DNA from: Staphylococcus sp. MI 10-1553
GTDB taxonomy: Bacteria; Bacillota; Bacilli; Staphylococcales; Staphylococcaceae
DNA length: 64,000 bases
Assembly (NCBI RefSeq): GCF_010365305.1
Contig: NZ_CP048279.1
Coordinates: 806,001-870,000, forward strand
Reading direction: 5' to 3'
How positions within the stretch are numbered: position 1 is the stretch's first letter; every line of letters starts with the position of its first letter. The translations under genes were made by a program, and so were the position numbers. The notes beneath the pieces are model-generated. The model did not search any database. It saw only the letters and a list, made by a program, of their open reading frames with translations, and had not been told where the DNA came from. Of the stretch, positions 1-64,000 are shown in pieces.

Positions 1-55
1 ACAATTCACCCTCACTTTTTAATAAATTAAATAAAAGTGTTTAGAAATATAATTG

Positions 56-84
56 TAGACAAAGTAAAGTGGTGCCCATAAAAT
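56..84 (+). promoter_or_regulatory. Putative sigma-A promoter of the SprG-like toxin
   Basis: TAGACA (56-61) and TAAAAT (79-84) are separated by exactly 17 bases, upstream of the small toxin gene. Assignment is by pattern only. Confidence 0.5.
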
Positions 85-143
85 AAAAGTGTGAGAAAGT
101 TAGATGGATGGTGGCTATCTCGGTATAAAGAGAGGTGATGCGT

Positions 144-188
144 ATGAGCGTATTATCAAAATCTTTAGAAAGGAGAAGCCTCGAATGA
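144..188 (+). other. 14-codon leader ORF overlapping the toxin start
   Basis: An ATG at 144, preceded by GAGGTGATG-type purine-rich sequence, opens a 14-residue frame (MSVLSKSLERRSLE) that stops at TGA 186-188. It therefore overlaps the toxin ATG at 185. The AAGGAG that serves the toxin lies inside its LERR codons. The peptide resembles the N-terminal part of SprG1 of S. aureus (KSLERR), where that part is in frame with the toxin. Here it is one frame off, so it may be a coupled leader rather than part of the toxin. Confidence 0.35.
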
Positions 189-292
189 TGAGTGTAACAG
201 ACACACTATTGCTGATGTTTGCTTTCGGTAATCTTATCGTAGCATTAATCAGTTTAGTCGTGTTTATCGCTATCAATGTTCAAAAAAAATAA
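185..292 (+). CDS. SprG/Hol_Tox-like type I toxin, small membrane peptide
   Basis: This encodes a 35-residue peptide beginning MMSVTDTLLLMFAFG, followed by one hydrophobic segment (about residues 6-30) and a basic tail ending QKK. This is the layout of the putative holin-like toxins (Hol_Tox) and of SprG in S. aureus, which insert into the membrane and stop growth or kill. AAAGGAG sits 9-10 bases before ATG 185, so I prefer this start over the longer reading from 104. A terminator hairpin begins at the stop codon, and an antisense promoter faces the gene from about 437, which together give a type I toxin-antitoxin layout. The family call is from pattern and memory; toxicity is inferred. Confidence 0.65.
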   Translation: MMSVTDTLLLMFAFGNLIVALISLVVFIAINVQKK

Positions 293-329
293 CCATCTCT
301 AACTTTGACAGGTTAGATGGTTATTTTTT
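288..329. terminator. Bidirectional terminator between toxin and antisense RNA
   Basis: AACCATCT (291-298) pairs with AGATGGTT (315-322). The hairpin has a T-run on the plus side (322-329) and an A-run on the left, so it can terminate both strands. Confidence 0.7.
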
Positions 330-370
330 AACCAAACAATGAAGTCACCGTCTTTTTAACGGTCTCACTG

Positions 371-400
371 AGGCAATGCACATCATGTGTGTTGCCTTTT
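371..400 (+). terminator. Second hairpin with T-run
   Basis: AGGCAA (371-376) pairs with TTGCCT (392-397), with an inner CACA/TGTG pair, then TTTT. It could be a second toxin-mRNA terminator or the 5' stem of the antisense RNA, since it lies within that RNA's first bases. Confidence 0.45.
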
Positions 401-613
401 ATACTTATAACATAGCACATACGGCAATTTTTGTCTATTGTATTTTTTATGATGTTTCTGAAGTCAAATAAAGGAGATGTCTTAGATAGCAAGCTTCAAA
501 CCATATAAAATGAATAAACTGTGAATCGTTTGCAGATGATACAATGCCTTGGTGTCACCATACATAAAAAACATGCTAACCCTAATGTTGAAGTCAGCAT
601 GTCTATTTATCAA

Positions 614-1711
614 TTAAAGCATCCCTTTATCATTGACGTCACTGTGGGCTTTAAGCATAATTTGATGACGGTATTTGAACACGTTACGTACGACTGTTTT
701 AAGTACAGCATAAAGTGGTACTGCGACTAAAATCAATGTAAAGCCACCTAAACTACCTGAAGCTAAAATGACAATGATAATCGTGAGTGGGTGAATGTTT
801 AATGATTTACCCATAACGTTGGGTGTAATGACATTACCTTCTAGTTGTTGAGCGATTAAAGTAATGACACAGACCCAAATGAATGTGGTTGGACTTTGAA
901 TTAAGCCTAAAATACCAGCTGGTAAGAACGCCATCCAAGGTCCTAAAAATGGAATCATGTTCGCTACAATCGCAAACATCACTAAGAGCATTGTGTACTC
1001 TAAACCGATAATCGAATAACCAATATATAAAATAGCCCCAAGAATTAAACTTACTGTCACTTGACCTTGAATGTAAGACATCAGCGTTTGGTTTAAATCT
1101 TTTAATAAGTTAACGATGAAAATTTTACGTTCGCCATTAAAAATATTTGCGACGGCTGGAATAAAACGTTCGTGGTCTTTTAACATATAAATCAAGAAGA
1201 ATGGCACTAAAATCAACAAGAACAATGTCGACACAATACTTGAAATAATGTTAAGAGAGTTAGACAACAGATCCGAAGCCATTTGACTTGAATAAGAGAC
1301 GATGTCGTTAACTTTTTCTGTCACTTGATCAGGTAAACGATCGCGTTGGTCGAGTGCAAAATTAATTAAACGTTCAGTTTCACGTTGAATAAATGGAATT
1401 TGATGGATTAAATTCTCGATTTGAGTGGCAATAACCGGTCCAATCACACCAATAACTGCCGCCATCATTGCTGTTAATGCGAGTAAGATAATCGTAATGC
1501 TTGCCCATCTCGGTAGATGACGTTTCTCGAGCATTTTCTGGAATGGCAAACAGATGTAAAATAAAAAACCACTCAGCAATAAAGGTAATATAATTGATTG
1601 AATAATAATAATGATTGGCATAAATATGTGGTTAACATCTAAAAATAATTTGATGATTAAAAATAAAAGTAGTAGTGCTACACCTGTTCGGAACCACACT
1701 TTATTTGTCAT
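614..1711 (-). CDS. AI-2E family transporter (PerM-like membrane protein)
   Basis: A 365-residue multispanning protein: two hydrophobic helices at residues 8-60, another pair around 65-95, a soluble middle (about 100-150), then a cluster of helices from 155 to 345 containing the PFLGPWMAFLPAG and QQLEGNVITPNVMGKSLNIHPL stretches typical of the AI-2E transporter (PF01594) family. Length is normal for the family. Family members have been linked to autoinducer-2 export or Na+(Li+)/H+ antiport; the substrate here is not known. It stands alone on the minus strand, transcribed away from the alanine symporter gene. GAAGGAGG precedes the ATG. Confidence 0.85.
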   Translation of the reverse strand: MTNKVWFRTGVALLLLFLIIKLFLDVNHIFMPIIIIIQSIILPLLLSGFLFYICLPFQKMLEKRHLPRWASITIILLALTAMMAAVIGVIGPVIATQIENLIHQIPFIQRETERLINFALDQRDRLPDQVTEKVNDIVSYSSQMASDLLSNSLNIISSIVSTLFLLILVPFFLIYMLKDHERFIPAVANIFNGERKIFIVNLLKDLNQTLMSYIQGQVTVSLILGAILYIGYSIIGLEYTMLLVMFAIVANMIPFLGPWMAFLPAGILGLIQSPTTFIWVCVITLIAQQLEGNVITPNVMGKSLNIHPLTIIIVILASGSLGGFTLILVAVPLYAVLKTVVRNVFKYRHQIMLKAHSDVNDKGML

Positions 1712-1840
1712 ACATTGTTTCCTCCTTCTATAAGAACATTGATTACAGTATATCCCAATCGGAATCGCATTAAAAGAAAAAATTTAATCAATACTAGAAT
1801 AATTTTCATTTTTGCGTGGTGTATTGTCGTTAAAAAAGAG

Positions 1841-1869
1841 TTGCGCGGAACTTTTTAACTGTGTATACT
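1841..1869 (+). promoter_or_regulatory. Promoter of the alanine symporter gene
   Basis: TTGCGC (1841-1846), a 17-base spacer and TATACT (1864-1869). Confidence 0.6.
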
Positions 1870-1877
1870 TATATCAT

Positions 1878-1892
1878 ATTTATCAGAAAATT
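1878..1892 (+). promoter_or_regulatory. CodY-box-like site
   Basis: The 15-mer ATTTATCAGAAAATT differs at two positions from the CodY consensus AATTTTCWGAAAATT. It lies just downstream of the predicted transcription start of an amino-acid transporter gene, a typical place for CodY repression. Prediction only. Confidence 0.4.
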
Positions 1893-1928
1893 TTAAAAAT
1901 GGATACATAGGAAAAAGGGGGAATGCTT

Positions 1929-3500
1929 ATGTTAGAAACGATTGTGGGATGGCTCAATGATATTGTTTGGAGTAAGCCATTAGTTTATGGTCTCTTACTG
2001 ACGGGAGTCGCATTTAGTTTGATGAGTCGATTTTTACAGGTCCGTCACTTTAAAGAAATGATTCGTCTCATGTTTCAAGGCGAAAAGTCACCAACTGGGA
2101 TTTCTAGTTTTCAGGCCATTGCGTTATCATTAGCAGGTCGTGTTGGAACAGGGAATATCGTTGGGGTATCTACCGCGATTTTCATCGGGGGTCCTGGTGC
2201 AGTCTTTTGGATGTGGGCTACTGCATTTTTAGGCGCAGGGACAGCCTTTATCGAGTCAGCATTAGGTCAAATTTATAAGCAAGAAGAAGACGGTGAATAC
2301 CGTGGTGGTCCAGCCTACTATATTGAAAAAGGGATTAAAGGTAAATTTGGGAAGGTTTACGGTTTAGTCTTCGCGATTGTGACGATTATTTCAGTCGGTC
2401 TATTACTGCCAGGTGTTCAGTCGAATGCGATTGCAAGTTCAATGCATAATGCATTCGGTGTTCCTGCATGGGTGATGGCAGTCGTACTTGTAGTGATTTT
2501 AGCGCTCATTATTTTTGGTGGAGTGAAATGGATTGCGAAAGTAGCGACAGCAGTTGTCCCGTTTATGGCGATTATTTATATTTTAATGGCGATTGTCATT
2601 ATCGTACTTAATATTCAAGAAGTGCCTGCATTATTCGCGCTTATTTTTAAATCAGCATTCGGTATGGAAGCTGCTTTTGGTGGTATTATCGGTGCAATGA
2701 TTGAAATCGGTGTCAAACGTGGACTTTATTCAAACGAAGCAGGTCAAGGTACAGGACCTCACGCAGCGGCAGCAGCAGAAGTGTCTCACCCAGCTAAACA
2801 AGGTCTCGTTCAAGCCTTTTCTGTTTACGTGGATACACTATTCGTTTGTACTGCAACAGCGTTAATTATTTTAATTTCTGGTACATACAATACAACAGAT
2901 GGTACAGTTGCGGCTGATGGTATGCCTGGTTTATTAAAAAATGGTGAAATTTTTGTGCAAAACGCGGATGGTACGAAAGATTACTCAGGTACTGCGATGT
3001 ATGCACAAGCAGGGATTGATAAAGCGTTACAAGGTGCTAGTTACCACTTTGATCCGAATTTCTCAGGATTTGGTTCATACTTTATTGCGATTGCGTTATT
3101 CTTCTTTGCCTTTACAACTATTTTAGCGTATTACTACATCGCCGAAACGAATGTAAGTTTTTTAACGAATCGTATTGCGAAAAATCAAAACCAATTATGG
3201 CGTAATGTGACACGTCTCGTTCTAATCGCAGCGACTGCATACGGTGCGGTGAAAACGGCTGACATTGCATGGGCTATGGGTGACTTAGGTGTCGGATTGA
3301 TGGCCTGGTTAAACATTATCGCGATTTGGATTTTATATAAACCAGCCATGCATGCATTAAAAGACTTTGAACGCCAGAAGAAGGAGAAAGGGACAGGTAA
3401 AACCGCGATTTACCGTCCAGATCCTAAAGAGATTCCAACAGCAACGTTCTGGTTAGAAGATTATCCGAAACGTTTGAAAGAAGAAGATATTCAACCGTAA
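1929..3500 (+). CDS. Sodium:alanine symporter, AGCS family
   Basis: This is a 523-residue secondary transporter with about 10-11 membrane segments. It has the AGCS hallmarks: the SLAGRVGTGNIVGV block near residue 70, the EDGEYRGGPAYYIEKG block near 118, and the NEAGQGTGPHAAAAAEV block near 270. Members take up alanine or glycine with Na+ (or H+). An ATG exists at 1923, but AAAAAGGGGG ends one base before it; the ATG at 1929 has proper spacing and is preferred. A CodY-like site lies in its leader. The C-terminal approximately 45 residues are hydrophilic and cytoplasmic. Confidence 0.9.
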   Translation: MLETIVGWLNDIVWSKPLVYGLLLTGVAFSLMSRFLQVRHFKEMIRLMFQGEKSPTGISSFQAIALSLAGRVGTGNIVGVSTAIFIGGPGAVFWMWATAFLGAGTAFIESALGQIYKQEEDGEYRGGPAYYIEKGIKGKFGKVYGLVFAIVTIISVGLLLPGVQSNAIASSMHNAFGVPAWVMAVVLVVILALIIFGGVKWIAKVATAVVPFMAIIYILMAIVIIVLNIQEVPALFALIFKSAFGMEAAFGGIIGAMIEIGVKRGLYSNEAGQGTGPHAAAAAEVSHPAKQGLVQAFSVYVDTLFVCTATALIILISGTYNTTDGTVAADGMPGLLKNGEIFVQNADGTKDYSGTAMYAQAGIDKALQGASYHFDPNFSGFGSYFIAIALFFFAFTTILAYYYIAETNVSFLTNRIAKNQNQLWRNVTRLVLIAATAYGAVKTADIAWAMGDLGVGLMAWLNIIAIWILYKPAMHALKDFERQKKEKGTGKTAIYRPDPKEIPTATFWLEDYPKRLKEEDIQP

Positions 3501-3543
3501 CATCACAAGATAGACAAAATAGCGTCAAATCAAGCTTTATAGA

Positions 3544-3572
3544 TTAACACAGCACGCGTCTCCTGATACAAT
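3544..3572 (+). promoter_or_regulatory. Promoter of the esterase gene
   Basis: TTAACA (3544-3549), a 17-base spacer and TACAAT (3567-3572), about 30 bases before the ATG. It gives a short leader carrying AGGAGG. Confidence 0.6.
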
Positions 3573-3602
3573 GAGATTAATTCGTATGAGGAGGCGCTTT
3601 TT

Positions 3603-4343
3603 ATGACTACATTTAATCCGGGTGAAGTAACGGTCACACACTTACAAAGCGACTACTTAGAGCGAGAAATTACATTATCAGTATATTTGCCGAAAGATTA
3701 TTCTGATTTATATAAATCGAAAGTAATTTTTTGTTTTGATGGTCGTGATTTTCTAAGGTATGGTCAACTTCATCGTGCTTATGAGAAATTAAGAAAAAAT
3801 GGGGAAGTCGAACGTGCAATTATCGTCGGACTGCATTATCAAAATGTGAAGATGCGTCATATGGAATTTCATCCAGAAGGCGAAAAAGCTGCACAAACGG
3901 TTCAAGCTGTCGCAAATGAGATCTTACCGTGGATTGATGAAAATTTCGCAACATATAAAGTGGGGAACGCGAGAATTTTATTAGGTGATAGTTTAGCAGG
4001 TAGTATCGCATTGTTAACGGCGCTCTCGTATCCACGTGTGATGAGTCAAGTTGGCTTGTTGAGTCCGCATTATGATGATATTGTGAAACTCATTTTTGAT
4101 CGTTGTCAGTTTAAATCAGAATTAAACATTTGGCATGCGGTAGGGAAAGAAGAGATCGATTTTAAATTGCCGACCAGTGGTGAACGGGCAGACTTCTTGA
4201 CACCTAATCGTACATTAAAAGATTTATTTGAATCGAAACAAATGACATATTACTACGAAGAATTAAATGGTGGGCACAATTGGAAAACTTGGCAGAAAGA
4301 ATTGCCAAAAATGTTAACTTACTTTTTAGGTAACTCGTTTTAA
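3603..4343 (+). CDS. YjcH-like putative esterase (alpha/beta hydrolase)
   Basis: A 246-residue soluble protein of the esterase D/enterochelin-esterase-like family (PF00756). The nucleophile elbow is GDSLAG near residue 123, and a histidine in NGGHNW near residue 230 fits the catalytic His. No signal peptide is seen, so it is cytoplasmic. In Bacillus and Staphylococcus relatives it neighbours yjcG, which is also true here except that an IS200/IS605 element now separates them. AGGAGG lies 7 bases before the ATG. The substrate is unknown. Confidence 0.8.
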   Translation: MTTFNPGEVTVTHLQSDYLEREITLSVYLPKDYSDLYKSKVIFCFDGRDFLRYGQLHRAYEKLRKNGEVERAIIVGLHYQNVKMRHMEFHPEGEKAAQTVQAVANEILPWIDENFATYKVGNARILLGDSLAGSIALLTALSYPRVMSQVGLLSPHYDDIVKLIFDRCQFKSELNIWHAVGKEEIDFKLPTSGERADFLTPNRTLKDLFESKQMTYYYEELNGGHNWKTWQKELPKMLTYFLGNSF

Positions 4344-4362
4344 CTTAATTCAGGCAGAAGTC

Positions 4363-4382
4363 TCCCATCCTCTATAGGTGGG
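4363..4382 (+). repeat. IS left-end hairpin
   Basis: CCCATCCT...AGGTGGG forms a short imperfect stem-loop, the kind recognised as single-stranded DNA by Y1 transposases. Confidence 0.55.
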
Positions 4383-4505
4383 TGATGAATGCCGTTCGGT
4401 ATGAGGGTTACCGTTGGTAACTCGAAAACCGACACGCAAGGCTCATCGCCTTTTTATTTTGTTCTATGTTATAATCAGTCTATATAAGAAGTGAGTTGAT
4501 ATAAC

Positions 4506-4910
4506 ATGAAATTAGATACTAATAATCATTCGGTGTTTCTTCTCTATTATCATCTTGTGTTGGTTACTAAATACCGTAGACAAGTGATTGATGATAAAAT
4601 TTCTGAATTTGCTAAAACAACTTTTGTACGAATTGCAGCGTCTTATCATATTACTCTAGTTGAGTGGAATCATGATAAAGACCATGTTCATATTATGTTC
4701 AAAGCACAACCAAAAACAGAATTGACAAAATTCATCAATGCCTATAAAAGTGCCAGTTCGCGTTTGATAAAACGCGACTTTCCAAAAGTAAGACAGTTTC
4801 TTTGGAAAGAAATGTTTTGGTCTAGAAGTTTTTGCCTTTTGACAACTGGTGGCGCACCAATTGACGTTATAAAAAAATATATTCAGAATCAAGGTTATAA
4901 TCATAAATAG
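4506..4910 (+). CDS. tnpA: IS200/IS605 transposase TnpA (Y1 HUH)
   Basis: A 134-residue protein, normal length for TnpA. The HUH metal-binding motif is H60-V-H62 (DHVHIMF) and the nucleophilic tyrosine is Y125 in the C-terminal helix (VIKKYIQNQ). These enzymes cut and rejoin single-stranded DNA at the element ends during replication, without cofactor. No frameshift or stop is seen and both catalytic parts are present, so the element may still be mobile. A -10-like TATAAT lies at 4470-4475. Confidence 0.9.
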   Translation: MKLDTNNHSVFLLYYHLVLVTKYRRQVIDDKISEFAKTTFVRIAASYHITLVEWNHDKDHVHIMFKAQPKTELTKFINAYKSASSRLIKRDFPKVRQFLWKEMFWSRSFCLLTTGGAPIDVIKKYIQNQGYNHK

Positions 4911-4925
4911 AGAGGTGCGTAGCTT

Positions 4926-6068
4926 ATGGAACGACTCAAAGCATATAAATTTAGAATCTATCCAACTGAAGAACAAAAAATTTTCTTCGCTAAGTCTTTC
5001 GGTTGTGTCCGTAAGGTCTACAATCTAATGCTTGATGATCGAATGAAAGCTTATGAAGAAACTAAGAATGTTTCTTCTAAAAAAATGAAGTTCCCGACAC
5101 CAGCTAAATATAAGAATGAATTTCCATTTTTGAAGGAAGTAGATAGCCTTGCCTTGGCTAATGCACAACTCAATTTAGACAAGGCATATAAGAATTTCTT
5201 TAGAGATAAATCTGTTGGATTTCCTCGGTTCAAAAGTAAGAAGAATCCCGTTCAAAGCTATACCACTAATAATCAAAATGGCACAATATCCTTGATTGAT
5301 AATAAATTCATCAAAGTTCCTAAGTTGAAGTCATCAGTTAAAATAAAGCTTCATAGACAACCTAAAGGTATTATCAAATCAGCTACAATATCACGCCGTT
5401 CAAGCGGTAAATACTATGTTTCTTTATTGTGCAAAGAAGAAGTTGTCGAGTTTCCTAAAACTAATTCTGCAATTGGAATTGACCTTGGAATCACTCATTT
5501 TGCCATTTTTTCTGACGGTCAAAAGATTGATAATAATAAGTTCACTTCGAAAATGGCACAGAAACTAAAACGTGAACAACGTAAGTTGTCGAGACGTGCC
5601 CTGTTAGCCAAAAAGAAGGGTATCAATCTCTTTGAAGCCAAAAACTACCAGAAACAAAAACAGAAAGTTGCACGACTACATGAAAAGGTAATGAATCAAC
5701 GCACTGACTTTCTAAACAAGTTGAGTACAGAGATTATCAAAAATCACGATATTATCTGTATTGAAGACTTAAACACAAAAGGTATGTTGCGAAATCATAA
5801 ACTGGCTAAAAGCATTTCTGATGTGTCATGGTCTAGCTTTGTGATTAAGCTACAATACAAAGCTGACTGGTATGGACGTGAAATAGTCAAGATTGATAAA
5901 TGGTTTCCATCAAGTCAAGTCTGTTCAGAGTGCGGACATAATGATGGCAAGAAAAATCTCAAAATTCGAGAATGGTCTTGTCCTATTTGCCATGCTCACC
6001 ATGACCGAGATATAAACGCGAGCATCAATATTTTGACCGAAGGGCTACGAATGCAAACATTAGCTTAG
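4926..6068 (+). CDS. tnpB: TnpB RNA-guided endonuclease of the IS
   Basis: A 380-residue protein with an N-terminal helix-turn-helix region ([17 protein letters not shown]) and a RuvC-like core. The three acidic residues are D186 (AIGIDLG), E280 (ICIEDLN) and D362 (HDRDINAS). A four-cysteine zinc finger (CSECG ... CPIC) lies between the last two. Known TnpBs (ISDra2 type) use an omega RNA from the element's right end to cleave the empty donor site and so retain the element. All key residues are present. It starts 15 bases after tnpA; GAGAGGTG precedes the ATG. Confidence 0.9.
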
Positions 6069-6226
6069 AAAAGATCGATAACCGTAGGGTCTACGGGGAT
6101 AGCTTGGTCAATAAGAGAAACCTCTGTTAGTAAAGAAATACACTTACAAGTACGCTCTATTCCCAAGAAGCTCCCACTTCAAGCGTTAAGAACCTTTATG
6201 TTTTAGCTAAGTGGTGAGTAGTTCAC
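6040..6226 (+). ncRNA. Putative omega RNA (reRNA) of TnpB
   Basis: The tnpB 3' end and the 158 bases after its stop contain a perfect stem (CCGTAG/CTACGG around 6083-6097) and the right-end hairpin. In IS200/IS605 elements this zone makes the guide RNA whose last part reads into host DNA. If the right end is at 6226, the guide would begin GAAAATTTGC. Position is by family analogy. Confidence 0.5.
6171..6218 (+). repeat. IS right-end hairpin
   Basis: CTC-CCACTT (6171-6179) pairs with AAGTGG-T-GAG (6209-6218), with an inner AGC/GCT pair. This fits the right-end subterminal hairpin of IS200/IS605. Confidence 0.6.
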
Positions 6227-6236
6227 GAAAATTTGC

Positions 6237-6242
6237 TATAAT
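6237..6242 (+). promoter_or_regulatory. -10 element of yjcG next to the IS right end
   Basis: TATAAT at 6237-6242. The matching -35 position (about 6214-6219) lies inside the IS right-end hairpin and reads GTGAGT, a poor -35. The native -35 was probably displaced by the insertion. Confidence 0.45.
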
Positions 6243-6273
6243 AAAAGTAAGCGAATACAAAGGAGGAATTCAA

Positions 6274-6780
6274 ATGATTTTAGGATTAGCGTTAATTCCG
6301 TCAAAAGATTTCCAAAGCGAGGTCAACGCTTATCGTAAACGTTATGATAAGCACTACACAATGATTCAACCTCATATTACGATTAAAAGTAATTTTGAAA
6401 TTGATGAAAAAGATCTTGGTCAAGTTAAAGCTGAAATAGAAAAACGTTTAGAAGGGGCACAACCGGCAGATGTCCATGTATCAAAAGCATCAAACTTTGC
6501 ACCGATTACAAACGTTATTTATTTTAAAGTAGAGAAAAATACAGCGTTAGAAGATTTATTCAACCGCTTTGATAGCGAAGATTTTTATGGTAAATCAGAA
6601 CATGCATTTGTACCACACTTTACGATTGCACAAGGTTTAACAAGCCAAGAGTTTGAAGACATTTACGGTCAAGTGCATTTAGCTGGTATTGATCATAAGG
6701 AAACGATTGATACATTATCATTAATGCGTTTTAAAGAGGACGCAGAAGAATGGGAAGAAATTGCTACTTTTTCATTATAA
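6274..6780 (+). CDS. yjcG: YjcG-family 2H phosphoesterase (2'-5' RNA ligase-like)
   Basis: A 168-residue cytoplasmic protein with the two HxTx motifs of the 2H phosphoesterase superfamily, HITIK near residue 35 and HFTIA near residue 115. The superfamily acts on 2'-5' or cyclic phosphodiester bonds; the physiological substrate of YjcG is not established. AAAGGAGG lies 8 bases before ATG 6274, so the upstream in-frame codons from 6211 (inside the IS end) are not coding. It is the usual partner of the yjcH-like esterase upstream. Confidence 0.85.
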
Positions 6781-7017
6781 GACGTTGTGGTGAGGCGTAA
6801 GTGATTCAACAACATGTCTCATTACTTCAAATGTCTTTCTCATTTATGACATGACTGCACGATCACCAAAGTTTTTTAATGAATCAATGCGTTATGTTAA
6901 TTAAACTAAGTCATTTTTTAGGTGTGTGATGTATAAAATTGTTCGGCCGCCTATCGCATTCTATCAAACTACAGGATATTATAAAATTAACAAAAACATC
7001 TGCATTTAATGCACCAA
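6781..7017. other. Intergenic stretch without recognised gene
   Basis: Between yjcG and the terminator at 7018 I see only short frames, including a 26-codon one from ATG 6929 with no good ribosome site. No RNA gene was recognised. It marks the left edge of the accessory block. Confidence 0.4.
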
Positions 7018-7050
7018 CCCCCTTACTTTGGCCGTAGCAAGGGGGTTTTT
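7018..7050 (+). terminator. Rho-independent terminator
   Basis: CCCCCTT (7018-7024) pairs with AAGGGGG (7039-7045), followed by TTTTT. It ends yjcG transcription or isolates hsdM from upstream reading. Confidence 0.8.
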
Positions 7051-7140
7051 ATTGGTGTGAAAAAGCTATGTAAAATGTATCACGCGCTAACGGATAATAT
7101 ACTATAATAGGTGGTAAGAGAGTTAAACGGAGGAAAAGCA

Positions 7141-8706
7141 ATGTCAATTACTGAAAAACAGCGCCAACAACAAGCGGAATTACATAAAAAATTGTGGTCT
7201 ATCGCGAATGACTTAAGAGGGAACATGGATGCGAGCGAGTTCCGTAATTATATTTTAGGGCTCATTTTTTATCGTTTCTTATCGGAAAAAGCAGAAGCAG
7301 AAGTCGCTGAAGCCTTATCAGGAGAAACACTGTCATACGAAGAAGCATGGGCAGATCCAGAATATCGAGAAGACTTAAAAGGTGAATTGTTAGACACAGT
7401 CGGCTACTACATCGAACCGCAAGATTTGTTTAGCACAATGGTGAAGGAAATTGAAAACCAACGTTTTGATATCGAACATTTAGCGAAAGCCATTCGCAAA
7501 GTCGAAACGTCAACGCTCGGTCAAGACAGTGAAGAAGATTTCATCGGGCTATTTAGTGATATGGATTTAAGTTCGACACGACTGGGTAATACTGTTAAAG
7601 ATCGTACAGCATTATTAAGTAAAGTGATGGTGAACTTAGCGGACTTGCCATTTGTACATAGCGACATGGAAATTGACATGTTAGGCGACGCATACGAATA
7701 TTTAATCGGACGTTTCGCGGCGAGTGCAGGTAAAAAAGCAGGCGAATTCTATACGCCACAACAAGTATCGAAAATTTTAGCGCAAATCGTCACATTAGGA
7801 AAAGATAAATTAAGAAATGTATATGATCCCACATGTGGTTCAGGTTCCTTACTGTTACGTGTCGGTAAAGAAACGAAAGTGTACCGTTATAATGGACAAG
7901 AACGTAACAACACAACGTACAACTTAGCACGCATGAATATGTTGTTGCATGACGTCCGTTATGAAAACTTTGACATTCAAAACGACGATACACTCGAAAA
8001 TCCAGCCTTTTTAGGTGAGAAATTCGATGCCGTTGTAGCCAATCCACCATACAGTGCGAAATGGTCAGCCGACAGTAAATTCAATGACGATGACCGTTTC
8101 AGTGGTTACGGCAAACTCGCACCGAAATCAAAAGCCGACTTTGCTTTTATCCAACATATGGTGCACTATTTAGATGACGAAGGAACAATGGCAGTCGTCT
8201 TACCACATGGCGTCCTGTTCCGTGGTGCAGCAGAGGGTGTCATTCGACAATATCTTATTGAAGAGAAAAATTACTTAGACGCGGTTATTGGCTTACCGGC
8301 AAATATTTTCTACGGCACAAGCATTCCGACGTGTATTTTAGTGTTCAAAAAATGTCGTAAATCAGACCACGACGTGTTATTCATCGACGCATCTAACGCA
8401 TTCGAAAAAGGTAAAAATCAAAACCACTTAAACGACGAACACGTTGAAAAAATCATCGACACATACAAAAACAGAGCAACGATTGATAAATACAGCTATG
8501 CCGCAACATTACAAGAAATTGAAGACAATGACTACAACCTCAATATTCCGAGATATGTCGACACTTTTGAAGAGGAAGCACCCATCGACCTCGACCAAAT
8601 TCAACAAGATATCGTGAAAGTAGATGAAGACATCGCGCAAATCGAACAAGACATCGAGGGCTATTTGAAAGAATTAGGAGTGTTGAAGCATGACTCATCC
8701 AAATAA
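7141..8706 (+). CDS. hsdM: Type I restriction-modification methyltransferase HsdM
   Basis: A 521-residue N6-adenine methyltransferase subunit. An N-terminal helical HsdM domain (about 1-140) is followed by the AdoMet fold: motif I DPTCGSGSLL (from residue 229), catalytic motif IV NPPY (residues 301-304) and the GEFYTPQQVS entry motif near 200. The C-terminal coiled region contacts HsdS. CGGAGGAAAAGC precedes ATG 7141, making the upstream codons from 7111 unlikely. It overlaps hsdS by 17 bases, so the two are coupled. No hsdR is present in the window; in staphylococci hsdR often sits at a separate locus. Confidence 0.93.
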   Translation: MSITEKQRQQQAELHKKLWSIANDLRGNMDASEFRNYILGLIFYRFLSEKAEAEVAEALSGETLSYEEAWADPEYREDLKGELLDTVGYYIEPQDLFSTMVKEIENQRFDIEHLAKAIRKVETSTLGQDSEEDFIGLFSDMDLSSTRLGNTVKDRTALLSKVMVNLADLPFVHSDMEIDMLGDAYEYLIGRFAASAGKKAGEFYTPQQVSKILAQIVTLGKDKLRNVYDPTCGSGSLLLRVGKETKVYRYNGQERNNTTYNLARMNMLLHDVRYENFDIQNDDTLENPAFLGEKFDAVVANPPYSAKWSADSKFNDDDRFSGYGKLAPKSKADFAFIQHMVHYLDDEGTMAVVLPHGVLFRGAAEGVIRQYLIEEKNYLDAVIGLPANIFYGTSIPTCILVFKKCRKSDHDVLFIDASNAFEKGKNQNHLNDEHVEKIIDTYKNRATIDKYSYAATLQEIEDNDYNLNIPRYVDTFEEEAPIDLDQIQQDIVKVDEDIAQIEQDIEGYLKELGVLKHDSSK

Positions 8707-9910
8707 AAATGTACCGGAGTTAAGATTTCCAGGGTTTGAAGGTGAGTGGGAAGAGAAGAAACTAGGAGAAGTTCTAACGGTTCTAGACGGTGACAGGGGA
8801 AAAAATTATCCTTCTGGAACAGATTTTTCAGAAATGGAACACACTTTATTTTTAAGTGCAGTTAATGTTACTAAGAATGGTTTTCAATTTAATCAAAGGC
8901 AATATATAACTGAAGAAAAGTCACTTTCAATGGGAAATGGAAAATTAGCTGAAAACGATGTGGTTTTAACAACAAGAGGGTCTATTGGTAATGTAGGTTG
9001 GTATAATAAAAAAATATATAATAAAATTCCCTTTGCTAGAATTAACTCTGGAATGTTAATTTTAAGAACCAATAACGATAAGAAAGCTCAATTTTTAAGT
9101 CATTTTTTAAGAACAACAATAGGTAAAAGAAGAATCCAACTCATTAGCTTTGGTTCAGCACAGCCTCAATTGACAAAAAAAGATATTAAATTATATAAAA
9201 TGCATTTTCCTAATATAATTGAACAACAAAAAATAGGGGAGTTCTTCAGTAAACTCGACCGTCAAATTGAATTAGAAGAACAAAAGTTAGCATTGTTGGA
9301 AGAACAGAAAAAGGGCTATATGCAAAAGATTTTCTCACAAGAACTTCGATTTAAAGATGACAATGGAAATGATTATCCAGAGTGGGAAGAGAAGAAGTTA
9401 GGGGAAGTATACAAAGTAACAATGGGTCAAAGTCCTAAAAGTATTAATTATACAGATGATCATAGCTATCCTGTTTTAGTACAAGGAAATGCAGATTTAT
9501 ATAAAGGTAATATTTATCCTAGAATATATACTAAAGAAACTACAAAATTAGTGAAAGACGGAGATATATTGCTAACTGTAAGAGCGCCAGTAGGAGAAGT
9601 AGGGATAGCTCAATTTGAAGCATGTATAGGTCGGGGCGTCTGCTCAATAGTAGGGGATAAGTTTATTTATTACCACCTAGAATTTTTTAGCCTTCAAAGT
9701 AAATGGCAAAAGTTATCTCAAGGTAGTACATTTGAATCTATTTCAGGAAGCGAAGTTAGAAATGTTGAAGTTTCTATACCAAGTGCAAGTGAGAGAGAAA
9801 AGATAAGTCGTTATTTCACCAAATTAGATCAGTTAATTAATCGACAAACTCAAAAAATTGACTTGCTTAAACAGCGCAAGAAAGGCTTCTTACAAAAGAT
9901 GTTCGTATAA
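8690..9910 (+). CDS. hsdS: Type I restriction-modification specificity subunit HsdS
   Basis: A 406-residue DNA-recognition subunit with the classical two-half plan. Each half begins with a similar motif (ELRFPGFEGEWEEKKLGEV near residue 10; EWEEKKLGEV again near 234), then a target recognition domain, then a helical spacer (FFSKLDRQIELEEQKLALLE near 185-215; YFTKLDQLINRQTQKIDLL near the end). The recognition domains are visibly more AT-rich than hsdM, as expected for recombining TRDs. The two TRDs differ, so a bipartite target is expected; it cannot be read from sequence. Confidence 0.92.
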   Translation: MTHPNKNVPELRFPGFEGEWEEKKLGEVLTVLDGDRGKNYPSGTDFSEMEHTLFLSAVNVTKNGFQFNQRQYITEEKSLSMGNGKLAENDVVLTTRGSIGNVGWYNKKIYNKIPFARINSGMLILRTNNDKKAQFLSHFLRTTIGKRRIQLISFGSAQPQLTKKDIKLYKMHFPNIIEQQKIGEFFSKLDRQIELEEQKLALLEEQKKGYMQKIFSQELRFKDDNGNDYPEWEEKKLGEVYKVTMGQSPKSINYTDDHSYPVLVQGNADLYKGNIYPRIYTKETTKLVKDGDILLTVRAPVGEVGIAQFEACIGRGVCSIVGDKFIYYHLEFFSLQSKWQKLSQGSTFESISGSEVRNVEVSIPSASEREKISRYFTKLDQLINRQTQKIDLLKQRKKGFLQKMFV

Positions 9911-10104
9911 ATATAAAATGTTATTAAACAATAGATATTAAGTGAATGAAAAATCAGATAAGGCTGTCTTTATTTTCAAACAGTATTTTACATTTAATAG
10001 TATTAAAAATCGAAAAAATCATATTTTGCTACAAATGTATGAGGAAAAGTCATATCAATTAGTATTTTCTAACTCATTAAACTATATGAGGGAAGAAAGC
10101 GCAT

Positions 10105-10263
10105 ATGGATAAAAGCACAAATAATTTAGTGAAAGTATACTTTATTAAAGCAATGTACTTTTTCCTGGCAGCTTTTGCTAATATACTCACTATAATTCAA
10201 ACTCAAAACTTTTCTGTTATAATGCTAGGAATTTTCCTATCATTGCACTCCAATAATGATTGA
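10105..10263 (+). CDS. Small membrane protein (52 residues), unrecognised
   Basis: ATG 10105 follows GAGGGAAGAAAG at a usable distance. It opens a 52-codon frame starting MDKSTNNLVKVYFIKAMYF with two hydrophobic stretches (about 12-31 and 36-47) and ends HSNND. I do not recognise a named family. It sits between hsdS and the PerR-box peptide in the accessory block. It may be a genuine small membrane protein or a chance frame. Confidence 0.4.
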   Translation: MDKSTNNLVKVYFIKAMYFFLAAFANILTIIQTQNFSVIMLGIFLSLHSNND

Positions 10264-10330
10264 TAATGATGTGAAGGTAACCTACAGAAGCGTTACAGTT
10301 ATTTTAAGGCGGATAGGTTACATTCTGCCG

Positions 10331-10366
10331 TGTACATTTCTGTTTTTAAATTTATAATGATTATAA
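10331..10366 (+). promoter_or_regulatory. Exact PerR box overlapping a promoter
   Basis: TTATAATGATTATAA (10352-10366) is a perfect 7-1-7 palindrome and equals the published PerR consensus TTATAATNATTATAA; Fur boxes are close relatives. Its left half contains a -10 (TATAAT, 10353-10358), with a weak TGTACA 16 bases upstream. A repressor here would block RNA polymerase for the small gene starting at 10394. Confidence 0.55.
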
Positions 10367-10393
10367 GTTTGTGGATCATAAAAAGCTTTTGAC

Positions 10394-10594
10394 ATGTTCA
10401 TATTCAAAAAATCCCTCATTGCATTGGCGCTGCTTTTAACGCTGATTACTGCTCATATTGCAGAACATCATTTTCAAGTATCTCAAGGTGTTAACGATAA
10501 AAAAAGCAGCCATACGCGACAAACAAAACGTAAACACGTCATTGAAATTTTACTTAAAGGCCCTGAGTATAGTGCCGCAGTTTATGGAATTTAA
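10394..10594 (+). CDS. Small exported or membrane-anchored peptide under PerR/Fur-type control
   Basis: A 66-residue frame: a lysine-containing N-terminus and hydrophobic core (about residues 7-20, signal-like, LIALALLLTLITAH), then a His-containing and basic segment (AHIAEHHF, RQTKRKH). No clear Shine-Dalgarno sequence is visible before the ATG, which lowers confidence. The only cue to function is the exact PerR box 28 bases upstream, suggesting induction by peroxide or metal change. No family was recognised. Confidence 0.4.
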   Translation: MFIFKKSLIALALLLTLITAHIAEHHFQVSQGVNDKKSSHTRQTKRKHVIEILLKGPEYSAAVYGI

Positions 10595-10648
10595 ACATGT
10601 AATGCCTAATATATTGCACGCGTCTTTCTAGCAACAACATATCATCAA

Positions 10649-10694
10649 AAAATCCCGCTACGTTTGCCCAGCTAAACGAAAGTAACGGGATTTT
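10649..10694. terminator. Bidirectional terminator
   Basis: A-rich AAAATCCCG at the left pairs with CGGGATTTT at the right, with inner TTT/AAA pairing. It serves the small plus-strand gene and the minus-strand PTS operon. Confidence 0.75.
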
Positions 10695-10705
10695 AGTTTC
10701 ATTTC

Positions 10706-11599
10706 TTATAATTTTTGTAAAATGCCTAAGCTTGAGAAAAGAATAGCTACGATAATAACGATGAAAATCGCACGCGTTGAGTTCATGTTTTTACGACCTA
10801 ATAACCAATAGACACCGAAAACGACTGCTAATGGTACAAGACGTGGTAAAATCATATCTGCATTTTTACTGAAGTTGACAGTGACATCACCAAGTGTTGG
10901 CTCAAATGCAAATTTCACACGAATCATTGTCGCAACGAGAGCACCCACCATGAAGACACCCATTAATGTTGCTGCATTCGTTAATGATTCTAAACGGTGT
11001 TGCATTGTTGTCACGAGTGAAATCCCTTCTTTATATGCGAATGGCAATTGTTTCCATCTGAAGCCGATAATGAATAAGACTGCAAAGAACCAAAGTAAAA
11101 TACCGAATGGGTTACCGTCTGCTGCCATGTTTGCTGCGATGGCACCGAAGATGGTTGGAATTAATGAACCGAAAATGGCATCCCCAACTGCCGCGAATGG
11201 TCCCATTAAACCGACTTTAATCCCTTTAACAGATTCTTTTGCTTTAAGACCTTCATTTTCTTCCATTGCGATATCAATACCTGTCACAATTGTATTAAAG
11301 TAGTTACTTGTATTGAAGAATTGCGCATGTGTACGCATCATTTCTTTTAATTCAGGTGAGTTATCGCCATAGATTTTACGTAATTGCGGCAAAATCGTAA
11401 ATAAGTAACCAGAACCTTGCATACGCTCGTAGTTCCAACCCCATTGGAAGAATAGTAAACTACGTAAGTTGATTTGACGAAAGTCTTTCTTCGTGAGTTG
11501 ATATGGTTCTTTAGGGGGACTTCCTGTTAATGTTGGATCTTCAAATGGATTGTTTAATGCTAAAGGTTCTTTTGAATTTTTCGTTTTAGAGTTCGTCAT
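10706..11599 (-). CDS. PTS mannose/fructose/sorbose family IID component
   Basis: A 297-residue membrane subunit. The N-terminal soluble part includes FFQWGWNYERMQGSGY and the GLMGPFAAVGDAIFGSLIPT block near residue 130, both typical of EIID of the mannose PTS family, followed by C-terminal membrane segments. It forms the sugar channel with IIC and takes part in phosphorylating transport. The start overlaps the IIC stop by 14 bases. The operon lacks IIA and IIB here, so the phosphoryl-transfer parts must come from elsewhere. Family members import mannose, N-acetylgalactosamine, galactosamine and glycosaminoglycan disaccharides. Confidence 0.9.
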   Translation of the reverse strand: MTNSKTKNSKEPLALNNPFEDPTLTGSPPKEPYQLTKKDFRQINLRSLLFFQWGWNYERMQGSGYLFTILPQLRKIYGDNSPELKEMMRTHAQFFNTSNYFNTIVTGIDIAMEENEGLKAKESVKGIKVGLMGPFAAVGDAIFGSLIPTIFGAIAANMAADGNPFGILLWFFAVLFIIGFRWKQLPFAYKEGISLVTTMQHRLESLTNAATLMGVFMVGALVATMIRVKFAFEPTLGDVTVNFSKNADMILPRLVPLAVVFGVYWLLGRKNMNSTRAIFIVIIVAILFSSLGILQKL

Positions 11600-12485
11600 C
11601 TTCTATTTCCCCCTCATCATCTACACTTGACTGTTGACGTTGTTGACCCGCATATCTTGGTACTGTTTGCGTGCTACGTTGGTAAGCCATTGTTGCTAAA
11701 CTGAACCCGATTAAAGCAACTGCAAGCATTGGAAGTGGGCCCATTGCAGCTGTAAAGTTTTTGTCTAAACCAGCGACTGAAGTACCTAAAGTTGTTAAAC
11801 CACCAAAAATCGTAACGAATAATGCAGTAATGATGAAACCAAGAATAAAGTATGGGTAATGACGTTTTAATGGTAAGTATTTTAATAAGATTGCGAAACC
11901 AACAGCTGGTAAAAGGGCACCTGCTAATGTTAAGCCATCACCTAACCATTTTAAGTCAGTGTTTAAGTAATTTACGACCGGCTTAACGATATTGCTACCG
12001 AAAGTTAAAGCTAAAAACACAGGAACCGCACGTGATAATGACCACGGAATCGCCCCGTATAAGTAGTTGCGTTCAATGGCACGATAGTCCATTTTTTCAA
12101 TTTTGCTATCAATACGATGTGCAAAAAATGTGTTAGTGAAACGAGCTAAAATATCAGTTTGAATCATTAAACTCGCTACCGGCACCCCTAAAGTTGCTAA
12201 CGCTTGTTCTGGATTCATACCAATCGCAACTGAAAAAGCTACCGCTAATACAGTACCTGAGTTGGCATCGATATGAGATGCACCACCAAATGTCCCAACT
12301 CCGAGGATTGTTAACTGCATACCGCCCCCAATAATAAGGCCTGTAGTGACATCACCCATAACGAGACCACTGATAAGGCCGGCCATGACAGGTTGTGCTA
12401 AAAATCCGAATGATAAGTTATCTAGAATTTGGACACCTGCATAGATTGTTAAAAGTAAAACTTGCCACCATAGAATATCCATCAT
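11586..12485 (-). CDS. PTS mannose/fructose/sorbose family IIC component
   Basis: A 299-residue integral membrane permease starting MMDILWWQVLLLTIYAG, with about 8-9 hydrophobic segments and the GGGMQLTILGVGTFGGASHIDANSGT block near residue 55 typical of EIIC (AgaW/ManY type). AGGGAG lies 6 bases before ATG 12485; the TTG at 12491 would leave no spacing. The hydrophilic acidic C-terminus (DDEGEIEDDEL) is at the cytoplasmic end. It is the middle gene of the sulfatase-IIC-IID operon. Confidence 0.9.
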   Translation of the reverse strand: MMDILWWQVLLLTIYAGVQILDNLSFGFLAQPVMAGLISGLVMGDVTTGLIIGGGMQLTILGVGTFGGASHIDANSGTVLAVAFSVAIGMNPEQALATLGVPVASLMIQTDILARFTNTFFAHRIDSKIEKMDYRAIERNYLYGAIPWSLSRAVPVFLALTFGSNIVKPVVNYLNTDLKWLGDGLTLAGALLPAVGFAILLKYLPLKRHYPYFILGFIITALFVTIFGGLTTLGTSVAGLDKNFTAAMGPLPMLAVALIGFSLATMAYQRSTQTVPRYAGQQRQQSSVDDEGEIEDDEL

Positions 12486-12499
12486 TTTCAACTCCCTTT

Positions 12500-12515
12500 A
12501 TGTTAACGCTTACAT
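12500..12515 (-). promoter_or_regulatory. cre-like site in the IIC leader
   Basis: ATGTTAACGCTTACAT matches the CcpA consensus WTGNAARCGNWWWCAW with one mismatch. It lies between the sulfatase gene and IIC. A LacI- or GntR-type operator is an alternative. Confidence 0.5.
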
Positions 12516-12556
12516 CATTTATTTAAACTGAAGCTATATGTGCAGTACATATAGCT

Positions 12557-14074
12557 TTAGAATAAAACAGTGTCATATTGATTGAATGATTGACGTTGAC
12601 GCTGTGCAGATTTGTTTCGCGCTTGTAAATGATCGAGTGTAGGTTTTGTTTCAGGCAAAATCTGCAGTTCACCATTTTTCACAAAACCTTCTTCTCTATC
12701 CGTCAATGCTTTAATCAATTGTTGCTTTAATTCATTTTTAATCGCTTGATGTTCAGCTTCATGAATTAAGTTATGTTTTTCATGTGGGTCATTTTGATAA
12801 TGAAACAATTGTTCTATCCCTCTTACTGGATACCATGTGTATTTCCAAGCTTCATTCATAATAAATTGGTTCGAATCTTTACCGAAACTGTGTTCACCAT
12901 GTAAATATTCGCGTGTCACAAAAGTATCATCATAAAGGGCAGGTTTTAAGCTCACACCATCAATGTTTTTGGGAATGTCGATATTAGCCAAATCTAATAA
13001 AGTCGGATAAATATCTCTTAATTCTCCAATTTGATGTAAATCGTGATGCTTTCCTTTTAATAAGTTGCCTTTATCATAAATCATCATCGGAATGTGAATG
13101 CTCCCTTGATATGGGTACGCTTTTCTGAATAAATTGTGTTCGCCTAATTGATCGCCATGATCAGATACAAATAAAATGATTGTATTTTTCGCGATTCGTT
13201 GTTCATTCAATGCGATAAGGAAACGACCAATTTGGTGATCAATATGTGTGATATTACCGTAATAACCCGCACGCATACGATCCAATTCGTCTTTATGATA
13301 ATGTCCTTTTTTAGCTGTAATACTAAAAGGTAACGGCTCCTCTATATCTTTCCAGTCACCAATCTCAATCTCCGGAAATGCATCTATTTTATTCATATAC
13401 ATATCAAAATAGTATTGGGGCGGATTGAGTGGCGGGTGAGGGCGTGTAAATGAAAGGTTTAAGAAAAATGGTTTTTCGGGGTCTCTTCTTTGTAAAAAAC
13501 GAATGCCTTCATGTACAACCCAGTTTGTAGGATGATACTGTTCCTCATACATCCACGGACGTGCGACCCATGAATTCGGCTCGATGCCATCGTCCATTAA
13601 ATCTGCGCGATGACCTAACTGTTCTTTCAACCACATTAAATAATCGTCAGCATATTCGAAATTTTGACCATACGGTGCGGTGTACTGACGTGCTTCATGA
13701 AGATAACCATCATGCAACATTACATGATCAAAGCCAATACGTTTTCGTTCAGGTGTAACATGTAACTTTCCCACTGCCTCTGTTTGATAGCCTGCAATTC
13801 TAAAACTATCTGCCATAAATTGTTCGTAAGCCCAGTCCACATTGTCTTCATAACCGACCCGACCATGATTCGCTTGTGTCAAACCCGTCATCAGTGCTGC
13901 ACGACTTGCGATACAACTTGGCACAGCAGTATACATTTGATTGAAATGATAACCTTGAGATGCCAACATATCCAAATGTGGCGTTGAAACGACAGGGTGA
14001 TGATGATGACCTAATGTGTCAAAGCGCAGTTGATCTACACAAATGAGGATGATATTTGGTTGTTGTGTATCCAT
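12557..14074 (-). CDS. Cytoplasmic sulfatase (Cys-type)
   Basis: A 505-residue member of the alkaline phosphatase/sulfatase superfamily. C54 lies in CIASR, matching the C-x-[PA]-x-R signature whose cysteine must be oxidised to formylglycine. Metal-site residues are visible in CVDQLRFD near residue 14 and SDHGDQLGEH near residue 320. There is no signal peptide, so it would act on sulfated sugars after PTS import. Start ATG 14074 follows AAAGGAGAG; the upstream codons to 14140 are not needed. No sulfatase-maturating enzyme is encoded in the window. First gene of the operon with IIC and IID. Substrate unknown; sulfated amino sugars are a reasonable guess. Confidence 0.88.
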   Translation of the reverse strand: MDTQQPNIILICVDQLRFDTLGHHHHPVVSTPHLDMLASQGYHFNQMYTAVPSCIASRAALMTGLTQANHGRVGYEDNVDWAYEQFMADSFRIAGYQTEAVGKLHVTPERKRIGFDHVMLHDGYLHEARQYTAPYGQNFEYADDYLMWLKEQLGHRADLMDDGIEPNSWVARPWMYEEQYHPTNWVVHEGIRFLQRRDPEKPFFLNLSFTRPHPPLNPPQYYFDMYMNKIDAFPEIEIGDWKDIEEPLPFSITAKKGHYHKDELDRMRAGYYGNITHIDHQIGRFLIALNEQRIAKNTIILFVSDHGDQLGEHNLFRKAYPYQGSIHIPMMIYDKGNLLKGKHHDLHQIGELRDIYPTLLDLANIDIPKNIDGVSLKPALYDDTFVTREYLHGEHSFGKDSNQFIMNEAWKYTWYPVRGIEQLFHYQNDPHEKHNLIHEAEHQAIKNELKQQLIKALTDREEGFVKNGELQILPETKPTLDHLQARNKSAQRQRQSFNQYDTVLF

Positions 14075-14174
14075 CCAATCTCTCCTTTCTCTATTTAATT
14101 TAAAAATAGCACTAATGGTACGTATTGACAATATGACCAATTTTAAAGGGAATAAGTGAATGATGGGGCTGCTA

Positions 14175-14190
14175 ATGTAAGCGCTTACTT
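14175..14190 (-). promoter_or_regulatory. cre-like operator upstream of the sulfatase operon
   Basis: ATGTAAGCGCTTACTT, a near-palindrome with one mismatch to the cre consensus, sits about 100 bases before the sulfatase ATG. It suggests carbon catabolite control or a LacI-family repressor. Confidence 0.55.
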
Positions 14191-14377
14191 AATTATAAGG
14201 CATTTCAGCTTGTCATGAGTGGTTATGACAAGTTTTGAAAATTTTCGAAAGAATTGTTAGAGTTCAATGTTAACTATTAAATGATGTCTTTTAGTATGGA
14301 CATAATAAAAAAAGAAAAAGTTAAGAAGGATTATAAAATCAAATAGTTCTATGCACTCTAAAAAGTAAAATAAGAAA

Positions 14378-14450
14378 CTTTGTATTGACTTTAAAAAAGG
14401 ATGAGCACCGCTTTGTATGGTATAATATATCTTTGTATAGTATTAAGTGT
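14378..14450 (+). promoter_or_regulatory. Extended -10 promoter with CTTTGTAT repeats
   Basis: TGGTATAAT (14418-14426) is an extended -10. CTTTGTAT occurs three times in phase with it, at 14378, 14411 and 14431. The last two head a 20-base tandem pair (CTTTGTATGGTAT / CTTTGTATAGTAT), two helical turns apart, straddling the -10. This looks like an operator for autoregulation of the kinase operon. The rest of 14191-14570 shows no gene. Confidence 0.5.
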
Positions 14451-14574
14451 TTGGCTAGGATTAGTTAAAAATTATTGTTCACTGAACTATTAGTTTATAC
14501 ATATGGTAATGTGTGATTTTTGATTCGCTTTTTATAATGTAACAATAACGAGTGATTAAAGGGGGAGGAAATTG

Positions 14575-15369
14575 TTGAAAGAATTAACAGAGATTACAAG
14601 TTTCGTTGGAATAAATTTTTCAACTGATCCTTTATATGCCAAAATCGAAAATACGGTTGTTATAGCCAAACACATCGACAATCCGCAAGGCCACTATGCA
14701 TTATTTAATGAATGTATGGGATATGCACTCGCTAAGAAAATGAAGATTCCAACGCCAGAATTTGGATGTGCAATATTTGTAGCAGGAAAAACTATAAATT
14801 ATATTGCATCTGAATATAGAATTAATCATAATGATCTTTTTACGTATACCGTTATGGAGAATTCAGTAGTTCCGATAGAAAACCCGATGCTGACAATGTC
14901 AATAGGTGAAAAAGAGATTGTAAAACTGATAATTTTCGATGTTATTATAACAAATCTTGATAGAAATAAAGGAAACTTACTCATAAAAATGCCTAAAAAA
15001 GGAGAAGAGCCGCGTTTATTTCCTATTGATTACACTCACATTTTTCCTGGGCAATGTATTTGGTTTGATGTCTTGAAGCGACCGTTTCCTAGTACTAAGA
15101 AAATTGTTGAACAAATTTTTGAGCACGGAGGACATCAAAATTTAATTGAAAATAGAAATTTTGATGCTATGCTAATAGACGAAGTAGCTCACGAGTTTAA
15201 AGTGAAATTACAGGGTATTGACATTTCCAGTATAATAGAAAGCGTACCTCAAATACTTCTAAGCCGTTTTGAAAAGAATGATATCGAGAATCTAAAGAAA
15301 TACTTAACAAGAAACATTGAAGAATATGATGATATAATTAAAGAAATTAAGCAATATTTAGTGAGGTGA
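14575..15369 (+). CDS. HipA-like kinase (HipA_2 type)
   Basis: A protein of about 264 residues with the compact HipA-like kinase plan: an ATP-site lysine in VIAKHID (about residue 32), NECMGYALAKKM-IPTPEFG helix, catalytic loop TNLDRNKGN (D near 129) and metal-binding D in FPIDYTHIF (near 152). Start is a TTG; GGGGGAGG favours TTG 14575 over TTG 14572. HipA proteins are Ser/Thr kinases, some of them toxins that phosphorylate translation or replication factors. This short type lacks the N-terminal HipA lobe and is usually found with a small partner instead of HipB. The coding region is AT-rich relative to its core neighbours. The downstream gene begins 5 bases after the stop. Confidence 0.75.
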   Translation: MKELTEITSFVGINFSTDPLYAKIENTVVIAKHIDNPQGHYALFNECMGYALAKKMKIPTPEFGCAIFVAGKTINYIASEYRINHNDLFTYTVMENSVVPIENPMLTMSIGEKEIVKLIIFDVIITNLDRNKGNLLIKMPKKGEEPRLFPIDYTHIFPGQCIWFDVLKRPFPSTKKIVEQIFEHGGHQNLIENRNFDAMLIDEVAHEFKVKLQGIDISSIIESVPQILLSRFEKNDIENLKKYLTRNIEEYDDIIKEIKQYLVR

Positions 15370-15374
15370 GCAAT

Positions 15375-16097
15375 ATGTATAAAGTAAAATACGCAAGTTT
15401 AAATTATTATCCTGATGTTTTATTGATTTCAAATATAGCTGTTGCAGTTGTCTTTCAGGTAGATGGAACTTCTTATCATAAGAATCACTTTAATATTATG
15501 CCAAAAATAAATAAACTTTTTACATTTGATGACGAACTTAATCCGAAATTCACTAAATTATTGTTAAATTCTATTAAAGAAAGCGTATTGAATTTTAAAG
15601 GAGAGTTATCTGACTTTACCTTCAATTATGTGAATAATTTCAAATTCACGAGTATCGAATCTCAAACATTTAATGATTTAAAACAAGTCGAAAAGTTCAT
15701 TGAAAATACGACGCGGTATATATTGCATACTTCAATGAATGAAGATAAAAAAATGACAGAAGATGAAAAGAAAGAATATATCACGACTTATCTTAAACAA
15801 AGATTTGCGAAAGTAAGAAAATCATATAGAGTCATTGGCAAAAATAAGAAAGATAACATAACATTTGATTTCATGGCTGTAGATGAAAGTGGGCAAAATA
15901 TCGGATTTAAAATCATAAATAAATCAAATCAAGCCATGTACAGTATTCGTTCTTTTGCCATGCACGCCATGATTAATAAAGAAAATTTGACATTTATTTT
16001 AGATGAAGATATGAATGATGAAAAAGCGTTTGTTAAAGATTTAAAACAGCCCAATATTATAGCGTTAGATAAAAATGAACTTATAACATTAAATTAA
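15375..16097 (+). CDS. Partner protein of the HipA-like kinase (DUF3037-like N-terminus?)
   Basis: A 240-residue soluble protein. The N-terminus (YKVKYASLNYYPDVLL-SNIAVAVVF) recalls the start of DUF3037 proteins, which accompany HipA_2 kinases, but the rest was not recognised. A charged middle (MTEDEKKEYITTYLKQRF near 125) and a C-terminal segment of about 100 residues follow. GAGGTGA lies 4 bases before ATG 15375, and a GTG nine bases upstream is less well spaced. The tight spacing to the kinase and the terminator right behind it show a two-gene unit. It may regulate the kinase or act as its antitoxin; this is inference. Confidence 0.6.
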   Translation: MYKVKYASLNYYPDVLLISNIAVAVVFQVDGTSYHKNHFNIMPKINKLFTFDDELNPKFTKLLLNSIKESVLNFKGELSDFTFNYVNNFKFTSIESQTFNDLKQVEKFIENTTRYILHTSMNEDKKMTEDEKKEYITTYLKQRFAKVRKSYRVIGKNKKDNITFDFMAVDESGQNIGFKIINKSNQAMYSIRSFAMHAMINKENLTFILDEDMNDEKAFVKDLKQPNIIALDKNELITLN

Positions 16098-16103
16098 TTT
16101 TTT

Positions 16104-16130
16104 ACCGTACTTTTTTGGTACGGTTTTTTT
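16104..16130 (+). terminator. Terminator of the kinase operon
   Basis: ACCGTAC (16104-16110) and GTACGGT (16118-16124) form a perfect stem, followed by seven T. The group II intron begins immediately after. Confidence 0.85.
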
Positions 16131-16131
16131 A

Positions 16132-17919
16132 GTGCGCCCGGCATGGGTAACATCTTGACGGTGAAAGTCCGTTACAGGCTTGGTAGTAGGAACTGTTAGC
16201 GAAAGACAAGGGTGTCCATTGCGAAATGGAATCTGAAGGAAGTCGGACGCAAACACTCGCACTGACGAACAGAAACATCATACTAAGGCTGTGTAGAATG
16301 GATGAATCTGCTAAACAAGATGAAGTCCGATACTACCCGAGTTCTATATAGTAAATGATGCGGTGACATGAGTGGAAAGAGGTTACACCTTACCCGGGGA
16401 GGTCTCATCAGCGGTATTTTTACCGTAGTAACAACGAATGATGAGAGGTCAGCAGAAGTCATAGTAGGGAAAATGTACCGAAGGACTGAACAATATTCAA
16501 TACAAAGTAAAGATTGGAGGTTATAGATTTACGACGTACAGAATACGGTTTTAACCGGCAACTTATGGAAGGATAAGTAGTGGAACGAAAAAGAATACAT
16601 AAGTGTGTACAGTAAATCTTAGGTGAAATGAAAGAAATGTATCGTAAGTCTTCATCTCTGATGGAGCTTGTTGTAAGACCTGACAACATAGAAAAAGCTA
16701 TCAAGAAGGTAAAGAAAAACAAAGGTGCTCCTGGAATTGACGGCATGAAAGTCAGTGAACTCCATGCCCACTTTGCGCAATACTTTTCGCAGATAAAAAA
16801 GAAACTGCTTGATGGTACTTATCAACCTCAAGCAGTTCGAAAAGTTCAAATTCCCAAACCAAACGGGGAAATGCGTGTGCTTGGTATTCCTGTCGCTAGA
16901 GACAGAGTGATACAACAAGCGATTAGACAAGTGATTGAACCAGGCATCGACCGAACATTTTCAAATCATAGCCATGGTTTGTGATTTGAAACAGTGCTTT
17001 GACATGTTGAATCATGATAAGCTCATGTATTTGTTCGAACGTCATGTTCAAGATAAGTCAATTTCTAAATTTATCCGTAGAAGTTTACAAGTGGGTGCTA
17101 TTGACCTATCTGGCGAAGTCGCAGAAAGAAAGATAGGTGCACCACAAGGGGGCGTTATCTCTCCCTTACTATGTAATATCTATCTACATGAACTGGATAA
17201 AGAACTCGAAAAGCGTGGACACCGTTTTGTACGATATGCCGATGATTTTGTTATCTTTGTACGCACAAAACGTGCAGGTGAACGCGTAATGACGAGTGTA
17301 ACGAAATTTATTGAAAAGCAACTGAAGTTGGTTGTCAATGAAGAGAAAAGTAGAGTCGGAGCAGTTACACGTTTAAAGTTTTTGAGTTGTCTAATAACCA
17401 AGGTCAATGGGGTTTATCGTTTCAGACCGACTACGGAAGCAAAAAGAAATTTAATACGCGCCTTAAGGAAAATAACGAAACGAAATAGACCCGGTACCTT
17501 TAAAGAGATTATCACTGAAATCAACCAAGTAACACGAGGTTGGATAAATTACTTTGGCAGAGGTTTTATCAAAGGATTTATTGAAACCACGCAATCTTGG
17601 CTAAACCGCCGACTTAGACAACTCATTCTTAAACGGTGGAAAAGAGTAAGAACTCAATATAAGATGTTACGCCAATATGGTCTTGACCATAGAAGTGCAA
17701 TGAAAATCGCACAGTCTCGCAAAAAGTACTGGCGATTATCGAATACGCACGAGGTTCATCGTGCACTTACAACAAAACAACTCTACAAGTGGGGACTGAT
17801 ACCATTAGCCCAGCTTGCAGAGTTGGCTTACGCAAGGTATTGAACCGCCGAGTACGGAACCGTATGCTCGGTGGTGTGAGAGGACGAATAGTCAGTTAAT
17901 GACTATTCTCCTACTCGAT
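16132..17919 (+). mobile_element. Group II intron with degenerate maturase
   Basis: The 5' end GTGCGCCCGGC matches bacterial group II intron starts. About 490 bases of structured RNA precede the ORF. After the ORF come a domain V-like hairpin (CCGCCGAGTACGG ... GTATGCTCGGTGG, about 17846-17875) and a domain VI stem (GAATAGTCA/TGACTATTC, about 17886-17908). The 3' end near CTACTCGAT (17919) is estimated. It sits directly behind a terminator stem and its T-run, the insertion preference known for group IIC introns; class not proven. Confidence 0.8.
16628..17843 (+). pseudogene. ltrA: Broken group II intron reverse transcriptase/maturase
   Basis: The first frame (16628-16984) carries the RT N-terminus up to DRTFSNHSHG and then stops. 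The second frame (from about 16975 to 17843) resumes at VCDLKQCFDMLNHD and holds the catalytic YADDFVIF, thumb/domain X and a C-terminal region. Intact relatives have roughly 25 further residues (GFRP-x-R... to VVD-x-D) between these points, so a deletion not divisible by three removed RT block 2 and shifted the frame. The downstream frame's own ATG at 16935 gives unrelated residues first and is not a real start. Self-encoded mobility is probably lost. Confidence 0.8.
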
Positions 17920-17944
17920 TGTCCAATAGAAATAAGCAAAACTG

Positions 17945-17986
17945 AAAAGCGAGGTTTAAGTACGCAATGACCGTAACCTCGCTTTT
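17945..17986. terminator. Bidirectional terminator behind ltaA
   Basis: AAAAGCGAGGTT (17945-17956) and AACCTCGCTTTT (17975-17986) form a perfect 12-bp stem flanked by A and T runs. Confidence 0.85.
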
Positions 17987-18006
17987 AAAATATATTTAAT
18001 TGTATT

Positions 18007-19191
18007 TTAATATGCCTGCCGTTGTTTGATGAAATACACGCCATAAAAGAAGGCTAAGAAAAAGATAAGGAGTGCCGCGAAATAAAATGTAAATATGGGA
18101 CTGCCCATAAATTGAGATATTGGACCGCCGAATAATGGTCCGAGCATGGCACCAAAACCTTGGATACTGTTGATGACGCCCCAAGTTTCTTCTTGTTCAC
18201 TTGGATGAATGAATTGTGCCATAAATGTATTCCATGTCGGTAAAAGTAACCCGTACAGTAAGCCGATAAATAGCGCGATAATCCAGACGATGACAATTTG
18301 TTGAATCAATGTTAATGCGAAAATTGCTAAGCCATAAATGATAAAACCAACGAAAATCACACTATACATAAAGCGTGTAGAATAGGCATCAATCATTTTA
18401 GACAAAAACAGCATCGAAATCGTACAACCCATACCGCCAATCACAATAGCAACCGTATATTCAACGGTACTTACACCGACGATATCCACGGCATATTGAG
18501 GCAATACAGGAATGAGCGCACTGATCGCAATCCCTTGAAGTAAAATCCCTGGAAAGAGCACAAGATGACGCTGTGATACGCTCACAATTTGTTTAAGCTG
18601 TTGTTTTACATTTTTCGTATTGTAATCCGTTAATTTGACTTTAACAAAATAATAAAGCACAAAAGCAATCGCTACGCAAAGGGTCATCAAAAAGTTGAAA
18701 TGTGTCGGATGTGCTTTGAAAATTAAATTCATCCCAATCATGCCGGCTAACATCCCAGCAAGCCATGCAAAATAAACGTAACCCATCTGTGTGCCACGTT
18801 TGCTTTCGTCTACACTGGCGAGCATGATGACCCATATTGGACAGACGGCAACACCGAGCATGACAGCACTTAAAATAAGAATCATCGGCGAGGTCGGCAT
18901 CCAAATAATTAAAATGAGACTCACTAAAGCGAGAAAAAAGCCCGAAGTGAGTACAACTTTAGCGCCAAAACGTTTCAACACAAAGCCAACGAAAAAGTTT
19001 GTTATTGAGTCAGAGATAAAATGTATGGAAATTGCAATTGAAGTAATACTAACGGCAATGGTTGTTGCTGTTGGTAATAAAGGTAAATAACTTAAAACAA
19101 ACATTCCTCTTGCAAATTCCATCAGAAATAAAATGACTAATAGGATATAGAAATTCCGCATAGCCATCTTATTTGACAAGTAGTTTTGCAT
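18007..19191 (-). CDS. ltaA: Glycolipid flippase LtaA (MFS)
   Basis: A 394-residue major facilitator with 12 expected membrane helices. It matches staphylococcal LtaA along its length ([10 protein letters not shown] near the start, [41 protein letters not shown] near residue 340). LtaA moves diglucosyl-diacylglycerol to the outer leaflet as anchor for lipoteichoic acid. The start at 19191 (MQNYLSNK) follows AAAGGTG and overlaps the ugtP 3' end, as in other staphylococci. Confidence 0.93.
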
Positions 19192-20344
19192 ATAAAGGCA
19201 CCTTTCCATATACAGTTTCGAATGTTGAAGCGTTGTAAAGTAAATCTAACAAGTCTTGGCATAAACGTTTCGTCGCGTGCGGTTGACGGGCTTCACTCAT
19301 ATTATGAATCATTTGGTCGATTTCGTTTGAGTGACGTGTTAAATGCGTAACAATATCAATCGCCTCTGTAGGTGTGTTCGCAGTTTTCCCAAAACCTTTT
19401 TGTTCAAAATAGAGCGCGTTTTCTAATTCTTGACCTGGCGCAGGATTCAAGAAAATCATTGGTATTTTTCGGGTTAACGCTTCTGAAATCGTAATGCCAC
19501 CTGGTTTCGTAATCATTAAATGACTGGCCGCCATCCATTCATTCATATGTGTCGTATAACCTAAAATAAGCACGTTAGGATTGTCTTTAAACGCAGCGGA
19601 CAATTGACGTTTCAGTTCTTTGCTATGACCACATATCATGACGACTTGTGCATTCTGACTTTCATCAAGTATACGTTGAATCATTTCGTCAAATCCTTTA
19701 GACACACCAAAAGCACCCGCCGACATTAAGATGGTTTGCGCTTCGGGGTCAAGGTGATGTTGACGTAACCAAGCTACGCGATCAATCGGTTCTTCAAATT
19801 GTTCGGAAATAGGAATACCCGTTACTTTAATGCGATCACTTGGAATGCCCACTGATTTAAATTCTTGCTTCAAATCATGTGTGGCTAAATAATAGCGCTC
19901 AGAATTCGGTGTAATCCAGTTTTTGTGCATACGATAATCCGTCATGACTGTCGCAATCGGAATATTCATATTAAACTGCTCGGTCAATACAGACATGACT
20001 GGTGTAGGGAAAGTTACCAAAATTAAATCTGGCTTTTCTTTTAATAGTAAGTTGAGTAATTTATTTAAACCGTAATATTTATAGAAGCACTTATCTAATT
20101 GATCAGGGCGACTATAATAAAATGCTTTATACATACGGCGGAAATACTTAAAACTATTGATGTACCACTTTTTAGTAATCGTTGTCATAATCGGATGTGC
20201 TTCTAAAAACAAATCACGTTGTATGACTGTCAGATTGTCAAGATTCATTTGATTCAACTGTTCAACAATACTGTTCGTCACTTGAATATGGCCGTTGCCG
20301 AATGAACCGGTGATAATCAATATTTTTTTCTTTTCAGTGATCAT
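19169..20344 (-). CDS. ugtP: Processive diacylglycerol beta-glucosyltransferase UgtP (YpfP)
   Basis: 391 residues, the same length as S. aureus YpfP. It is a GT-B enzyme of the MGDG-synthase family: N-terminal [16 protein letters not shown], and the donor-binding block [21 protein letters not shown] near residue 290. It transfers two glucoses from UDP-glucose to diacylglycerol, making the lipid anchor that LtaA flips. ATG 20344 follows GGAGGG; codons upstream to 20401 are excluded. Operon ugtP-ltaA, coupled by overlap. Confidence 0.93.
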
Positions 20345-20767
20345 GAAAGCCACCCTCCGAGATATTGAGACTTTAACTGGTTCTATGCTAGTGTACCGCA
20401 ATTTGTACGTCTTGTGAAAAGTTAAAGGTATTTCTTACAAAACGAAAACAATATTAAAATCATTTTGACTGTACACCTTGTTGTAAAAGATGAGAAAATG
20501 TGTATACGCTACCCATATTTTACGGTAAATTCATTATATTATCTTAATATACTCCATAGATAGGCACAATAGTGATTTACATATTTCAGTCTTGAGATGT
20601 AAGAAAGAATAAAATAATATTTAAATCAATATACCCGCTAATTAAATTTTCAATCGTATTTGACTGATAAAAAGCAGTTGTCGCGCTATAAAAATACGTG
20701 ACATTTAATAGGATTTCAAGCAAAAAAGTGTATAATAAATGAGTGTATATATAAAGGAGAGATGTCT
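20345..20767. other. Divergent intergenic region ugtP/murE
   Basis: AT-rich spacer holding the promoters of both genes. TATAAT at 20731-20736 is the likely murE -10; no convincing -35 was found. No ORF or structured RNA was recognised. Confidence 0.5.
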
Positions 20768-22252
20768 GTGAATGCACAACAATTATTTGATGATATTTTA
20801 ATTAAACAGGTCATAGGACGTTTAGATATTGAAGTGGATGATATTACGACAGATTCGCGTCAAGCAAAGGCTGGCAGTATCTTTGTCGCATCAAAAGGCT
20901 ATACCGTCGATAGTCATCGTTTTGCGCAAGACGTCGTAGAACAAGGATGTCAGATTGTTGTTGTGAATCGAGTACTTGAATTACAAGGTGACGTCACACA
21001 AGTGGTTGTGCCAGATACGTTACGTGTAGCGAGTCATTTAGTGCATCATTTGTATGGATTTCCAAGCAAGCAACTGACGACGATTGGTGTCACAGGTACA
21101 AATGGTAAGACATCAATTGCGACGATGATTCATCACATTTATCGAAAGTTAGGCAAAGGCAGTGCGTATTTAGGTACGAATGGCTTTCAAATTAACGAAA
21201 CAGTGACAAAAGGCGTGAACACAACACCAGAAACCGTTGTATTAACGAAGAAGATTCATGAAGCGGTAGAAGCAGGGGCTGAAGCGATGACGTTAGAAGT
21301 GTCGTCGCATGGGCTCAGCTTAGGACGTCTGAGTGGCGTTGAATTTGACGTTGCGATATTTTCAAATTTAACACAAGATCATCTTGATTTTCATGGCACA
21401 ATGGAGGCGTATGGTCATGCGAAATCGTTGTTATTTAGTCAACTCGGTCAAGATCTGAGTCGTGATAAATACGTCATTATTAACGCAGACGATGTATTTT
21501 CTAATTATTTAAAATCAGTTACACCGTACGAAAGTTTAACATATGGCATTGAACAAGAGGCACAGTTCATGGCAACAAACATTCATGAATCTTTACAAGG
21601 CGTGACGTTTGATTTTGTAACACCTTTTGGTACATATCCAGTACGTTCACCGTACATCGGTCGATTCAACATTGCGAACTTAATGGCAGCAATGTTAGGT
21701 GTATGGGTGAAAGGTGCGCCACTAGAAACGGTGACACAAGTCGTCGCTGATTTAGAACCGGTAGAAGGACGTTTAGAAGTGCTCGATCCATCATTGCCAA
21801 TTGATTTAATTATTGACTATGCGCATACAGCAGATGGTATGTCGAAATTGATTGATGCAGTCGAACCGTTCGTTAAGCAAAAACTCATTTTCCTAGTCGG
21901 TATGGCTGGAGAACGTGACTTAACGAAAACGCCTGAAATGGGGCGTGTTGCTTCACGTGCAGATTATGTCATTTTCACACCGGATAACCCGGCAAATGAT
22001 GATCCAAAAATGTTGACGGCTGAACTTGCGAAAGGTGCGACACATGATCATTATGTGGAATTTACAGACCGCGCAGAAGGTATACGACATGCGATTGAAG
22101 TGGCAGAACCAGGTGATACCGTCGTACTTGCCTCTAAAGGACGTGAACCGTATCAAATTATGCCAGGTCATGTCAAAGTGCCTCATCGTGATGATTTAAT
22201 CGGGTTAGAAGCAGCATATCAAAAATTCGGTGGAGGTCCAAATGAAGATTAG
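20768..22252 (+). CDS. murE: UDP-MurNAc-tripeptide synthetase, L-lysine-adding MurE
   Basis: A Mur ligase with the ATP-binding [10 protein letters not shown] (near residue 110), central domain ([17 protein letters not shown]) and C-terminal LIIDYAHT. The DNPANDDP motif near 404 marks the lysine-specific enzyme; mDAP enzymes have DNPR. It adds L-Lys to UDP-MurNAc-L-Ala-D-Glu in the cytoplasm. GTG 20768 has eight bases to AAAGGAG and yields 494 residues, the S. aureus length; ATG 20762 would be too close. Confidence 0.94.
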
Positions 22253-22481
22253 GGAAAGTCACAGTGAAAATTATTCAGCAAAAGTTTGGTTATATCACAA
22301 TCAAAAAGAACATTATATCGTCGTATCGATTCCAGATTTGTACTGGTCGATTCAAATAGAAGATACATTATACGGTGAAGAATTAACGGAACATTTATTC
22401 ATGCATTTATTTAATGTGATAGATGAGGAAGAAGCACAAATTTTAGCATTACGTATCACAAGATGGTTACAAGAAGTTTGA
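22242..22481 (+). CDS. Small conserved hypothetical protein after murE
   Basis: A 79-residue acidic protein beginning [18 protein letters not shown]. It overlaps the murE stop and is preceded by GGTGGAGG inside murE, so it is translated with murE. No domain was recognised. A comparable small ORF follows murE in other staphylococci, as I recall. No membrane segment or signal is seen. Confidence 0.75.
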
Positions 22482-22501
22482 TGAATTAAAGGAGACATAC
22501 A

Positions 22502-24064
22502 ATGAGTATTAAAAAAGAAGTAGAATCCCGCAAGACGTTTGCGATTATTTCTCACCCTGATGCGGGGAAAACGACATTAACTGAAAAACTGTTGTACTTT
22601 AGTGGTGCGATTCGTGAAGCAGGGACAGTAAAAGGGAAGAAAACAGGTAAATTTGCGACAAGTGACTGGATGAAAGTTGAACAAGAACGTGGGATTTCGG
22701 TTACAAGTTCTGTGATGCAGTTTGATTACGATGATTTTAAGATTAACATTTTAGATACACCAGGGCATGAAGATTTCTCTGAAGATACGTATCGAACGTT
22801 AATGGCGGTCGATAGTGCGGTCATGGTCATTGACTGTGCAAAAGGGATTGAGCCACAAACGTTAAAGTTGTTCAAAGTATGTAAAATGCGTGGTATTCCT
22901 ATTTTTACATTTATTAACAAACTTGACCGTGTTGGGAAAGAACCGTTCGATTTATTAGATGAAATTGAATCAACACTCGGTATTGAAACGTATCCGATGA
23001 ACTGGCCGATTGGAATGGGGCAAAACTTCTTCGGGATTATTGACCGAGAAGGACGTACGATTGAACCGTTCCGCGATGAAGAAAACATTTTGCATATTAA
23101 TGAAGATTATGAATTAGAAGAGGCTCATGACATTGCGAATGATAGTATTTTTACGCAAGCGATTGAAGAGTTGATGCTCGTGGATGAAGCAGGTGAGTCA
23201 TTTGATAACGATGCGTTAATGCGCGGAGATTTAACACCGGTCTTTTTCGGCTCAGCATTGGCGAATTTCGGGGTTCAAAATTTCTTGAATGCGTATGTTG
23301 ACCATGCACCGATGCCACACGCACGTCAAACGGATGAAGAGGTTGAGGTGAGCCCGTTCGATACAGATTTTTCAGGTTTTATCTTTAAAATCCAAGCGAA
23401 CATGGACCCGAAACACCGTGACCGTATTGCCTTTATGCGTGTTGTGAGTGGCGCATTCGAACGTGGCATGGACGTGACATTACAACGTACGGGTAAAAAA
23501 CAGAAAATCACACGTTCAACAAGTTTTATGGCCGATGACAAATCGACAGTGAATCATGCTGTAGCGGGTGATATTATCGGTTTATATGATACAGGGAATT
23601 ACCAAATTGGGGATACACTTGTTTCAGGTAACCAAAAGTTCCATTTCAAAGCACTGCCTCAGTTTACACCTGAAATTTTCATGAAAGTATCGCCGAAAAA
23701 CGTAATGAAACAGAAACATTTCCATAAAGGGATTGAACAGCTCGTGCAAGAAGGGGCGATTCAATATTATAAATCACCACATACGAACCAAATCATTTTA
23801 GGCGCAGTAGGACAACTCCAATTTGAAGTGTTCGAACATCGCATGAACAATGAATATAATGTCGATGTCGTGATGGAACCTGTCGGCAAAAAAATCGCGC
23901 GTTGGATTGAAAATGAAGAAGACGTGCAAGATAAGATGAGTACGAGTCGTTCGATTTTAGTAAATGACCGTTATGATAATAAAGTCTTCTTATTTGAAAA
24001 TGATTTTGCGACACGTTGGTTTGAAGAAAAATTCCCAGAAATTAAACTGTATAGCTTGTTATAA
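22502..24064 (+). CDS. prfC: Peptide chain release factor 3
   Basis: A 520-residue translational GTPase. P-loop [15 protein letters not shown] near residue 17, switch region [26 protein letters not shown] near 85 and NKLDR near 140 identify RF3 (EF-G/RF3 subgroup). It recycles RF1/RF2 from the ribosome after termination. AAAGGAG precedes the ATG, 20 bases after the small ORF; murE, the small ORF and prfC probably form one transcript. A hairpin at 24104-24149 follows. Confidence 0.94.
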
Positions 24065-24103
24065 TTGATTGAAATACAAATGATAGATTACGAATAAACG
24101 ATG

Positions 24104-24149
24104 AAAAAGCGGATTTTGCGTCGAATTGGTGCACAGTTCGCTTTTTTAT
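24104..24149 (+). terminator. Terminator after prfC
   Basis: AAAAAGCG and CGCTTTTT close a long loop, followed by TTTATTTTTT. Confidence 0.6.
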
Positions 24150-24249
24150 TTTTTGAAGGTGTTGTGTAAACAATAAAAATCGAGATGCGTTGATTATTAA
24201 TATTTTTTAATTTCAAGATAATAGACTGTTATTTTCATAAAAAATTGGG

Positions 24250-24255
24250 TATAAT
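24250..24255 (+). promoter_or_regulatory. -10 element upstream of the riboswitch
   Basis: TATAAT at 24250-24255, about 30 bases before the first conserved riboswitch box. The -35 is poor (TGTTAT). Confidence 0.45.
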
Positions 24256-24283
24256 GTTAGCATCATAATTAAATACCTGTGAC

Positions 24284-24440
24284 TGACTATTGTCAGAGGG
24301 GAGTAACTTGATTAGCGTACCAAACGTTAATAACGCTTTGTCGTCATTACGAAGAAACTGAATTTCTTCCGGTGAAGCGGGCATGATAAATTTGCTTAGT
24401 GAGACCTTTGCTATTGATTTAGCATGGGTCTCTTTAATTA
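24284..24440 (+). ncRNA. yybP-ykoY (Mn2+) riboswitch candidate
   Basis: The leader of the TerC gene contains AGGGGAGTAAC (24297-24307) and, about 90 bases later, GAGACCTTTGCT (24401-24412), the two conserved boxes of the yybP-ykoY motif. GAGACC can alternatively pair with GGTCTC (24427-24432), which offers a switching hairpin. The class senses Mn2+ and commonly controls TerC/MntP-type exporters, matching the downstream gene. Boundaries are approximate; covariance-model confirmation was not possible. Confidence 0.7.
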
Positions 24441-24535
24441 TGTCTTTCACTGAGCATGGGTGTTCACGCGAAACAATGGAATGGTACAGGGCGAGAACAT
24501 GTGCCCATATAAAAAATTGAAGGAGTGGTCTGTTA

Positions 24536-25339
24536 ATGGATCCGAGTTTGTTATTATCTTATGGATGGGTCGTATTAGTACTTGTATTTTTAGAGGGACT
24601 ATTGGCTGCAGATAATGCAATTGTTATGGCTGTTATGGTGAAACATTTACCACCAGAACAGCGTAAAAAAGCACTATTTTATGGTTTATTAGGCGCATTT
24701 GTTTTCCGTTTTATCGCATTATTCTTAATTAGTATTTTAGCGAATTTCTGGTGGATTCAAGCGATTGGTGCTGCATATTTAATTTATATGTCAGCGAAAA
24801 ACTTATATGACTTTTTCAAACATAAAGGTGGAGAACACGAACAACCTGACAACGATAATCATCATTATGACGAGTCAGGTGTTGAGAAAAAAGTGAGTGC
24901 GAAAGAATTTTGGGGTACCGTCCTTAAAGTTGAAGTTGCAGATATTGCTTTTGCGATTGACTCTATGTTAGCTGCATTAGCGATTGCCGTAACATTACCG
25001 ACAATTGGTGTTCATTTCGGTGGCATGGATGCAGGTCAATTCGCGGTTATGTTTATCGGTGGTCTCATCGGTGTGATTTTAATGCGTTTTGCTGCAACAT
25101 TCTTTGTAGAGTTACTGAACAAGTATCCTGGTCTTGAAGGTGCTGCCTTTGCGATTGTCGGATGGGTCGGAATTAAACTTGTCGTACTCGTATTAGCACA
25201 TGAAGATATCGGTGCGATTCCGCATGACTTCCCACATTCTACATTGTGGCAAATCATTTTCTGGACAGTCATGATTGGACTTGTACTTATCGGTTGGTTT
25301 ACATCAGCAGTGCGTAATAAAAAACACGATGCATCATAA
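24536..25339 (+). CDS. TerC-family integral membrane protein (putative Mn2+ exporter)
   Basis: A 267-residue protein with 7-8 membrane segments. It has the TerC family acid motifs (EGLLAADNAIVMAVMVKHL near residue 20; KVEVADIAFAIDSMLAALA near 140) and a hydrophilic His-rich loop near 100-115 (EHEQPDNDNHHYDE). Family members next to yybP-ykoY riboswitches (for example YkoY) export manganese or load it onto exoenzymes. The riboswitch leader supports metal control. GAAGGAG lies a suitable distance before the ATG. Confidence 0.88.
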   Translation: MDPSLLLSYGWVVLVLVFLEGLLAADNAIVMAVMVKHLPPEQRKKALFYGLLGAFVFRFIALFLISILANFWWIQAIGAAYLIYMSAKNLYDFFKHKGGEHEQPDNDNHHYDESGVEKKVSAKEFWGTVLKVEVADIAFAIDSMLAALAIAVTLPTIGVHFGGMDAGQFAVMFIGGLIGVILMRFAATFFVELLNKYPGLEGAAFAIVGWVGIKLVVLVLAHEDIGAIPHDFPHSTLWQIIFWTVMIGLVLIGWFTSAVRNKKHDAS

Positions 25340-25367
25340 TGAAATGTGAATAAGGGTGTTTGACTTA

Positions 25368-25397
25368 GGCTGGGATATGAGTTATCCTGGCCTTTCT
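25368..25397 (+). terminator. Terminator after the TerC gene
   Basis: AGGC-GGGATA pairs with TATCC-GGCCT, followed by TTTCTTT. The remaining 25398-25659 holds only the htrA promoter zone. Confidence 0.6.
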
Positions 25398-25659
25398 TTA
25401 TATATTGATACATTAAAGCAGTAGCAATATAAGTGTGTTCGTTGAGATCAAACAGGGTGCAGCTACTTTTTTGTTGAATGATGTAAGGTGAAAAAGTATT
25501 TAAAATTCTATAAAATCAAACGTTATAAGTATGTGACGTATAGCAGAAAATACAACTTAAAAACCATTCAAAAAGTTTGCGATATATAAGTAAACATTAC
25601 AGAAATTTAAGTAGCGATATGTCATAATAGATAAAAGAGAGACATAAGGAGGGCGTGCA

Positions 25660-27312
25660 ATGGAACGAGATAAGAAACATGTGATTCCAAGGCAACATTA
25701 TAAGCGCAAACGTCGCGAATATTTCCATAATGAAGAGCGTGAAGAAAGACTCAAAGCTGAAGAAAAAGAAAACGCGCTCAAAGCTGAAAAGGAAAAAAAG
25801 CAAGCGAAAAATAATGAAGAACGTGTCAAAGATAATCTACGTAAAGCACGTATTGAAAAATTAACGCATGACGATGGTGATAAAAATCATCCACCATCTG
25901 AAATAACGGCCGAAGAAAAATCCGAAAGTGCACGACCACTTGAAGATACATCATCAGTGACTATCAACGGCAGTCAAGCGAAGGAAACGGCGCATAAGGG
26001 TGTAGGAGCCGAAATAACGCATCAGTCAAACATGCCGCCACATGATACATCAGAAGCAACTGCAAAGGCTGAAGATGAACAAGTACATACTGAAGACAGT
26101 CACCAAACAGAAGCGTCGAAGCATCAATATACGACAAAACGTGATTGGACTGAAAAAGTCACACAATTCATCTCTAGAGAATGGGCAAAAATTTTAATTG
26201 TACTCGCGGCCATTTTAGTATTGTTGTTATTGTTTACTATTTTTAATAACGTCAATAAAAGTGACAATGCGAATATGAAACAAGCACTCGAAACGCAACA
26301 GAAAGAGAAGGGAACGAATAAAAAAGTCACACAAACGATGGCAAATGCGAATACAGCTGTAAAATCTGTCGTTTCCATTGAAAATAATAGTCAGCCTACA
26401 CCGGATGCAGTTCAGAATTCAGATGCTCAGGCACAAATTGAAAAAGAAAGTGGATCGGGTGTCGTCTACAAACAAGTAGGCGACACTCTTTATATACTGA
26501 CAAATGCGCATGTCGTTGGAGACCGTAAAGAACATGAACTCACTTTTGGTAACAAGCAAACCGCTAAAGCTAAAGTGATTGGCAAATATAAAATGGCTGA
26601 TATTGCTGTGATGACGATGAAAGCTCCTAAAGGCGATACATTAAAACCACTTGAACACGGAGATTCTAGTGCAGTTGTATTAGGAGAACCAGTTTTAGTT
26701 GTGGGCAATCCGCTCAGTTTGGACTTCCAAAATACAGTGGGTGAAGGTATTGTATCAGGATTAAATCGCGATGTCCCAGTTGATCTCAACCAAGATGATG
26801 AATATGATACATTGCTCAGTGCGTTCCAAGTTGATGCACCGATTAATCCAGGTGACTCAGGTGGTGCGGTAATCGATCAAGAAGGCCATTTAATTGGTAT
26901 CGCTTCACTAAAAATTAACATGCCGAGTGTTCAAAATATGGGGTTTGCCATTCCGATTAACTCAGCGTTAGCTATTGCGCAAAAAATTGAAAAAGAAGGT
27001 GACATTCAACAACCTAAGACGGACATTGATATGCAAAACGTGGTTGATATTGATAAAGCGACACGCAATGAGTATAAGATCCCTCAAGATGTTTCAACAG
27101 GTGTCGTCGTTCAAAACATTAATGAAAACAGTCCAGCGAAAAATTCTGGTTTGAAAAAAGGCGATGTCATAGTAGAATTAGATAGTAAACCTATCAAAGA
27201 TAATTTGGCTTATAAACAAAAGTTAACGCAACACATTGATCAACAAAAGCCAGTGAAGTTAAAGGTCTTACGTGAAAATGAGGTGAAGGAAATCTCATTT
27301 AAATTGAAATAA
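25660..27312 (+). CDS. htrA: HtrA-like membrane-anchored serine protease
   Basis: 550 residues: a long highly charged cytoplasmic N-terminus (about 1-175, Lys/Glu-rich), one membrane segment (about 177-196), the trypsin-like domain with catalytic H284 (TNAHVV), D314 (MADIAVM) and S400 (GDSGG), and a C-terminal PDZ domain (about 455-545). HtrA degrades or refolds misfolded exported proteins at the outer face. AAGGAGG precedes the ATG. The potassium channel gene starts 17 bases downstream, so they may be co-transcribed. Confidence 0.92.
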   Translation: MERDKKHVIPRQHYKRKRREYFHNEEREERLKAEEKENALKAEKEKKQAKNNEERVKDNLRKARIEKLTHDDGDKNHPPSEITAEEKSESARPLEDTSSVTINGSQAKETAHKGVGAEITHQSNMPPHDTSEATAKAEDEQVHTEDSHQTEASKHQYTTKRDWTEKVTQFISREWAKILIVLAAILVLLLLFTIFNNVNKSDNANMKQALETQQKEKGTNKKVTQTMANANTAVKSVVSIENNSQPTPDAVQNSDAQAQIEKESGSGVVYKQVGDTLYILTNAHVVGDRKEHELTFGNKQTAKAKVIGKYKMADIAVMTMKAPKGDTLKPLEHGDSSAVVLGEPVLVVGNPLSLDFQNTVGEGIVSGLNRDVPVDLNQDDEYDTLLSAFQVDAPINPGDSGGAVIDQEGHLIGIASLKINMPSVQNMGFAIPINSALAIAQKIEKEGDIQQPKTDIDMQNVVDIDKATRNEYKIPQDVSTGVVVQNINENSPAKNSGLKKGDVIVELDSKPIKDNLAYKQKLTQHIDQQKPVKLKVLRENEVKEISFKLK

Positions 27313-27328
27313 CTTTGGGGTGAATGAC

Positions 27329-28687
27329 TTGTCCATAGTCAAATTACTACTAAAAAAATCCAGCCCACAACAAGGGATTGTCTTGTATTATCTTGTCGCA
27401 ATTGTCGGTGCTTTTTTGCTACTTAATCTACCCGGTGTCCATAAGCCAGGTGTAAAAGTCGCACCGATTGATACGTTGTTTGTAGCGGTATCAGGTGTCA
27501 GTGTGACAGGATTAACACCAGTCAATATTTCCGAAACATATTCAGCATTTGGATATATTGTCTTGTTGGTCATCCTTAATATTGGTGGCATTGGTGTCAT
27601 GGCAATCGGTACATTGTTATGGGTTGTATTAGGCAAGCACATTGGCATACGTGAACGTCAACTCATTATGTTAGATAACAATAGAGAGGCGATGAGTGGG
27701 ACAGTCAAACTGATTTTAGATATTGTGAGAGCGATTTTAGTGATTGAATTAGTAGGTGCAACACTGCTCGCATTTTATTTTTATCAAAATATCCATGATT
27801 TAAAAGAAGCGATATTACAAGGTGTCTTCGTTTCCATCTCTGCGACGACAAATGGGGGTTTAGACATTACAGGGGACTCCTTAATCCCATATGCGAACGA
27901 TTACTTTGTACAAACGATTGTGATGTTTCTCATCGTTTTGGGGTCAATTGGATTCCCAGTATTATTAGAAATTAAAGCATATATTAAAAATCGAATTCCA
28001 AACTTTCGATTTTCACTGTTTACTAAAGTGACAACGGTGACGTATTTACTGATTTTAATTGCAGGTGTGATCGGAATTTTATTAATCGAAGCGAATGGTG
28101 TGTTCGCAAATGAGTCATGGCATAAGACGTTATTTTATGCGATGTTTCAATCGGTGTCGACGCGAAGTGCAGGGTTACAAACATTTGACGTGTCACAGTT
28201 TTCAGATGCGACAAACCTTTTGATGGGGGGGCTTATGTTTATTGGTTCCTCACCAAGTTCTGTAGGTGGCGGCATACGAACGACGACTTTCGCAATTATT
28301 ATCCTGTTTGTTATTAACTACAAACCGAACGCTGAAAAGTCATCTATTAAAGTATTTAATCGTGAAATTCATAATCAAGATATTCAACGTTCATTTGCAG
28401 TATTTTGTATTGCGATTGTGATGACATTTGTGGGTACATTTATCATCATGTTAAACGAAGGCCATCATATCGATTTTATTAAAATTTATTTTGAAATTAT
28501 GTCCGCATTCGGAACGTGTGGTTTATCGACGGGAATTACTTCGGAACTCGGCAGTGTTTCAAAAGTCGTCTTGATGATTTTAATGTTTATCGGACGTGTA
28601 GGCTTGATTTCCTTTATTATTATGATGAGTGGCAATCGTGAACCAGCCAAGTATCATTTTCCGAAAGAACGCATTCAAATTGGCTAA
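27329..28687 (+). CDS. Ktr potassium uptake channel subunit (KtrB/KtrD)
   Basis: About 452 residues with four repeated M1-P-M2 modules of the TrkH/KtrB family. Selectivity-filter segments are visible as VSGVSVTGLTPVN (near 50), ISATTNGGLDITG (near 175), STRSAGLQTFD (near 280) and AFGTCGLSTGI (near 395). It forms the K+ pore and needs a cytoplasmic KtrA/C ring encoded elsewhere. GGGGTGA is well spaced from TTG 27329; a GTG at 27320 is an alternative but overlaps the ribosome site. Confidence 0.9.
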   Translation: MSIVKLLLKKSSPQQGIVLYYLVAIVGAFLLLNLPGVHKPGVKVAPIDTLFVAVSGVSVTGLTPVNISETYSAFGYIVLLVILNIGGIGVMAIGTLLWVVLGKHIGIRERQLIMLDNNREAMSGTVKLILDIVRAILVIELVGATLLAFYFYQNIHDLKEAILQGVFVSISATTNGGLDITGDSLIPYANDYFVQTIVMFLIVLGSIGFPVLLEIKAYIKNRIPNFRFSLFTKVTTVTYLLILIAGVIGILLIEANGVFANESWHKTLFYAMFQSVSTRSAGLQTFDVSQFSDATNLLMGGLMFIGSSPSSVGGGIRTTTFAIIILFVINYKPNAEKSSIKVFNREIHNQDIQRSFAVFCIAIVMTFVGTFIIMLNEGHHIDFIKIYFEIMSAFGTCGLSTGITSELGSVSKVVLMILMFIGRVGLISFIIMMSGNREPAKYHFPKERIQIG

Positions 28688-28695
28688 AATAGAAA

Positions 28696-28736
28696 GGAGA
28701 AGTGTTGGGGAATCCCAGCTCTTCTCCTATTTTTTA
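28696..28736 (+). terminator. Terminator of the Ktr gene
   Basis: GGAGAAG (28696-28702) pairs with CTTCTCC (28721-28727), inner GGG/CCC, then TATTTTTT. Confidence 0.75.
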
Positions 28737-28850
28737 CGGGGATGTGGAAGATAGCGTGTGGGCATGTTTTGTATGACACGACTGAGAAGATGCATAGCCA
28801 AATGCAACATTCAGCAAATAGAAAAAGAGACATCATCAACCGAATAAAGA

Positions 28851-28892
28851 AAGCCATAGCCTGTTTTGAAAACTGACAGGTTATGGCTTTTT
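28851..28892. terminator. Terminator of the dlt operon (bidirectional)
   Basis: AAGCCATAGCCTGT pairs with ACAGGTTATGGCTT, with T-rich flanks on both sides. Confidence 0.8.
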
Positions 28893-28909
28893 AAAATGTG
28901 TTATTAAAA

Positions 28910-30052
28910 TTATTGATCGATGTGCTGTTTAATATGTTGCGTCACTTCAACCCAACCGCGCCATCCGATATGGACAGCATCACTCATGTAATAAGAATCA
29001 TAGTCGTGATGTGATAAATCCACAACATGACCGTGGTGGTCTTCAATAGTTTTGACGATCTTTTCATTGACCGCTGCACGTCTGTTACGTGGAAGATCAA
29101 TGTGGTCGTACCATTTACCATTGACAGGAATTAACACGTATTGCACATCCGCACCTGCAGCATTGAGTGTATCAACTAAAAGTGATAAATCATCATACTC
29201 AACAGATTTTAAGCGGAACTCGTGGTCACGGCTCACAGACTTTTTATGCTTTAACTTTTTCCAATACTCATCCTTGATTTGGTAAGGGTTAGACTGACTG
29301 TGATGCGCCCCATATTGATGCGCTTCTTTGTCTAATGCTTTCCAATTCAATGGTTGTTTTTGACTTTTATCAAACAGTCTCGGCAATTTACCTTGATGAT
29401 GGAACGGTAAATAACTCTTCAATGCTTCCATTTTCTCAAGATGATTCGCATAAAGTGGGTTTAAGAAATGTCCATCTGCTTCATGTGACTTTGCAAAGTG
29501 TTTTAAAAAGTCGTTCTGCTTGTTGTCTTTAAAATGCAATAAACGTTTAGCTAAGCGTGTTTTAATATCGTTAGAAATATTTGAGTTATTGAATATACTA
29601 TTAATTTGTAACTGAGAAGCACGACCTTGGTAATTCTCTTCAGTTAAGCCATGTCTCGTAAACCATTGTGGTGATACAATGACCGTCATCTTTTTATTTT
29701 TTAAATGGTCATATTGAGCACCTAACGTCATTAACTGAATTAAATCCGTGGAACCCCCAGTACCCACATAAAAAAGATTTTTCGTGTGCCCCTTTAACAA
29801 GATGGCAGGTTGAAATGGATCTTCTTTATTAAGCTCACTTGAACCATAAACTGGGTAGTAATCAGGGTCCTTAATCATAGCTTCTTGTACATACTGGCCT
29901 TTTAACATATCACTATCTGTTGACACTTGATAATTTGGAAGTTGGTTTCCGATATGTGGTGGCACAAACCATTTTGCTGGTAATATGATAAAAATACCGA
30001 ATAATAGAATACTCGCCAAAAAAGCAATGATGTAAGGTTGTTTTAGTTTCAT
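28910..30052 (-). CDS. dltD: D-alanyl-lipoteichoic acid biosynthesis protein DltD
   Basis: A 380-residue protein with an N-terminal membrane anchor (about 7-27) and an extracellular SGNH-like domain. The catalytic serine is in YGSSELN near residue 71 and the Asp/His pair in SDAVHIGWRGW near the C-terminus. DltD completes D-alanine transfer to teichoic acids at the outer face. It overlaps dltC by four bases. Last gene of the operon. Confidence 0.95.
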   Translation of the reverse strand: MKLKQPYIIAFLASILLFGIFIILPAKWFVPPHIGNQLPNYQVSTDSDMLKGQYVQEAMIKDPDYYPVYGSSELNKEDPFQPAILLKGHTKNLFYVGTGGSTDLIQLMTLGAQYDHLKNKKMTVIVSPQWFTRHGLTEENYQGRASQLQINSIFNNSNISNDIKTRLAKRLLHFKDNKQNDFLKHFAKSHEADGHFLNPLYANHLEKMEALKSYLPFHHQGKLPRLFDKSQKQPLNWKALDKEAHQYGAHHSQSNPYQIKDEYWKKLKHKKSVSRDHEFRLKSVEYDDLSLLVDTLNAAGADVQYVLIPVNGKWYDHIDLPRNRRAAVNEKIVKTIEDHHGHVVDLSHHDYDSYYMSDAVHIGWRGWVEVTQHIKQHIDQ

Positions 30053-30285
30053 TGTAATTTTGCCAATTCGTTAATGATTTGATTTGGCGTACCCCAATCT
30101 TCTCTATTAAAGTCCATAATTGGTACTTCTATATCAAGTTCGTCTTGAAACGCAACTAATAATTGTACAGATTGCATTGAATCCATAATCCCCTCATCAA
30201 AAATATGAATATCTGGATTTGATTTCACAATATCATCATCGGCAACTTCTGCAATAATATCTAAAACTTTTTCGTTAAATTCCAT
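30049..30285 (-). CDS. dltC: D-alanyl carrier protein DltC
   Basis: A 78-residue acyl-carrier-like protein. The phosphopantetheine-attachment serine lies in GIMDSMQSV (about residue 36). DltA loads D-alanine onto this arm for transfer by DltB. It is acidic, as usual for carrier proteins. AGGAGAG precedes the ATG. Confidence 0.95.
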   Translation of the reverse strand: MEFNEKVLDIIAEVADDDIVKSNPDIHIFDEGIMDSMQSVQLLVAFQDELDIEVPIMDFNREDWGTPNQIINELAKLQ

Positions 30286-30297
30286 AAAACTCTCTCC

Positions 30298-31515
30298 TTA
30301 AATTAATTGTCCTGAAAAGATTAAAAAGCCAAAAGCGACACAGTGGAAGGTGATAACGATGCTCAGTGCGTTAATCACCGGATGATCCCACTTACCAAAA
30401 CGCTTTTTACGCCATTTTTCATAGTGGTTATACAAAAAGAATAACAACGCGTGATACAAACCATACGCGACATAAAACCATTCAAAACCGTGCCAAAGTC
30501 CCATAATACCGAAATTAAGTAAGAAGGCAAGGTTAGACACATGGAAGTTTGATTTAATATATTTTTTCTTAGTCATAAAGAAAATAAAACGCATGTAAAT
30601 ACAATCACGGAACCAGAACGATAGACTCATGTGCCATCTGTTCCAGAAATCTTTAATATTTTTTGCTCTAAATGGTTGGTTAAAGTTAATAGGTGTTTCA
30701 ATACCGTACAAGTAACTCAATGCAATAGCGAATAAGCTGTAACCTGCAAAGTCAAAGAACAGGTAAAAACTATAGCCATACATGTATATCACGTAATCGC
30801 CAAACGAATCGAGGTGACCTGTATAAGGTGTCACAAAATACTGTTGGACGAAATGCGCAATGATGTATTTGTAAAGTAAACCTATCATAATGTAATGAAT
30901 CGCTTTGCCAAGTAGTTGTGAATACTTATCCATGGCGATGTCTTTATCGTAATCTTTCACAAAACGACGATAGCGATCAATCGGACCAGAAGAAATCGTA
31001 GGGAAGAACGTAATGAATTGTACGAGCTTTTTCACATCTACAGTTTGCTTTAATGTGCCGTCATGAATTTCCATGATCAGTTGAACACTTTTGAACATAA
31101 TGTATGAAATACCGAGGAAACCGAACAGTTCCACGATTTTTGAGCTGTGCAAGTGAAGCTGTCCAGAGCCTAGCCACGAACTTTGTAGGAGTTTGACCAT
31201 AAAGAGTGGCAAGATAGACAGAATCATCGTTGTAATGTAAAGCGGGGTGGAGCGCTTGTTTGCTCTTAGTCGCTCGAACCCTTTAATAATCATCGTTTGC
31301 CAAATAATGTATAAAACAAGGCTCAGTAAATGATAACTTAAATATTTGATGCCGAAAAAGTTGTGTTGATCGTCAGCAAATATGACGACAATCATAATCA
31401 ATGTACTGATCAAGTTGTAAGCTTTAGATCTTTTGCCTAACAACCCAAGTATGATCACAGGTAACAGCACAATGAGCGCAATCGCAAAAAAGTGAAAGCT
31501 ACTATATGGGATCAT
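30298..31515 (-). CDS. dltB: D-alanyl transfer membrane protein DltB (MBOAT)
   Basis: A 405-residue multispanning MBOAT acyltransferase. The conserved blocks SGPIDRYRRF, FWNRWHMSLSFWFRD and the active-site histidine in MGLWHGFEW (near residue 335) are present. It moves D-alanine from DltC across the membrane with DltX and DltD. The start overlaps the dltA stop by four bases. Confidence 0.95.
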   Translation of the reverse strand: MIPYSSFHFFAIALIVLLPVIILGLLGKRSKAYNLISTLIMIVVIFADDQHNFFGIKYLSYHLLSLVLYIIWQTMIIKGFERLRANKRSTPLYITTMILSILPLFMVKLLQSSWLGSGQLHLHSSKIVELFGFLGISYIMFKSVQLIMEIHDGTLKQTVDVKKLVQFITFFPTISSGPIDRYRRFVKDYDKDIAMDKYSQLLGKAIHYIMIGLLYKYIIAHFVQQYFVTPYTGHLDSFGDYVIYMYGYSFYLFFDFAGYSLFAIALSYLYGIETPINFNQPFRAKNIKDFWNRWHMSLSFWFRDCIYMRFIFFMTKKKYIKSNFHVSNLAFLLNFGIMGLWHGFEWFYVAYGLYHALLFFLYNHYEKWRKKRFGKWDHPVINALSIVITFHCVAFGFLIFSGQLI

Positions 31516-32966
31516 GATTGATATACCTCGTTAATTCGTTTGCGGTCGAGCTTGCCATTGTTAGTCAGTGGCATTTCTTCAGCAATTTCGATTTTTTTAG
31601 GAATCATATAATCAGGCAACTCAGCTTTAAGACGTTGCTTCACTTCTTTTGGTACATCTGCTGGATCGATGTCTTCAGAATTTAATTTGACGACACCTTT
31701 CAAGTAGGCAATTTTGTCTTTTTTATAAATTGGCACAACCAATGAAGTATTCACAAATGGTAGTGCGTTCATTTTAGCTTCAATTTCTTCAAGTTCCATA
31801 CGATAGCCGTTATATTTGATTTGGTTATCAATGCGGCCTTTAATAAACCACATGTCATCTTCAAATACAGCTTTGTCACCTGAATTGTAAGCGCGTTTGT
31901 CGCCATCTTTGAAAAAGGCTTTCTCTGTTTTTTCAGGGTCTTTTAAATAACCCGCACTTACTGAATTACCAGTGATAATGAGCTCTCCTTCTTCGGAAAC
32001 ACTTAACGTCGTGCCTTTTCTCGGTAAGCCTACAGGAACATACTTGTGGCTATCAAGTACCGATTGCGTCACTCTAATACTTGTAATCGCAACAGTCGCT
32101 TCTGTAGGGCCATACGTGTTGTATAAATAAGATTGTGGAAACTTGTTTAACAACGTTTGCGCTGTATGGTGACCTAAAACTTCACCACAGAACAAGAACG
32201 TACGTAAGTGTGGCATGCCGTCTTCATTGACATTCGGTAACATTAAGCAAATTTCCATAAATGATGGGGTAGACACCCAAACATTAATTTTCTCGTTTTG
32301 GAACAGTTCATACAATTTTTTAGGCGCTGCAATCATTTCTTTGTTAACTAACAATAGTGTACCGCCTGAAATGAGACACGGATAAATCGCCATGACTGAT
32401 AAATCAAATGAGAATGGTGCTTGGTTTAACCAGACATCTTTCGTGTGATATTGGTTGAGCAAGTCCACCCAATTTGCGAACTCTACTAAGCTCTCGTAAT
32501 AAATTTTTACACCTTTAGGAAGACCTGTTGAGCCCGATGTAAAAATGGTGTAGGCAATACCATCATTTTGCATTAAAGGTAATGATGATACCGTATCGAA
32601 TGATTGAATATCTTGAATTGTAATCTCTGTCACACCTTCATCATTGAGCGGTGTATCTGTCGTGTTAATTAAAAATTGTGGTGAAACTTTTTCTATAATA
32701 TGTTGAATACGGTTTGCAGGTATAGATTGATCAATTGGAACGTAACCGCATCCGGCTTTAAGTGCACCAATCATACCCACTACCATAAATGGGGACATGT
32801 GGCCATAAACAATAACAGGATTGTCGCTTTTAAGCAGTTGTGATGCTAAGCGTGTGGAATAACTTTCTAACTCTAGATAAGTTAATGATTCACTCTGATG
32901 TTGTACGGCAACTCGGTCCGGCTGAGTTTGACTGTGCTGTGAAATCATTGTTAAAACATCTTTCAT
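31512..32966 (-). CDS. dltA: D-alanine-DltC ligase DltA
   Basis: A 484-residue ANL-family adenylating enzyme. The P-loop-like FTSGSTGLPKGV lies near residue 150, and A5 (YNTYGPTEATV), A8 (GRIDNQIKYNGYRMELEEIE) and the C-terminal catalytic lysine (NGKLDRK) follow. It activates D-alanine with ATP and charges DltC. A good ribosome site (AAAGGAG) precedes the ATG, about 20 bases after dltX. Confidence 0.95.
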   Translation of the reverse strand: MKDVLTMISQHSQTQPDRVAVQHQSESLTYLELESYSTRLASQLLKSDNPVIVYGHMSPFMVVGMIGALKAGCGYVPIDQSIPANRIQHIIEKVSPQFLINTTDTPLNDEGVTEITIQDIQSFDTVSSLPLMQNDGIAYTIFTSGSTGLPKGVKIYYESLVEFANWVDLLNQYHTKDVWLNQAPFSFDLSVMAIYPCLISGGTLLLVNKEMIAAPKKLYELFQNEKINVWVSTPSFMEICLMLPNVNEDGMPHLRTFLFCGEVLGHHTAQTLLNKFPQSYLYNTYGPTEATVAITSIRVTQSVLDSHKYVPVGLPRKGTTLSVSEEGELIITGNSVSAGYLKDPEKTEKAFFKDGDKRAYNSGDKAVFEDDMWFIKGRIDNQIKYNGYRMELEEIEAKMNALPFVNTSLVVPIYKKDKIAYLKGVVKLNSEDIDPADVPKEVKQRLKAELPDYMIPKKIEIAEEMPLTNNGKLDRKRINEVYQS

Positions 32967-32985
32967 GTGTCGGCTCCTTTAATGA

Positions 32986-33114
32986 TTAAAAATCGTTGTA
33001 GATAAAAGTATTTTGTGTATCACCATTACCGTAAATAAAATACAAAGTCAGCATTATTGCAAAATAAAGCAATGTTAATGCGACTGTTTTAATAGGCAAT
33101 CGATTCAATTTCAT
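32986..33114 (-). CDS. dltX: Teichoic acid D-Ala incorporation-associated protein DltX
   Basis: A 42-residue peptide (MKLNRLPIKTVALTLLY... ending YNDF) with one membrane helix and an extracellular tail ending in F-I-Y-N-D-F. This matches the DltX family, whose C-terminal aromatic motif sits in the DltB funnel. It is the first gene of the operon, with AAGGTG before the ATG. It is short and easily missed in automated annotation. Confidence 0.9.
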   Translation of the reverse strand: MKLNRLPIKTVALTLLYFAIMLTLYFIYGNGDTQNTFIYNDF

Positions 33115-33182
33115 AATAAATTTTCACCTTCTGCATAATATGACATGAAGGTTAAACTATCTCATTTAACCCAGATAAATTT

Positions 33183-33211
33183 AATGTAATTTAATACTTT
33201 ATGAAAGTCAA
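33183..33211 (-). promoter_or_regulatory. Promoter of the dlt operon
   Basis: Read on the minus strand, TTGACT (33206-33211), a 17-base spacer and TACATT (33183-33188). About 70 bases of leader precede dltX. Confidence 0.6.
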
Positions 33212-33469
33212 TTCATTTATTGAAAAAAAGGATAAAAATACAAGAAAATAGGTCTAGAGTTGTATGAGTAAGTTTTTAATATATAAAATTATAGTTTAAT
33301 TAAAGACTGCTATTGAATCATATTTAAAAATAAAAATGGTTTGCTTATGATCAACTTATTCAAATGAAACGTATTTACATTTATTTCTGTGTACAAGGAA
33401 TAATGATAGTGGGGGGATGTCGAGATATGGTAGAATACGAGATGAATATTGAGATTTGGGGTGAAAGCA

Positions 33470-34984
33470 ATGAGTGAGCATGATGAGATAAATATACAAA
33501 TTATAGCGACTTCGGATATGCATAGCCATATACTCAATCAAACTGAACGTTCCAACATATATCGAGCGGGTACATATATTAATGAAGTAAGACAACAACA
33601 TCAGCACGTCGTATTAGTGGACAACGGTGGTAATTTAGCGGGCAGTGTGACAGCTTTTTATTACGCCATTATTGCGCCATACAAAAGACATCCGATGATT
33701 AAGTTAATGAATGCGATGAACTATGATGCAAGTGGGATGAGCGAAAATGAATTTAAATATGGTTTGGACTTTTTTAATCGTTCTGTCGCGTTATCACGTT
33801 TTCCATGGTTATCGGCGAATGTAGAATATGCTGTAACTCATGAACCGTATTTTTCAACACCTTATACTGTGAAAGATATTGCAGGGTTGAAATTAGTCGT
33901 GATGGGCGTTTCGTCTGAAGGCTTGATGAAAAATGAAAATGTGGAAATGGAGCCTGAAGTGATTGTCGAAAGTGCGACCTTTGCGGCACAGCGTTGGATT
34001 CGCTATATTTATGAAACGATAGAACCCGACTTTCTCATTGTTTTGTACCATGGTGGCTTGTCAAAATTGAGTCATGATGCAAAATCACAATTTGAAAATC
34101 GTGCAGAAGAAATTATGAGACAGGCAGGTATTATTGATCTTATGATTACTGGGCATCAACACGAAACTATTATCGAAAACGATGGGACGACGCTTTATGT
34201 TCAAGCGGGTCAAAATGCTGAAAATGTAATTCATGTTAATGCGAAATTTAAAAAACGCCGCAACTCTTTTGAATTGTTTGAGATGCAGCCAGAGATTGTT
34301 ACATTGACGGATTATGATGAAGATGAACATTTACTGAACTTAACGTATTACGACCGAAAAGCGATACGGAATTGGAAGAACGAATATATTATTACGCATG
34401 AAGTGGATATGCAATTTGATGCATTTCATGAACTGTTAATCAAACCCCATCCATACATTCAATTGTTACATCAAAGTTTGAACCATGAGACGGAAATCCC
34501 GTTAACATGTGTACATTTGCCTTTGCCGAATACGAAAGGGTTAAAAGGGCGTTTGAAAAATGAAGATGTTTATAATACGTATCCACATCCCGACAAACCG
34601 ATTGATCTTACATTAAAAGGGAGCGATATTAAACGTTTAATTGAAGAAAGTGTAAGTCACCTTGAATTAGAAAAAGGACAGTGGACGTTGAAAGATACGG
34701 ACCCTACACACTTTTTATTTTGGTCAGGTTTTGACTATACTGTAGATATGGCGAAACCATTAAATGCGCGTGTTACGGATTTTGAATTGCGAGAAGATTA
34801 TTGTTACCGTGTGGTGACGACGGATTATATTTATCGTCATTATCGTCATCTGTTGAGTGAAGCGGTCGTGCATCAAACATTTGCAATAACAATGCCAGAG
34901 TTGCTCGTTCGAGAAATTCAAACAGAACCAGACATGCAACCTATACCGCAAAATATGCATATCATAAGTGAATCATCGTTGTAA
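33470..34984 (+). CDS. YunD-like metallophosphoesterase / 5'-nucleotidase family protein
   Basis: A 504-residue protein: an N-terminal calcineurin-like metallophosphoesterase with metal motifs SDMHSH (near residue 14), DNGGN (near 47), MSENE and GHQHE (near 225), then a 5'-nucleotidase C-terminal domain (about 315-480). Without a signal peptide or wall anchor it is cytoplasmic, unlike secreted AdsA-type enzymes; closest by layout is YunD of Bacillus. GGGGTGAAAG fits ATG 33470 rather than 33449. It is divergent from dlt. The natural nucleotide substrate is unknown. Confidence 0.85.
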   Translation: MSEHDEINIQIIATSDMHSHILNQTERSNIYRAGTYINEVRQQHQHVVLVDNGGNLAGSVTAFYYAIIAPYKRHPMIKLMNAMNYDASGMSENEFKYGLDFFNRSVALSRFPWLSANVEYAVTHEPYFSTPYTVKDIAGLKLVVMGVSSEGLMKNENVEMEPEVIVESATFAAQRWIRYIYETIEPDFLIVLYHGGLSKLSHDAKSQFENRAEEIMRQAGIIDLMITGHQHETIIENDGTTLYVQAGQNAENVIHVNAKFKKRRNSFELFEMQPEIVTLTDYDEDEHLLNLTYYDRKAIRNWKNEYIITHEVDMQFDAFHELLIKPHPYIQLLHQSLNHETEIPLTCVHLPLPNTKGLKGRLKNEDVYNTYPHPDKPIDLTLKGSDIKRLIEESVSHLELEKGQWTLKDTDPTHFLFWSGFDYTVDMAKPLNARVTDFELREDYCYRVVTTDYIYRHYRHLLSEAVVHQTFAITMPELLVREIQTEPDMQPIPQNMHIISESSL

Positions 34985-35001
34985 TAGAATATGAAATTTA
35001 A

Positions 35002-35048
35002 AAAGACCCATGTCAAGCATTTCATTAAGAAACGCGACATGGGTCTTT
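35002..35048. terminator. Terminator between nucleotidase and surface protein genes
   Basis: AAAGACCCATGTC (35002-35014) and GACATGGGTCTTT (35036-35048) form a perfect 13-bp stem. The T-run is stronger in the minus direction. Confidence 0.8.
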
Positions 35049-35079
35049 GTGTTCATCACACTTAAATCACGAGTTGAAG

Positions 35080-38000
35080 TTAGTGTGACTGTTTTTTATC
35101 TTGGTGTTTTTTACGTGCAAAGAGTAATGCGCCTAAAGCAGCTAAAATACCACCGAATAATGTTCCTTGATGTGATTCAGTTTCACCTGTTTCAGGTAAA
35201 GCTTTTTGTTGTTCAGATGGTTTTGCCTTTTCGCCATGATTTTTTGATTGTGTAGCATCAGTTGAACCTGGTTTTTCAGGGTTCTGAATGCTTGGTACTC
35301 CCGGATAATTTGGTTGTTCCGGAGTAGGATTGTTCGGTTGACCTGGTTCAGAGGGTTGCTCTGGACTAGGATGATCTGGTTGACCAGGTTCAGAAGGTTG
35401 CTCTGGACTAGGATGATCTGGTTGACCAGGTTCAGAAGGTTGCTCTGGACTAGGATGATCTGGTTGACCAGGTTCAGAAGGTTGTTCTGGACTAGGATTG
35501 TCAGGTTGACCAGGATCTGGATTGTCAGGTTCAGTTGGTGGTACAGGTGTCTCTTTGTAGAAACCACTATCAATTGTTAAATCATCACTGTCCCCAACAG
35601 TTACTTTTGTAGAAGTACCGTTAGAGTCGTTATCAGTTGTACCTTGACCTGTTTGCGTAGGTGTATAACCCTCAGGTGTTTCGAAAGTAACAGTATAGTC
35701 CCCAGCTTTAACGTTTTCGAATAAGTAGTTACCATTGGCATCAGTAACACGAGTACCAACAACATTACCGTCCGCATCTGTCAATGTAACTTTAACGTTA
35801 GCAATACCTGGTTCATTGTCGTCTTGGATCCCGTCTTTATTCAAGTCGTCCCATACTTTGTCACCAATATTGTGAGTTGGTGGCACAGGTGGTTCAGCTT
35901 TGTAGAAACCACTGTCAATCGTTAAGTCATCATCCGTTTCGACAAAAATACGTGTTGAAGCACCGTTAGAGTCTTTGTCTAACGTACCTTGCCCCGTGAT
36001 AGTCGGCGTATAACCCTCAGGTGTTTCGAAAGTAACCGTGTATTCGCCTTCTTTAACGTTTTTAAATAAATAGTTTCCTTTATCGTCAGTCGTACGTGTA
36101 TCAACGACATTACCGTCCGCATCTGTCAATGTAACTTTAACGTTAGCAATACCTGGTTCATTCTCATCTTGGATTCCGTCTTTATTCAAGTCGTCCCAAA
36201 CTTTGTCACCAATATTTCGTGTAGGTGCTTCAGTTTGATAAAAACCTTGGTCAACGGTTAAGTTATTACCGTTACTAATTATGCCTTGTGCACTTGTAGG
36301 GCCATCTGAATCCAATGCATCATTACCTTGATTATGTGGACTTGCTGTATAGCCTTCAGGTGCTTTGAAGTCTACTGTATAAATCCCGTTTTTCAAATTA
36401 TCGAAAACGTATTTACCATTCGCATTTGTTTCAGTAAACTCTAGTACTTTGCCGTCTTTATCTTTTAAAGTAACGATGACGCCTGGGATACCAACTTCAC
36501 CCTCATCTTGGATCCCGTTTTTGTTCGCGTCATTCCAAACTTTGTCACCTAATTGATATGAAGCTTCTGTCCCATCTGCTGTACCGCTAGATGTGCTTTT
36601 CACAATGTTGTTATCCCAAGTTAAACGATCATATTGTCCATAAATATTTTTCGTGTACATTGAAGAACGTAAGTTTAAGTCTTCAGAAGAACCTGAAACC
36701 TCTTTACTTGAAACTTTAATAATATAGCGTGCACCGCGTAAGTCGCCGAGGTAAATATCCGCTAAGTTTTCACCGTCACGATAAACTGTTTTAAATTGGT
36801 CAGTTACATCTTGATATTGACTATCGTCTACACCGAAGCTGCTATTAAGCGCTTGTCCATCAGCAACTTTCAAAATTTTGATTTGAGTCGCATCTGGATT
36901 CACTTGACCATTACTTGTAGCAGGGTCATTTTGGAAACCTTGAACTCTTACGACAGTACCATGTGCTGTTCTTTGTAATGGATTTACATAAATATATTGT
37001 TCGTATTCACCCGTTTTAGGATCTTCCATCGTTATCATCGATTTCAAGTTAGAGTCACCTACACGGTAATATTGACCGTAGTGAACATTAATTTGTGTAT
37101 TGAAAGTTTCTCCAGCAATTTCATAATTTAATGGATATGTTGCTGAATCTTTTGCGACTTTACGGTCCACAAATTGTGTTAAATTAAATGAACCTGTCAC
37201 ATTTTGTAAATGATTAACAGCGCTAGTAAATCTGTAAGTCAATGTATGGCTATCTACATCATAGTCACCTAAAGCGATCACATCACCATTACTGTTTTTA
37301 AGTAGTTCTTTAAAGTCAGGTGAGTAACGTGTGTCTCCATAAGTGTTGACAGTATTAGGCATTTTAACTGTGAAGTAATCGCCTTCTTGAACTGTACCAA
37401 TGACAGAGAAACGACTCTTCAAGTAGAAGCTACCTGAGTTATTCGGTTCAATGTATGATTCACTGATACCCATATCTGAAGCTGTCACTTTATCATTCAC
37501 ATTTGTACCACCTGCAGCTGCTGGGGTAACCGCAGTCGCATTTACTGCACGCAATTGTGTTGTACCTTTAACCGTCTTTAATTGACGAGGTGCAGTCACT
37601 GCATTTCGTGTAGCGTCAACTTCTTCTGTTTTAACAGTTTTGTCTGGAATTGGTGTTGATTCAGTAGGTTGTTCATTTAAAGTTGAGTTTGATGTAGATG
37701 TCTCACCACTTGGTTCATCATTTGTAGGAAGTTGTTGATCATTCTTTTGCGGTGAAGATGTCGTAGTTGAGATACCTTGTTGCGATGAACGTGTAATTTG
37801 AGAATTAGAAGGTGTTTTTGCTTCTTGTTGTGCATTAGGTTTTTCCTGTGTGCGACTTACGCTTTCTTTTTCTACTTCTCGATTTGATGTATTTTCTGGT
37901 GATTCGTTCTGTAATGTTTCAGTCGCTTCATTTTGCGTTTCTTCTGTTTGAGCACCGTCAGCTTCTTTTGGACTTTCTTCAGCTTGCGTTGTGTTGTCTT

Positions 38001-38349
38001 TAACTTCTAATGATGCAGCATCTGAAGTTTGTTCAGCTTGTGTCGCTTCTTGAGCTTGAGTTGGTGCGATATCTGTTTTTGATTGTTCCGTTGTAGCTGT
38101 TGATTCATCTATAGAGGTTTCATTCACTTTTGTTTGTGAGTCAGCTTGTTCTTCTGCCGACGCTTTGTTTGAGCCCTCTTGTAATTGCGTCACAGTGACA
38201 GGCGTTGTTGAGTTTTCAGCTGCAAAAGCTTCGTGGTGAATGCCGAAAAATGCAACAGTCCCGATTAAAAAGGACGCTGTACCTACAGAACACTTTCGAA
38301 TAGAAAATCGGGATAGCGTTCTGGCATATTTTGAATTAGGGTTTTTCAT
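35080..38349 (-). CDS. Sdr-like LPXTG cell-wall-anchored surface protein
   Basis: 1089 residues. The YSIRK-type signal (FSIRKCSVGTAS, residues 15-26) leads to a cleavage zone near HHEAFA (43). A low-complexity Thr/Glu/Gln/Ser region runs to about 285, then an adhesin A region (about 285-590, N2-N3 fold, SdrC/D type). Three B repeats of about 110 residues (about 595-925) each hold the DLNKDGIQD-type Ca2+-binding motif. A proline-rich stalk (PEQPSEPGQPDHPS repeats) replaces the usual SD repeats. LPETG near 1051, a hydrophobic segment and a KKHQDKKQSH tail follow for sortase A. It is likely an MSCRAMM adhesin; the ligand is unknown. Confidence 0.92.
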   Translation of the reverse strand: MKNPNSKYARTLSRFSIRKCSVGTASFLIGTVAFFGIHHEAFAAENSTTPVTVTQLQEGSNKASAEEQADSQTKVNETSIDESTATTEQSKTDIAPTQAQEATQAEQTSDAASLEVKDNTTQAEESPKEADGAQTEETQNEATETLQNESPENTSNREVEKESVSRTQEKPNAQQEAKTPSNSQITRSSQQGISTTTSSPQKNDQQLPTNDEPSGETSTSNSTLNEQPTESTPIPDKTVKTEEVDATRNAVTAPRQLKTVKGTTQLRAVNATAVTPAAAGGTNVNDKVTASDMGISESYIEPNNSGSFYLKSRFSVIGTVQEGDYFTVKMPNTVNTYGDTRYSPDFKELLKNSNGDVIALGDYDVDSHTLTYRFTSAVNHLQNVTGSFNLTQFVDRKVAKDSATYPLNYEIAGETFNTQINVHYGQYYRVGDSNLKSMITMEDPKTGEYEQYIYVNPLQRTAHGTVVRVQGFQNDPATSNGQVNPDATQIKILKVADGQALNSSFGVDDSQYQDVTDQFKTVYRDGENLADIYLGDLRGARYIIKVSSKEVSGSSEDLNLRSSMYTKNIYGQYDRLTWDNNIVKSTSSGTADGTEASYQLGDKVWNDANKNGIQDEGEVGIPGVIVTLKDKDGKVLEFTETNANGKYVFDNLKNGIYTVDFKAPEGYTASPHNQGNDALDSDGPTSAQGIISNGNNLTVDQGFYQTEAPTRNIGDKVWDDLNKDGIQDENEPGIANVKVTLTDADGNVVDTRTTDDKGNYLFKNVKEGEYTVTFETPEGYTPTITGQGTLDKDSNGASTRIFVETDDDLTIDSGFYKAEPPVPPTHNIGDKVWDDLNKDGIQDDNEPGIANVKVTLTDADGNVVGTRVTDANGNYLFENVKAGDYTVTFETPEGYTPTQTGQGTTDNDSNGTSTKVTVGDSDDLTIDSGFYKETPVPPTEPDNPDPGQPDNPSPEQPSEPGQPDHPSPEQPSEPGQPDHPSPEQPSEPGQPDHPSPEQPSEPGQPNNPTPEQPNYPGVPSIQNPEKPGSTDATQSKNHGEKAKPSEQQKALPETGETESHQGTLFGGILAALGALLFARKKHQDKKQSH
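35359..35484 (-). repeat. Three identical 42-bp repeats in the surface-protein stalk
   Basis: The plus-strand unit starting CTCTGGACTAGGATGATC is present three times without a mismatch (35359-35400, 35401-35442, 35443-35484), with diverged copies on both sides. Each unit codes 14 residues (PEQPSEPGQPDHPS). Identity suggests recent expansion. Confidence 0.9.
35560..36580 (-). repeat. SdrD-type B-repeat coding region (three copies)
   Basis: Three approximately 330-bp modules. The two 3'-proximal ones share long near-identical stretches (for example AATGTAACTTTAACGTTAGC read on the plus strand at both 35771 and 36128 zones). The 5' one is clearly diverged. This allows gain or loss of repeats by recombination. 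Confidence 0.75.
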
Positions 38350-38928
38350 TTAAATATCATCTCCAATAACATTTGTTGATTTAAAATTCCAATCAATCGC
38401 GTAAAAATTCTATCATAATAAACTCTTTAATACAAGAATAAAAAATAAAAGATTTAATTAATCAAGATTTTTTAAACGCAATCTTTTCTACTGTATAAGT
38501 ATTATTTTTTTTGTAAAGGGTTAATTTTGTACACTAATACCGTGCAACAAAATAATGATTAACTAAGACTCATGAATTAATTTGATTATTATATTATAAT
38601 ATAACAATCTGTATATGAGTGCGTTATCTTTCAATTCATTTATAGCTTTATATATTTCATCATTTGGGGTATCAACTACTTAATAAGAAAGAAATTTAAC
38701 AAATTAATCAATCTTTACAACAAAGAACCCATACGCCTAAAAAGTAACGCTGCCCCTCATCCTATTTAAGAATCACTATGGTTAAGATTAGGACCTCGCT
38801 TATGTTTCTATCAATCGTTCCAAAATAATATAGAGGCATTACTGTCCTGCCCAGCCATATGCTTTTTATATTTGAGATATGTTACTCGATGGTATAAGCT
38901 CTTTTTCTAACACTAGCATATCTCGACA
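38350..38928. other. Long AT-rich gap upstream of the surface-protein gene
   Basis: The proximal part carries the surface-protein promoter zone. The part near 38700-38930 reads in the minus direction as interrupted short frames (for example KAYGWAGQ between stops) and looks like decayed coding DNA. I cannot name the parent gene. Confidence 0.35.
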
Positions 38929-39327
38929 TTGAATGCCTTCTTCATAGAAACACAACAGATGCCAGTAAGCAAAAAGGAAGTGGAAAATGCGATTAATAAA
39001 TCGATTTTTGATGTCGCATCAGATTTTGGATATTCTTTTAAATCATCAGGTAAATACTATATTGGAATCGAACATGATTCTTTAGTATTAAACAAAGCGA
39101 AAAACACTTACAACTGGTATTCTAAAGGCGAATATGGTAACACGATTAACTTTGTTCAGAAAGAATTAGGAGTAGATTTCATCAATGCTGTAAAATATTT
39201 AAATGATCAAGAGTATACAACAGCCAAAAATTATGAAGAAGCATCATCGATAAAATATGATGCTTCTTCATATGAATATGAACCCAAAGATCAAATAGAT
39301 GAAGAATTTGCTGGCATAGAAATGTAA
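38929..39327 (+). pseudogene. Relic of a DUF3991/toprim-type mobile-element protein
   Basis: 132 residues; from MPVSKKEVENAI onward it resembles the N-terminal part of DUF3991/TOPRIM proteins of staphylococcal and enterococcal plasmids and conjugative elements (SLVLNKAKNTYNWYSKGEYGNTINFV; the zinc-finger-like primase N-domain). Intact relatives are several hundred residues; here the frame ends soon after an acidic tail. No ribosome site precedes the ATG. It is therefore probably a non-expressed or truncated remnant. A strong terminator follows. Confidence 0.55.
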
Positions 39328-39338
39328 GGCGAGATAAG

Positions 39339-39374
39339 AGGGGAGGGCTTTTTCAGCCTCCCCCCCCTTTTTTT
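39339..39374 (+). terminator. Terminator after the relic gene
   Basis: GGGGAGG-CT pairs with AGCCTCCCC, followed by a T-run at 39368-39374. Confidence 0.75.
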
Positions 39375-39400
39375 GTAATTTTATCTGAGTATAAAACGAT

Positions 39401-39473
39401 GTGACTAATTGATAAAATGCTTGTGACTAGCTTGTGACTAAAATGATGATTTTTTAGTCATTGTCTAGTCACA
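39401..39473. repeat. Nested palindrome and GTGACTA repeats
   Basis: TGTGACTAG (39422-39430) and CTAGTCACA (39465-39473) are exact inverted copies. Inside them, TGACTAAAAT and ATTTTTTAGTCA form a second inverted pair around GATG. A further GTGACTA lies at 39401. There is no T-run on either side. It may be a protein-binding site (integrase arms, transfer or partition site) of the lost element. Confidence 0.6.
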
Positions 39474-39589
39474 TTGTGGCGAAATTTTTTTTAAACTAAG
39501 TTAAAGGTAGTTAAACAAAGTTTGTCTCTTATTTTTATAATCTCCTGAAACCCTTGATACGACTGGATTTGACGAAGAAATAAAAAAAG

Positions 39590-39620
39590 CGTCAAAAAAG
39601 TATTTTAAACTTTTTTGACG
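39590..39620. terminator. Terminator of the tRNA operon
   Basis: CGTCAAAAAAGT (39590-39601) and ACTTTTTTGACG (39609-39620) form a perfect 12-bp stem just behind tRNA-Ser. Confidence 0.8.
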
Positions 39621-39626
39621 TCCTAG

Positions 39627-39715
39627 CGGAAACGGAGGGATTCGAACCCTCGCGCCGCTTTCGCGACCTACACCCTTAGCAGGGGCGCCTCTTCAGCCAA
39701 CTTGAGTACGTTTCC
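39627..39715 (-). tRNA. tRNA-Ser (GCT)
   Basis: On the minus strand the acceptor GGAAACG pairs with CGTTTCC, the anticodon is GCT in CTGCTAA, a long variable arm (serine type) is present and the T-loop reads GGTTCGAATCC. CCA is not encoded. Confidence 0.95.
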
Positions 39716-39716
39716 A

Positions 39717-39791
39717 TGGCTCCACAGGTAGGACTCGAACCTACGACCGATCGGTTAACAGCCGATAGCTCTACCACTGAGCTACTGTGGA
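39717..39791 (-). tRNA. tRNA-Asn (GTT)
   Basis: On the minus strand TCCACAG opens the acceptor, the anticodon is GTT in CTGTTAA, the T-loop reads GGTTCGAGTCC and CCA is encoded at the 3' end. It is followed one base later by tRNA-Ser, so the two share a transcript. Confidence 0.96.
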
Positions 39792-39815
39792 ATAACTTTT
39801 TCAATCACAAATATT

Positions 39816-39843
39816 ATTATATCAACATCATTGAAGAAATCAA
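39816..39843 (-). promoter_or_regulatory. Promoter of the tRNA operon
   Basis: Minus strand TTGATT (39838-39843), 16 bases, TATAAT (39816-39821), 25 bases before tRNA-Asn. Confidence 0.65.
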
Positions 39844-39860
39844 GGGTTAAAAACAAAAAA

Positions 39861-39903
39861 GTTAACGGAACATTTACACTATGCGTATATAAATTCCGCT
39901 AAC
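39861..39903 (-). terminator. Terminator of comK
   Basis: GTTAGCGGAA/TTCCGTTAAC stem on the minus strand (one G-T pair), then TTTTTTG. Confidence 0.7.
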
Positions 39904-40004
39904 TTTACACTTTGTTAAAGAAATAGTCTGAATTAAGTATGTTGCGTTTTCTCGCAAGTCATGCAATCATGATTCATTCAATACAAAATATCAAAATAAA
40001 GTGG

Positions 40005-40622
40005 CTACAAGTAAGTTGCGTTTTTCTTCTTTTCTTCTAATTCCCTTTTTGCATTTTCTAATAAGGCATATTGTGATAGAGCTTCAAAAATATTAAAAGG
40101 TTGCTGGTCATAATCAATAGGTTTTTCAGGATTATGTGTTTGTACTTGATTAGACCTTCCTACTAAATAAGCGAAATAAACACAATTCAATAATTGATGT
40201 TTAACACTATGATGCGAAATAGGCAGTGTGACAGTTAGATCATTGGCAAAAGTGACTTTACAACGGGCGCCTTTTAATGGTTTAAGTTTGACTACGTAAT
40301 GCATATTCAGCCAACTATTTTCAGGAACCCTGTCCGAGTGAGTGGGGAAAAAGTAGGTTTGATAAATCGGAGTGAGCAATATTGGTGTCTTGTTAGAGAT
40401 ATTGGCGATACGTTTAGCTTGTGCTTTTCTTCCAGAGTACGATTCACCATAATGTCTACAACTACGCTCAATAATACGTTGGGCACGATCGTGAATAATA
40501 AAATGATCACTATCGTATCTATAGATTTCCGTACTCATGAGCGCACCATCCGGACCATCTACTGGTCTCAAAAACATATCTCCTTTACTAATTGCATACC
40601 TGATGTTGGATTTTTGGTCCAT
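40005..40622 (-). CDS. comK: Competence transcription factor ComK
   Basis: A 205-residue ComK-family DNA-binding activator, from MDQKSNIRYAISKGDMFLRP through the IYRYDSDHFIIHDRAQRIIERSC block and the ISNKTPILLTPIYQTYFFPT core to the ENSWLNMHYV block. Full length, no stops. It switches on late competence genes by binding A/T-rich K-boxes. In staphylococci it is normally silent and needs SigH for full effect. The promoter is near consensus and a CodY-like box lies farther upstream. Confidence 0.92.
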   Translation of the reverse strand: MDQKSNIRYAISKGDMFLRPVDGPDGALMSTEIYRYDSDHFIIHDRAQRIIERSCRHYGESYSGRKAQAKRIANISNKTPILLTPIYQTYFFPTHSDRVPENSWLNMHYVVKLKPLKGARCKVTFANDLTVTLPISHHSVKHQLLNCVYFAYLVGRSNQVQTHNPEKPIDYDQQPFNIFEALSQYALLENAKRELEEKKKNATYL

Positions 40623-40672
40623 AATAGAACCCTCCTATCTCTTAAGGTGTCGGGTCTCTCTATCTAATTCCC

Positions 40673-40700
40673 ATTATATGAATATCCTGAATTAAGTCAA
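40673..40700 (-). promoter_or_regulatory. Promoter of comK
   Basis: Minus strand TTGACT (40695-40700), 16 bases, TATAAT (40673-40678). Confidence 0.65.
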
Positions 40701-40765
40701 TGTCTTTTTGTAAATATATGGATAATATTACAAAAATTAGATAAAAATTTGACTTAATTACTTTA

Positions 40766-40780
40766 AAAATTCAGAAAATT
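40766..40780. promoter_or_regulatory. CodY-box-like site between comK and the IDEAL gene
   Basis: AAAATTCAGAAAATT, two mismatches from AATTTTCWGAAAATT, directly before the -35 of the IDEAL-domain gene and about 65 bases from the comK -35. CodY is a known repressor of comK in Bacillus. Confidence 0.4.
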
Positions 40781-40782
40781 CA

Positions 40783-40811
40783 TTGCGTTTTGCGACATGT
40801 TTCGTTATACT
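40783..40811 (+). promoter_or_regulatory. Promoter of the IDEAL-domain gene
   Basis: TTGCGT (40783-40788), 17 bases, TATACT (40806-40811). Confidence 0.6.
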
Positions 40812-40858
40812 ATTAAATAACTTAATACTATGCATTTAACACAAAGGAGTGACTCAAC

Positions 40859-41077
40859 ATGAAAAATCAAACTGATGTAAAGAAACAAATGGTTGCTGAC
40901 CCGGTCCGTACGATTAATCAGCTGGGCGTTGAACTTGTGATTGAACATGCATTAAAGAACCAAAGAAAGCGGAAATTGCAGCATTTAATTGATGAAGCAT
41001 TGGTCAATAAAAATGAACAAGCATTTCTTAAGTATACTGATGAATATTTAGAGTTGGAGGCAGTCAACGGTGAGTAG
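40859..41077 (+). CDS. IDEAL-domain protein
   Basis: A 72-residue cytoplasmic protein whose C-terminal half holds the IDEAL signature (HLIDEALVNKNEQAFLKYTDE). The IDEAL domain is found in small Firmicutes proteins, and ComK interactors such as MecA are not related; its function is unclear. AAAGGAG precedes the ATG. It is divergent from comK with a shared regulatory region and is followed by its own terminator. Confidence 0.85.
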   Translation: MKNQTDVKKQMVADPVRTINQLGVELVIEHALKNQRKRKLQHLIDEALVNKNEQAFLKYTDEYLELEAVNGE

Positions 41078-41104
41078 TCAAATGATATCCACGTCTTCAA
41101 ATTA

Positions 41105-41143
41105 AACAGGACTATCCGTCATGTGTGGGGTAGTCCTGTTTTT
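41105..41143 (+). terminator. Terminator of the IDEAL gene
   Basis: AACAGGACTA (41105-41114) and TAGTCCTGTT (41131-41140) are exact inverse copies, followed by TTT. Confidence 0.85.
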
Positions 41144-41298
41144 ATGTCATTATATTAAATTTTTCACTGTCTTATATTCAGAAATTAACTAATGAGAGAA
41201 TATTTACACTTCTAGCAAAAGTAAAACATATTACATTTGTCTCAGAATAAGATGAAGTTAATATACAATATGATTAATGACAGTGTGGTCTACGTGTA

Positions 41299-42291
41299 TT
41301 AAACCATCATGTCGATGAGACCATCACGAGGAATGTCACCAAAGTAATGATAAAGATCATAATTTTTGAGCGCTTCTTGGATGGCTGCTCTTTGATGTAA
41401 AACGTCTGTAAGTGCATTTTCAAGTTCGGTCACATCACCTTCACCGAAAAAGTCCCCGAAAATTTTAGCATGCGCAATACGACCTTTTTTGACATCAAGT
41501 TTAATTTGAACAAAACCTTTTTCAAATTTATGCTCACGCTCAAAGTTATATTTTGGATTTTTACCGTAATTCCAATCCCACGTACGATATTTTTCGTTAC
41601 TTAACTTTTCAATATTTTTCCAGTCTTCCTCTGTCAAAGTATAAGATTCGACTTCTGCTTCACCGAATAATTTTTTAAGTATAATCGCTTTGAATGCTTC
41701 AATATCGAGCGGTTCATCTAAAAATTCTTGAATGTTGGCGACCCGTTTACGGACAGATTTGACACCTTTAGATTGAATTTTTGCAGGATTGACACGCAAT
41801 GCATTTTGCACTTCATCCAAATCACTGTTCAACATGAGTGTCCCATGACTAAACATACGATCTTTCACTTTTACCATCGCATTACCAGAGATTTTAGCTT
41901 GGCCAACTTGAATATCGTTGCGGCCTGTGAGTTCGGCCTTTACACCTAAATCGTTGAGGACTTCAACAATCGGCTGCGTGAATTTTTTGAAGTTATGAAA
42001 ACTATCGCCATCATCTTTAGTAATGAAGCTAAAGTTCAAATTACCGAAATCGTGATACACTGCGCCACCCCCAGAAATACGGCGCACGACATCAATCGCA
42101 TTTGTTTCGATGTAGGGTTGATGCACTTCTTCAATCGTATTTTGGTTTTTGCCAACAATGATGGACGGTCGGTTAATATAAAATAGGAAATAACTATCGT
42201 TGTCATCCATAGGTACTGTTTTTAAAACGTATTCTTCCATCGCTAAGTTTAATGTTGGATCAGTATGGTTTTGATTACTAATAAATTTCAC
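41299..42291 (-). CDS. lplA: Lipoate-protein ligase A
   Basis: A 330-residue enzyme of the biotin/lipoate ligase family: RRISGGGAVYHDFGNLNFSF (near residue 70) is the lipoyl-AMP binding loop, KISGNAMVKVKDRMFSHGTLM (near 133) holds the catalytic lysine, and a C-terminal accessory domain follows (about 245-330). It attaches scavenged lipoate to E2 and GcvH proteins using ATP. The start is a GTG nine bases after AAAGGAG. Confidence 0.93.
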   Translation of the reverse strand: MKFISNQNHTDPTLNLAMEEYVLKTVPMDDNDSYFLFYINRPSIIVGKNQNTIEEVHQPYIETNAIDVVRRISGGGAVYHDFGNLNFSFITKDDGDSFHNFKKFTQPIVEVLNDLGVKAELTGRNDIQVGQAKISGNAMVKVKDRMFSHGTLMLNSDLDEVQNALRVNPAKIQSKGVKSVRKRVANIQEFLDEPLDIEAFKAIILKKLFGEAEVESYTLTEEDWKNIEKLSNEKYRTWDWNYGKNPKYNFEREHKFEKGFVQIKLDVKKGRIAHAKIFGDFFGEGDVTELENALTDVLHQRAAIQEALKNYDLYHYFGDIPRDGLIDMMV

Positions 42292-42478
42292 TCAGAAACA
42301 CTCCTTTCCCAAAATATGCCCTTACTTATGTTATGCATGATTTAATTCGATTTTTCCAATCATTTATCTTAAAAAGACACTGAATGTAAATAATTTCTGA
42401 CAATTGACGTAAATTGTTTATTTAAAATGTAAATTTTAGTACAATATATGCTAGTAAATTTCTAAGGGGGACAGAAAG

Positions 42479-42664
42479 ATGACAATTGCAGAAGTAGGAG
42501 ACATTGTAGAATTTTATGATGGGATACGAGGAAAAGTTGAAAAAATCAATGATAACTCTGTCATTGTTGATTTAACGATTATGGAAAATTTCAGCGATTT
42601 AGATTTGCCTGAAAAAACAGTGATTAATCATAAGAGATATAAAATTATTGAACAAAAAGGATAA
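42479..42664 (+). CDS. DUF2187 family small protein
   Basis: A 61-residue acidic, probably beta-rich cytoplasmic protein of the YkvS/DUF2187 type (VGDIVEFYDGIRGKVEKIN, SH3/KOW-like). Function unknown. AAGGGGGAC precedes the ATG. The next gene begins 7 bases after its stop, suggesting a two-gene unit. Confidence 0.85.
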   Translation: MTIAEVGDIVEFYDGIRGKVEKINDNSVIVDLTIMENFSDLDLPEKTVINHKRYKIIEQKG

Positions 42665-42670
42665 ACGCAT

Positions 42671-43273
42671 ATGAAAAAGATCAACAAACCGCTACTTTGG
42701 TTTATACTAAGCTTTATTGCTTTCCACATCATTTTAATGTTGTTGTGGGGTGAGCACGGTGTATATTGGCAACTCTATACAGGAATTATGTTAATAGCAG
42801 GAATTAGTTATGTATTTTATCAAAGAGATTTTGCATCCAAACGTCTATTAACATCCATTGCGATAGGGTTAGCGACTGGTGTTGCGCTTGTACTTATACA
42901 AGTCATTTTCTCATGGATTACTTCAGAACTGACGTATGCTTCGTTGATTAAACAATTATCACGAACAGGTGTCTATTTTAAATGGCAAATTTTAGTGACG
43001 CTTTTATTTGTAATGCCATGTCATGAATTATATATGCGTACTATCTTACAAAAAGAAATCGTGCGTATGACTTCAAAACCGTGGCTCGCTATATTAGTCG
43101 GTGCTTTAGCTTCAGGTTCATTTTTTATCTATTTAGATCAATGGTGGATCGTGACATTCATTTTTGTTTGCCAATTGTTGCTCGGTTTTAGTTATATGTA
43201 CACACGCCGAATTATCACCACAACAGTCGCTCAAATTGTAGCGGTCGTCATTTTATTGATTTTTCATGGTTAA
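42671..43273 (+). CDS. Membrane protein, degenerate CPBP/CAAX-protease-like
   Basis: 200 residues with 6-7 membrane segments. The segment MPCHELYMRTIL near residue 117 sits where CPBP intramembrane proteases carry EExxxR; here the first Glu is His. The usual second motif FxxxH is replaced by FFIYLD. It therefore resembles a CPBP fold lacking the catalytic residues, perhaps a non-enzymatic paralogue. Similar genes lie beside DUF2187 in other staphylococci, as I recall. A terminator follows. Confidence 0.6.
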   Translation: MKKINKPLLWFILSFIAFHIILMLLWGEHGVYWQLYTGIMLIAGISYVFYQRDFASKRLLTSIAIGLATGVALVLIQVIFSWITSELTYASLIKQLSRTGVYFKWQILVTLLFVMPCHELYMRTILQKEIVRMTSKPWLAILVGALASGSFFIYLDQWWIVTFIFVCQLLLGFSYMYTRRIITTTVAQIVAVVILLIFHG

Positions 43274-43278
43274 ACCTT

Positions 43279-43322
43279 ACACAGTAAATGTTGTTTTTCA
43301 TACAATGTTTGCTGTGTTTTTG
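43279..43322 (+). terminator. Terminator after the CPBP-like gene
   Basis: ACACAG...CTGTGT with inner AAA/TTT pairing, then TTTT. Confidence 0.55.
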
Positions 43323-43455
43323 TGTTTTTAATGTGATAAAAAGCATATCCAATACATCTTTTTGAATCAAATCATGACATCTTTTTTCAAATCAGGGTAT
43401 AGGATAAAATCAAGTCAATTACAGGTAAATCACGCGATGATGTTGCATGCCTATA

Positions 43456-43866
43456 CTATTCAATAGCATACAATTCGTTCAACCCGATGACTAATCGATC
43501 TGTGCGCCGTTCATTAGTGAGCACTAATTCGTTCGTCAATGTATCGATACTCGCGATATAACCTTGAATGGTATGAATGTGTCCAGCGCGCCAATAGTGA
43601 ATTTTACTAAAAGCGTTGTGCGATATTTTTAAATGCAGCATTTGGTTCAGTTCATTGATTTGATCTTCGCTTAAGTCAGGACGATCGATTTTAAGTTGAT
43701 TGGCCTCGAACTGTTTAATTGCTTCAAACTGTTCGGGCAATGTTGCGAAAGGGGCCCATTTCACAATGCCACGCCCTCTAGGAATTCGAGTGTTAAGATA
43801 TTGTCTTGGAATTTTTCGATAGTCTGTTTCAGATTGGTATGCTGTAGGGAGCGTACGATCATGCAT
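43456..43866 (-). CDS. YolD-like family protein
   Basis: A 136-residue protein with the YolD-like signature RGRGIVKWAPFATLPEQFEAI near residue 30 and a C-terminal SH3-like part (GYIASIDTLTNELVL). In Bacillus, YolD-like genes pair with SOS Y-family polymerases (UvrX/YqjW); no polymerase gene is adjacent here. GAGGTGATT precedes ATG 43866. Its promoter carries a LexA-type box, supporting a DNA-damage role. Confidence 0.8.
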   Translation of the reverse strand: MHDRTLPTAYQSETDYRKIPRQYLNTRIPRGRGIVKWAPFATLPEQFEAIKQFEANQLKIDRPDLSEDQINELNQMLHLKISHNAFSKIHYWRAGHIHTIQGYIASIDTLTNELVLTNERRTDRLVIGLNELYAIE

Positions 43867-43885
43867 GGAAATCACCTCAATCCGA

Positions 43886-43934
43886 TTATAGAACACTTGT
43901 TCTGTTTTGTGAAGTATTTTTAGAACATTCGTTT
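43886..43934 (-). promoter_or_regulatory. Promoter with LexA (SOS) boxes for the YolD-like gene
   Basis: Minus strand TTCACA (43909-43914), 17 bases, TATAAT (43886-43891). Inside the spacer lies GAACACTTGTTC (43892-43903), a perfect GAAC-N4-GTTC LexA box of Gram-positive type. A second, one-mismatch copy GAACATTCGTTT lies at 43923-43934. Confidence 0.65.
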
Positions 43935-44004
43935 GTAAAAATGTTGAGGTATTTTTAAACGTCAGTTAAATAGGCTAAAATGTAAAGAGTGAGGTGACTC
44001 AAAT

Positions 44005-44580
44005 ATGATTAGAAAAGCAACATCCCAAGATGCGCGTGCGATTGCAGAGTTAACATACCTCATTTGGCAAGATATGGAACTTGAAATTGTGCGTCGTTAT
44101 GAGAAAGAGACCGTGATAGCAGCACTTGTTAAAAGCGCAATAGAAGTTCATTACCGGAATCATATTGAACACGTGGATATTTATGAAATAGCAGGACAAG
44201 TGGCAGGTATATTGATTGCGTATCCGGGACAATACGAAGCGGAATACGAACAGGCTTGGCAAAATTTAACCTTAGATGAAAACATTCAATTAGAAACGGG
44301 TACGCCATTACCTGTATTAGAGGCAGAGCGTGGAGATGATTATATTGAAGCGATTGCTACTTTTCCTGAGTTTCGTGGTCGAGGGATTGCGACAAAATTG
44401 ATTCAAGCACGTCTCCAATCGAATCCAGAAGCGACATGGAGTTTAAACTGTGATGAGCATAATGAACGTGCCTATCAGTTGTATCGCAAGTTAGGGTTCC
44501 GTGAGAAAATGAAAAAAGTACTTTACGGGCATGAATATCACTATATGATCTATCAAAATGAGGAGAACGCCTATGCTTGA
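44005..44580 (+). CDS. GNAT-family N-acetyltransferase
   Basis: A 191-residue protein. The acetyl-CoA-binding motif A is AIATFPEFRGRGIATKLIQARL near residue 115, and motif B (NERAYQLYRKLGF) lies near 155. A 20-residue insertion-like acidic part precedes motif A. The substrate cannot be told. GAGGTGACT precedes the ATG, and its 3' end overlaps the fetA gene by 8 bases, so the three genes to fetB are coupled. Confidence 0.85.
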   Translation: MIRKATSQDARAIAELTYLIWQDMELEIVRRYEKETVIAALVKSAIEVHYRNHIEHVDIYEIAGQVAGILIAYPGQYEAEYEQAWQNLTLDENIQLETGTPLPVLEAERGDDYIEAIATFPEFRGRGIATKLIQARLQSNPEATWSLNCDEHNERAYQLYRKLGFREKMKKVLYGHEYHYMIYQNEENAYA

Positions 44581-45223
44581 GTTAACAAACGTCAGCTACG
44601 AAAGCGGTGAACGCAAAATTTTACACAATATAAGTTATCATATGGAAAAAGGTGAAGCGGTTGCTGTTGTCGGACCGTCTGGAAGTGGTAAAAGTACGCT
44701 GTTGAGGTTAATTGCAGATTTAATGAGCCCAACCAGTGGAAATATTGAATTTAAAGGGAAACCTTATGCACACTATTCACCGGAAATATTGAGACAGCAT
44801 ATTAGTTATTTGCCGCAAAGTGTGGAATTGTTTGGTGAGACGATTCAAGATAATTTAGCTTTTCCGGCAAAGGTGCGTCAAGTTTCGTTTAATAAGTCTA
44901 AAGCAAATACGCTGTTGGAAAAAGTAGGTTTAAAAAAATACAAACTTTCGGACAAGGTGCAACATATGTCCGGGGGTGAAAAACAACGTATCACGATTGC
45001 ACGCCAGCTCATGTTTACCCCAGATATACTGATGCTTGATGAGGCGACGAGTGCGTTAGATGACAAGAGCAGTCGTCAAATTGAAAAATTGGTGTTTGAT
45101 TTAGTCCAAGAAGGCATGTCCGTTTTGTGGATTACTCACAATGATGCGCAAAGTCAACGCCAATTTCATCGCAAAATGGAAATTCGTAATGGTATGTTAA
45201 CGAGGGAGGCGCGTTTGTCATGA
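44573..45223 (+). CDS. fetA: ABC transporter ATP-binding protein, FetA (YbbL) type
   Basis: A 216-residue ATPase. Walker A GPSGSGKST (near 37), Q-loop, signature MSGGEKQR (near 135) and Walker B ILMLDEATSALD (near 157). Together with the following FetB-like permease it forms the YbbL-YbbM / FetA-FetB transporter, described as an iron exporter in E. coli. GAGGAGAACGCCT precedes ATG 44573; its frame ends in an ATGA overlap with fetB. Confidence 0.87.
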   Translation: MLELTNVSYESGERKILHNISYHMEKGEAVAVVGPSGSGKSTLLRLIADLMSPTSGNIEFKGKPYAHYSPEILRQHISYLPQSVELFGETIQDNLAFPAKVRQVSFNKSKANTLLEKVGLKKYKLSDKVQHMSGGEKQRITIARQLMFTPDILMLDEATSALDDKSSRQIEKLVFDLVQEGMSVLWITHNDAQSQRQFHRKMEIRNGMLTREARLS

Positions 45224-45984
45224 TGAGTACGACTTCGCTATTATTGACATCATTATTGCTACTCATTCCCATTTTAGTTTCGTTTAAAGAGCGATTACAT
45301 ATTGCTAAAGATTTAATCATTGCAGCGATACGTGCTGTTATTCAATTAGTGATCATTGGTTATTTACTGGAATTTGTTTTTAAATTAGAAACGCCATGGA
45401 TTGTACTATTACTCATTTTAGTCATCATGATCAACGCGGCCGCCAATACACGGAAGCGAAAGCCAGAAGTGGTGCGCCATGCGTTTTGGATTTCTTTAGC
45501 GGGGATATTAACAGGCGCAATTTTATCTTTAGGTGGCGTGCTTTTAACGGGCGCTATTGATTTTAAACCAAATGAAATCATTCCAGTTGCGGGTATGGTC
45601 GGCAGTAATGGCATGATTGCGATCAATTTAAGTTATCAAAATTTAAATCGTATTTTTACGAAAGAGACAGCGGTCATTGAATCCAAACTATCTTTAGGTG
45701 CAAGTCCAGCCATGGCGGCAAAAGATGCGATTAGGGAAAGTATCAAAGTCGCGATTGTGCCGACGATTGATTCTGTGAAGACATATGGCCTTGTATCGAT
45801 TCCGGGTATGATGACGGGGATGATTATTGCAGGTGTGCCGCCGATACAAGCGATTAAGTTTCAGTTAATGGTCGTATTTATTCATACTACAGCGACGATT
45901 ATTTCAGCATTAGTCGCGACGTATTTGACCTATCGACAATTTTTCAATGCGCGTCATCAATTAGTACAAGCGTCTCAGAATTAG
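45220..45984 (+). CDS. fetB: ABC transporter permease, FetB (YbbM) family
   Basis: A 254-residue membrane protein with about 7 helices and the family core VAGMVGSNGMIAINLSYQNL (near residue 128) and SIPGMMTGMIIAGVPPIQAIKFQ (near 188). It is a UPF0014/FetB permease and lies in a tight operon with fetA. The substrate in staphylococci has not been settled; iron export is the E. coli role. Confidence 0.87.
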   Translation: MMSTTSLLLTSLLLLIPILVSFKERLHIAKDLIIAAIRAVIQLVIIGYLLEFVFKLETPWIVLLLILVIMINAAANTRKRKPEVVRHAFWISLAGILTGAILSLGGVLLTGAIDFKPNEIIPVAGMVGSNGMIAINLSYQNLNRIFTKETAVIESKLSLGASPAMAAKDAIRESIKVAIVPTIDSVKTYGLVSIPGMMTGMIIAGVPPIQAIKFQLMVVFIHTTATIISALVATYLTYRQFFNARHQLVQASQN

Positions 45985-46247
45985 CTGATTTAAATCATTT
46001 GAGGCATGAGTTTAAGAGATAAATGCGTACCGTTATGGTGCAGTATGCGTGATATTCAGAAGCTCTTCCCAATTTTTACAAAGTGCGTGAAGATATCAAA
46101 AGCGTGGCATTTCTTTAAGCATACATATGCAAATAAGGGGATGACACGAATGAGAAAAATGGTAAAGTAGAGATATATTAAAATTTCGTGAATACATTTT
46201 CGTTTATAAGCGAATAGTGTGGTACGATATATAAAACTGTAAAAAAA
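45985..46247. other. Intergenic stretch fetB/menA
   Basis: No gene or RNA was recognised. Only short frames and AT-rich DNA are present, ending at the menA terminator. Confidence 0.4.
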
Positions 46248-46284
46248 AGAATCGAAGCCTTTGTAATTTTAAGACTTCGATTCT
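46241..46284 (-). terminator. Terminator of menA
   Basis: AGAATCGAAG (46248-46257) pairs with CTTCGATTCT (46275-46284). On the minus strand it is followed by a run of T. Confidence 0.8.
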
Positions 46285-46299
46285 ATCGAGTGATTTAAC

Positions 46300-47238
46300 T
46301 TATACGCCACCGAGCAATGCACTAATGTAAATACCTAATGCGTAAAGTAGACCGAATAATGTATTCGTTTTACCTGAAGCAGCCATTGCCGGCATCATTG
46401 ATTGCGGTGTATCATTCTTTTGGAAACGACGATACACTTTCACTGGTAATGGAAAACTAAGTAATACGAGCAAATAGAACAGTGAACCGCCATCTTTGAA
46501 AAGTGCAGTGTAAATGACAAAGAGGTAGGCAATCGCGTAAAATGTTGCTAAAAAGATAAGCGAGCCACGTTTTCCTAATAAAATAGGTAAAGTGCGTCTA
46601 CCACTTTGACTGTCTTTGACTCGGTCACGAATGTTATTTGACATGTTGATGAGCCCAATCGTAATGACAATAGGAATACTAATCCAAAAAGCATAATTTT
46701 GAAGGTTACCTGTTTGGATATAAAAAGCGATTACGATAATAATCATACCCATGAAAACACCTGAGAATAATTCGCCAAACGGTGTCCATGAGATTGGGAA
46801 TGGGCCGCCTGTATAAAGGTAACCAATAGCCATACATAACAGACCAACAGGAATAAGCCAAAATGAACTTTGAATTGCTAAGTAAAGCCCAAGTATTGCT
46901 GCAATGATATAGAAAATAATTGCAAGTCTTAATACATGTTGGGGTGTCATCCCGTTACGTACGATGGCGCCACCAATACCTACTGATTCATGGTCATCTA
47001 ACCCTTTTTTGAAGTCATAGTATTCATTGAACATATTCGTTGCGGCTTGAATCAACAAACAAGCGAACAACATCGCTAAGAATAAACCGAAATGGAGATG
47101 GTCCTCGCTACCTAATAAAAAAAGTTTTGCAGTTGCTGTTCCGACTAAAACAGGAACAACGGATGCTGTTAATGTATGAGGACGCATGAGTTGCCAATAT
47201 TTGTGGAATGTTGAATGTTTTTCAAATTGAGACGTCAT
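46300..47238 (-). CDS. menA: 1,4-dihydroxy-2-naphthoate polyprenyltransferase MenA
   Basis: A 312-residue UbiA-superfamily membrane enzyme with about 8-9 helices. Asp-rich NMFNEYYDFKKGLDD near residue 70 binds prenyl diphosphate, and a second Asp motif is INMSNNIRDRVKDSQSGRRTL near 200. It attaches the isoprenoid tail to DHNA in menaquinone synthesis. ATG 47238 follows GAGG; the TTG at 47247 is inside the ribosome site. It is divergent from menF-D-H-B. Confidence 0.93.
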   Translation of the reverse strand: MTSQFEKHSTFHKYWQLMRPHTLTASVVPVLVGTATAKLFLLGSEDHLHFGLFLAMLFACLLIQAATNMFNEYYDFKKGLDDHESVGIGGAIVRNGMTPQHVLRLAIIFYIIAAILGLYLAIQSSFWLIPVGLLCMAIGYLYTGGPFPISWTPFGELFSGVFMGMIIIVIAFYIQTGNLQNYAFWISIPIVITIGLINMSNNIRDRVKDSQSGRRTLPILLGKRGSLIFLATFYAIAYLFVIYTALFKDGGSLFYLLVLLSFPLPVKVYRRFQKNDTPQSMMPAMAASGKTNTLFGLLYALGIYISALLGGV

Positions 47239-47412
47239 GTTAGTCAACCTCTTTTTTTATAATATTTATATTACATTGATATTATAAAAAAGTTCGTCAA
47301 TGAAATCAATAACAATATTATGGAAAAGACACTTGTGCACACAATCGTCTTTAAAAATGTTAAAATGTGATAATGGATAAAACTTGATTATGATGAAAGA
47401 AGTGAGTATGGG

Positions 47413-48771
47413 ATGAGTGTTGATGTCTGCGAACAGGCAATCATCGACGCGGTACAACAAACAAAACAACAATGGGTCTCAGTTGAAGTCAAATTAGAAC
47501 AACAATTAGATCCGATTACGTTGTTCGATATGTCGAAAGAAGATGCAGGGGACCGTTTTTATTTTCGATTAAATGATAACGAAACTTCTTTTTTTGGATA
47601 CCGTGTTGCTGCAAAAATAAAAAATGATTTTACAAATAAACGTTCTATTTTTAAAGAATGGGAAAAATTTAAAGATGATATCGCATTAATCCATCCCGAT
47701 TCTGAACGCCATCATTTACGTATTTGCGGTGGATTTCAATTTTCTACTAAGCGGATGGGGGATGAATGGCGTCGCTTTGGTGTGAATCATTTTATTTTAC
47801 CTGAAGTCTTAATATCGCAAGTCAATCAAGAAACGTTTTTAACATATACTGTACAAAAAGAAGCGTTTTTGATTGAGCAATTTTATGAGTTAGTTGAAAA
47901 ATTAAATCATTTACCGCGCGTGGTCGTGCAAAATACAACGCCGCCACAAATTAAGCGGATTGAAGATATATATAAAGATGAGTGGGAAGCATTAGTTGAG
48001 GAAACGACAGCAAAATTAGCGCATGATGAAAAGGTCGTGCTCTCTCGTCGTCGTATGGTGCAATTTGATGCGGATATTGAAATCGGGGCTGTGTTATATC
48101 GTGCACTTAAAAATGAAAAAAATAGTTATTTATTCGCGTTAGAGTCAGAAGATGATATTTTTATTTCTCAAACGCCAGAGCAATTATTTAAGGTCACAAA
48201 TGGTATGTTATCAACGAAAGCAGTTGCGGGAACAATTCCAAGAACACACAATGAAGTACAAGATCAGGCGCGTATTAATGCGTTGTTAAAAAATGAAAAG
48301 AACTTAATTGAACACGGTATTGTCGTCGAAAGTATTCTTGAAGATATTCGACCGTTTATTCAGTATGCCGATTATAATCGTGAGCCACAAGTATTGAAAA
48401 ATGACCATTTATATCATTTATATACTGAAATTGGAGGCCTGTTAGCGCATAAATCATATATTGAGCTGATAGATGATTTACATCCAACACCTGCGCTAGG
48501 GGGATATCCGAAAGCACGCGCATTAGAATATATTGAAGCGCATGAATTTGGGGCACGTGGCCTTTACGGTGCGCCAGTCGGTATGGTAGATATGTACGAT
48601 GATTGTGAATTTATCGTGGCGATTCGCTCGATGTTAATGAATCATCAGCAAGCGTTATTGTTTGCAGGTGCAGGCATTGTGAAAGATTCGGATGCAGCAG
48701 AAGAAGTCGCTGAAACAGCATTAAAATTCAAACCGATGATGGTAGCTTTAGGGGTGAGTGAACATGACTAA
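47413..48771 (+). CDS. menF: Isochorismate synthase MenF
   Basis: A 452-residue chorismate-binding enzyme. The family core is [11 protein letters not shown] (near residue 275), HLYTEIGG (near 338), [14 protein letters not shown] (near 357) and the final [15 protein letters not shown] block ([15 protein letters not shown]). It converts chorismate to isochorismate, the first menaquinone-specific step. The ribosome site is weak. The menD start lies inside its 3' end. Confidence 0.92.
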
Positions 48772-50434
48772 TCAACGCTTTTTGACGGAGCAAGTGTTTC
48801 ATTTTGTGTCAGAGTTATATGCATATGGGTTACGTGAAGTCGTGATAAGTCCGGGGTCACGCTCCACTCCTTTAGCACTCGCGTTTGAATGTCATCCACA
48901 TATTCAAACGTGGATCCATCCCGATGAAAGAAGTGCTGCTTTTTTTGCGTTAGGTTTGATCAAAGGCAGTCAACGTCCGGTCGCGATTCTTTGTACATCT
49001 GGCACAGCTTCTGCAAACTATGTGCCTGCTATTGCTGAAAGTCATATTAGTCGTTTGCCACTTATTGTACTGACAAGTGATCGACCGCATGAATTAAGAG
49101 GTGTAGGTGCGCCACAAGCAATCAATCAAGTCAATATGTTTCAAAACTATGTGCGTTTCCAATTCGATTTACCGATTGCAGATGGGACGCCGAATACACT
49201 GGATGTGAACAAATACCAGTTACAAAAGGCGAGTCAGTTTTTCGACGGTCCACACCAAGGTCCAGTGCACTTCAATTTACCTTTCCGTGAACCGTTAACA
49301 CCGGATCTGTCGTGCCAAGATTTGTTGACGTCATATCATTATGAACGTCCACACTATCAAAAAACGATGGATTTCAGTGCAATTCTTCCAGTGTTGAAGC
49401 AATCTAAAGGGCTGATTGTAGTAGGGGACATGCAGCTTCAAGATATTTCACAAATTTTAACTTTCGCGACGATATATGATTTGCCGATATTGGCTGATCC
49501 ACTTAATGGTATTCGCGCGACACAACATCCGAATGTCGTCACGACGTATGATTTATTGTTGCGCTCAGGACTCGACTTGTCGGCTGATTTTGTCATTCGT
49601 GTCGGTAAACCAGTCGTCTCTAAAAAGTTAAATCAATGGTTGAAAACGACAGATGCGACACAAATTTTAGTCCAAAATAATGCGGATATAGATGCGTTTC
49701 CGAAAAATCCAGATTACTTTTTTGAAATGTCGGCCAATGACTTTTTCAGAGCACTAGGGGATATACCTGCTGCTTACCGAAAAATGTGGTTGCGACAATG
49801 GCAAAGTATAGAAGAGCAGGCGCGACATACGATCAAAGCACATCAAAAAACGGCAAATGATGAAGCGGCGTATGTCAGTCGTGTACTCGATAAATTAGGG
49901 GCTGACGACGCGTTATTTGTCAGCAATAGTATGCCGATTCGTGATATCGATAATTTATATATTGACCATCAAGCACGTATTTATGCAAATAGAGGGGCGA
50001 ACGGCATTGATGGCGTTGTTTCTACAGCACTCGGTATGGCTGTACATAAAAAAGTGACATTGCTTATAGGCGATATTGCATTTTATCATGACATGAACGG
50101 ACTATTAATGTCGAAACTGAACGATATCCATATGAACATTGTCTTATTAAACAATGACGGTGGCGGTATTTTTTCTTATTTACCACAAAAAGAAGGTGCA
50201 CCTGAACATTTTGAACGGTTATTTGGTACGCCGACTGGTTTGAACTTTGAACATGCAGCATTGTTGTATGACTTTAACTATAAACGATTCCAAGACTTAC
50301 AATCGTTTGAATACAGTCATTTGACAACGATGACACCGACATTATTTGAAGTCGTGACGCAGCGTGAAGCGAATTACGAAGCACATCAAAATTTATATCA
50401 GAAATTGAGTGAAGTTGTGAATGTTACATTATAA
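48764..50434 (+). CDS. menD: SEPHCHC synthase MenD
   Basis: A 556-residue thiamine-diphosphate enzyme. N-terminal [15 protein letters not shown] and the catalytic Glu region ([13 protein letters not shown]), plus the ThDP-Mg2+ motif [13 protein letters not shown] ... [13 protein letters not shown] near residue 440. It makes 2-succinyl-5-enolpyruvyl-6-hydroxy-3-cyclohexene-1-carboxylate from isochorismate and 2-oxoglutarate. ATG 48764 is preferred over GTG 48758 because of GGGGTGAGTG upstream. Confidence 0.94.
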
Positions 50435-51212
50435 CTGGTATGCAGCACAGTCAGAAACGAATAAAATGATCGTCCTCTTGCACGGTTTTATGGGTGATCA
50501 ACGCACATTTTCATCTCATATTGAGCCATTGACACAAGAGGCACATATCTTAAGTGTGGATTTGCCTGGCCACGGTCAAGATCAATCACCAGAAGATGTT
50601 GTATGGAATTTTGACTGGGTATGTACGCAATTACATGTTGTGTTGGAACAGTTCAAAGACTACACGCTATACCTTCATGGCTATTCAATGGGTGCACGTG
50701 TTGCTTTAGCTTATGCATTGCAATATCAAGACGCGTTGGCAGGTGTTATGTTAGAAAGTGGCTCACCTGGAATTGAAGATGATGATGCACGTCTCGAACG
50801 TCAACAAGTGGATGTAGCTCGGGCACGTGTCCTTGAAATTGCGGGTATTGAAGTGTTTGTGAATGATTGGGAAAAATTGCCATTGTTCCAAACGCAACGC
50901 TTTTTAACTGAGACCACACGCCAACACATTCGTCAGCTGAGACTTGCACAACAACCGAAGCGATTAGCGAAAGCATTGCGTGATTATGGTACAGGACATA
51001 TGCCAAACTTATGGCCACAATTAGAAAGTTTGAAATTGCCTGTGCAACTCATCGTAGGGGAATGGGATGAAAAGTTTGTACACATTGCTGAACGTATGTC
51101 TGACACGCTTTCAGAGGCACAATTGACAGTCGTATCGCAAGTCGGCCATACGGTAAATGTGGAAGATGGCGTTAAATTTGATACAATACTATTAGAGTTT
51201 ATAAAAGGTTAA
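50421..51212 (+). CDS. menH: SHCHC synthase MenH
   Basis: A 263-residue alpha/beta hydrolase fold: [12 protein letters not shown] near residue 20, nucleophile GYSMGAR near 89, catalytic Asp in VGEWDEKF near 216 and His in VGHTVNVE near 242. It eliminates pyruvate from the MenD product. It overlaps menD by 14 bases, and menB follows closely. Confidence 0.9.
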
Positions 51213-51228
51213 CTTGAGGAGGTCCACC

Positions 51229-52047
51229 ATGGAAAGACAATGGGAAACATTAAAAGAATATAAAGAAATCAAATATGAATTTTTTGAAGGGATTGCGAAA
51301 GTAACAATTAATCGTCCCGAAGTACATAATGCATTCACACCGAATACAGTACAAGAAATGATTGATGCATTTACACGTGCAAGAGATGACGAACGTGTAG
51401 GTGTCATTGTATTAACGGGTGAAGGCGACAAAGCGTTCTGTTCTGGTGGAGACCAAAAAGTACGTGGCCATGGCGGTTATGTCGGTGATGACCAAATTCC
51501 ACGTTTAAATGTATTAGATTTACAACGTTTAATTCGTATCATTCCGAAACCAGTTATCGCGATGGTAAAAGGGTATGCCATTGGTGGCGGTAACGTACTT
51601 CAAGTCGTATGTGACTTAACAATTGCGGCTGATAACGCAAAATTTGGTCAAACAGGTCCTAAAGTGGGTTCATTTGATGCAGGTTACGGTTCAGGTTATT
51701 TAGCGCGCATTGTCGGTCATAAAAAAGCACGTGAAATTTGGTATTTATGCCGTCAATACGATGCACAACAAGCGTTGGACATGGGTATGGCCAACACAGT
51801 TGTACCACTTGCTGACATTGAAGATGAAACAGTGCAATGGTGTAAAGAAATCATGCGTCATTCACCAACAGCGTTACGTTTCTTAAAAGCAGCGATGAAC
51901 GCAGATACAGATGGATTAGCTGGTTTACAACAATTCGCTGGCGATGCGACATTGTTATACTACACAACAGATGAAGCGAAAGAAGGTCGTGACGCGTTTA
52001 AAGAAAAACGTGAACCTGACTTTGATCAGTTTCCTAAATTTCCATAA
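51229..52047 (+). CDS. menB: 1,4-dihydroxy-2-naphthoyl-CoA synthase MenB
   Basis: A 272-residue crotonase-fold enzyme: [13 protein letters not shown] near 30, [13 protein letters not shown] near 85 and [19 protein letters not shown] near 145. It closes the naphthoate ring from O-succinylbenzoyl-CoA. GAGGAGGTCC precedes ATG 51229, so the codons from 51214 are not coding. menE and menC are not in the window. Confidence 0.95.
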
Positions 52048-52171
52048 GTCTTTAATTTAAAGATGTAAGATGAAAAGTCCGTTATATTCATTGAGTGAGT
52101 AGAATGGGCTTTTTACTTTGACATTGAATATCGATTTGAATATGAAGAGAGTGACATTGCTGAATGATAAC

Positions 52172-52224
52172 AAAAAAGTAGCAGATGTTGCTGTTGAATC
52201 ATCTCACAACACCAGCTACTTTTA
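52172..52224. terminator. Terminator between menB and the aminotransferase
   Basis: AAAAGTAGC pairs with GCTACTTTT, with an inner TGTTG/CAACA stem. It is flanked by A and T runs, so usable in both directions. Confidence 0.7.
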
Positions 52225-52236
52225 TCATGTATTAAG

Positions 52237-53397
52237 TTATGAATAACGCGCTTCCAAATACTGTCGTAAACGTGCCATACCTTCTTGTAATTGTGCCATA
52301 TCATAAGCGTATGAGATGCGGACGTAGCCTTTACCGAAATCAGTAAATGCGGAACCAGGCACCATCGCAACACCTGCATTTTCTAATACATCGACACAGA
52401 AAGCAAAGTCATCTTCGGCAAAGGCTTCGATATTAGGAAAAATGTAAAATGCACCTTGTGGCACACCGTCTAAGCGAAAGCCCATCGATTGTAATGCATT
52501 GACGAGGTAATCTCGACGTTCGACATAGGCTTGATTCATCACTTGAGGTGCATCGACGGCTTCACGTAATGCAGCTATTGTTGCCATTTGTGCGGGTACA
52601 TTGGCGCATATACAGTTGTACGCATGCATAAATGTCAGCTTGTCGATTAAGTATTGTGGACCTGATAGAAAACCGATACGAATTCCAGTAGCTGAATGAG
52701 ATTTACTTAAACCATTAATTAACAATAATTGATCACGAATTTCATCAAACTGCGCGAAAGATGTGTGAGAGTGACCAAAAGTATTCTCAGCATAAATCTC
52801 ATCGCTAATCACAAACAAAGGGTGCAGTTTTAACACGTCGACAATAGCTGCAACCTCTTCAGCCGTCAATATCGCCCCAGTTGGATTGGAAGGATAGTTG
52901 AGTAATATCGCACGTGAACGCGGTGTGATATGCTGTTGAATTGCTTCAGGGGTCACTTTAAAACCTGTCTCACGTGTATCGATAAATACAGGTACGCCAC
53001 CTAACGTTTGAATTAACGGAATATAGCCCGCATAAACAGGCCCAGGTAATAAAATTTCGTCTCCTGGATTAATCATACAACGGAGTGCCGTATCTAATGC
53101 TTCAGAAGCGCCATTCGTAATAATGATTTCTTCCGGGTCATAATGAACATTGAAGCGGGATTGATAATAATTTGCGACAGCTTCACGTGTGTCACGACGG
53201 CCTTTGTTGTGGGAATAAGTCGTATAATCATTTGTAATCGCATCTTGATACGCTTGTTTAACGGCATCGGGCATATGAAAATCGGGTTGCCCAATTGTCA
53301 GATTAATCACATCGTTCATTTCATTGATTTTACTTGAAAACTGGCGGATACTTGGTGCTTTTAAATATTGTGCGTATGTATTGAGTTCTAATTTCAT
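52237..53397 (-). CDS. PLP-dependent class I/II aminotransferase (PatA-like)
   Basis: 386 residues of fold-type I aminotransferase. VINLTIGQPDFHMPD near residue 33, TNGASEALDTALR near 92, NYPSNPTGAIL near 168, the PLP lysine in INGLSKSHSATG near 230 and RIGFLSG next to it. It resembles PatA/N-acetyl-diaminopimelate or aromatic aminotransferases of Firmicutes; exact substrate not told by sequence. Start MKLELNTY at 53397 is chosen because the residues before it (to 53430) are not family-like. Confidence 0.87.
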   Translation of the reverse strand: MKLELNTYAQYLKAPSIRQFSSKINEMNDVINLTIGQPDFHMPDAVKQAYQDAITNDYTTYSHNKGRRDTREAVANYYQSRFNVHYDPEEIIITNGASEALDTALRCMINPGDEILLPGPVYAGYIPLIQTLGGVPVFIDTRETGFKVTPEAIQQHITPRSRAILLNYPSNPTGAILTAEEVAAIVDVLKLHPLFVISDEIYAENTFGHSHTSFAQFDEIRDQLLLINGLSKSHSATGIRIGFLSGPQYLIDKLTFMHAYNCICANVPAQMATIAALREAVDAPQVMNQAYVERRDYLVNALQSMGFRLDGVPQGAFYIFPNIEAFAEDDFAFCVDVLENAGVAMVPGSAFTDFGKGYVRISYAYDMAQLQEGMARLRQYLEARYS

Positions 53398-53511
53398 CCT
53401 ATCACGTCCTAAAAAAAGAGAAGTTAACATTTAGAATAACACGACCGTATAGCCAAAATCTAATATAAAGTGATGACTATAGGAGATGTATTCTCATGTT
53501 AACTTCATCAT

Positions 53512-54522
53512 TTATTGGTTATAAGGTTTAAATGCGGAAGGGCGTTGTAAATGAACAACAGGATTCGTCCATTTTGCCACAAAGTTACTCGACCATATCC
53601 AAACGATAAAACATGCGAATAGGAAGTTATACAACAATCCTAACCAAGGGTGTTCAATAAATGGATAGATTTGATGGCCACGAATGACACCGATAAAAAT
53701 ACCGTGGAGTAAGTAAACATACATCGTGCGTGAGCCCATATATGTAAATACATGATGCGCTCTAGGCACTAAATTAAGAAAGGCGTACATCGTCCCTAGA
53801 ATAATGACGTATAAGCTCAATCTTTTTAATGGGCTTAATAAAAATTCGATGCCTTCAATATTTTTATAAGGTGTGCTTGCGAGTAACCAGTCCGAATCGA
53901 TAGGGTGTACGGTATAAAAAATAAAGAAGCTTACTAACACGATCACCGACACTGGCATAAAACGTCTTAATCGGATATAACGACTAAATCTACCATCCAT
54001 AATATAACCGATGTAGAAGATAGGGAAAAATACAAGTGTACGTGACCAACTCAGATACCCGTTGACATCAGTAGAGTAACCTGCTAATACTGCAATTAAA
54101 ATCGCAATCGGGAGCACGTAAATCGGTTTGAATTGACGAACAATGACGATAATGACATTGAAGAAAAAGAGTGTTAATAAAAACCAAAGTGCAAATACTG
54201 GGTCAAATGGATCTAAGTCTAGTGAACTATTTTTACCGGTAATAAAGTAATAAATCGAAAAAAATGCGAAAAAGATCAAGTAAGGGCCTAACAATTTTTT
54301 GCCGACATTTTCGATATAATCCGCACGTCCGACATTTTTAGCAAAGTAACCAGAAATAAATAAAAACGCTGGCATGTGAAAGCTATAAATGAGTAAATAT
54401 AGTGCATATACTGTTGGATGTGCATCGGTATAAGGTTGTATTAAATGTCCAAACACAACAAGAAATATTAAGATTGCACGTGCATTATCAAAAAATGTAT
54501 CTCTCTTTTTAGTTTGTGCCAT
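53512..54522 (-). CDS. Acyltransferase-3 family membrane protein
   Basis: A 336-residue protein with about 10 membrane helices and the family start FFDNARAILIFLVVFGHLIQP (catalytic-like His in GHL), FYIGYIMDG and the late YLLHGIFIG. Acyltransferase-3 proteins O-acylate sugars or lipids of the envelope; the acceptor here is unknown. AAAGGAGAC lies upstream of ATG 54522; a longer reading to 54744 adds an unlikely hydrophobic leader. It differs from OatA by lacking the SGNH domain. Confidence 0.82.
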   Translation of the reverse strand: MAQTKKRDTFFDNARAILIFLVVFGHLIQPYTDAHPTVYALYLLIYSFHMPAFLFISGYFAKNVGRADYIENVGKKLLGPYLIFFAFFSIYYFITGKNSSLDLDPFDPVFALWFLLTLFFFNVIIVIVRQFKPIYVLPIAILIAVLAGYSTDVNGYLSWSRTLVFFPIFYIGYIMDGRFSRYIRLRRFMPVSVIVLVSFFIFYTVHPIDSDWLLASTPYKNIEGIEFLLSPLKRLSLYVIILGTMYAFLNLVPRAHHVFTYMGSRTMYVYLLHGIFIGVIRGHQIYPFIEHPWLGLLYNFLFACFIVWIWSSNFVAKWTNPVVHLQRPSAFKPYNQ

Positions 54523-54860
54523 ATTACTGTGTGTCTCCTTTTTTAATATCAACATTAGGTTATTATAAATCCTTTTCATAATGCAAAGAAAATGAATATT
54601 AAACACAATCATTTGTAAGAATATTAAAGGCACGATGTTGAGAAAGATGAAATTTCGCTTATAATAATTGAGGGGACTAAAAATAATCGTTAAGGGTAGA
54701 GCAAGCTTCTTTATAATATCTAGTGTCGAGGCTGGGGCATTCACTTTTTCAGCCGCTCCTACTTATGAAGTTATGATTCATTTAAAATTATAAAACAGAT
54801 GAAAAATAAGGATGAATTGTACATAAAAAATTGAGGCTATTGTTTTTTAATTTCAAAAAC
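54523..54860. other. Intergenic stretch upstream of the structured repeat
   Basis: AT-rich. It contains GAGGCTGGGGCATTCAC, a fragment of a motif common in staphylococcal spacers. No gene was recognised. Confidence 0.4.
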
Positions 54861-55180
54861 TTGCCCTCAGTTTTCCTGTGTTTGATCTAAGATTGCCCAG
54901 AAGGCTGAGACTCCTGAGGGAATGAGTGCATACTGTTAACAGTCACGTCTTTACTTTAAATAGCGATGACTGTTTATCGCAGTAGCTGTCTGACTTCTCA
55001 ATACGTAGGCTTTTGAGAAGTCTAGTCAGCCTTGCGGGGGCAGTACTACGAAATCTTTGTTGCACATCAGATTTCTGTACTGCGCCCAAAATCCAATTCA
55101 GCTTCCATCTCATGTATGCTTCAATCAAGCCGAATTGAGTTGAAGGGTCAGCCCCTCGGAAAGGGAAGACATGAGGGCAA
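54861..55180. repeat. Structured intergenic repeat element (about 320 bases)
   Basis: TTGCCCTCA (54861-54869) and TGAGGGCAA (55172-55180) are exact inverse copies and enclose at least three further hairpins: CTGACTTCTC/GAGAAGTC (54990-55027), GCAGTAC-GAAATCT/AGATTTC-GTACTGC (55040-55084) and CAATTC-GCTT/AAGC-GAATTG (55094-55137). It includes GGCTGAGACTCCTGAGGGA, a motif I recall from multi-copy staphylococcal intergenic repeats. No protein frame fits. It could be a mobile repeat, a structured RNA or both. Confidence 0.6.
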
Positions 55181-55388
55181 TCAAAAACCCAAAATCGTTG
55201 GAACAGTGCAAGTTATACAAAATACGGTATCAATAGCATCAAAAATTGTTATGTCCCATCACTATGCAATAAAACTTTTACGATACGTCATATATTATCT
55301 GTTTTATTTGGGATAATTTTGTGGTAAATTGAATAGCATATATCCACAAATCGTTTCTTAATAAATCATCAATTAGGAGAATATTGTT

Positions 55389-57221
55389 ATGTTACATCAT
55401 CATTTTACTGCAATGAAACGATTGCAACATCCACCACGGTATTTGCCGGGACTGGATGGGTTGCGTGCAATTTCAGTGATTGCTATCATTATTTATCATC
55501 TTAATGCACAGTGGCTAGCTGGAGGCTTTTTAGGTGTAGATACATTTTTTGTGATCTCTGGTTATTTAATTACATCACTATTATTATTTGAATATGAAAA
55601 CTATCAAACAATCGATTTAGCAAACTTTTGGATTAAACGTTTTAAAAGGTTAATCCCAGCGATGCTATTCGTGACATTAGTATCAGTAATATACGTCGCT
55701 TTATTTGCCCCTCAAATATTACATTCGATTAAAGGGGATGCGATTGCAGCATTGTTATATATATCGAACTGGTGGTACATTTTTCAAGATGTAGACTATT
55801 TTGACCAGTTCAAACCGATGCCATTGAAGCACTTATGGTCATTGGCCGTTGAAGAACAATTCTATATCTTTTTCCCAATTGTATTAACGTTATTTTTTAA
55901 AATATTTAAAAGAAAAAGATGGATCGTACTCGCGTTTTTCATTATTTCTATTGCTTCGGCAGTATTAATGTTATATATGACAACGCCCGATACGAACCAT
56001 GCACGTACATATTTTGGGACAGATACCCGTTTACAAACTTTATTATTAGGTGTCATTTTTGCATTTATATGGCCAGCTTTTCGATTGAAAGAACATCCGC
56101 CTAAATTTGCGGCTAACATTATCGATAGTCTAGGTCTTATCGCATTATTAGCGCTACTTACATTGTTCTATTTTGTAAACGAACAGCAATTCATCCTTTA
56201 TAACGGTGGATTTTACTGTATTTCATTACTGACATTGATACTCATTGCGAGCCTTGTACTTCCGAATGGGCGATTAGCTAAAGTGATGAGTAATCCTGTA
56301 TTTTTGTACATCGGTAAAAGGTCATACAGTTTATATTTATGGCATTACGTCATTGTGACATTTGTACATCAATACTTTGTCGCAGGTCAATATCCATATT
56401 ATGTTTATATTATTGATATTGCGTTAACATTTTTGATGGCAGAAATTTCATATCAGTTTATTGAAACGCCATTTAGACGTTATGGTTTCAAAACATTCTA
56501 TTCAAAAGACAAGATTTGGTTAACGGTGATTCGTACACCAGTCGTTTTGGCTATTATCGTCACAGCAGCTTTAGTGCTCAGTGGTCAATTTGATTATCTT
56601 GCCAAACAAGAGAAAAAGGCGAGCAGTTATCAAACGAATCATAAAAATAACGGTAAAGAAAATGAAAAATTAGCAGAAGACCCAGCTGAAAAGGAACAGA
56701 AAGCAGAAAAGTTCGATCCTAAAAAGCAATCACCGCTCTTTATTGGTGACTCCTTAACAGTAGGGATGGGTTATTATCTGGATGAGCATTATCAAAAGCC
56801 TACCATTGATGCACAAGTCGGTCGTTCAATGGGAGCAGCAATCGAGGTTGCGAGAAACTATACATCATTTAATCAAAAAGGGCAACCGGTCGTCATTCAA
56901 ATTGGCACGAATGGTGATTTTGATCAAGATCAATTAGAAACACTCATCAAAGATTTTGATAAAGCGGACCTATATTTAATCAATACGACAGTGCCGCGTG
57001 ATTATAAAGATCATGTGAATCAATTGCTTAAAAAAGCAGCTGATAAACATAAACATGTGACATTAGTTGATTGGAATAAAGTCGGTGTCGGTCATACGGA
57101 ATATTTTGCGTATGATGGAATACATTTAGAACATCCAGGAATTCAAAAGCTCGTGTCAGAGTTGGATAAAGAGATGAAGGCGAATCAGAGTAAGTCCAAA
57201 AATAAAGCAGAAGCAAAATAG
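55389..57221 (+). CDS. oatA: Peptidoglycan O-acetyltransferase OatA
   Basis: 610 residues: an N-terminal acyltransferase-3 membrane domain (about 1-400, RYLPGLDGLRAISV at the start, FFVISGYLITS near 55, SLAVEEQFYIFFP near 155), a charged linker (about 410-440) and an extracellular SGNH esterase-like domain with Ser in IGDSLTVG (near 456) and Asp/His in YDGIHLEHPG (near 577). It O-acetylates C6 of MurNAc, giving lysozyme resistance. AGGAG precedes the ATG; a later ATG at residue 9 is possible. Confidence 0.92.
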   Translation: MLHHHFTAMKRLQHPPRYLPGLDGLRAISVIAIIIYHLNAQWLAGGFLGVDTFFVISGYLITSLLLFEYENYQTIDLANFWIKRFKRLIPAMLFVTLVSVIYVALFAPQILHSIKGDAIAALLYISNWWYIFQDVDYFDQFKPMPLKHLWSLAVEEQFYIFFPIVLTLFFKIFKRKRWIVLAFFIISIASAVLMLYMTTPDTNHARTYFGTDTRLQTLLLGVIFAFIWPAFRLKEHPPKFAANIIDSLGLIALLALLTLFYFVNEQQFILYNGGFYCISLLTLILIASLVLPNGRLAKVMSNPVFLYIGKRSYSLYLWHYVIVTFVHQYFVAGQYPYYVYIIDIALTFLMAEISYQFIETPFRRYGFKTFYSKDKIWLTVIRTPVVLAIIVTAALVLSGQFDYLAKQEKKASSYQTNHKNNGKENEKLAEDPAEKEQKAEKFDPKKQSPLFIGDSLTVGMGYYLDEHYQKPTIDAQVGRSMGAAIEVARNYTSFNQKGQPVVIQIGTNGDFDQDQLETLIKDFDKADLYLINTTVPRDYKDHVNQLLKKAADKHKHVTLVDWNKVGVGHTEYFAYDGIHLEHPGIQKLVSELDKEMKANQSKSKNKAEAK

Positions 57222-57225
57222 AGAG

Positions 57226-57265
57226 AAGCGGTTGATGGTGAAAACCATTGACCGCTTTATTTTTT
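57226..57265 (+). terminator. Terminator of oatA
   Basis: AAGCGGTTGATGGT pairs with ACCATTGACCGCTT, followed by ATTTTTT. Confidence 0.8.
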
Positions 57266-57310
57266 AATACTATCAACATACCTTAATTATAAAACCTCAA
57301 CAAATTAATA

Positions 57311-57345
57311 AAAAAGCTCTAATCACCGTGAAGATGACTAGAGCT
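57311..57345 (-). terminator. Terminator of atl
   Basis: Minus strand AGCTCTA...TAGAGCT stem followed by TTTTTT. Confidence 0.75.
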
Positions 57346-57359
57346 GATTTTGGCTATAT

Positions 57360-60300
57360 TTACTTCTTATACACATCAACGTCGAAATATTTACCTGTTT
57401 CACCGATTTGATCGTAGAAAGATTTCATGCGTTGTGCGTTCACATTTGCCCAATTAATATCAGTCGCATACTGATGTGTGGCAGGGTGTTCTGGGTTCCA
57501 ACGCATACGATACAATGTGTTTTGTCCAGAACCGATGTATCGATCACGGATGAATTCCGCACCACCGATAATCGCTTTGCTGACCGTATTCCAACCATAT
57601 TTTTCAGCAGTTTTAAAGCCATTACGTAAAGCGTCTGTATCGATTGCTCCGATGCCAAACATGTTGTAATACTTCGGTTCACCTGTTGTTACCACTTTGT
57701 TGTTTTTATCAACGTGACCGCCATTCGCAAGTTGAGAAGTCCCATTACCTGTTTCTAAAAGTGCGTGAGATATTAAGTAAATCTCATTAATGTTATGCTT
57801 TTGTGCGGCTTCTTTAAATGCGGCACCTTGACCTTCTAAAATCCCTTTACCTTTTAACAATTCATTGAGTTCTTCCGCGCCGAGACCTTGGTATGTGTCA
57901 AGTTTTAAAAATTGATAAATGAGTGTCGGATCTTTTTCAAGCGCTTCTGTATTCATTGCTTTTTCAGTTTCTGCACGATTAGCATTTACCCATTTACCTG
58001 CTACATGTTGGACTTGAGGCGGATAACTCAATGCCATTTGTTTATCGAGTGCTTCTTTCAATGTGCTACTTACTGCAGTGTGTTGAATGAATAATGAACG
58101 TACGTCAGCTGCTTTAATCCACCCTTTCGTACCGTTTTGGAATGTGCCATAGTACCAAGTAATACCGTTAAGTAAAGATGTTTTTTCGACTTTAAAAATT
58201 TGTTGGTAAAAGCCTTTTAATGCACCTGCTGTTTTTGAATTTCCAACTTTAATGTAATAATAACCATTTTTGTTTGTGATGACATAATCTTCTACTTGTT
58301 TCAAAGTTGTGATTGCGGCACCCTTGACTGCGCTGTTCGATGCGGTTTTAATGTTTGCAACTTTTGCCACTGCAACTGTTAAGTCTTTTTGATTAATCCA
58401 GCCTAATTTTTGATTTACTGTACCGAATAAGAATGTATCATTACCGACTTTAACCGATTTTGAAGCTGTAAATAGACGACTTGCTGCATTTTTTAATGTA
58501 TCGACACGTTGCTTCGTTGTACCCCAAGGCATAGAGTAGAGGCCAGATGTTTTACCATTGATAGTGTAATGGCCTTTAACAGCCGTTTCAGTGCCTAAGC
58601 TACGTGTTGTGACATCTTTAACATTAAACCAACCGAGTGGTGTGCCTCCTGTATGATTTTGCAGTAATACATAGTCTTCGTTGTTGGCAGAAGCTGTTTT
58701 TGTAATTTTATAAGTTTGACCTGCCCACTTGGCTGCATCTTTTGCTGTTTTGTCATAAATAGAAGCTTTGACACCGCTATTTTTTGTGTTGAGTTGCCCG
58801 ATTTGAGAAACTGTTTTCGTAATACTACTTGCTGCTGCTTTTTGTACTGTTAATGCTGTTGAATTAATCCAACCAGATAATTTGCCGACTGTACCATACA
58901 AGTATGTTGCTTTACCTACAGTTTGAGATTGTGTCGCTTTGAATGTTTGTAACGCATCACCTGTCACTGTACCCGCAACTTGTTTACTTGTACCCCAAGG
59001 CACTTGATACAATTTCGCACCTGATTTAATCGTATAATTTTGATTCACTTTAGAAGGAGCTTTACTTGTTTGATAATCGACATCTGATTGTTTCACCCAA
59101 CCGATATTTGTGCCTTTAGCATAATCTGAAACTAAGTAGAATGATTGGCCATTGACGCTTGCTTTTTTCGTTACTTTGAATGTTTGGTTTGTGGCTGAAG
59201 TGCTTTTACCAGTTTTATCATAAACCGTTGCATATAAGCCACTATTTTTATCTTTAATGCGACCTAGACCAGTGTCTGTTGTTACTTTTAATGCGGTATT
59301 CGTTGATGGTTTTTGGTCATTTGCTACAACATTGCTTGCATCAATCCAGCCTGTAATTTTGCCAACTGTACCGTAAAGCCATTTTGTTTTCGCAACAGTT
59401 TGTTCTTTCATTGATTTGAATGATTGATTTGTCTTACCTGCAACTTTACCAGCTGTTTGAGATGAGGTACCCCAAGGCACTTGATACACTGTTGTTCCTG
59501 GTTTGACAGTATATGTTTTCGTTACTTTTTTCTCAGCTTGTGCGGTTTGGTATGTTGCGTCGTTTGATTTGACCCAACCGAGTGTTTGATTAGATTTGGC
59601 ATCATTCATTAAATAGAACTTTTTGCCATTTAAAGTCGCTTCTTTTGTGACTTTTAATGTTTGATTCGTTCGATTTGTCGCTTTACCTTTTTGATCATAA
59701 ACTGTTGTATATAAACCGCTATTCGTTGTGTTAATACGGCCATAACCTGTTGTATTTTTAACTGTTAAGCCTGTATTTGTTGATGGTTTTGATGGTGTAG
59801 AAGACGAGTTGGCTGGTGAGGCATAACCCATTTTCACTTGATATTTTTCATTGATTAAATCATACAACTCATCAAAAGAATAACCGTGTTGTTTTAAATA
59901 GCCGTGCGGATCAGTATGGTCTGTACCACCTAAAAATCTAGAAACGGCATCATGTGTCCAAACTGTACCATACCCATCATATTCAGCACTATCTGGTGAA
60001 AGGCCATAATATTGTAAGTTCGTCGCTGCATAATCCGCCATATTATTCATTTGACGTGCGAAGTCTTCTTTACTGTGAACATGGACGAGCTCGATATGAA
60101 TAAAGCGTTCATTCGCAACAGCACCCGCACCCCATGCTAAATAATCTGTTGGTTGTGTTTCAACAATACGTTGACCATTAATAAAGCCATGCACGAAAGC
60201 ACTTTGATAATTTCTTTTCATGTAACTGATTTCGTCATCAATTGTAGAGTAATTATTTGCTGTATCATGCACGACGATGCCTTCAGGTTTACCTACACCA

Positions 60301-61559
60301 TTACGATAACCGTATTTAGGGAAGTAACTTGAATAATCTTCTTCGTATACAGGCACGTTATATTTTTGCTTACGAATATAGTCATTAATAGGCGACTTCA
60401 CTTTAGGTTGATAAGCACTCGGTTTACTAGCGACAGCTGAACGGAATGCTGTTTGACCAGTAGATTGTAGTGAAAGTGAAGCAGGGGGCCCCCCTTTACC
60501 GCCAACGCGTGGAGGTGTTGGCCCATCCGGATTCGCATTAATGTCTTTGTCAGTTGCTGTTTGTGCACTATCAGTTGTTGCTTTAACAGATGGTGCTTTC
60601 TTATCTGCTGTTGTTTTCGCTTGTGTATCAGCTTGACGTGTCGTTGAAGCAGGTGCTAGTGTTTTCGCTGATGTTGCATCCATTTTGGCTTCATTTGTCA
60701 CTGATGTGCGTTTTGCCAATTGCTCAGTACTTTCTTGATTACCAGTTGCTGATTGTGCTGTATTTTGAGTTTCTGTTGCTTTATTTTCAACTTGCGTCGT
60801 GTCTTTTGCATTGACTTGAGGTGTTGAATTTTGTGCTGTTTCAGTAGCTGCCTTCGTTTCTTTGTTGACTTCAGGTTGTACATCTGCTTGAGGTTGTGTA
60901 GCAAATGCATCTTCAGTTGTTGAAACAGCATTTTTTTCATTCGGATTTGTTGACGTATTTGCTTGTGTCACGTCAGATTTCGCTGTTGTTGAATCGCTTA
61001 CATCCGTTGATGAAGGTTGTTGCGCATGAGTGTCCGGTGCATGATATGTATCTGGTGACACGGTTGCGTCTTCATGTGTATCGATTTCACTTGAACTATA
61101 AGGATATTGAGTCGCATCTTCAGTTGTGTCTTGTGTATGATTGTTGGCCATTTCATCTGAATGGAGTTGTGCGTTTAGTGTTCCTTCATCTGTAGAAGCT
61201 AGCGCAGGTGATGCACTTTCGTCTGTACCTTTGGATACAGTGCTATCTGTTGATGTCACTTCATCAGTTGGGGCAAGTTGTTGTGCGTCTTGTTGTCCTT
61301 CTTCTACGCGCGTTTCAGTTTGAGCTGTATCAATTTGTGAAGGATCCTTGTATTCTTTTGAACCTGCAAGTGTTGTTGCTTGTGTCGTTTGTTTCGCATC
61401 ATCAACTTGTTTTAATGCGTATTGATCATCAAGCACATTCGTAGGTGTTTTTTCAGGTACAACTTGTTCAGCGGCATTGGCTTGGTGTGCAGAAAATGCA
61501 GTTCCAGCCAAAGTAAGTGCAACGATTGTAGGTGTTTTATAACCAAATTTTTTGACCAT
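57360..61559 (-). CDS. atl: Bifunctional autolysin Atl (amidase / glucosaminidase)
   Basis: 1399 residues. Signal peptide to about ANA (29), a very long Thr/Gln/Asp-rich propeptide to about 390, an amidase_2 domain (about 415-575; HDTANNYSTID near 430, HIELVH near 488, HTDPHGY near 540), GW/SH3-like repeats that bind teichoic acid (about 600-1165) and a C-terminal glucosaminidase (ISHALLETGNGTSQLA near 1262). Staphylococcal Atl is cut into two enzymes that split daughter cells. The propeptide makes it longer than S. aureus Atl (about 1256). ATG 61559 follows AAAAGGAGC. Confidence 0.94.
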   Translation of the reverse strand: MVKKFGYKTPTIVALTLAGTAFSAHQANAAEQVVPEKTPTNVLDDQYALKQVDDAKQTTQATTLAGSKEYKDPSQIDTAQTETRVEEGQQDAQQLAPTDEVTSTDSTVSKGTDESASPALASTDEGTLNAQLHSDEMANNHTQDTTEDATQYPYSSSEIDTHEDATVSPDTYHAPDTHAQQPSSTDVSDSTTAKSDVTQANTSTNPNEKNAVSTTEDAFATQPQADVQPEVNKETKAATETAQNSTPQVNAKDTTQVENKATETQNTAQSATGNQESTEQLAKRTSVTNEAKMDATSAKTLAPASTTRQADTQAKTTADKKAPSVKATTDSAQTATDKDINANPDGPTPPRVGGKGGPPASLSLQSTGQTAFRSAVASKPSAYQPKVKSPINDYIRKQKYNVPVYEEDYSSYFPKYGYRNGVGKPEGIVVHDTANNYSTIDDEISYMKRNYQSAFVHGFINGQRIVETQPTDYLAWGAGAVANERFIHIELVHVHSKEDFARQMNNMADYAATNLQYYGLSPDSAEYDGYGTVWTHDAVSRFLGGTDHTDPHGYLKQHGYSFDELYDLINEKYQVKMGYASPANSSSTPSKPSTNTGLTVKNTTGYGRINTTNSGLYTTVYDQKGKATNRTNQTLKVTKEATLNGKKFYLMNDAKSNQTLGWVKSNDATYQTAQAEKKVTKTYTVKPGTTVYQVPWGTSSQTAGKVAGKTNQSFKSMKEQTVAKTKWLYGTVGKITGWIDASNVVANDQKPSTNTALKVTTDTGLGRIKDKNSGLYATVYDKTGKSTSATNQTFKVTKKASVNGQSFYLVSDYAKGTNIGWVKQSDVDYQTSKAPSKVNQNYTIKSGAKLYQVPWGTSKQVAGTVTGDALQTFKATQSQTVGKATYLYGTVGKLSGWINSTALTVQKAAASSITKTVSQIGQLNTKNSGVKASIYDKTAKDAAKWAGQTYKITKTASANNEDYVLLQNHTGGTPLGWFNVKDVTTRSLGTETAVKGHYTINGKTSGLYSMPWGTTKQRVDTLKNAASRLFTASKSVKVGNDTFLFGTVNQKLGWINQKDLTVAVAKVANIKTASNSAVKGAAITTLKQVEDYVITNKNGYYYIKVGNSKTAGALKGFYQQIFKVEKTSLLNGITWYYGTFQNGTKGWIKAADVRSLFIQHTAVSSTLKEALDKQMALSYPPQVQHVAGKWVNANRAETEKAMNTEALEKDPTLIYQFLKLDTYQGLGAEELNELLKGKGILEGQGAAFKEAAQKHNINEIYLISHALLETGNGTSQLANGGHVDKNNKVVTTGEPKYYNMFGIGAIDTDALRNGFKTAEKYGWNTVSKAIIGGAEFIRDRYIGSGQNTLYRMRWNPEHPATHQYATDINWANVNAQRMKSFYDQIGETGKYFDVDVYKK

Positions 61560-61887
61560 TATATTGCTCCTTTTAGATAAAATAAAAAGTTGATTATTCA
61601 CATTATAGAGTTATTGGGAGACGTTTTGTGTATTTTAACTGGATTGTAATTTAATTTTAATAATCGTCCTCCGTATTTATATTTTCAGTTTGTTTTTATT
61701 TAGGAGAATTAGTTAAAGTTAACATTTAATAATTTAAAAGTGAATATTTTGGAAGAAAGAAAAGATAGAGTATTAAAGTTTACGGAGATGAATTTATTTG
61801 ATAATGATATTAAATGATCGAATTGAAATCGCCAACGAGGGCACATATCTCAATTCGAATCATTGATATGAATGAAGCGGGAAAAGT
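61560..61887. other. Intergenic region atl / GNAT with a long inverted repeat
   Basis: AATGATCGAATTGA (61813-61826) pairs with TCAATTCGAATCATT (61850-61864) with one bulge and a 23-base loop. There is no T-run, so it is not a normal terminator. The rest is AT-rich and holds the atl promoter. Confidence 0.5.
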
Positions 61888-62316
61888 CTAAAAAGTGAGG
61901 TGCTTTTCCATATGATAGTGAGGGATACCTGCATCTAAAAATTCTTCGCCGTACGTATGATAACCTAATGATTCATAAAAAGGGATAGCATGTGTTTGGG
62001 CCCCTAATTTGAAATGACGGTAGCCCTGTTCATATGCGACCTGTTCAAGATATTGCATGAGTTGTTTTCCAATACCTAAGCCACGTGCACTTTTCAACAC
62101 GGCGACACGTTCAACTTTAGCGCTGCCTTCTACATTGCGAAAACGTGCTGTTGCGATAGGCTGTTGGTCGTCATTATAGGCGATGACATATTGTGCAGTA
62201 TGTTCATGTTCATCAATTTCTTCATCACGAGAAACACCTTGTTCGTCGATAAATACCGTTTCACGAACGAACAGAACATCTTGATATTCTTGTTCAGTTT
62301 CAACTGTTTTAATCAT
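61888..62316 (-). CDS. GNAT-family N-acetyltransferase (ElaA/YjcF-like)
   Basis: A 142-residue protein with motif A in VERVAVLKSARGLGIGKQLMQYL near 70-92 and motif B FYESLGYHTYGEEFLDAGIPHYHM near 115, the combination found in YjcF/ElaA-like GNATs. AAAGGA lies 9 bases before ATG 62316; codons back to 62334 overlap that site. Acceptor unknown. Confidence 0.85.
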   Translation of the reverse strand: MIKTVETEQEYQDVLFVRETVFIDEQGVSRDEEIDEHEHTAQYVIAYNDDQQPIATARFRNVEGSAKVERVAVLKSARGLGIGKQLMQYLEQVAYEQGYRHFKLGAQTHAIPFYESLGYHTYGEEFLDAGIPHYHMEKHLTF

Positions 62317-62451
62317 AGGGCACATTCCTTTCATAAGTAAGTTTAATGTTTATCATAAACGATTTAGCTATAGAATAAAAGTGTTTTTAAAGTTGAAATG
62401 ACGGCTCGACAGATGACGTGCGTTGACTTGTTGTTGTAATGATATAAAAAA

Positions 62452-62484
62452 AAGTACCCATCATCGTAAAAATGACGGATACTT
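62452..62484 (-). terminator. Terminator of the DUF2538 gene
   Basis: AAGTACCCATCAT and ATGACGGATACTT pair imperfectly, with a T-run on the minus strand. Confidence 0.7.
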
Positions 62485-62509
62485 ATAATTTAATTCATAT
62501 TTGACGGCG

Positions 62510-62980
62510 TTACATAGCTTGTTGGCGTACTAGGGCAGTATATTGCCAGAAAAGACGCATTTGTACGAGATTCCAGTTGTTCATGCCCATTGTATAGCCA
62601 GAAGGTTTGAAAATATTCACGTCTGTCACTTCTAATGCCGCAGCGACAAGATATTGAATCGGCACGCTTAAGTTTTGCATTGCGGGTGTTAAACCATTCT
62701 CATCATAAACCCAAGAAAACGGTAATGGCGATTCAAAGACATCAATCGCATCAAAAATTTCAGGAAGGGCGACGATATAACATGCGGCATTGATGACAGG
62801 GTTCGTTGCGCTTTCCTGATAATAAAGCAATAGCGCTTCATAATTTTCACGATGCGTATGATTCACATAGAACAACTCTTGACGAAAATGCGCCATGTCT
62901 TTACTGTGAATGATTTGTTGCTCGAGCATATTAAAAATGCCATTGATATGTCTAATTTTTTCTTGTGTATGACGTGCCAT
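62510..62980 (-). CDS. DUF2538 family protein
   Basis: A 156-residue soluble protein (MARHTQEKIRHINGIFNMLEQ... ending LVRQQAM) without signal peptide or membrane helix. It matches, as I recall, the DUF2538 protein that sits between atl and an LCP gene in staphylococci. Function unknown. GGAGGTTC precedes the ATG, 14 bases after the LCP stop, so it is probably co-transcribed. Confidence 0.8.
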   Translation of the reverse strand: MARHTQEKIRHINGIFNMLEQQIIHSKDMAHFRQELFYVNHTHRENYEALLLYYQESATNPVINAACYIVALPEIFDAIDVFESPLPFSWVYDENGLTPAMQNLSVPIQYLVAAALEVTDVNIFKPSGYTMGMNNWNLVQMRLFWQYTALVRQQAM

Positions 62981-62994
62981 CTGTGAACCTCCTA

Positions 62995-64000
62995 TTAGTA
63001 GTATGAACCATCAGGATTTTGGTTTTGATCCGGTACTCCTTGTTGCTGATTATTCGTTGTTCCATTTGTGTTATCAGCTGATTCACCCGTATTATTTTGA
63101 TCATTGTTATCATCTTTCGGTATTAGCTTTTTAACGTCTTGTAACAATGATTCTTCTAGATATGTGAGCGGCGGGATTTCTCCATAGTATGCTTTTACAC
63201 GCTCGACTAAAAATTGATTTCTGTTTTTAATAGGCGCTAAACCTAAGTCTTTACGTAAAGTGTTAGACGTTTCAATTAAATTATCAACGTCAGGATTAAT
63301 GTAATAAATACCATTTAGTAATTCATTTTCACCTTTAAGTTGTTGTGATTTAATGTCTACATCATTTGCTAAGTAGTTCGCCGCGAGTGCTTTGATTTCT
63401 GAGTAACTTAAGTTGTGTTTTGAATTTTTTCCTACAATTTCAATGATATCATCTAATTTGTGTAAAGATTTAGTGTCTTGGGCTTTTTTGAACAATATTT
63501 TTAATACTTCCATTTGTCGTTGCCCGCGTTTTAAATCAGAGTCTTGCTTACGTGTACGTGTCACAGCAAGCACTTCATCACCATTAAGTTGTTGCTTTCC
63601 TTTTTTAAGTTTGATTCGACCTTTGTCCATTGTATTCGGTTCGTTCAGATCGTATGGGACATCATATTCAATACCGCCAAGTTCGTCTACTGTTTTTGCA
63701 AAAGCTTCCATATTAATACGAACATAGTAATCAACGGGCACATTTAAATTCGCTTCTACGGTACGCATTGAAGCTTCTGGTCCGCCGTATGCATGCGCAT
63801 GTGTAATCTTATCATAGTAACCGACTTCTGGAATGTAACTTAACGTGTCACGAGGAATACTGAGCAAACGAATTTGATGTTTGTCAGGGTTCATGGTTGA
63901 TAAAATCATCGCATCGGTCCGTGCATTTTCGGCACTTTGTCCGTTTTGTCTTCTTGTACTGCTATCATCTATGCCTAAAAATAAAATAGAGATAGGTTGT
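62995..64000 (-). CDS. LytR-CpsA-Psr (LCP) family protein, LcpB-like, 5' end beyond window
   Basis: The visible 335 residues begin in the LCP catalytic domain (FLGIDDSST...NARTDAMIL at the right edge, SIPRDTLSYIPEVG, GGPEASMRTVEANLNVPVDYYV, and RTRKQDSDLKRGQRQMEVL). A C-terminal N/Q-rich tail (NNDQNNTGESADNTNG) ends at PDGSYY. LCP enzymes ligate wall teichoic acid or capsule to peptidoglycan outside the membrane. The N-terminal membrane anchor lies beyond position 64000. Gene position beside atl and DUF2538 fits the staphylococcal LcpB. Confidence 0.88.
   Translation of the reverse strand, partial: QPISILFLGIDDSSTRRQNGQSAENARTDAMILSTMNPDKHQIRLLSIPRDTLSYIPEVGYYDKITHAHAYGGPEASMRTVEANLNVPVDYYVRINMEAFAKTVDELGGIEYDVPYDLNEPNTMDKGRIKLKKGKQQLNGDEVLAVTRTRKQDSDLKRGQRQMEVLKILFKKAQDTKSLHKLDDIIEIVGKNSKHNLSYSEIKALAANYLANDVDIKSQQLKGENELLNGIYYINPDVDNLIETSNTLRKDLGLAPIKNRNQFLVERVKAYYGEIPPLTYLEESLLQDVKKLIPKDDNNDQNNTGESADNTNGTTNNQQQGVPDQNQNPDGSYY

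Follow-up and report, generated by a model that had tools for sequence, protein, structure and literature searches.

The whole stretch of DNA analysed here (the window; 64,000 nucleotides, G000:C1:806001-870000, from the 2.9-Mb genome G000) contains, judging from sequence, a staphylococcal, phage-borne and divergent HipA/DUF3037 gene pair that is missed by current profile libraries. We put at roughly 0.7 the probability that its kinase and partner make up a toxin-antitoxin unit of the HipA/DUF3037 type known as PDC-M66 / DS-6 (HipAD), working by the mechanism proposed below. Profile comparisons place the two proteins in their families, the catalytic residues of the kinase are conserved, the two genes are inherited together, phages carry them in a cargo position, and there are loci at which only the kinase was lost.

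The gene pair and its families

The features of the locus are as follows.

14418..14426, + strand: possible extended -10 promoter element (TGnTATAAT), read from sequence
14572..15369, + strand: HipA-like kinase gene, proposed toxin (TTG start, 265 aa)
15375..16097, + strand: partner gene, divergent DUF3037 protein, proposed antitoxin (ATG start, 240 aa)
15375..15728, + strand: DUF3037-like half of the partner, residues 1-118 (hhalign against the DUF3037 family 99.6%, 1.9e-23)
15705..16094, + strand: C-terminal half of the partner, about residues 111-240 (possible restriction-endonuclease-like fold, by prediction)
16104..16124, + strand: terminator-like hairpin followed by a T-tract (terminator search)

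Both ORFs are intact and, as an earlier note on this DNA had stated, the partner gene begins 5 bases behind the kinase gene (15369 / 15375); the likely ribosome site of the partner overlaps the last codons of the kinase gene. No further ORF of at least 70 aa lies between the sulfatase gene (14140) and the kinase gene (14572), and the neighbour of the kinase is a DUF3037 protein, so the reported absence of a HipB-type protein holds. The earlier note had also given the unit a promoter and a terminator of its own. A terminator-like hairpin is present, with support that comes from its position and not from number, since the number of such hairpins is about the chance expectation in this stretch (one site). 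The promoter upstream of the kinase, with the extended -10 at 14418-14426, is plausible but not established, and this candidate is absent from our computed list of promoter and terminator sites. A direct repeat (TTTGTAT with similar flanks, at 14412 and 14432, 20 bases apart; 14412-14450) lies over the possible -10 and looks like an operator; a conserved operator was rejected, as no similar repeat was found by eye upstream of 11 other loci.

The profile matches class the kinase as HipA-like. Pfam HipA_2 is matched by 14/14 members of the kinase family at E <= 0.01, with the window kinase itself at 24.5 bits, just below the cut-off of 27; in PADLOC it matches PDC-M03A (1.2e-4) slightly better than PDC-M66A (2.1e-4), and it matches PHROG 3162 at 3.1e-40. 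The residues K33, D130, N135 and D153 (ATP-site Lys, catalytic Asp and Asn, metal Asp) are invariant in all 14 sequences, and the N-terminal HipA lobe is missing from the 265-aa protein (the alignment to 2wiu begins at residue 153), both as first read from the DNA. Unlike classical HipAB, the kinase thus has neither this lobe nor a HipB-type DNA-binding partner. A sequence search of PDB with the kinase profile (E <= 0.01) gave no match; the kinase has the fold common to CtkA and HipA, which are protein kinases. CtkA of Helicobacter pylori shares 12% identity with the window kinase, and we know of no DUF3037 partner of CtkA. A kinase 97% identical to that of the window (P0001, 20 member sequences) is named from Staphylococcus delphini.

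Searched on its own, the window partner matches no Pfam, NCBIfam or PADLOC family better than 0.01, including PADLOC PDC-M66B, and neither it nor any of the 11 members of its branch (0/11) gives a single-sequence match above the cut-off of Pfam DUF3037 (PF11236). It matches PHROG 7610 (1.8e-70), and one branch member, P0017, carries a DUF3037 protein name in UniRef. The link to DUF3037 comes from profiles. Four near-identical gut viral contigs (L052-L055) with a diverged pair were retrieved by the kinase profile; the L052 kinase matches HipA_2 (8.8e-19) and PDC-M66A (4.1e-7), and its partner matches DUF3037 (1.5e-10) and PDC-M66B (1.6e-9). Profile A2, made of staphylococcal and Macrococcus partners only, matches the L052 partner at 69.5 bits (profile positions 2-216), whereas none of 1200 shuffled sequences exceeds 9.2 bits. 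Profile A3, which adds L052, retrieved 114 proteins in a database search, 13 of the staphylococcal/Macrococcus branch and 101 others; the precomputed Pfam column gives DUF3037 for 69 of the 101 and any domain for none of the 13 (hand count). Among 37 proteins picked from the 101, all match DUF3037 and 29 match PDC-M66B. In hhalign, A2 aligns to these 37 at 99.7% (E 8.8e-26, columns 1-215 of 245), and nine full-length branch members align to 99 outside proteins at 99.7% (3.2e-27; reversed control 0.8%), where the independent part is the comparison sets' own Pfam match, because the search that yielded them was seeded partly by L052.

As the profile and hhalign matches run over most of its length, the partner is, by homology, a divergent DUF3037 family protein. 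Calling it unrecognised was right in that there is no direct library match, and wrong in that it belongs to a family under whose name P0017 is already listed. Likewise, its DUF3037-like beginning (residues 1-118) was seen correctly, but the similarity extends into the body that had been called unfamiliar. A PDB sequence search with the DUF3037 profile (E <= 1) gave no match, and no entry named DUF3037 is among the matches listed for the partner model, which excludes nothing.

Other assignments of the partner were tried and rejected: Sld5 (weak Pfam match, 0.039), and Cas1/Cas1e (NCBIfam Cas1e 0.06, PADLOC Cas1 0.013 and Cas1e 0.016), a hint that recurs in two libraries, yet is partial, falls far short of the cut-offs and is clearly outweighed by the DUF3037 link. 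Scanned directly, the 11 branch members hit no consistent family (the best was DUF1719, 3.2e-4, in 2/11). Across 299 Bacillota genomes, the DUF3037 search gave one match, in the window's own genome (L004, G000:C1:2304724-2305041; 22.4 bits, six stops inside), taken as a relic or chance, and the PDC-M66B search gave one marginal match (8.5e-4).

By prediction, the partner's C-terminal half may adopt a restriction-endonuclease-like fold. D165 is kept in 11/11 branch members, and (D/E)xK at the aligned place is found in 0/11 of them vs 55/101 outside sequences, a count that depends on the alignment. We rejected a nuclease active site, as the D ... (D/E)xK signature was not found in the staphylococcal branch. 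We also rejected DUF1829 as the C-terminal half: the two look alike by eye, but hhalign gives 0.1-0.2% against 12 DUF1829 proteins. DUF1829 is not among the matches of the 37 DUF3037 relatives (0/37).

Co-inheritance, phage carriage and broken loci

Among viral contigs, the 12 that bear the partner are a subset of the 23 that bear the kinase. A full kinase lies upstream of the partner in 12/12, and a full partner lies directly behind the kinase in 22/23 (contig L045, the exception, stops within the kinase gene). Identity to the phage 52A pair is 99.6% or more in 11 of the 12, and such near-identity leaves far fewer independent cases, about six types by our count. The same order, a kinase gene directly before a DUF3037 gene with no HipB, is thus found in the window and in 22/23 viral contigs. 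In annotated phages, where some records are doubles of one phage, 11 records have the kinase and 13 the partner, the surplus being two records of phage 80. Neither gene was found in plasmid records. Of 157 genomes from the order, 8 have the partner and 6 the kinase, and both are whole in three (G000, G416 and G438). The distance matrices of kinase and partner for 10 pairs, three of which are close relatives, have a correlation of 0.978 (0/20000 permutations as high, best 0.977); sequence distances correlated in this way show joint inheritance, not contact.

More distant pairs of a kinase and a partner were also seen. They include two viral contigs (L082 5697-7540 and L083 5848-7700), a 3.5-kb E. 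coli plasmid (L117 148-1835) with three annotated genes (HipA family kinase, partner and VbhA-like antitoxin), and a Pseudomonas phage (L118 2117-3870) in which cI is followed by two adjacent hypothetical genes, the second of which is related to the partner of L083. The kinase profile finds a HipA-like kinase in 5/5 of L082-L086, and two partner profiles find a partner match in 0/5; these more distant pairs were left out of the member counts. Behind the kinase, L082 and L083 have a 299-aa and a 303-aa gene, respectively; that of L083 matches Pfam DUF3037 at 0.12 and PDC-M66B at 0.0063, that of L082 matches neither, and hhalign of the L082/L083 genes gives 23%. The DUF3037 link of the L082, L083, L117 and L118 partners is weak.

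Phage 52A of S. aureus carries the pair (ORF013 and ORF019, to which the window pair is about 52% identical) between the endolysin ORF007, which has the size and sequence of the endolysin annotated in phage 80, and, on the opposite strand, ORF010, whose motifs indicate a tyrosine-recombinase integrase. In 9/11 viral contigs of the 52A type the partner gene lies at the contig end. Both PHROG families matched by the window pair (3162 for the kinase, 7610 for the partner) are staphylococcal phage families without assigned function; phages 52A and SAP-26 are among those that carry both. The pair adjoins suf genes in S. rostri (L113) and S. americanisciuri (L111), and in G402 (L110; same family, other genus) it lies behind phage lysis genes (gene names read from sequence in each case).

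A broken kinase with a whole partner was found at four loci. In G419 the kinase suffered a deletion and its last 42 codons remain; in G029 (S. americanisciuri) it is split into two frames after about codon 209; in G402 a transposase ORF, which we take to be IS110-like, lies inside it; and in phage 80 (L057 5764-6738) the partner is kept and the kinase is reduced to its last 76 aa. No intact kinase beside a broken or missing partner was seen among the loci examined. This pattern fits what a toxin-antitoxin pair would leave, four vs none being a small sample, and the loss in G419 is recent and gives little information on selection, since identity to the window is 99.3% over the 892-bp segment that was kept and 93.2-95.6% in its flanks. 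In G018 and G409 the partner is shortened, with no kinase within 11.6 and 13 kb around, respectively. Outside this count and unplaced are P0014 (short kinase) and P0022, P0023, P0024 and P0026 (short partners). Phage 80 provides a natural partner-only phage to compare with phage 52A.

Proposed function and alternatives

According to the account of Retron-Sda1 in PMC12548924, this system carries HipA and DUF3037 genes, deletion of the kinase abolishes defence against Bas51, deletion of the DUF3037 gene is toxic, and the RT and ncRNA are dispensable; the PADLOC name for the HipA/DUF3037 pair is given there as PDC-M66. In PMC13092281, which references Brenes and Laub 2025 for the original report of DS-6, DS-6A/DS-6B are renamed HipAD, DS-6B is described as DUF3037 plus DUF1829, and a kinase mutant loses defence. 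As described there, DS-6/HipAD resembles the window pair (two genes, for a HipA-related kinase and a DUF3037 protein, no HipB, and a phage or prophage setting); compared by description, it differs in its DUF1829, which was not found in the window partner, and its defence has been tested experimentally, whereas for the window pair we infer toxicity, neutralisation, trigger, target and defence alike. With Retron-Sda1 / PDC-M66, as far as described, the window pair shares the two families (29/37 DUF3037 relatives of its partner match PDC-M66B); unlike Retron-Sda1, it has no retron beside it, its kinase matches PDC-M66A weakly (2.1e-4) and its partner does not match PDC-M66B.

The broken-kinase loci fit a kinase toxin and a partner antitoxin, roles that are reported as shown for the Retron-Sda1 pair and as proposed for DS-6/HipAD. 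In the mechanism that we propose, the free kinase would phosphorylate an essential host protein so that growth stops, and the partner, translated directly behind it, would bind and silence it. Phage infection would disturb the complex and free the kinase, and the infected cell would stop before phage production. Staphylococcal temperate phages would carry the unit as cargo beside the integrase, presumably keeping rival phages out of the lysogen, and the window copy would be one sitting in a chromosomal variable spot. The logic of the window pair is probably ordinary.

The toxin-antitoxin or defence class suggested by the earlier note, with a HipA-type kinase and no HipB, gains support from profile homology to a tested family, co-inheritance, phage carriage and the broken-kinase loci; the catalytic residues and the pair are conserved, and the searches linked the partner to no housekeeping family. 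Its description as a poorly described system needs correction, since HipA/DUF3037 pairs (PDC-M66, DS-6 = HipAD, Retron-Sda1) are published, the last two with phage-defence data in the accounts cited above; among the papers listed in our literature search, none was a study of the staphylococcal HipA/DUF3037 branch. The window pair would add staphylococci and their temperate phages to the range of a defence family that has been tested in other bacteria, and would give a testable function to the gene pair beside the integrase of phage 52A and kin, and to the partner gene that stands alone in phage 80. A profile from the staphylococcal branch would retrieve more such pairs.

Phage cargo position and co-inheritance would look the same if the kinase were regulatory and non-toxic, adjusting lysogeny or superinfection by modifying some protein of the host or of a phage, with the partner, the more obscure of the two proteins, as an adaptor or substrate that directs it. 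We consider this unlikely: the kinase was lost with the partner kept at 4 loci and the reverse is seen at none, and the related Retron-Sda1 operon, as described in PMC12548924, becomes toxic without its DUF3037 gene. Less likely again is a decaying chromosomal remnant, a horizontally acquired unit with no present function in the window genome; the patchy distribution (partner in 8/157 and kinase in 6/157 genomes of the order), the decay of copies in closely related genomes (G419) and the split RT ORF of the adjacent group II intron would suit it, but neither window ORF is broken, the catalytic residues are conserved, and other records contain near-identical copies (P0001). Many database entries name the kinase phosphatidylinositol kinase, a name that probably follows the superfamily, and it can hardly be a lipid kinase given the HipA_2 matches throughout the family, the fold common to CtkA and HipA, and a DUF3037 pairing as in tested HipA pairs.

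Within the toxin-antitoxin reading, we tentatively raise a rather doubtful elaboration in which the partner would be a sensor as well as an antitoxin: its DUF3037 half would restrain the kinase, and its putative, non-cutting nuclease-fold half would read a phage signal (e.g. incoming DNA or a phage DNA-binding protein) and free the kinase, allowing superinfection exclusion by staphylococcal temperate phages. The C-terminal half would then be an exchangeable sensor throughout the class, i.e. DUF1829 in DS-6B, the retron DNA-binding-like tail in Sda1 and a dead nuclease fold in the window partner. Whether the putative nuclease-fold half acts as a phage sensor is a worthwhile question.

Chromosomal site

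In four relatives (G024, G437, G005 and G007), the counterpart of the gene at 6211-6780 (2H-type protein, read from sequence) neighbours ltaA (18007-19209 in the window), about 60 to 870 bp apart, whereas in the window 11 kb separate the two, with hsdM-hsdS, PTS/sulfatase genes, the kinase pair and a group II intron. In G015 and G030 the PTS/sulfatase genes adjoin ltaA without the pair. Comparison with these relatives, which are without the insert, shows the pair to be an accessory insertion (start near 14247) within a variable spot, 6780-18007 of the window. The type I restriction-modification pair that the earlier note had placed nearby lies in the same spot, as a modification pair (hsdM-hsdS); three HsdR-type genes are found elsewhere in the genome.

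The group II intron (16132-17919; Rfam group-II-D1D4 matches) lies directly behind the T-tract of the pair's terminator, its ends being placed from the intron-free G419 locus, and its RT is divided between two ORFs (16628-16984 and 16935-17843). Group IIC introns typically insert downstream of a terminator. Elsewhere in the window, positions 72-258 match Rfam rli28, a small RNA family named from Listeria, at 75.6 bits (cut-off 45).
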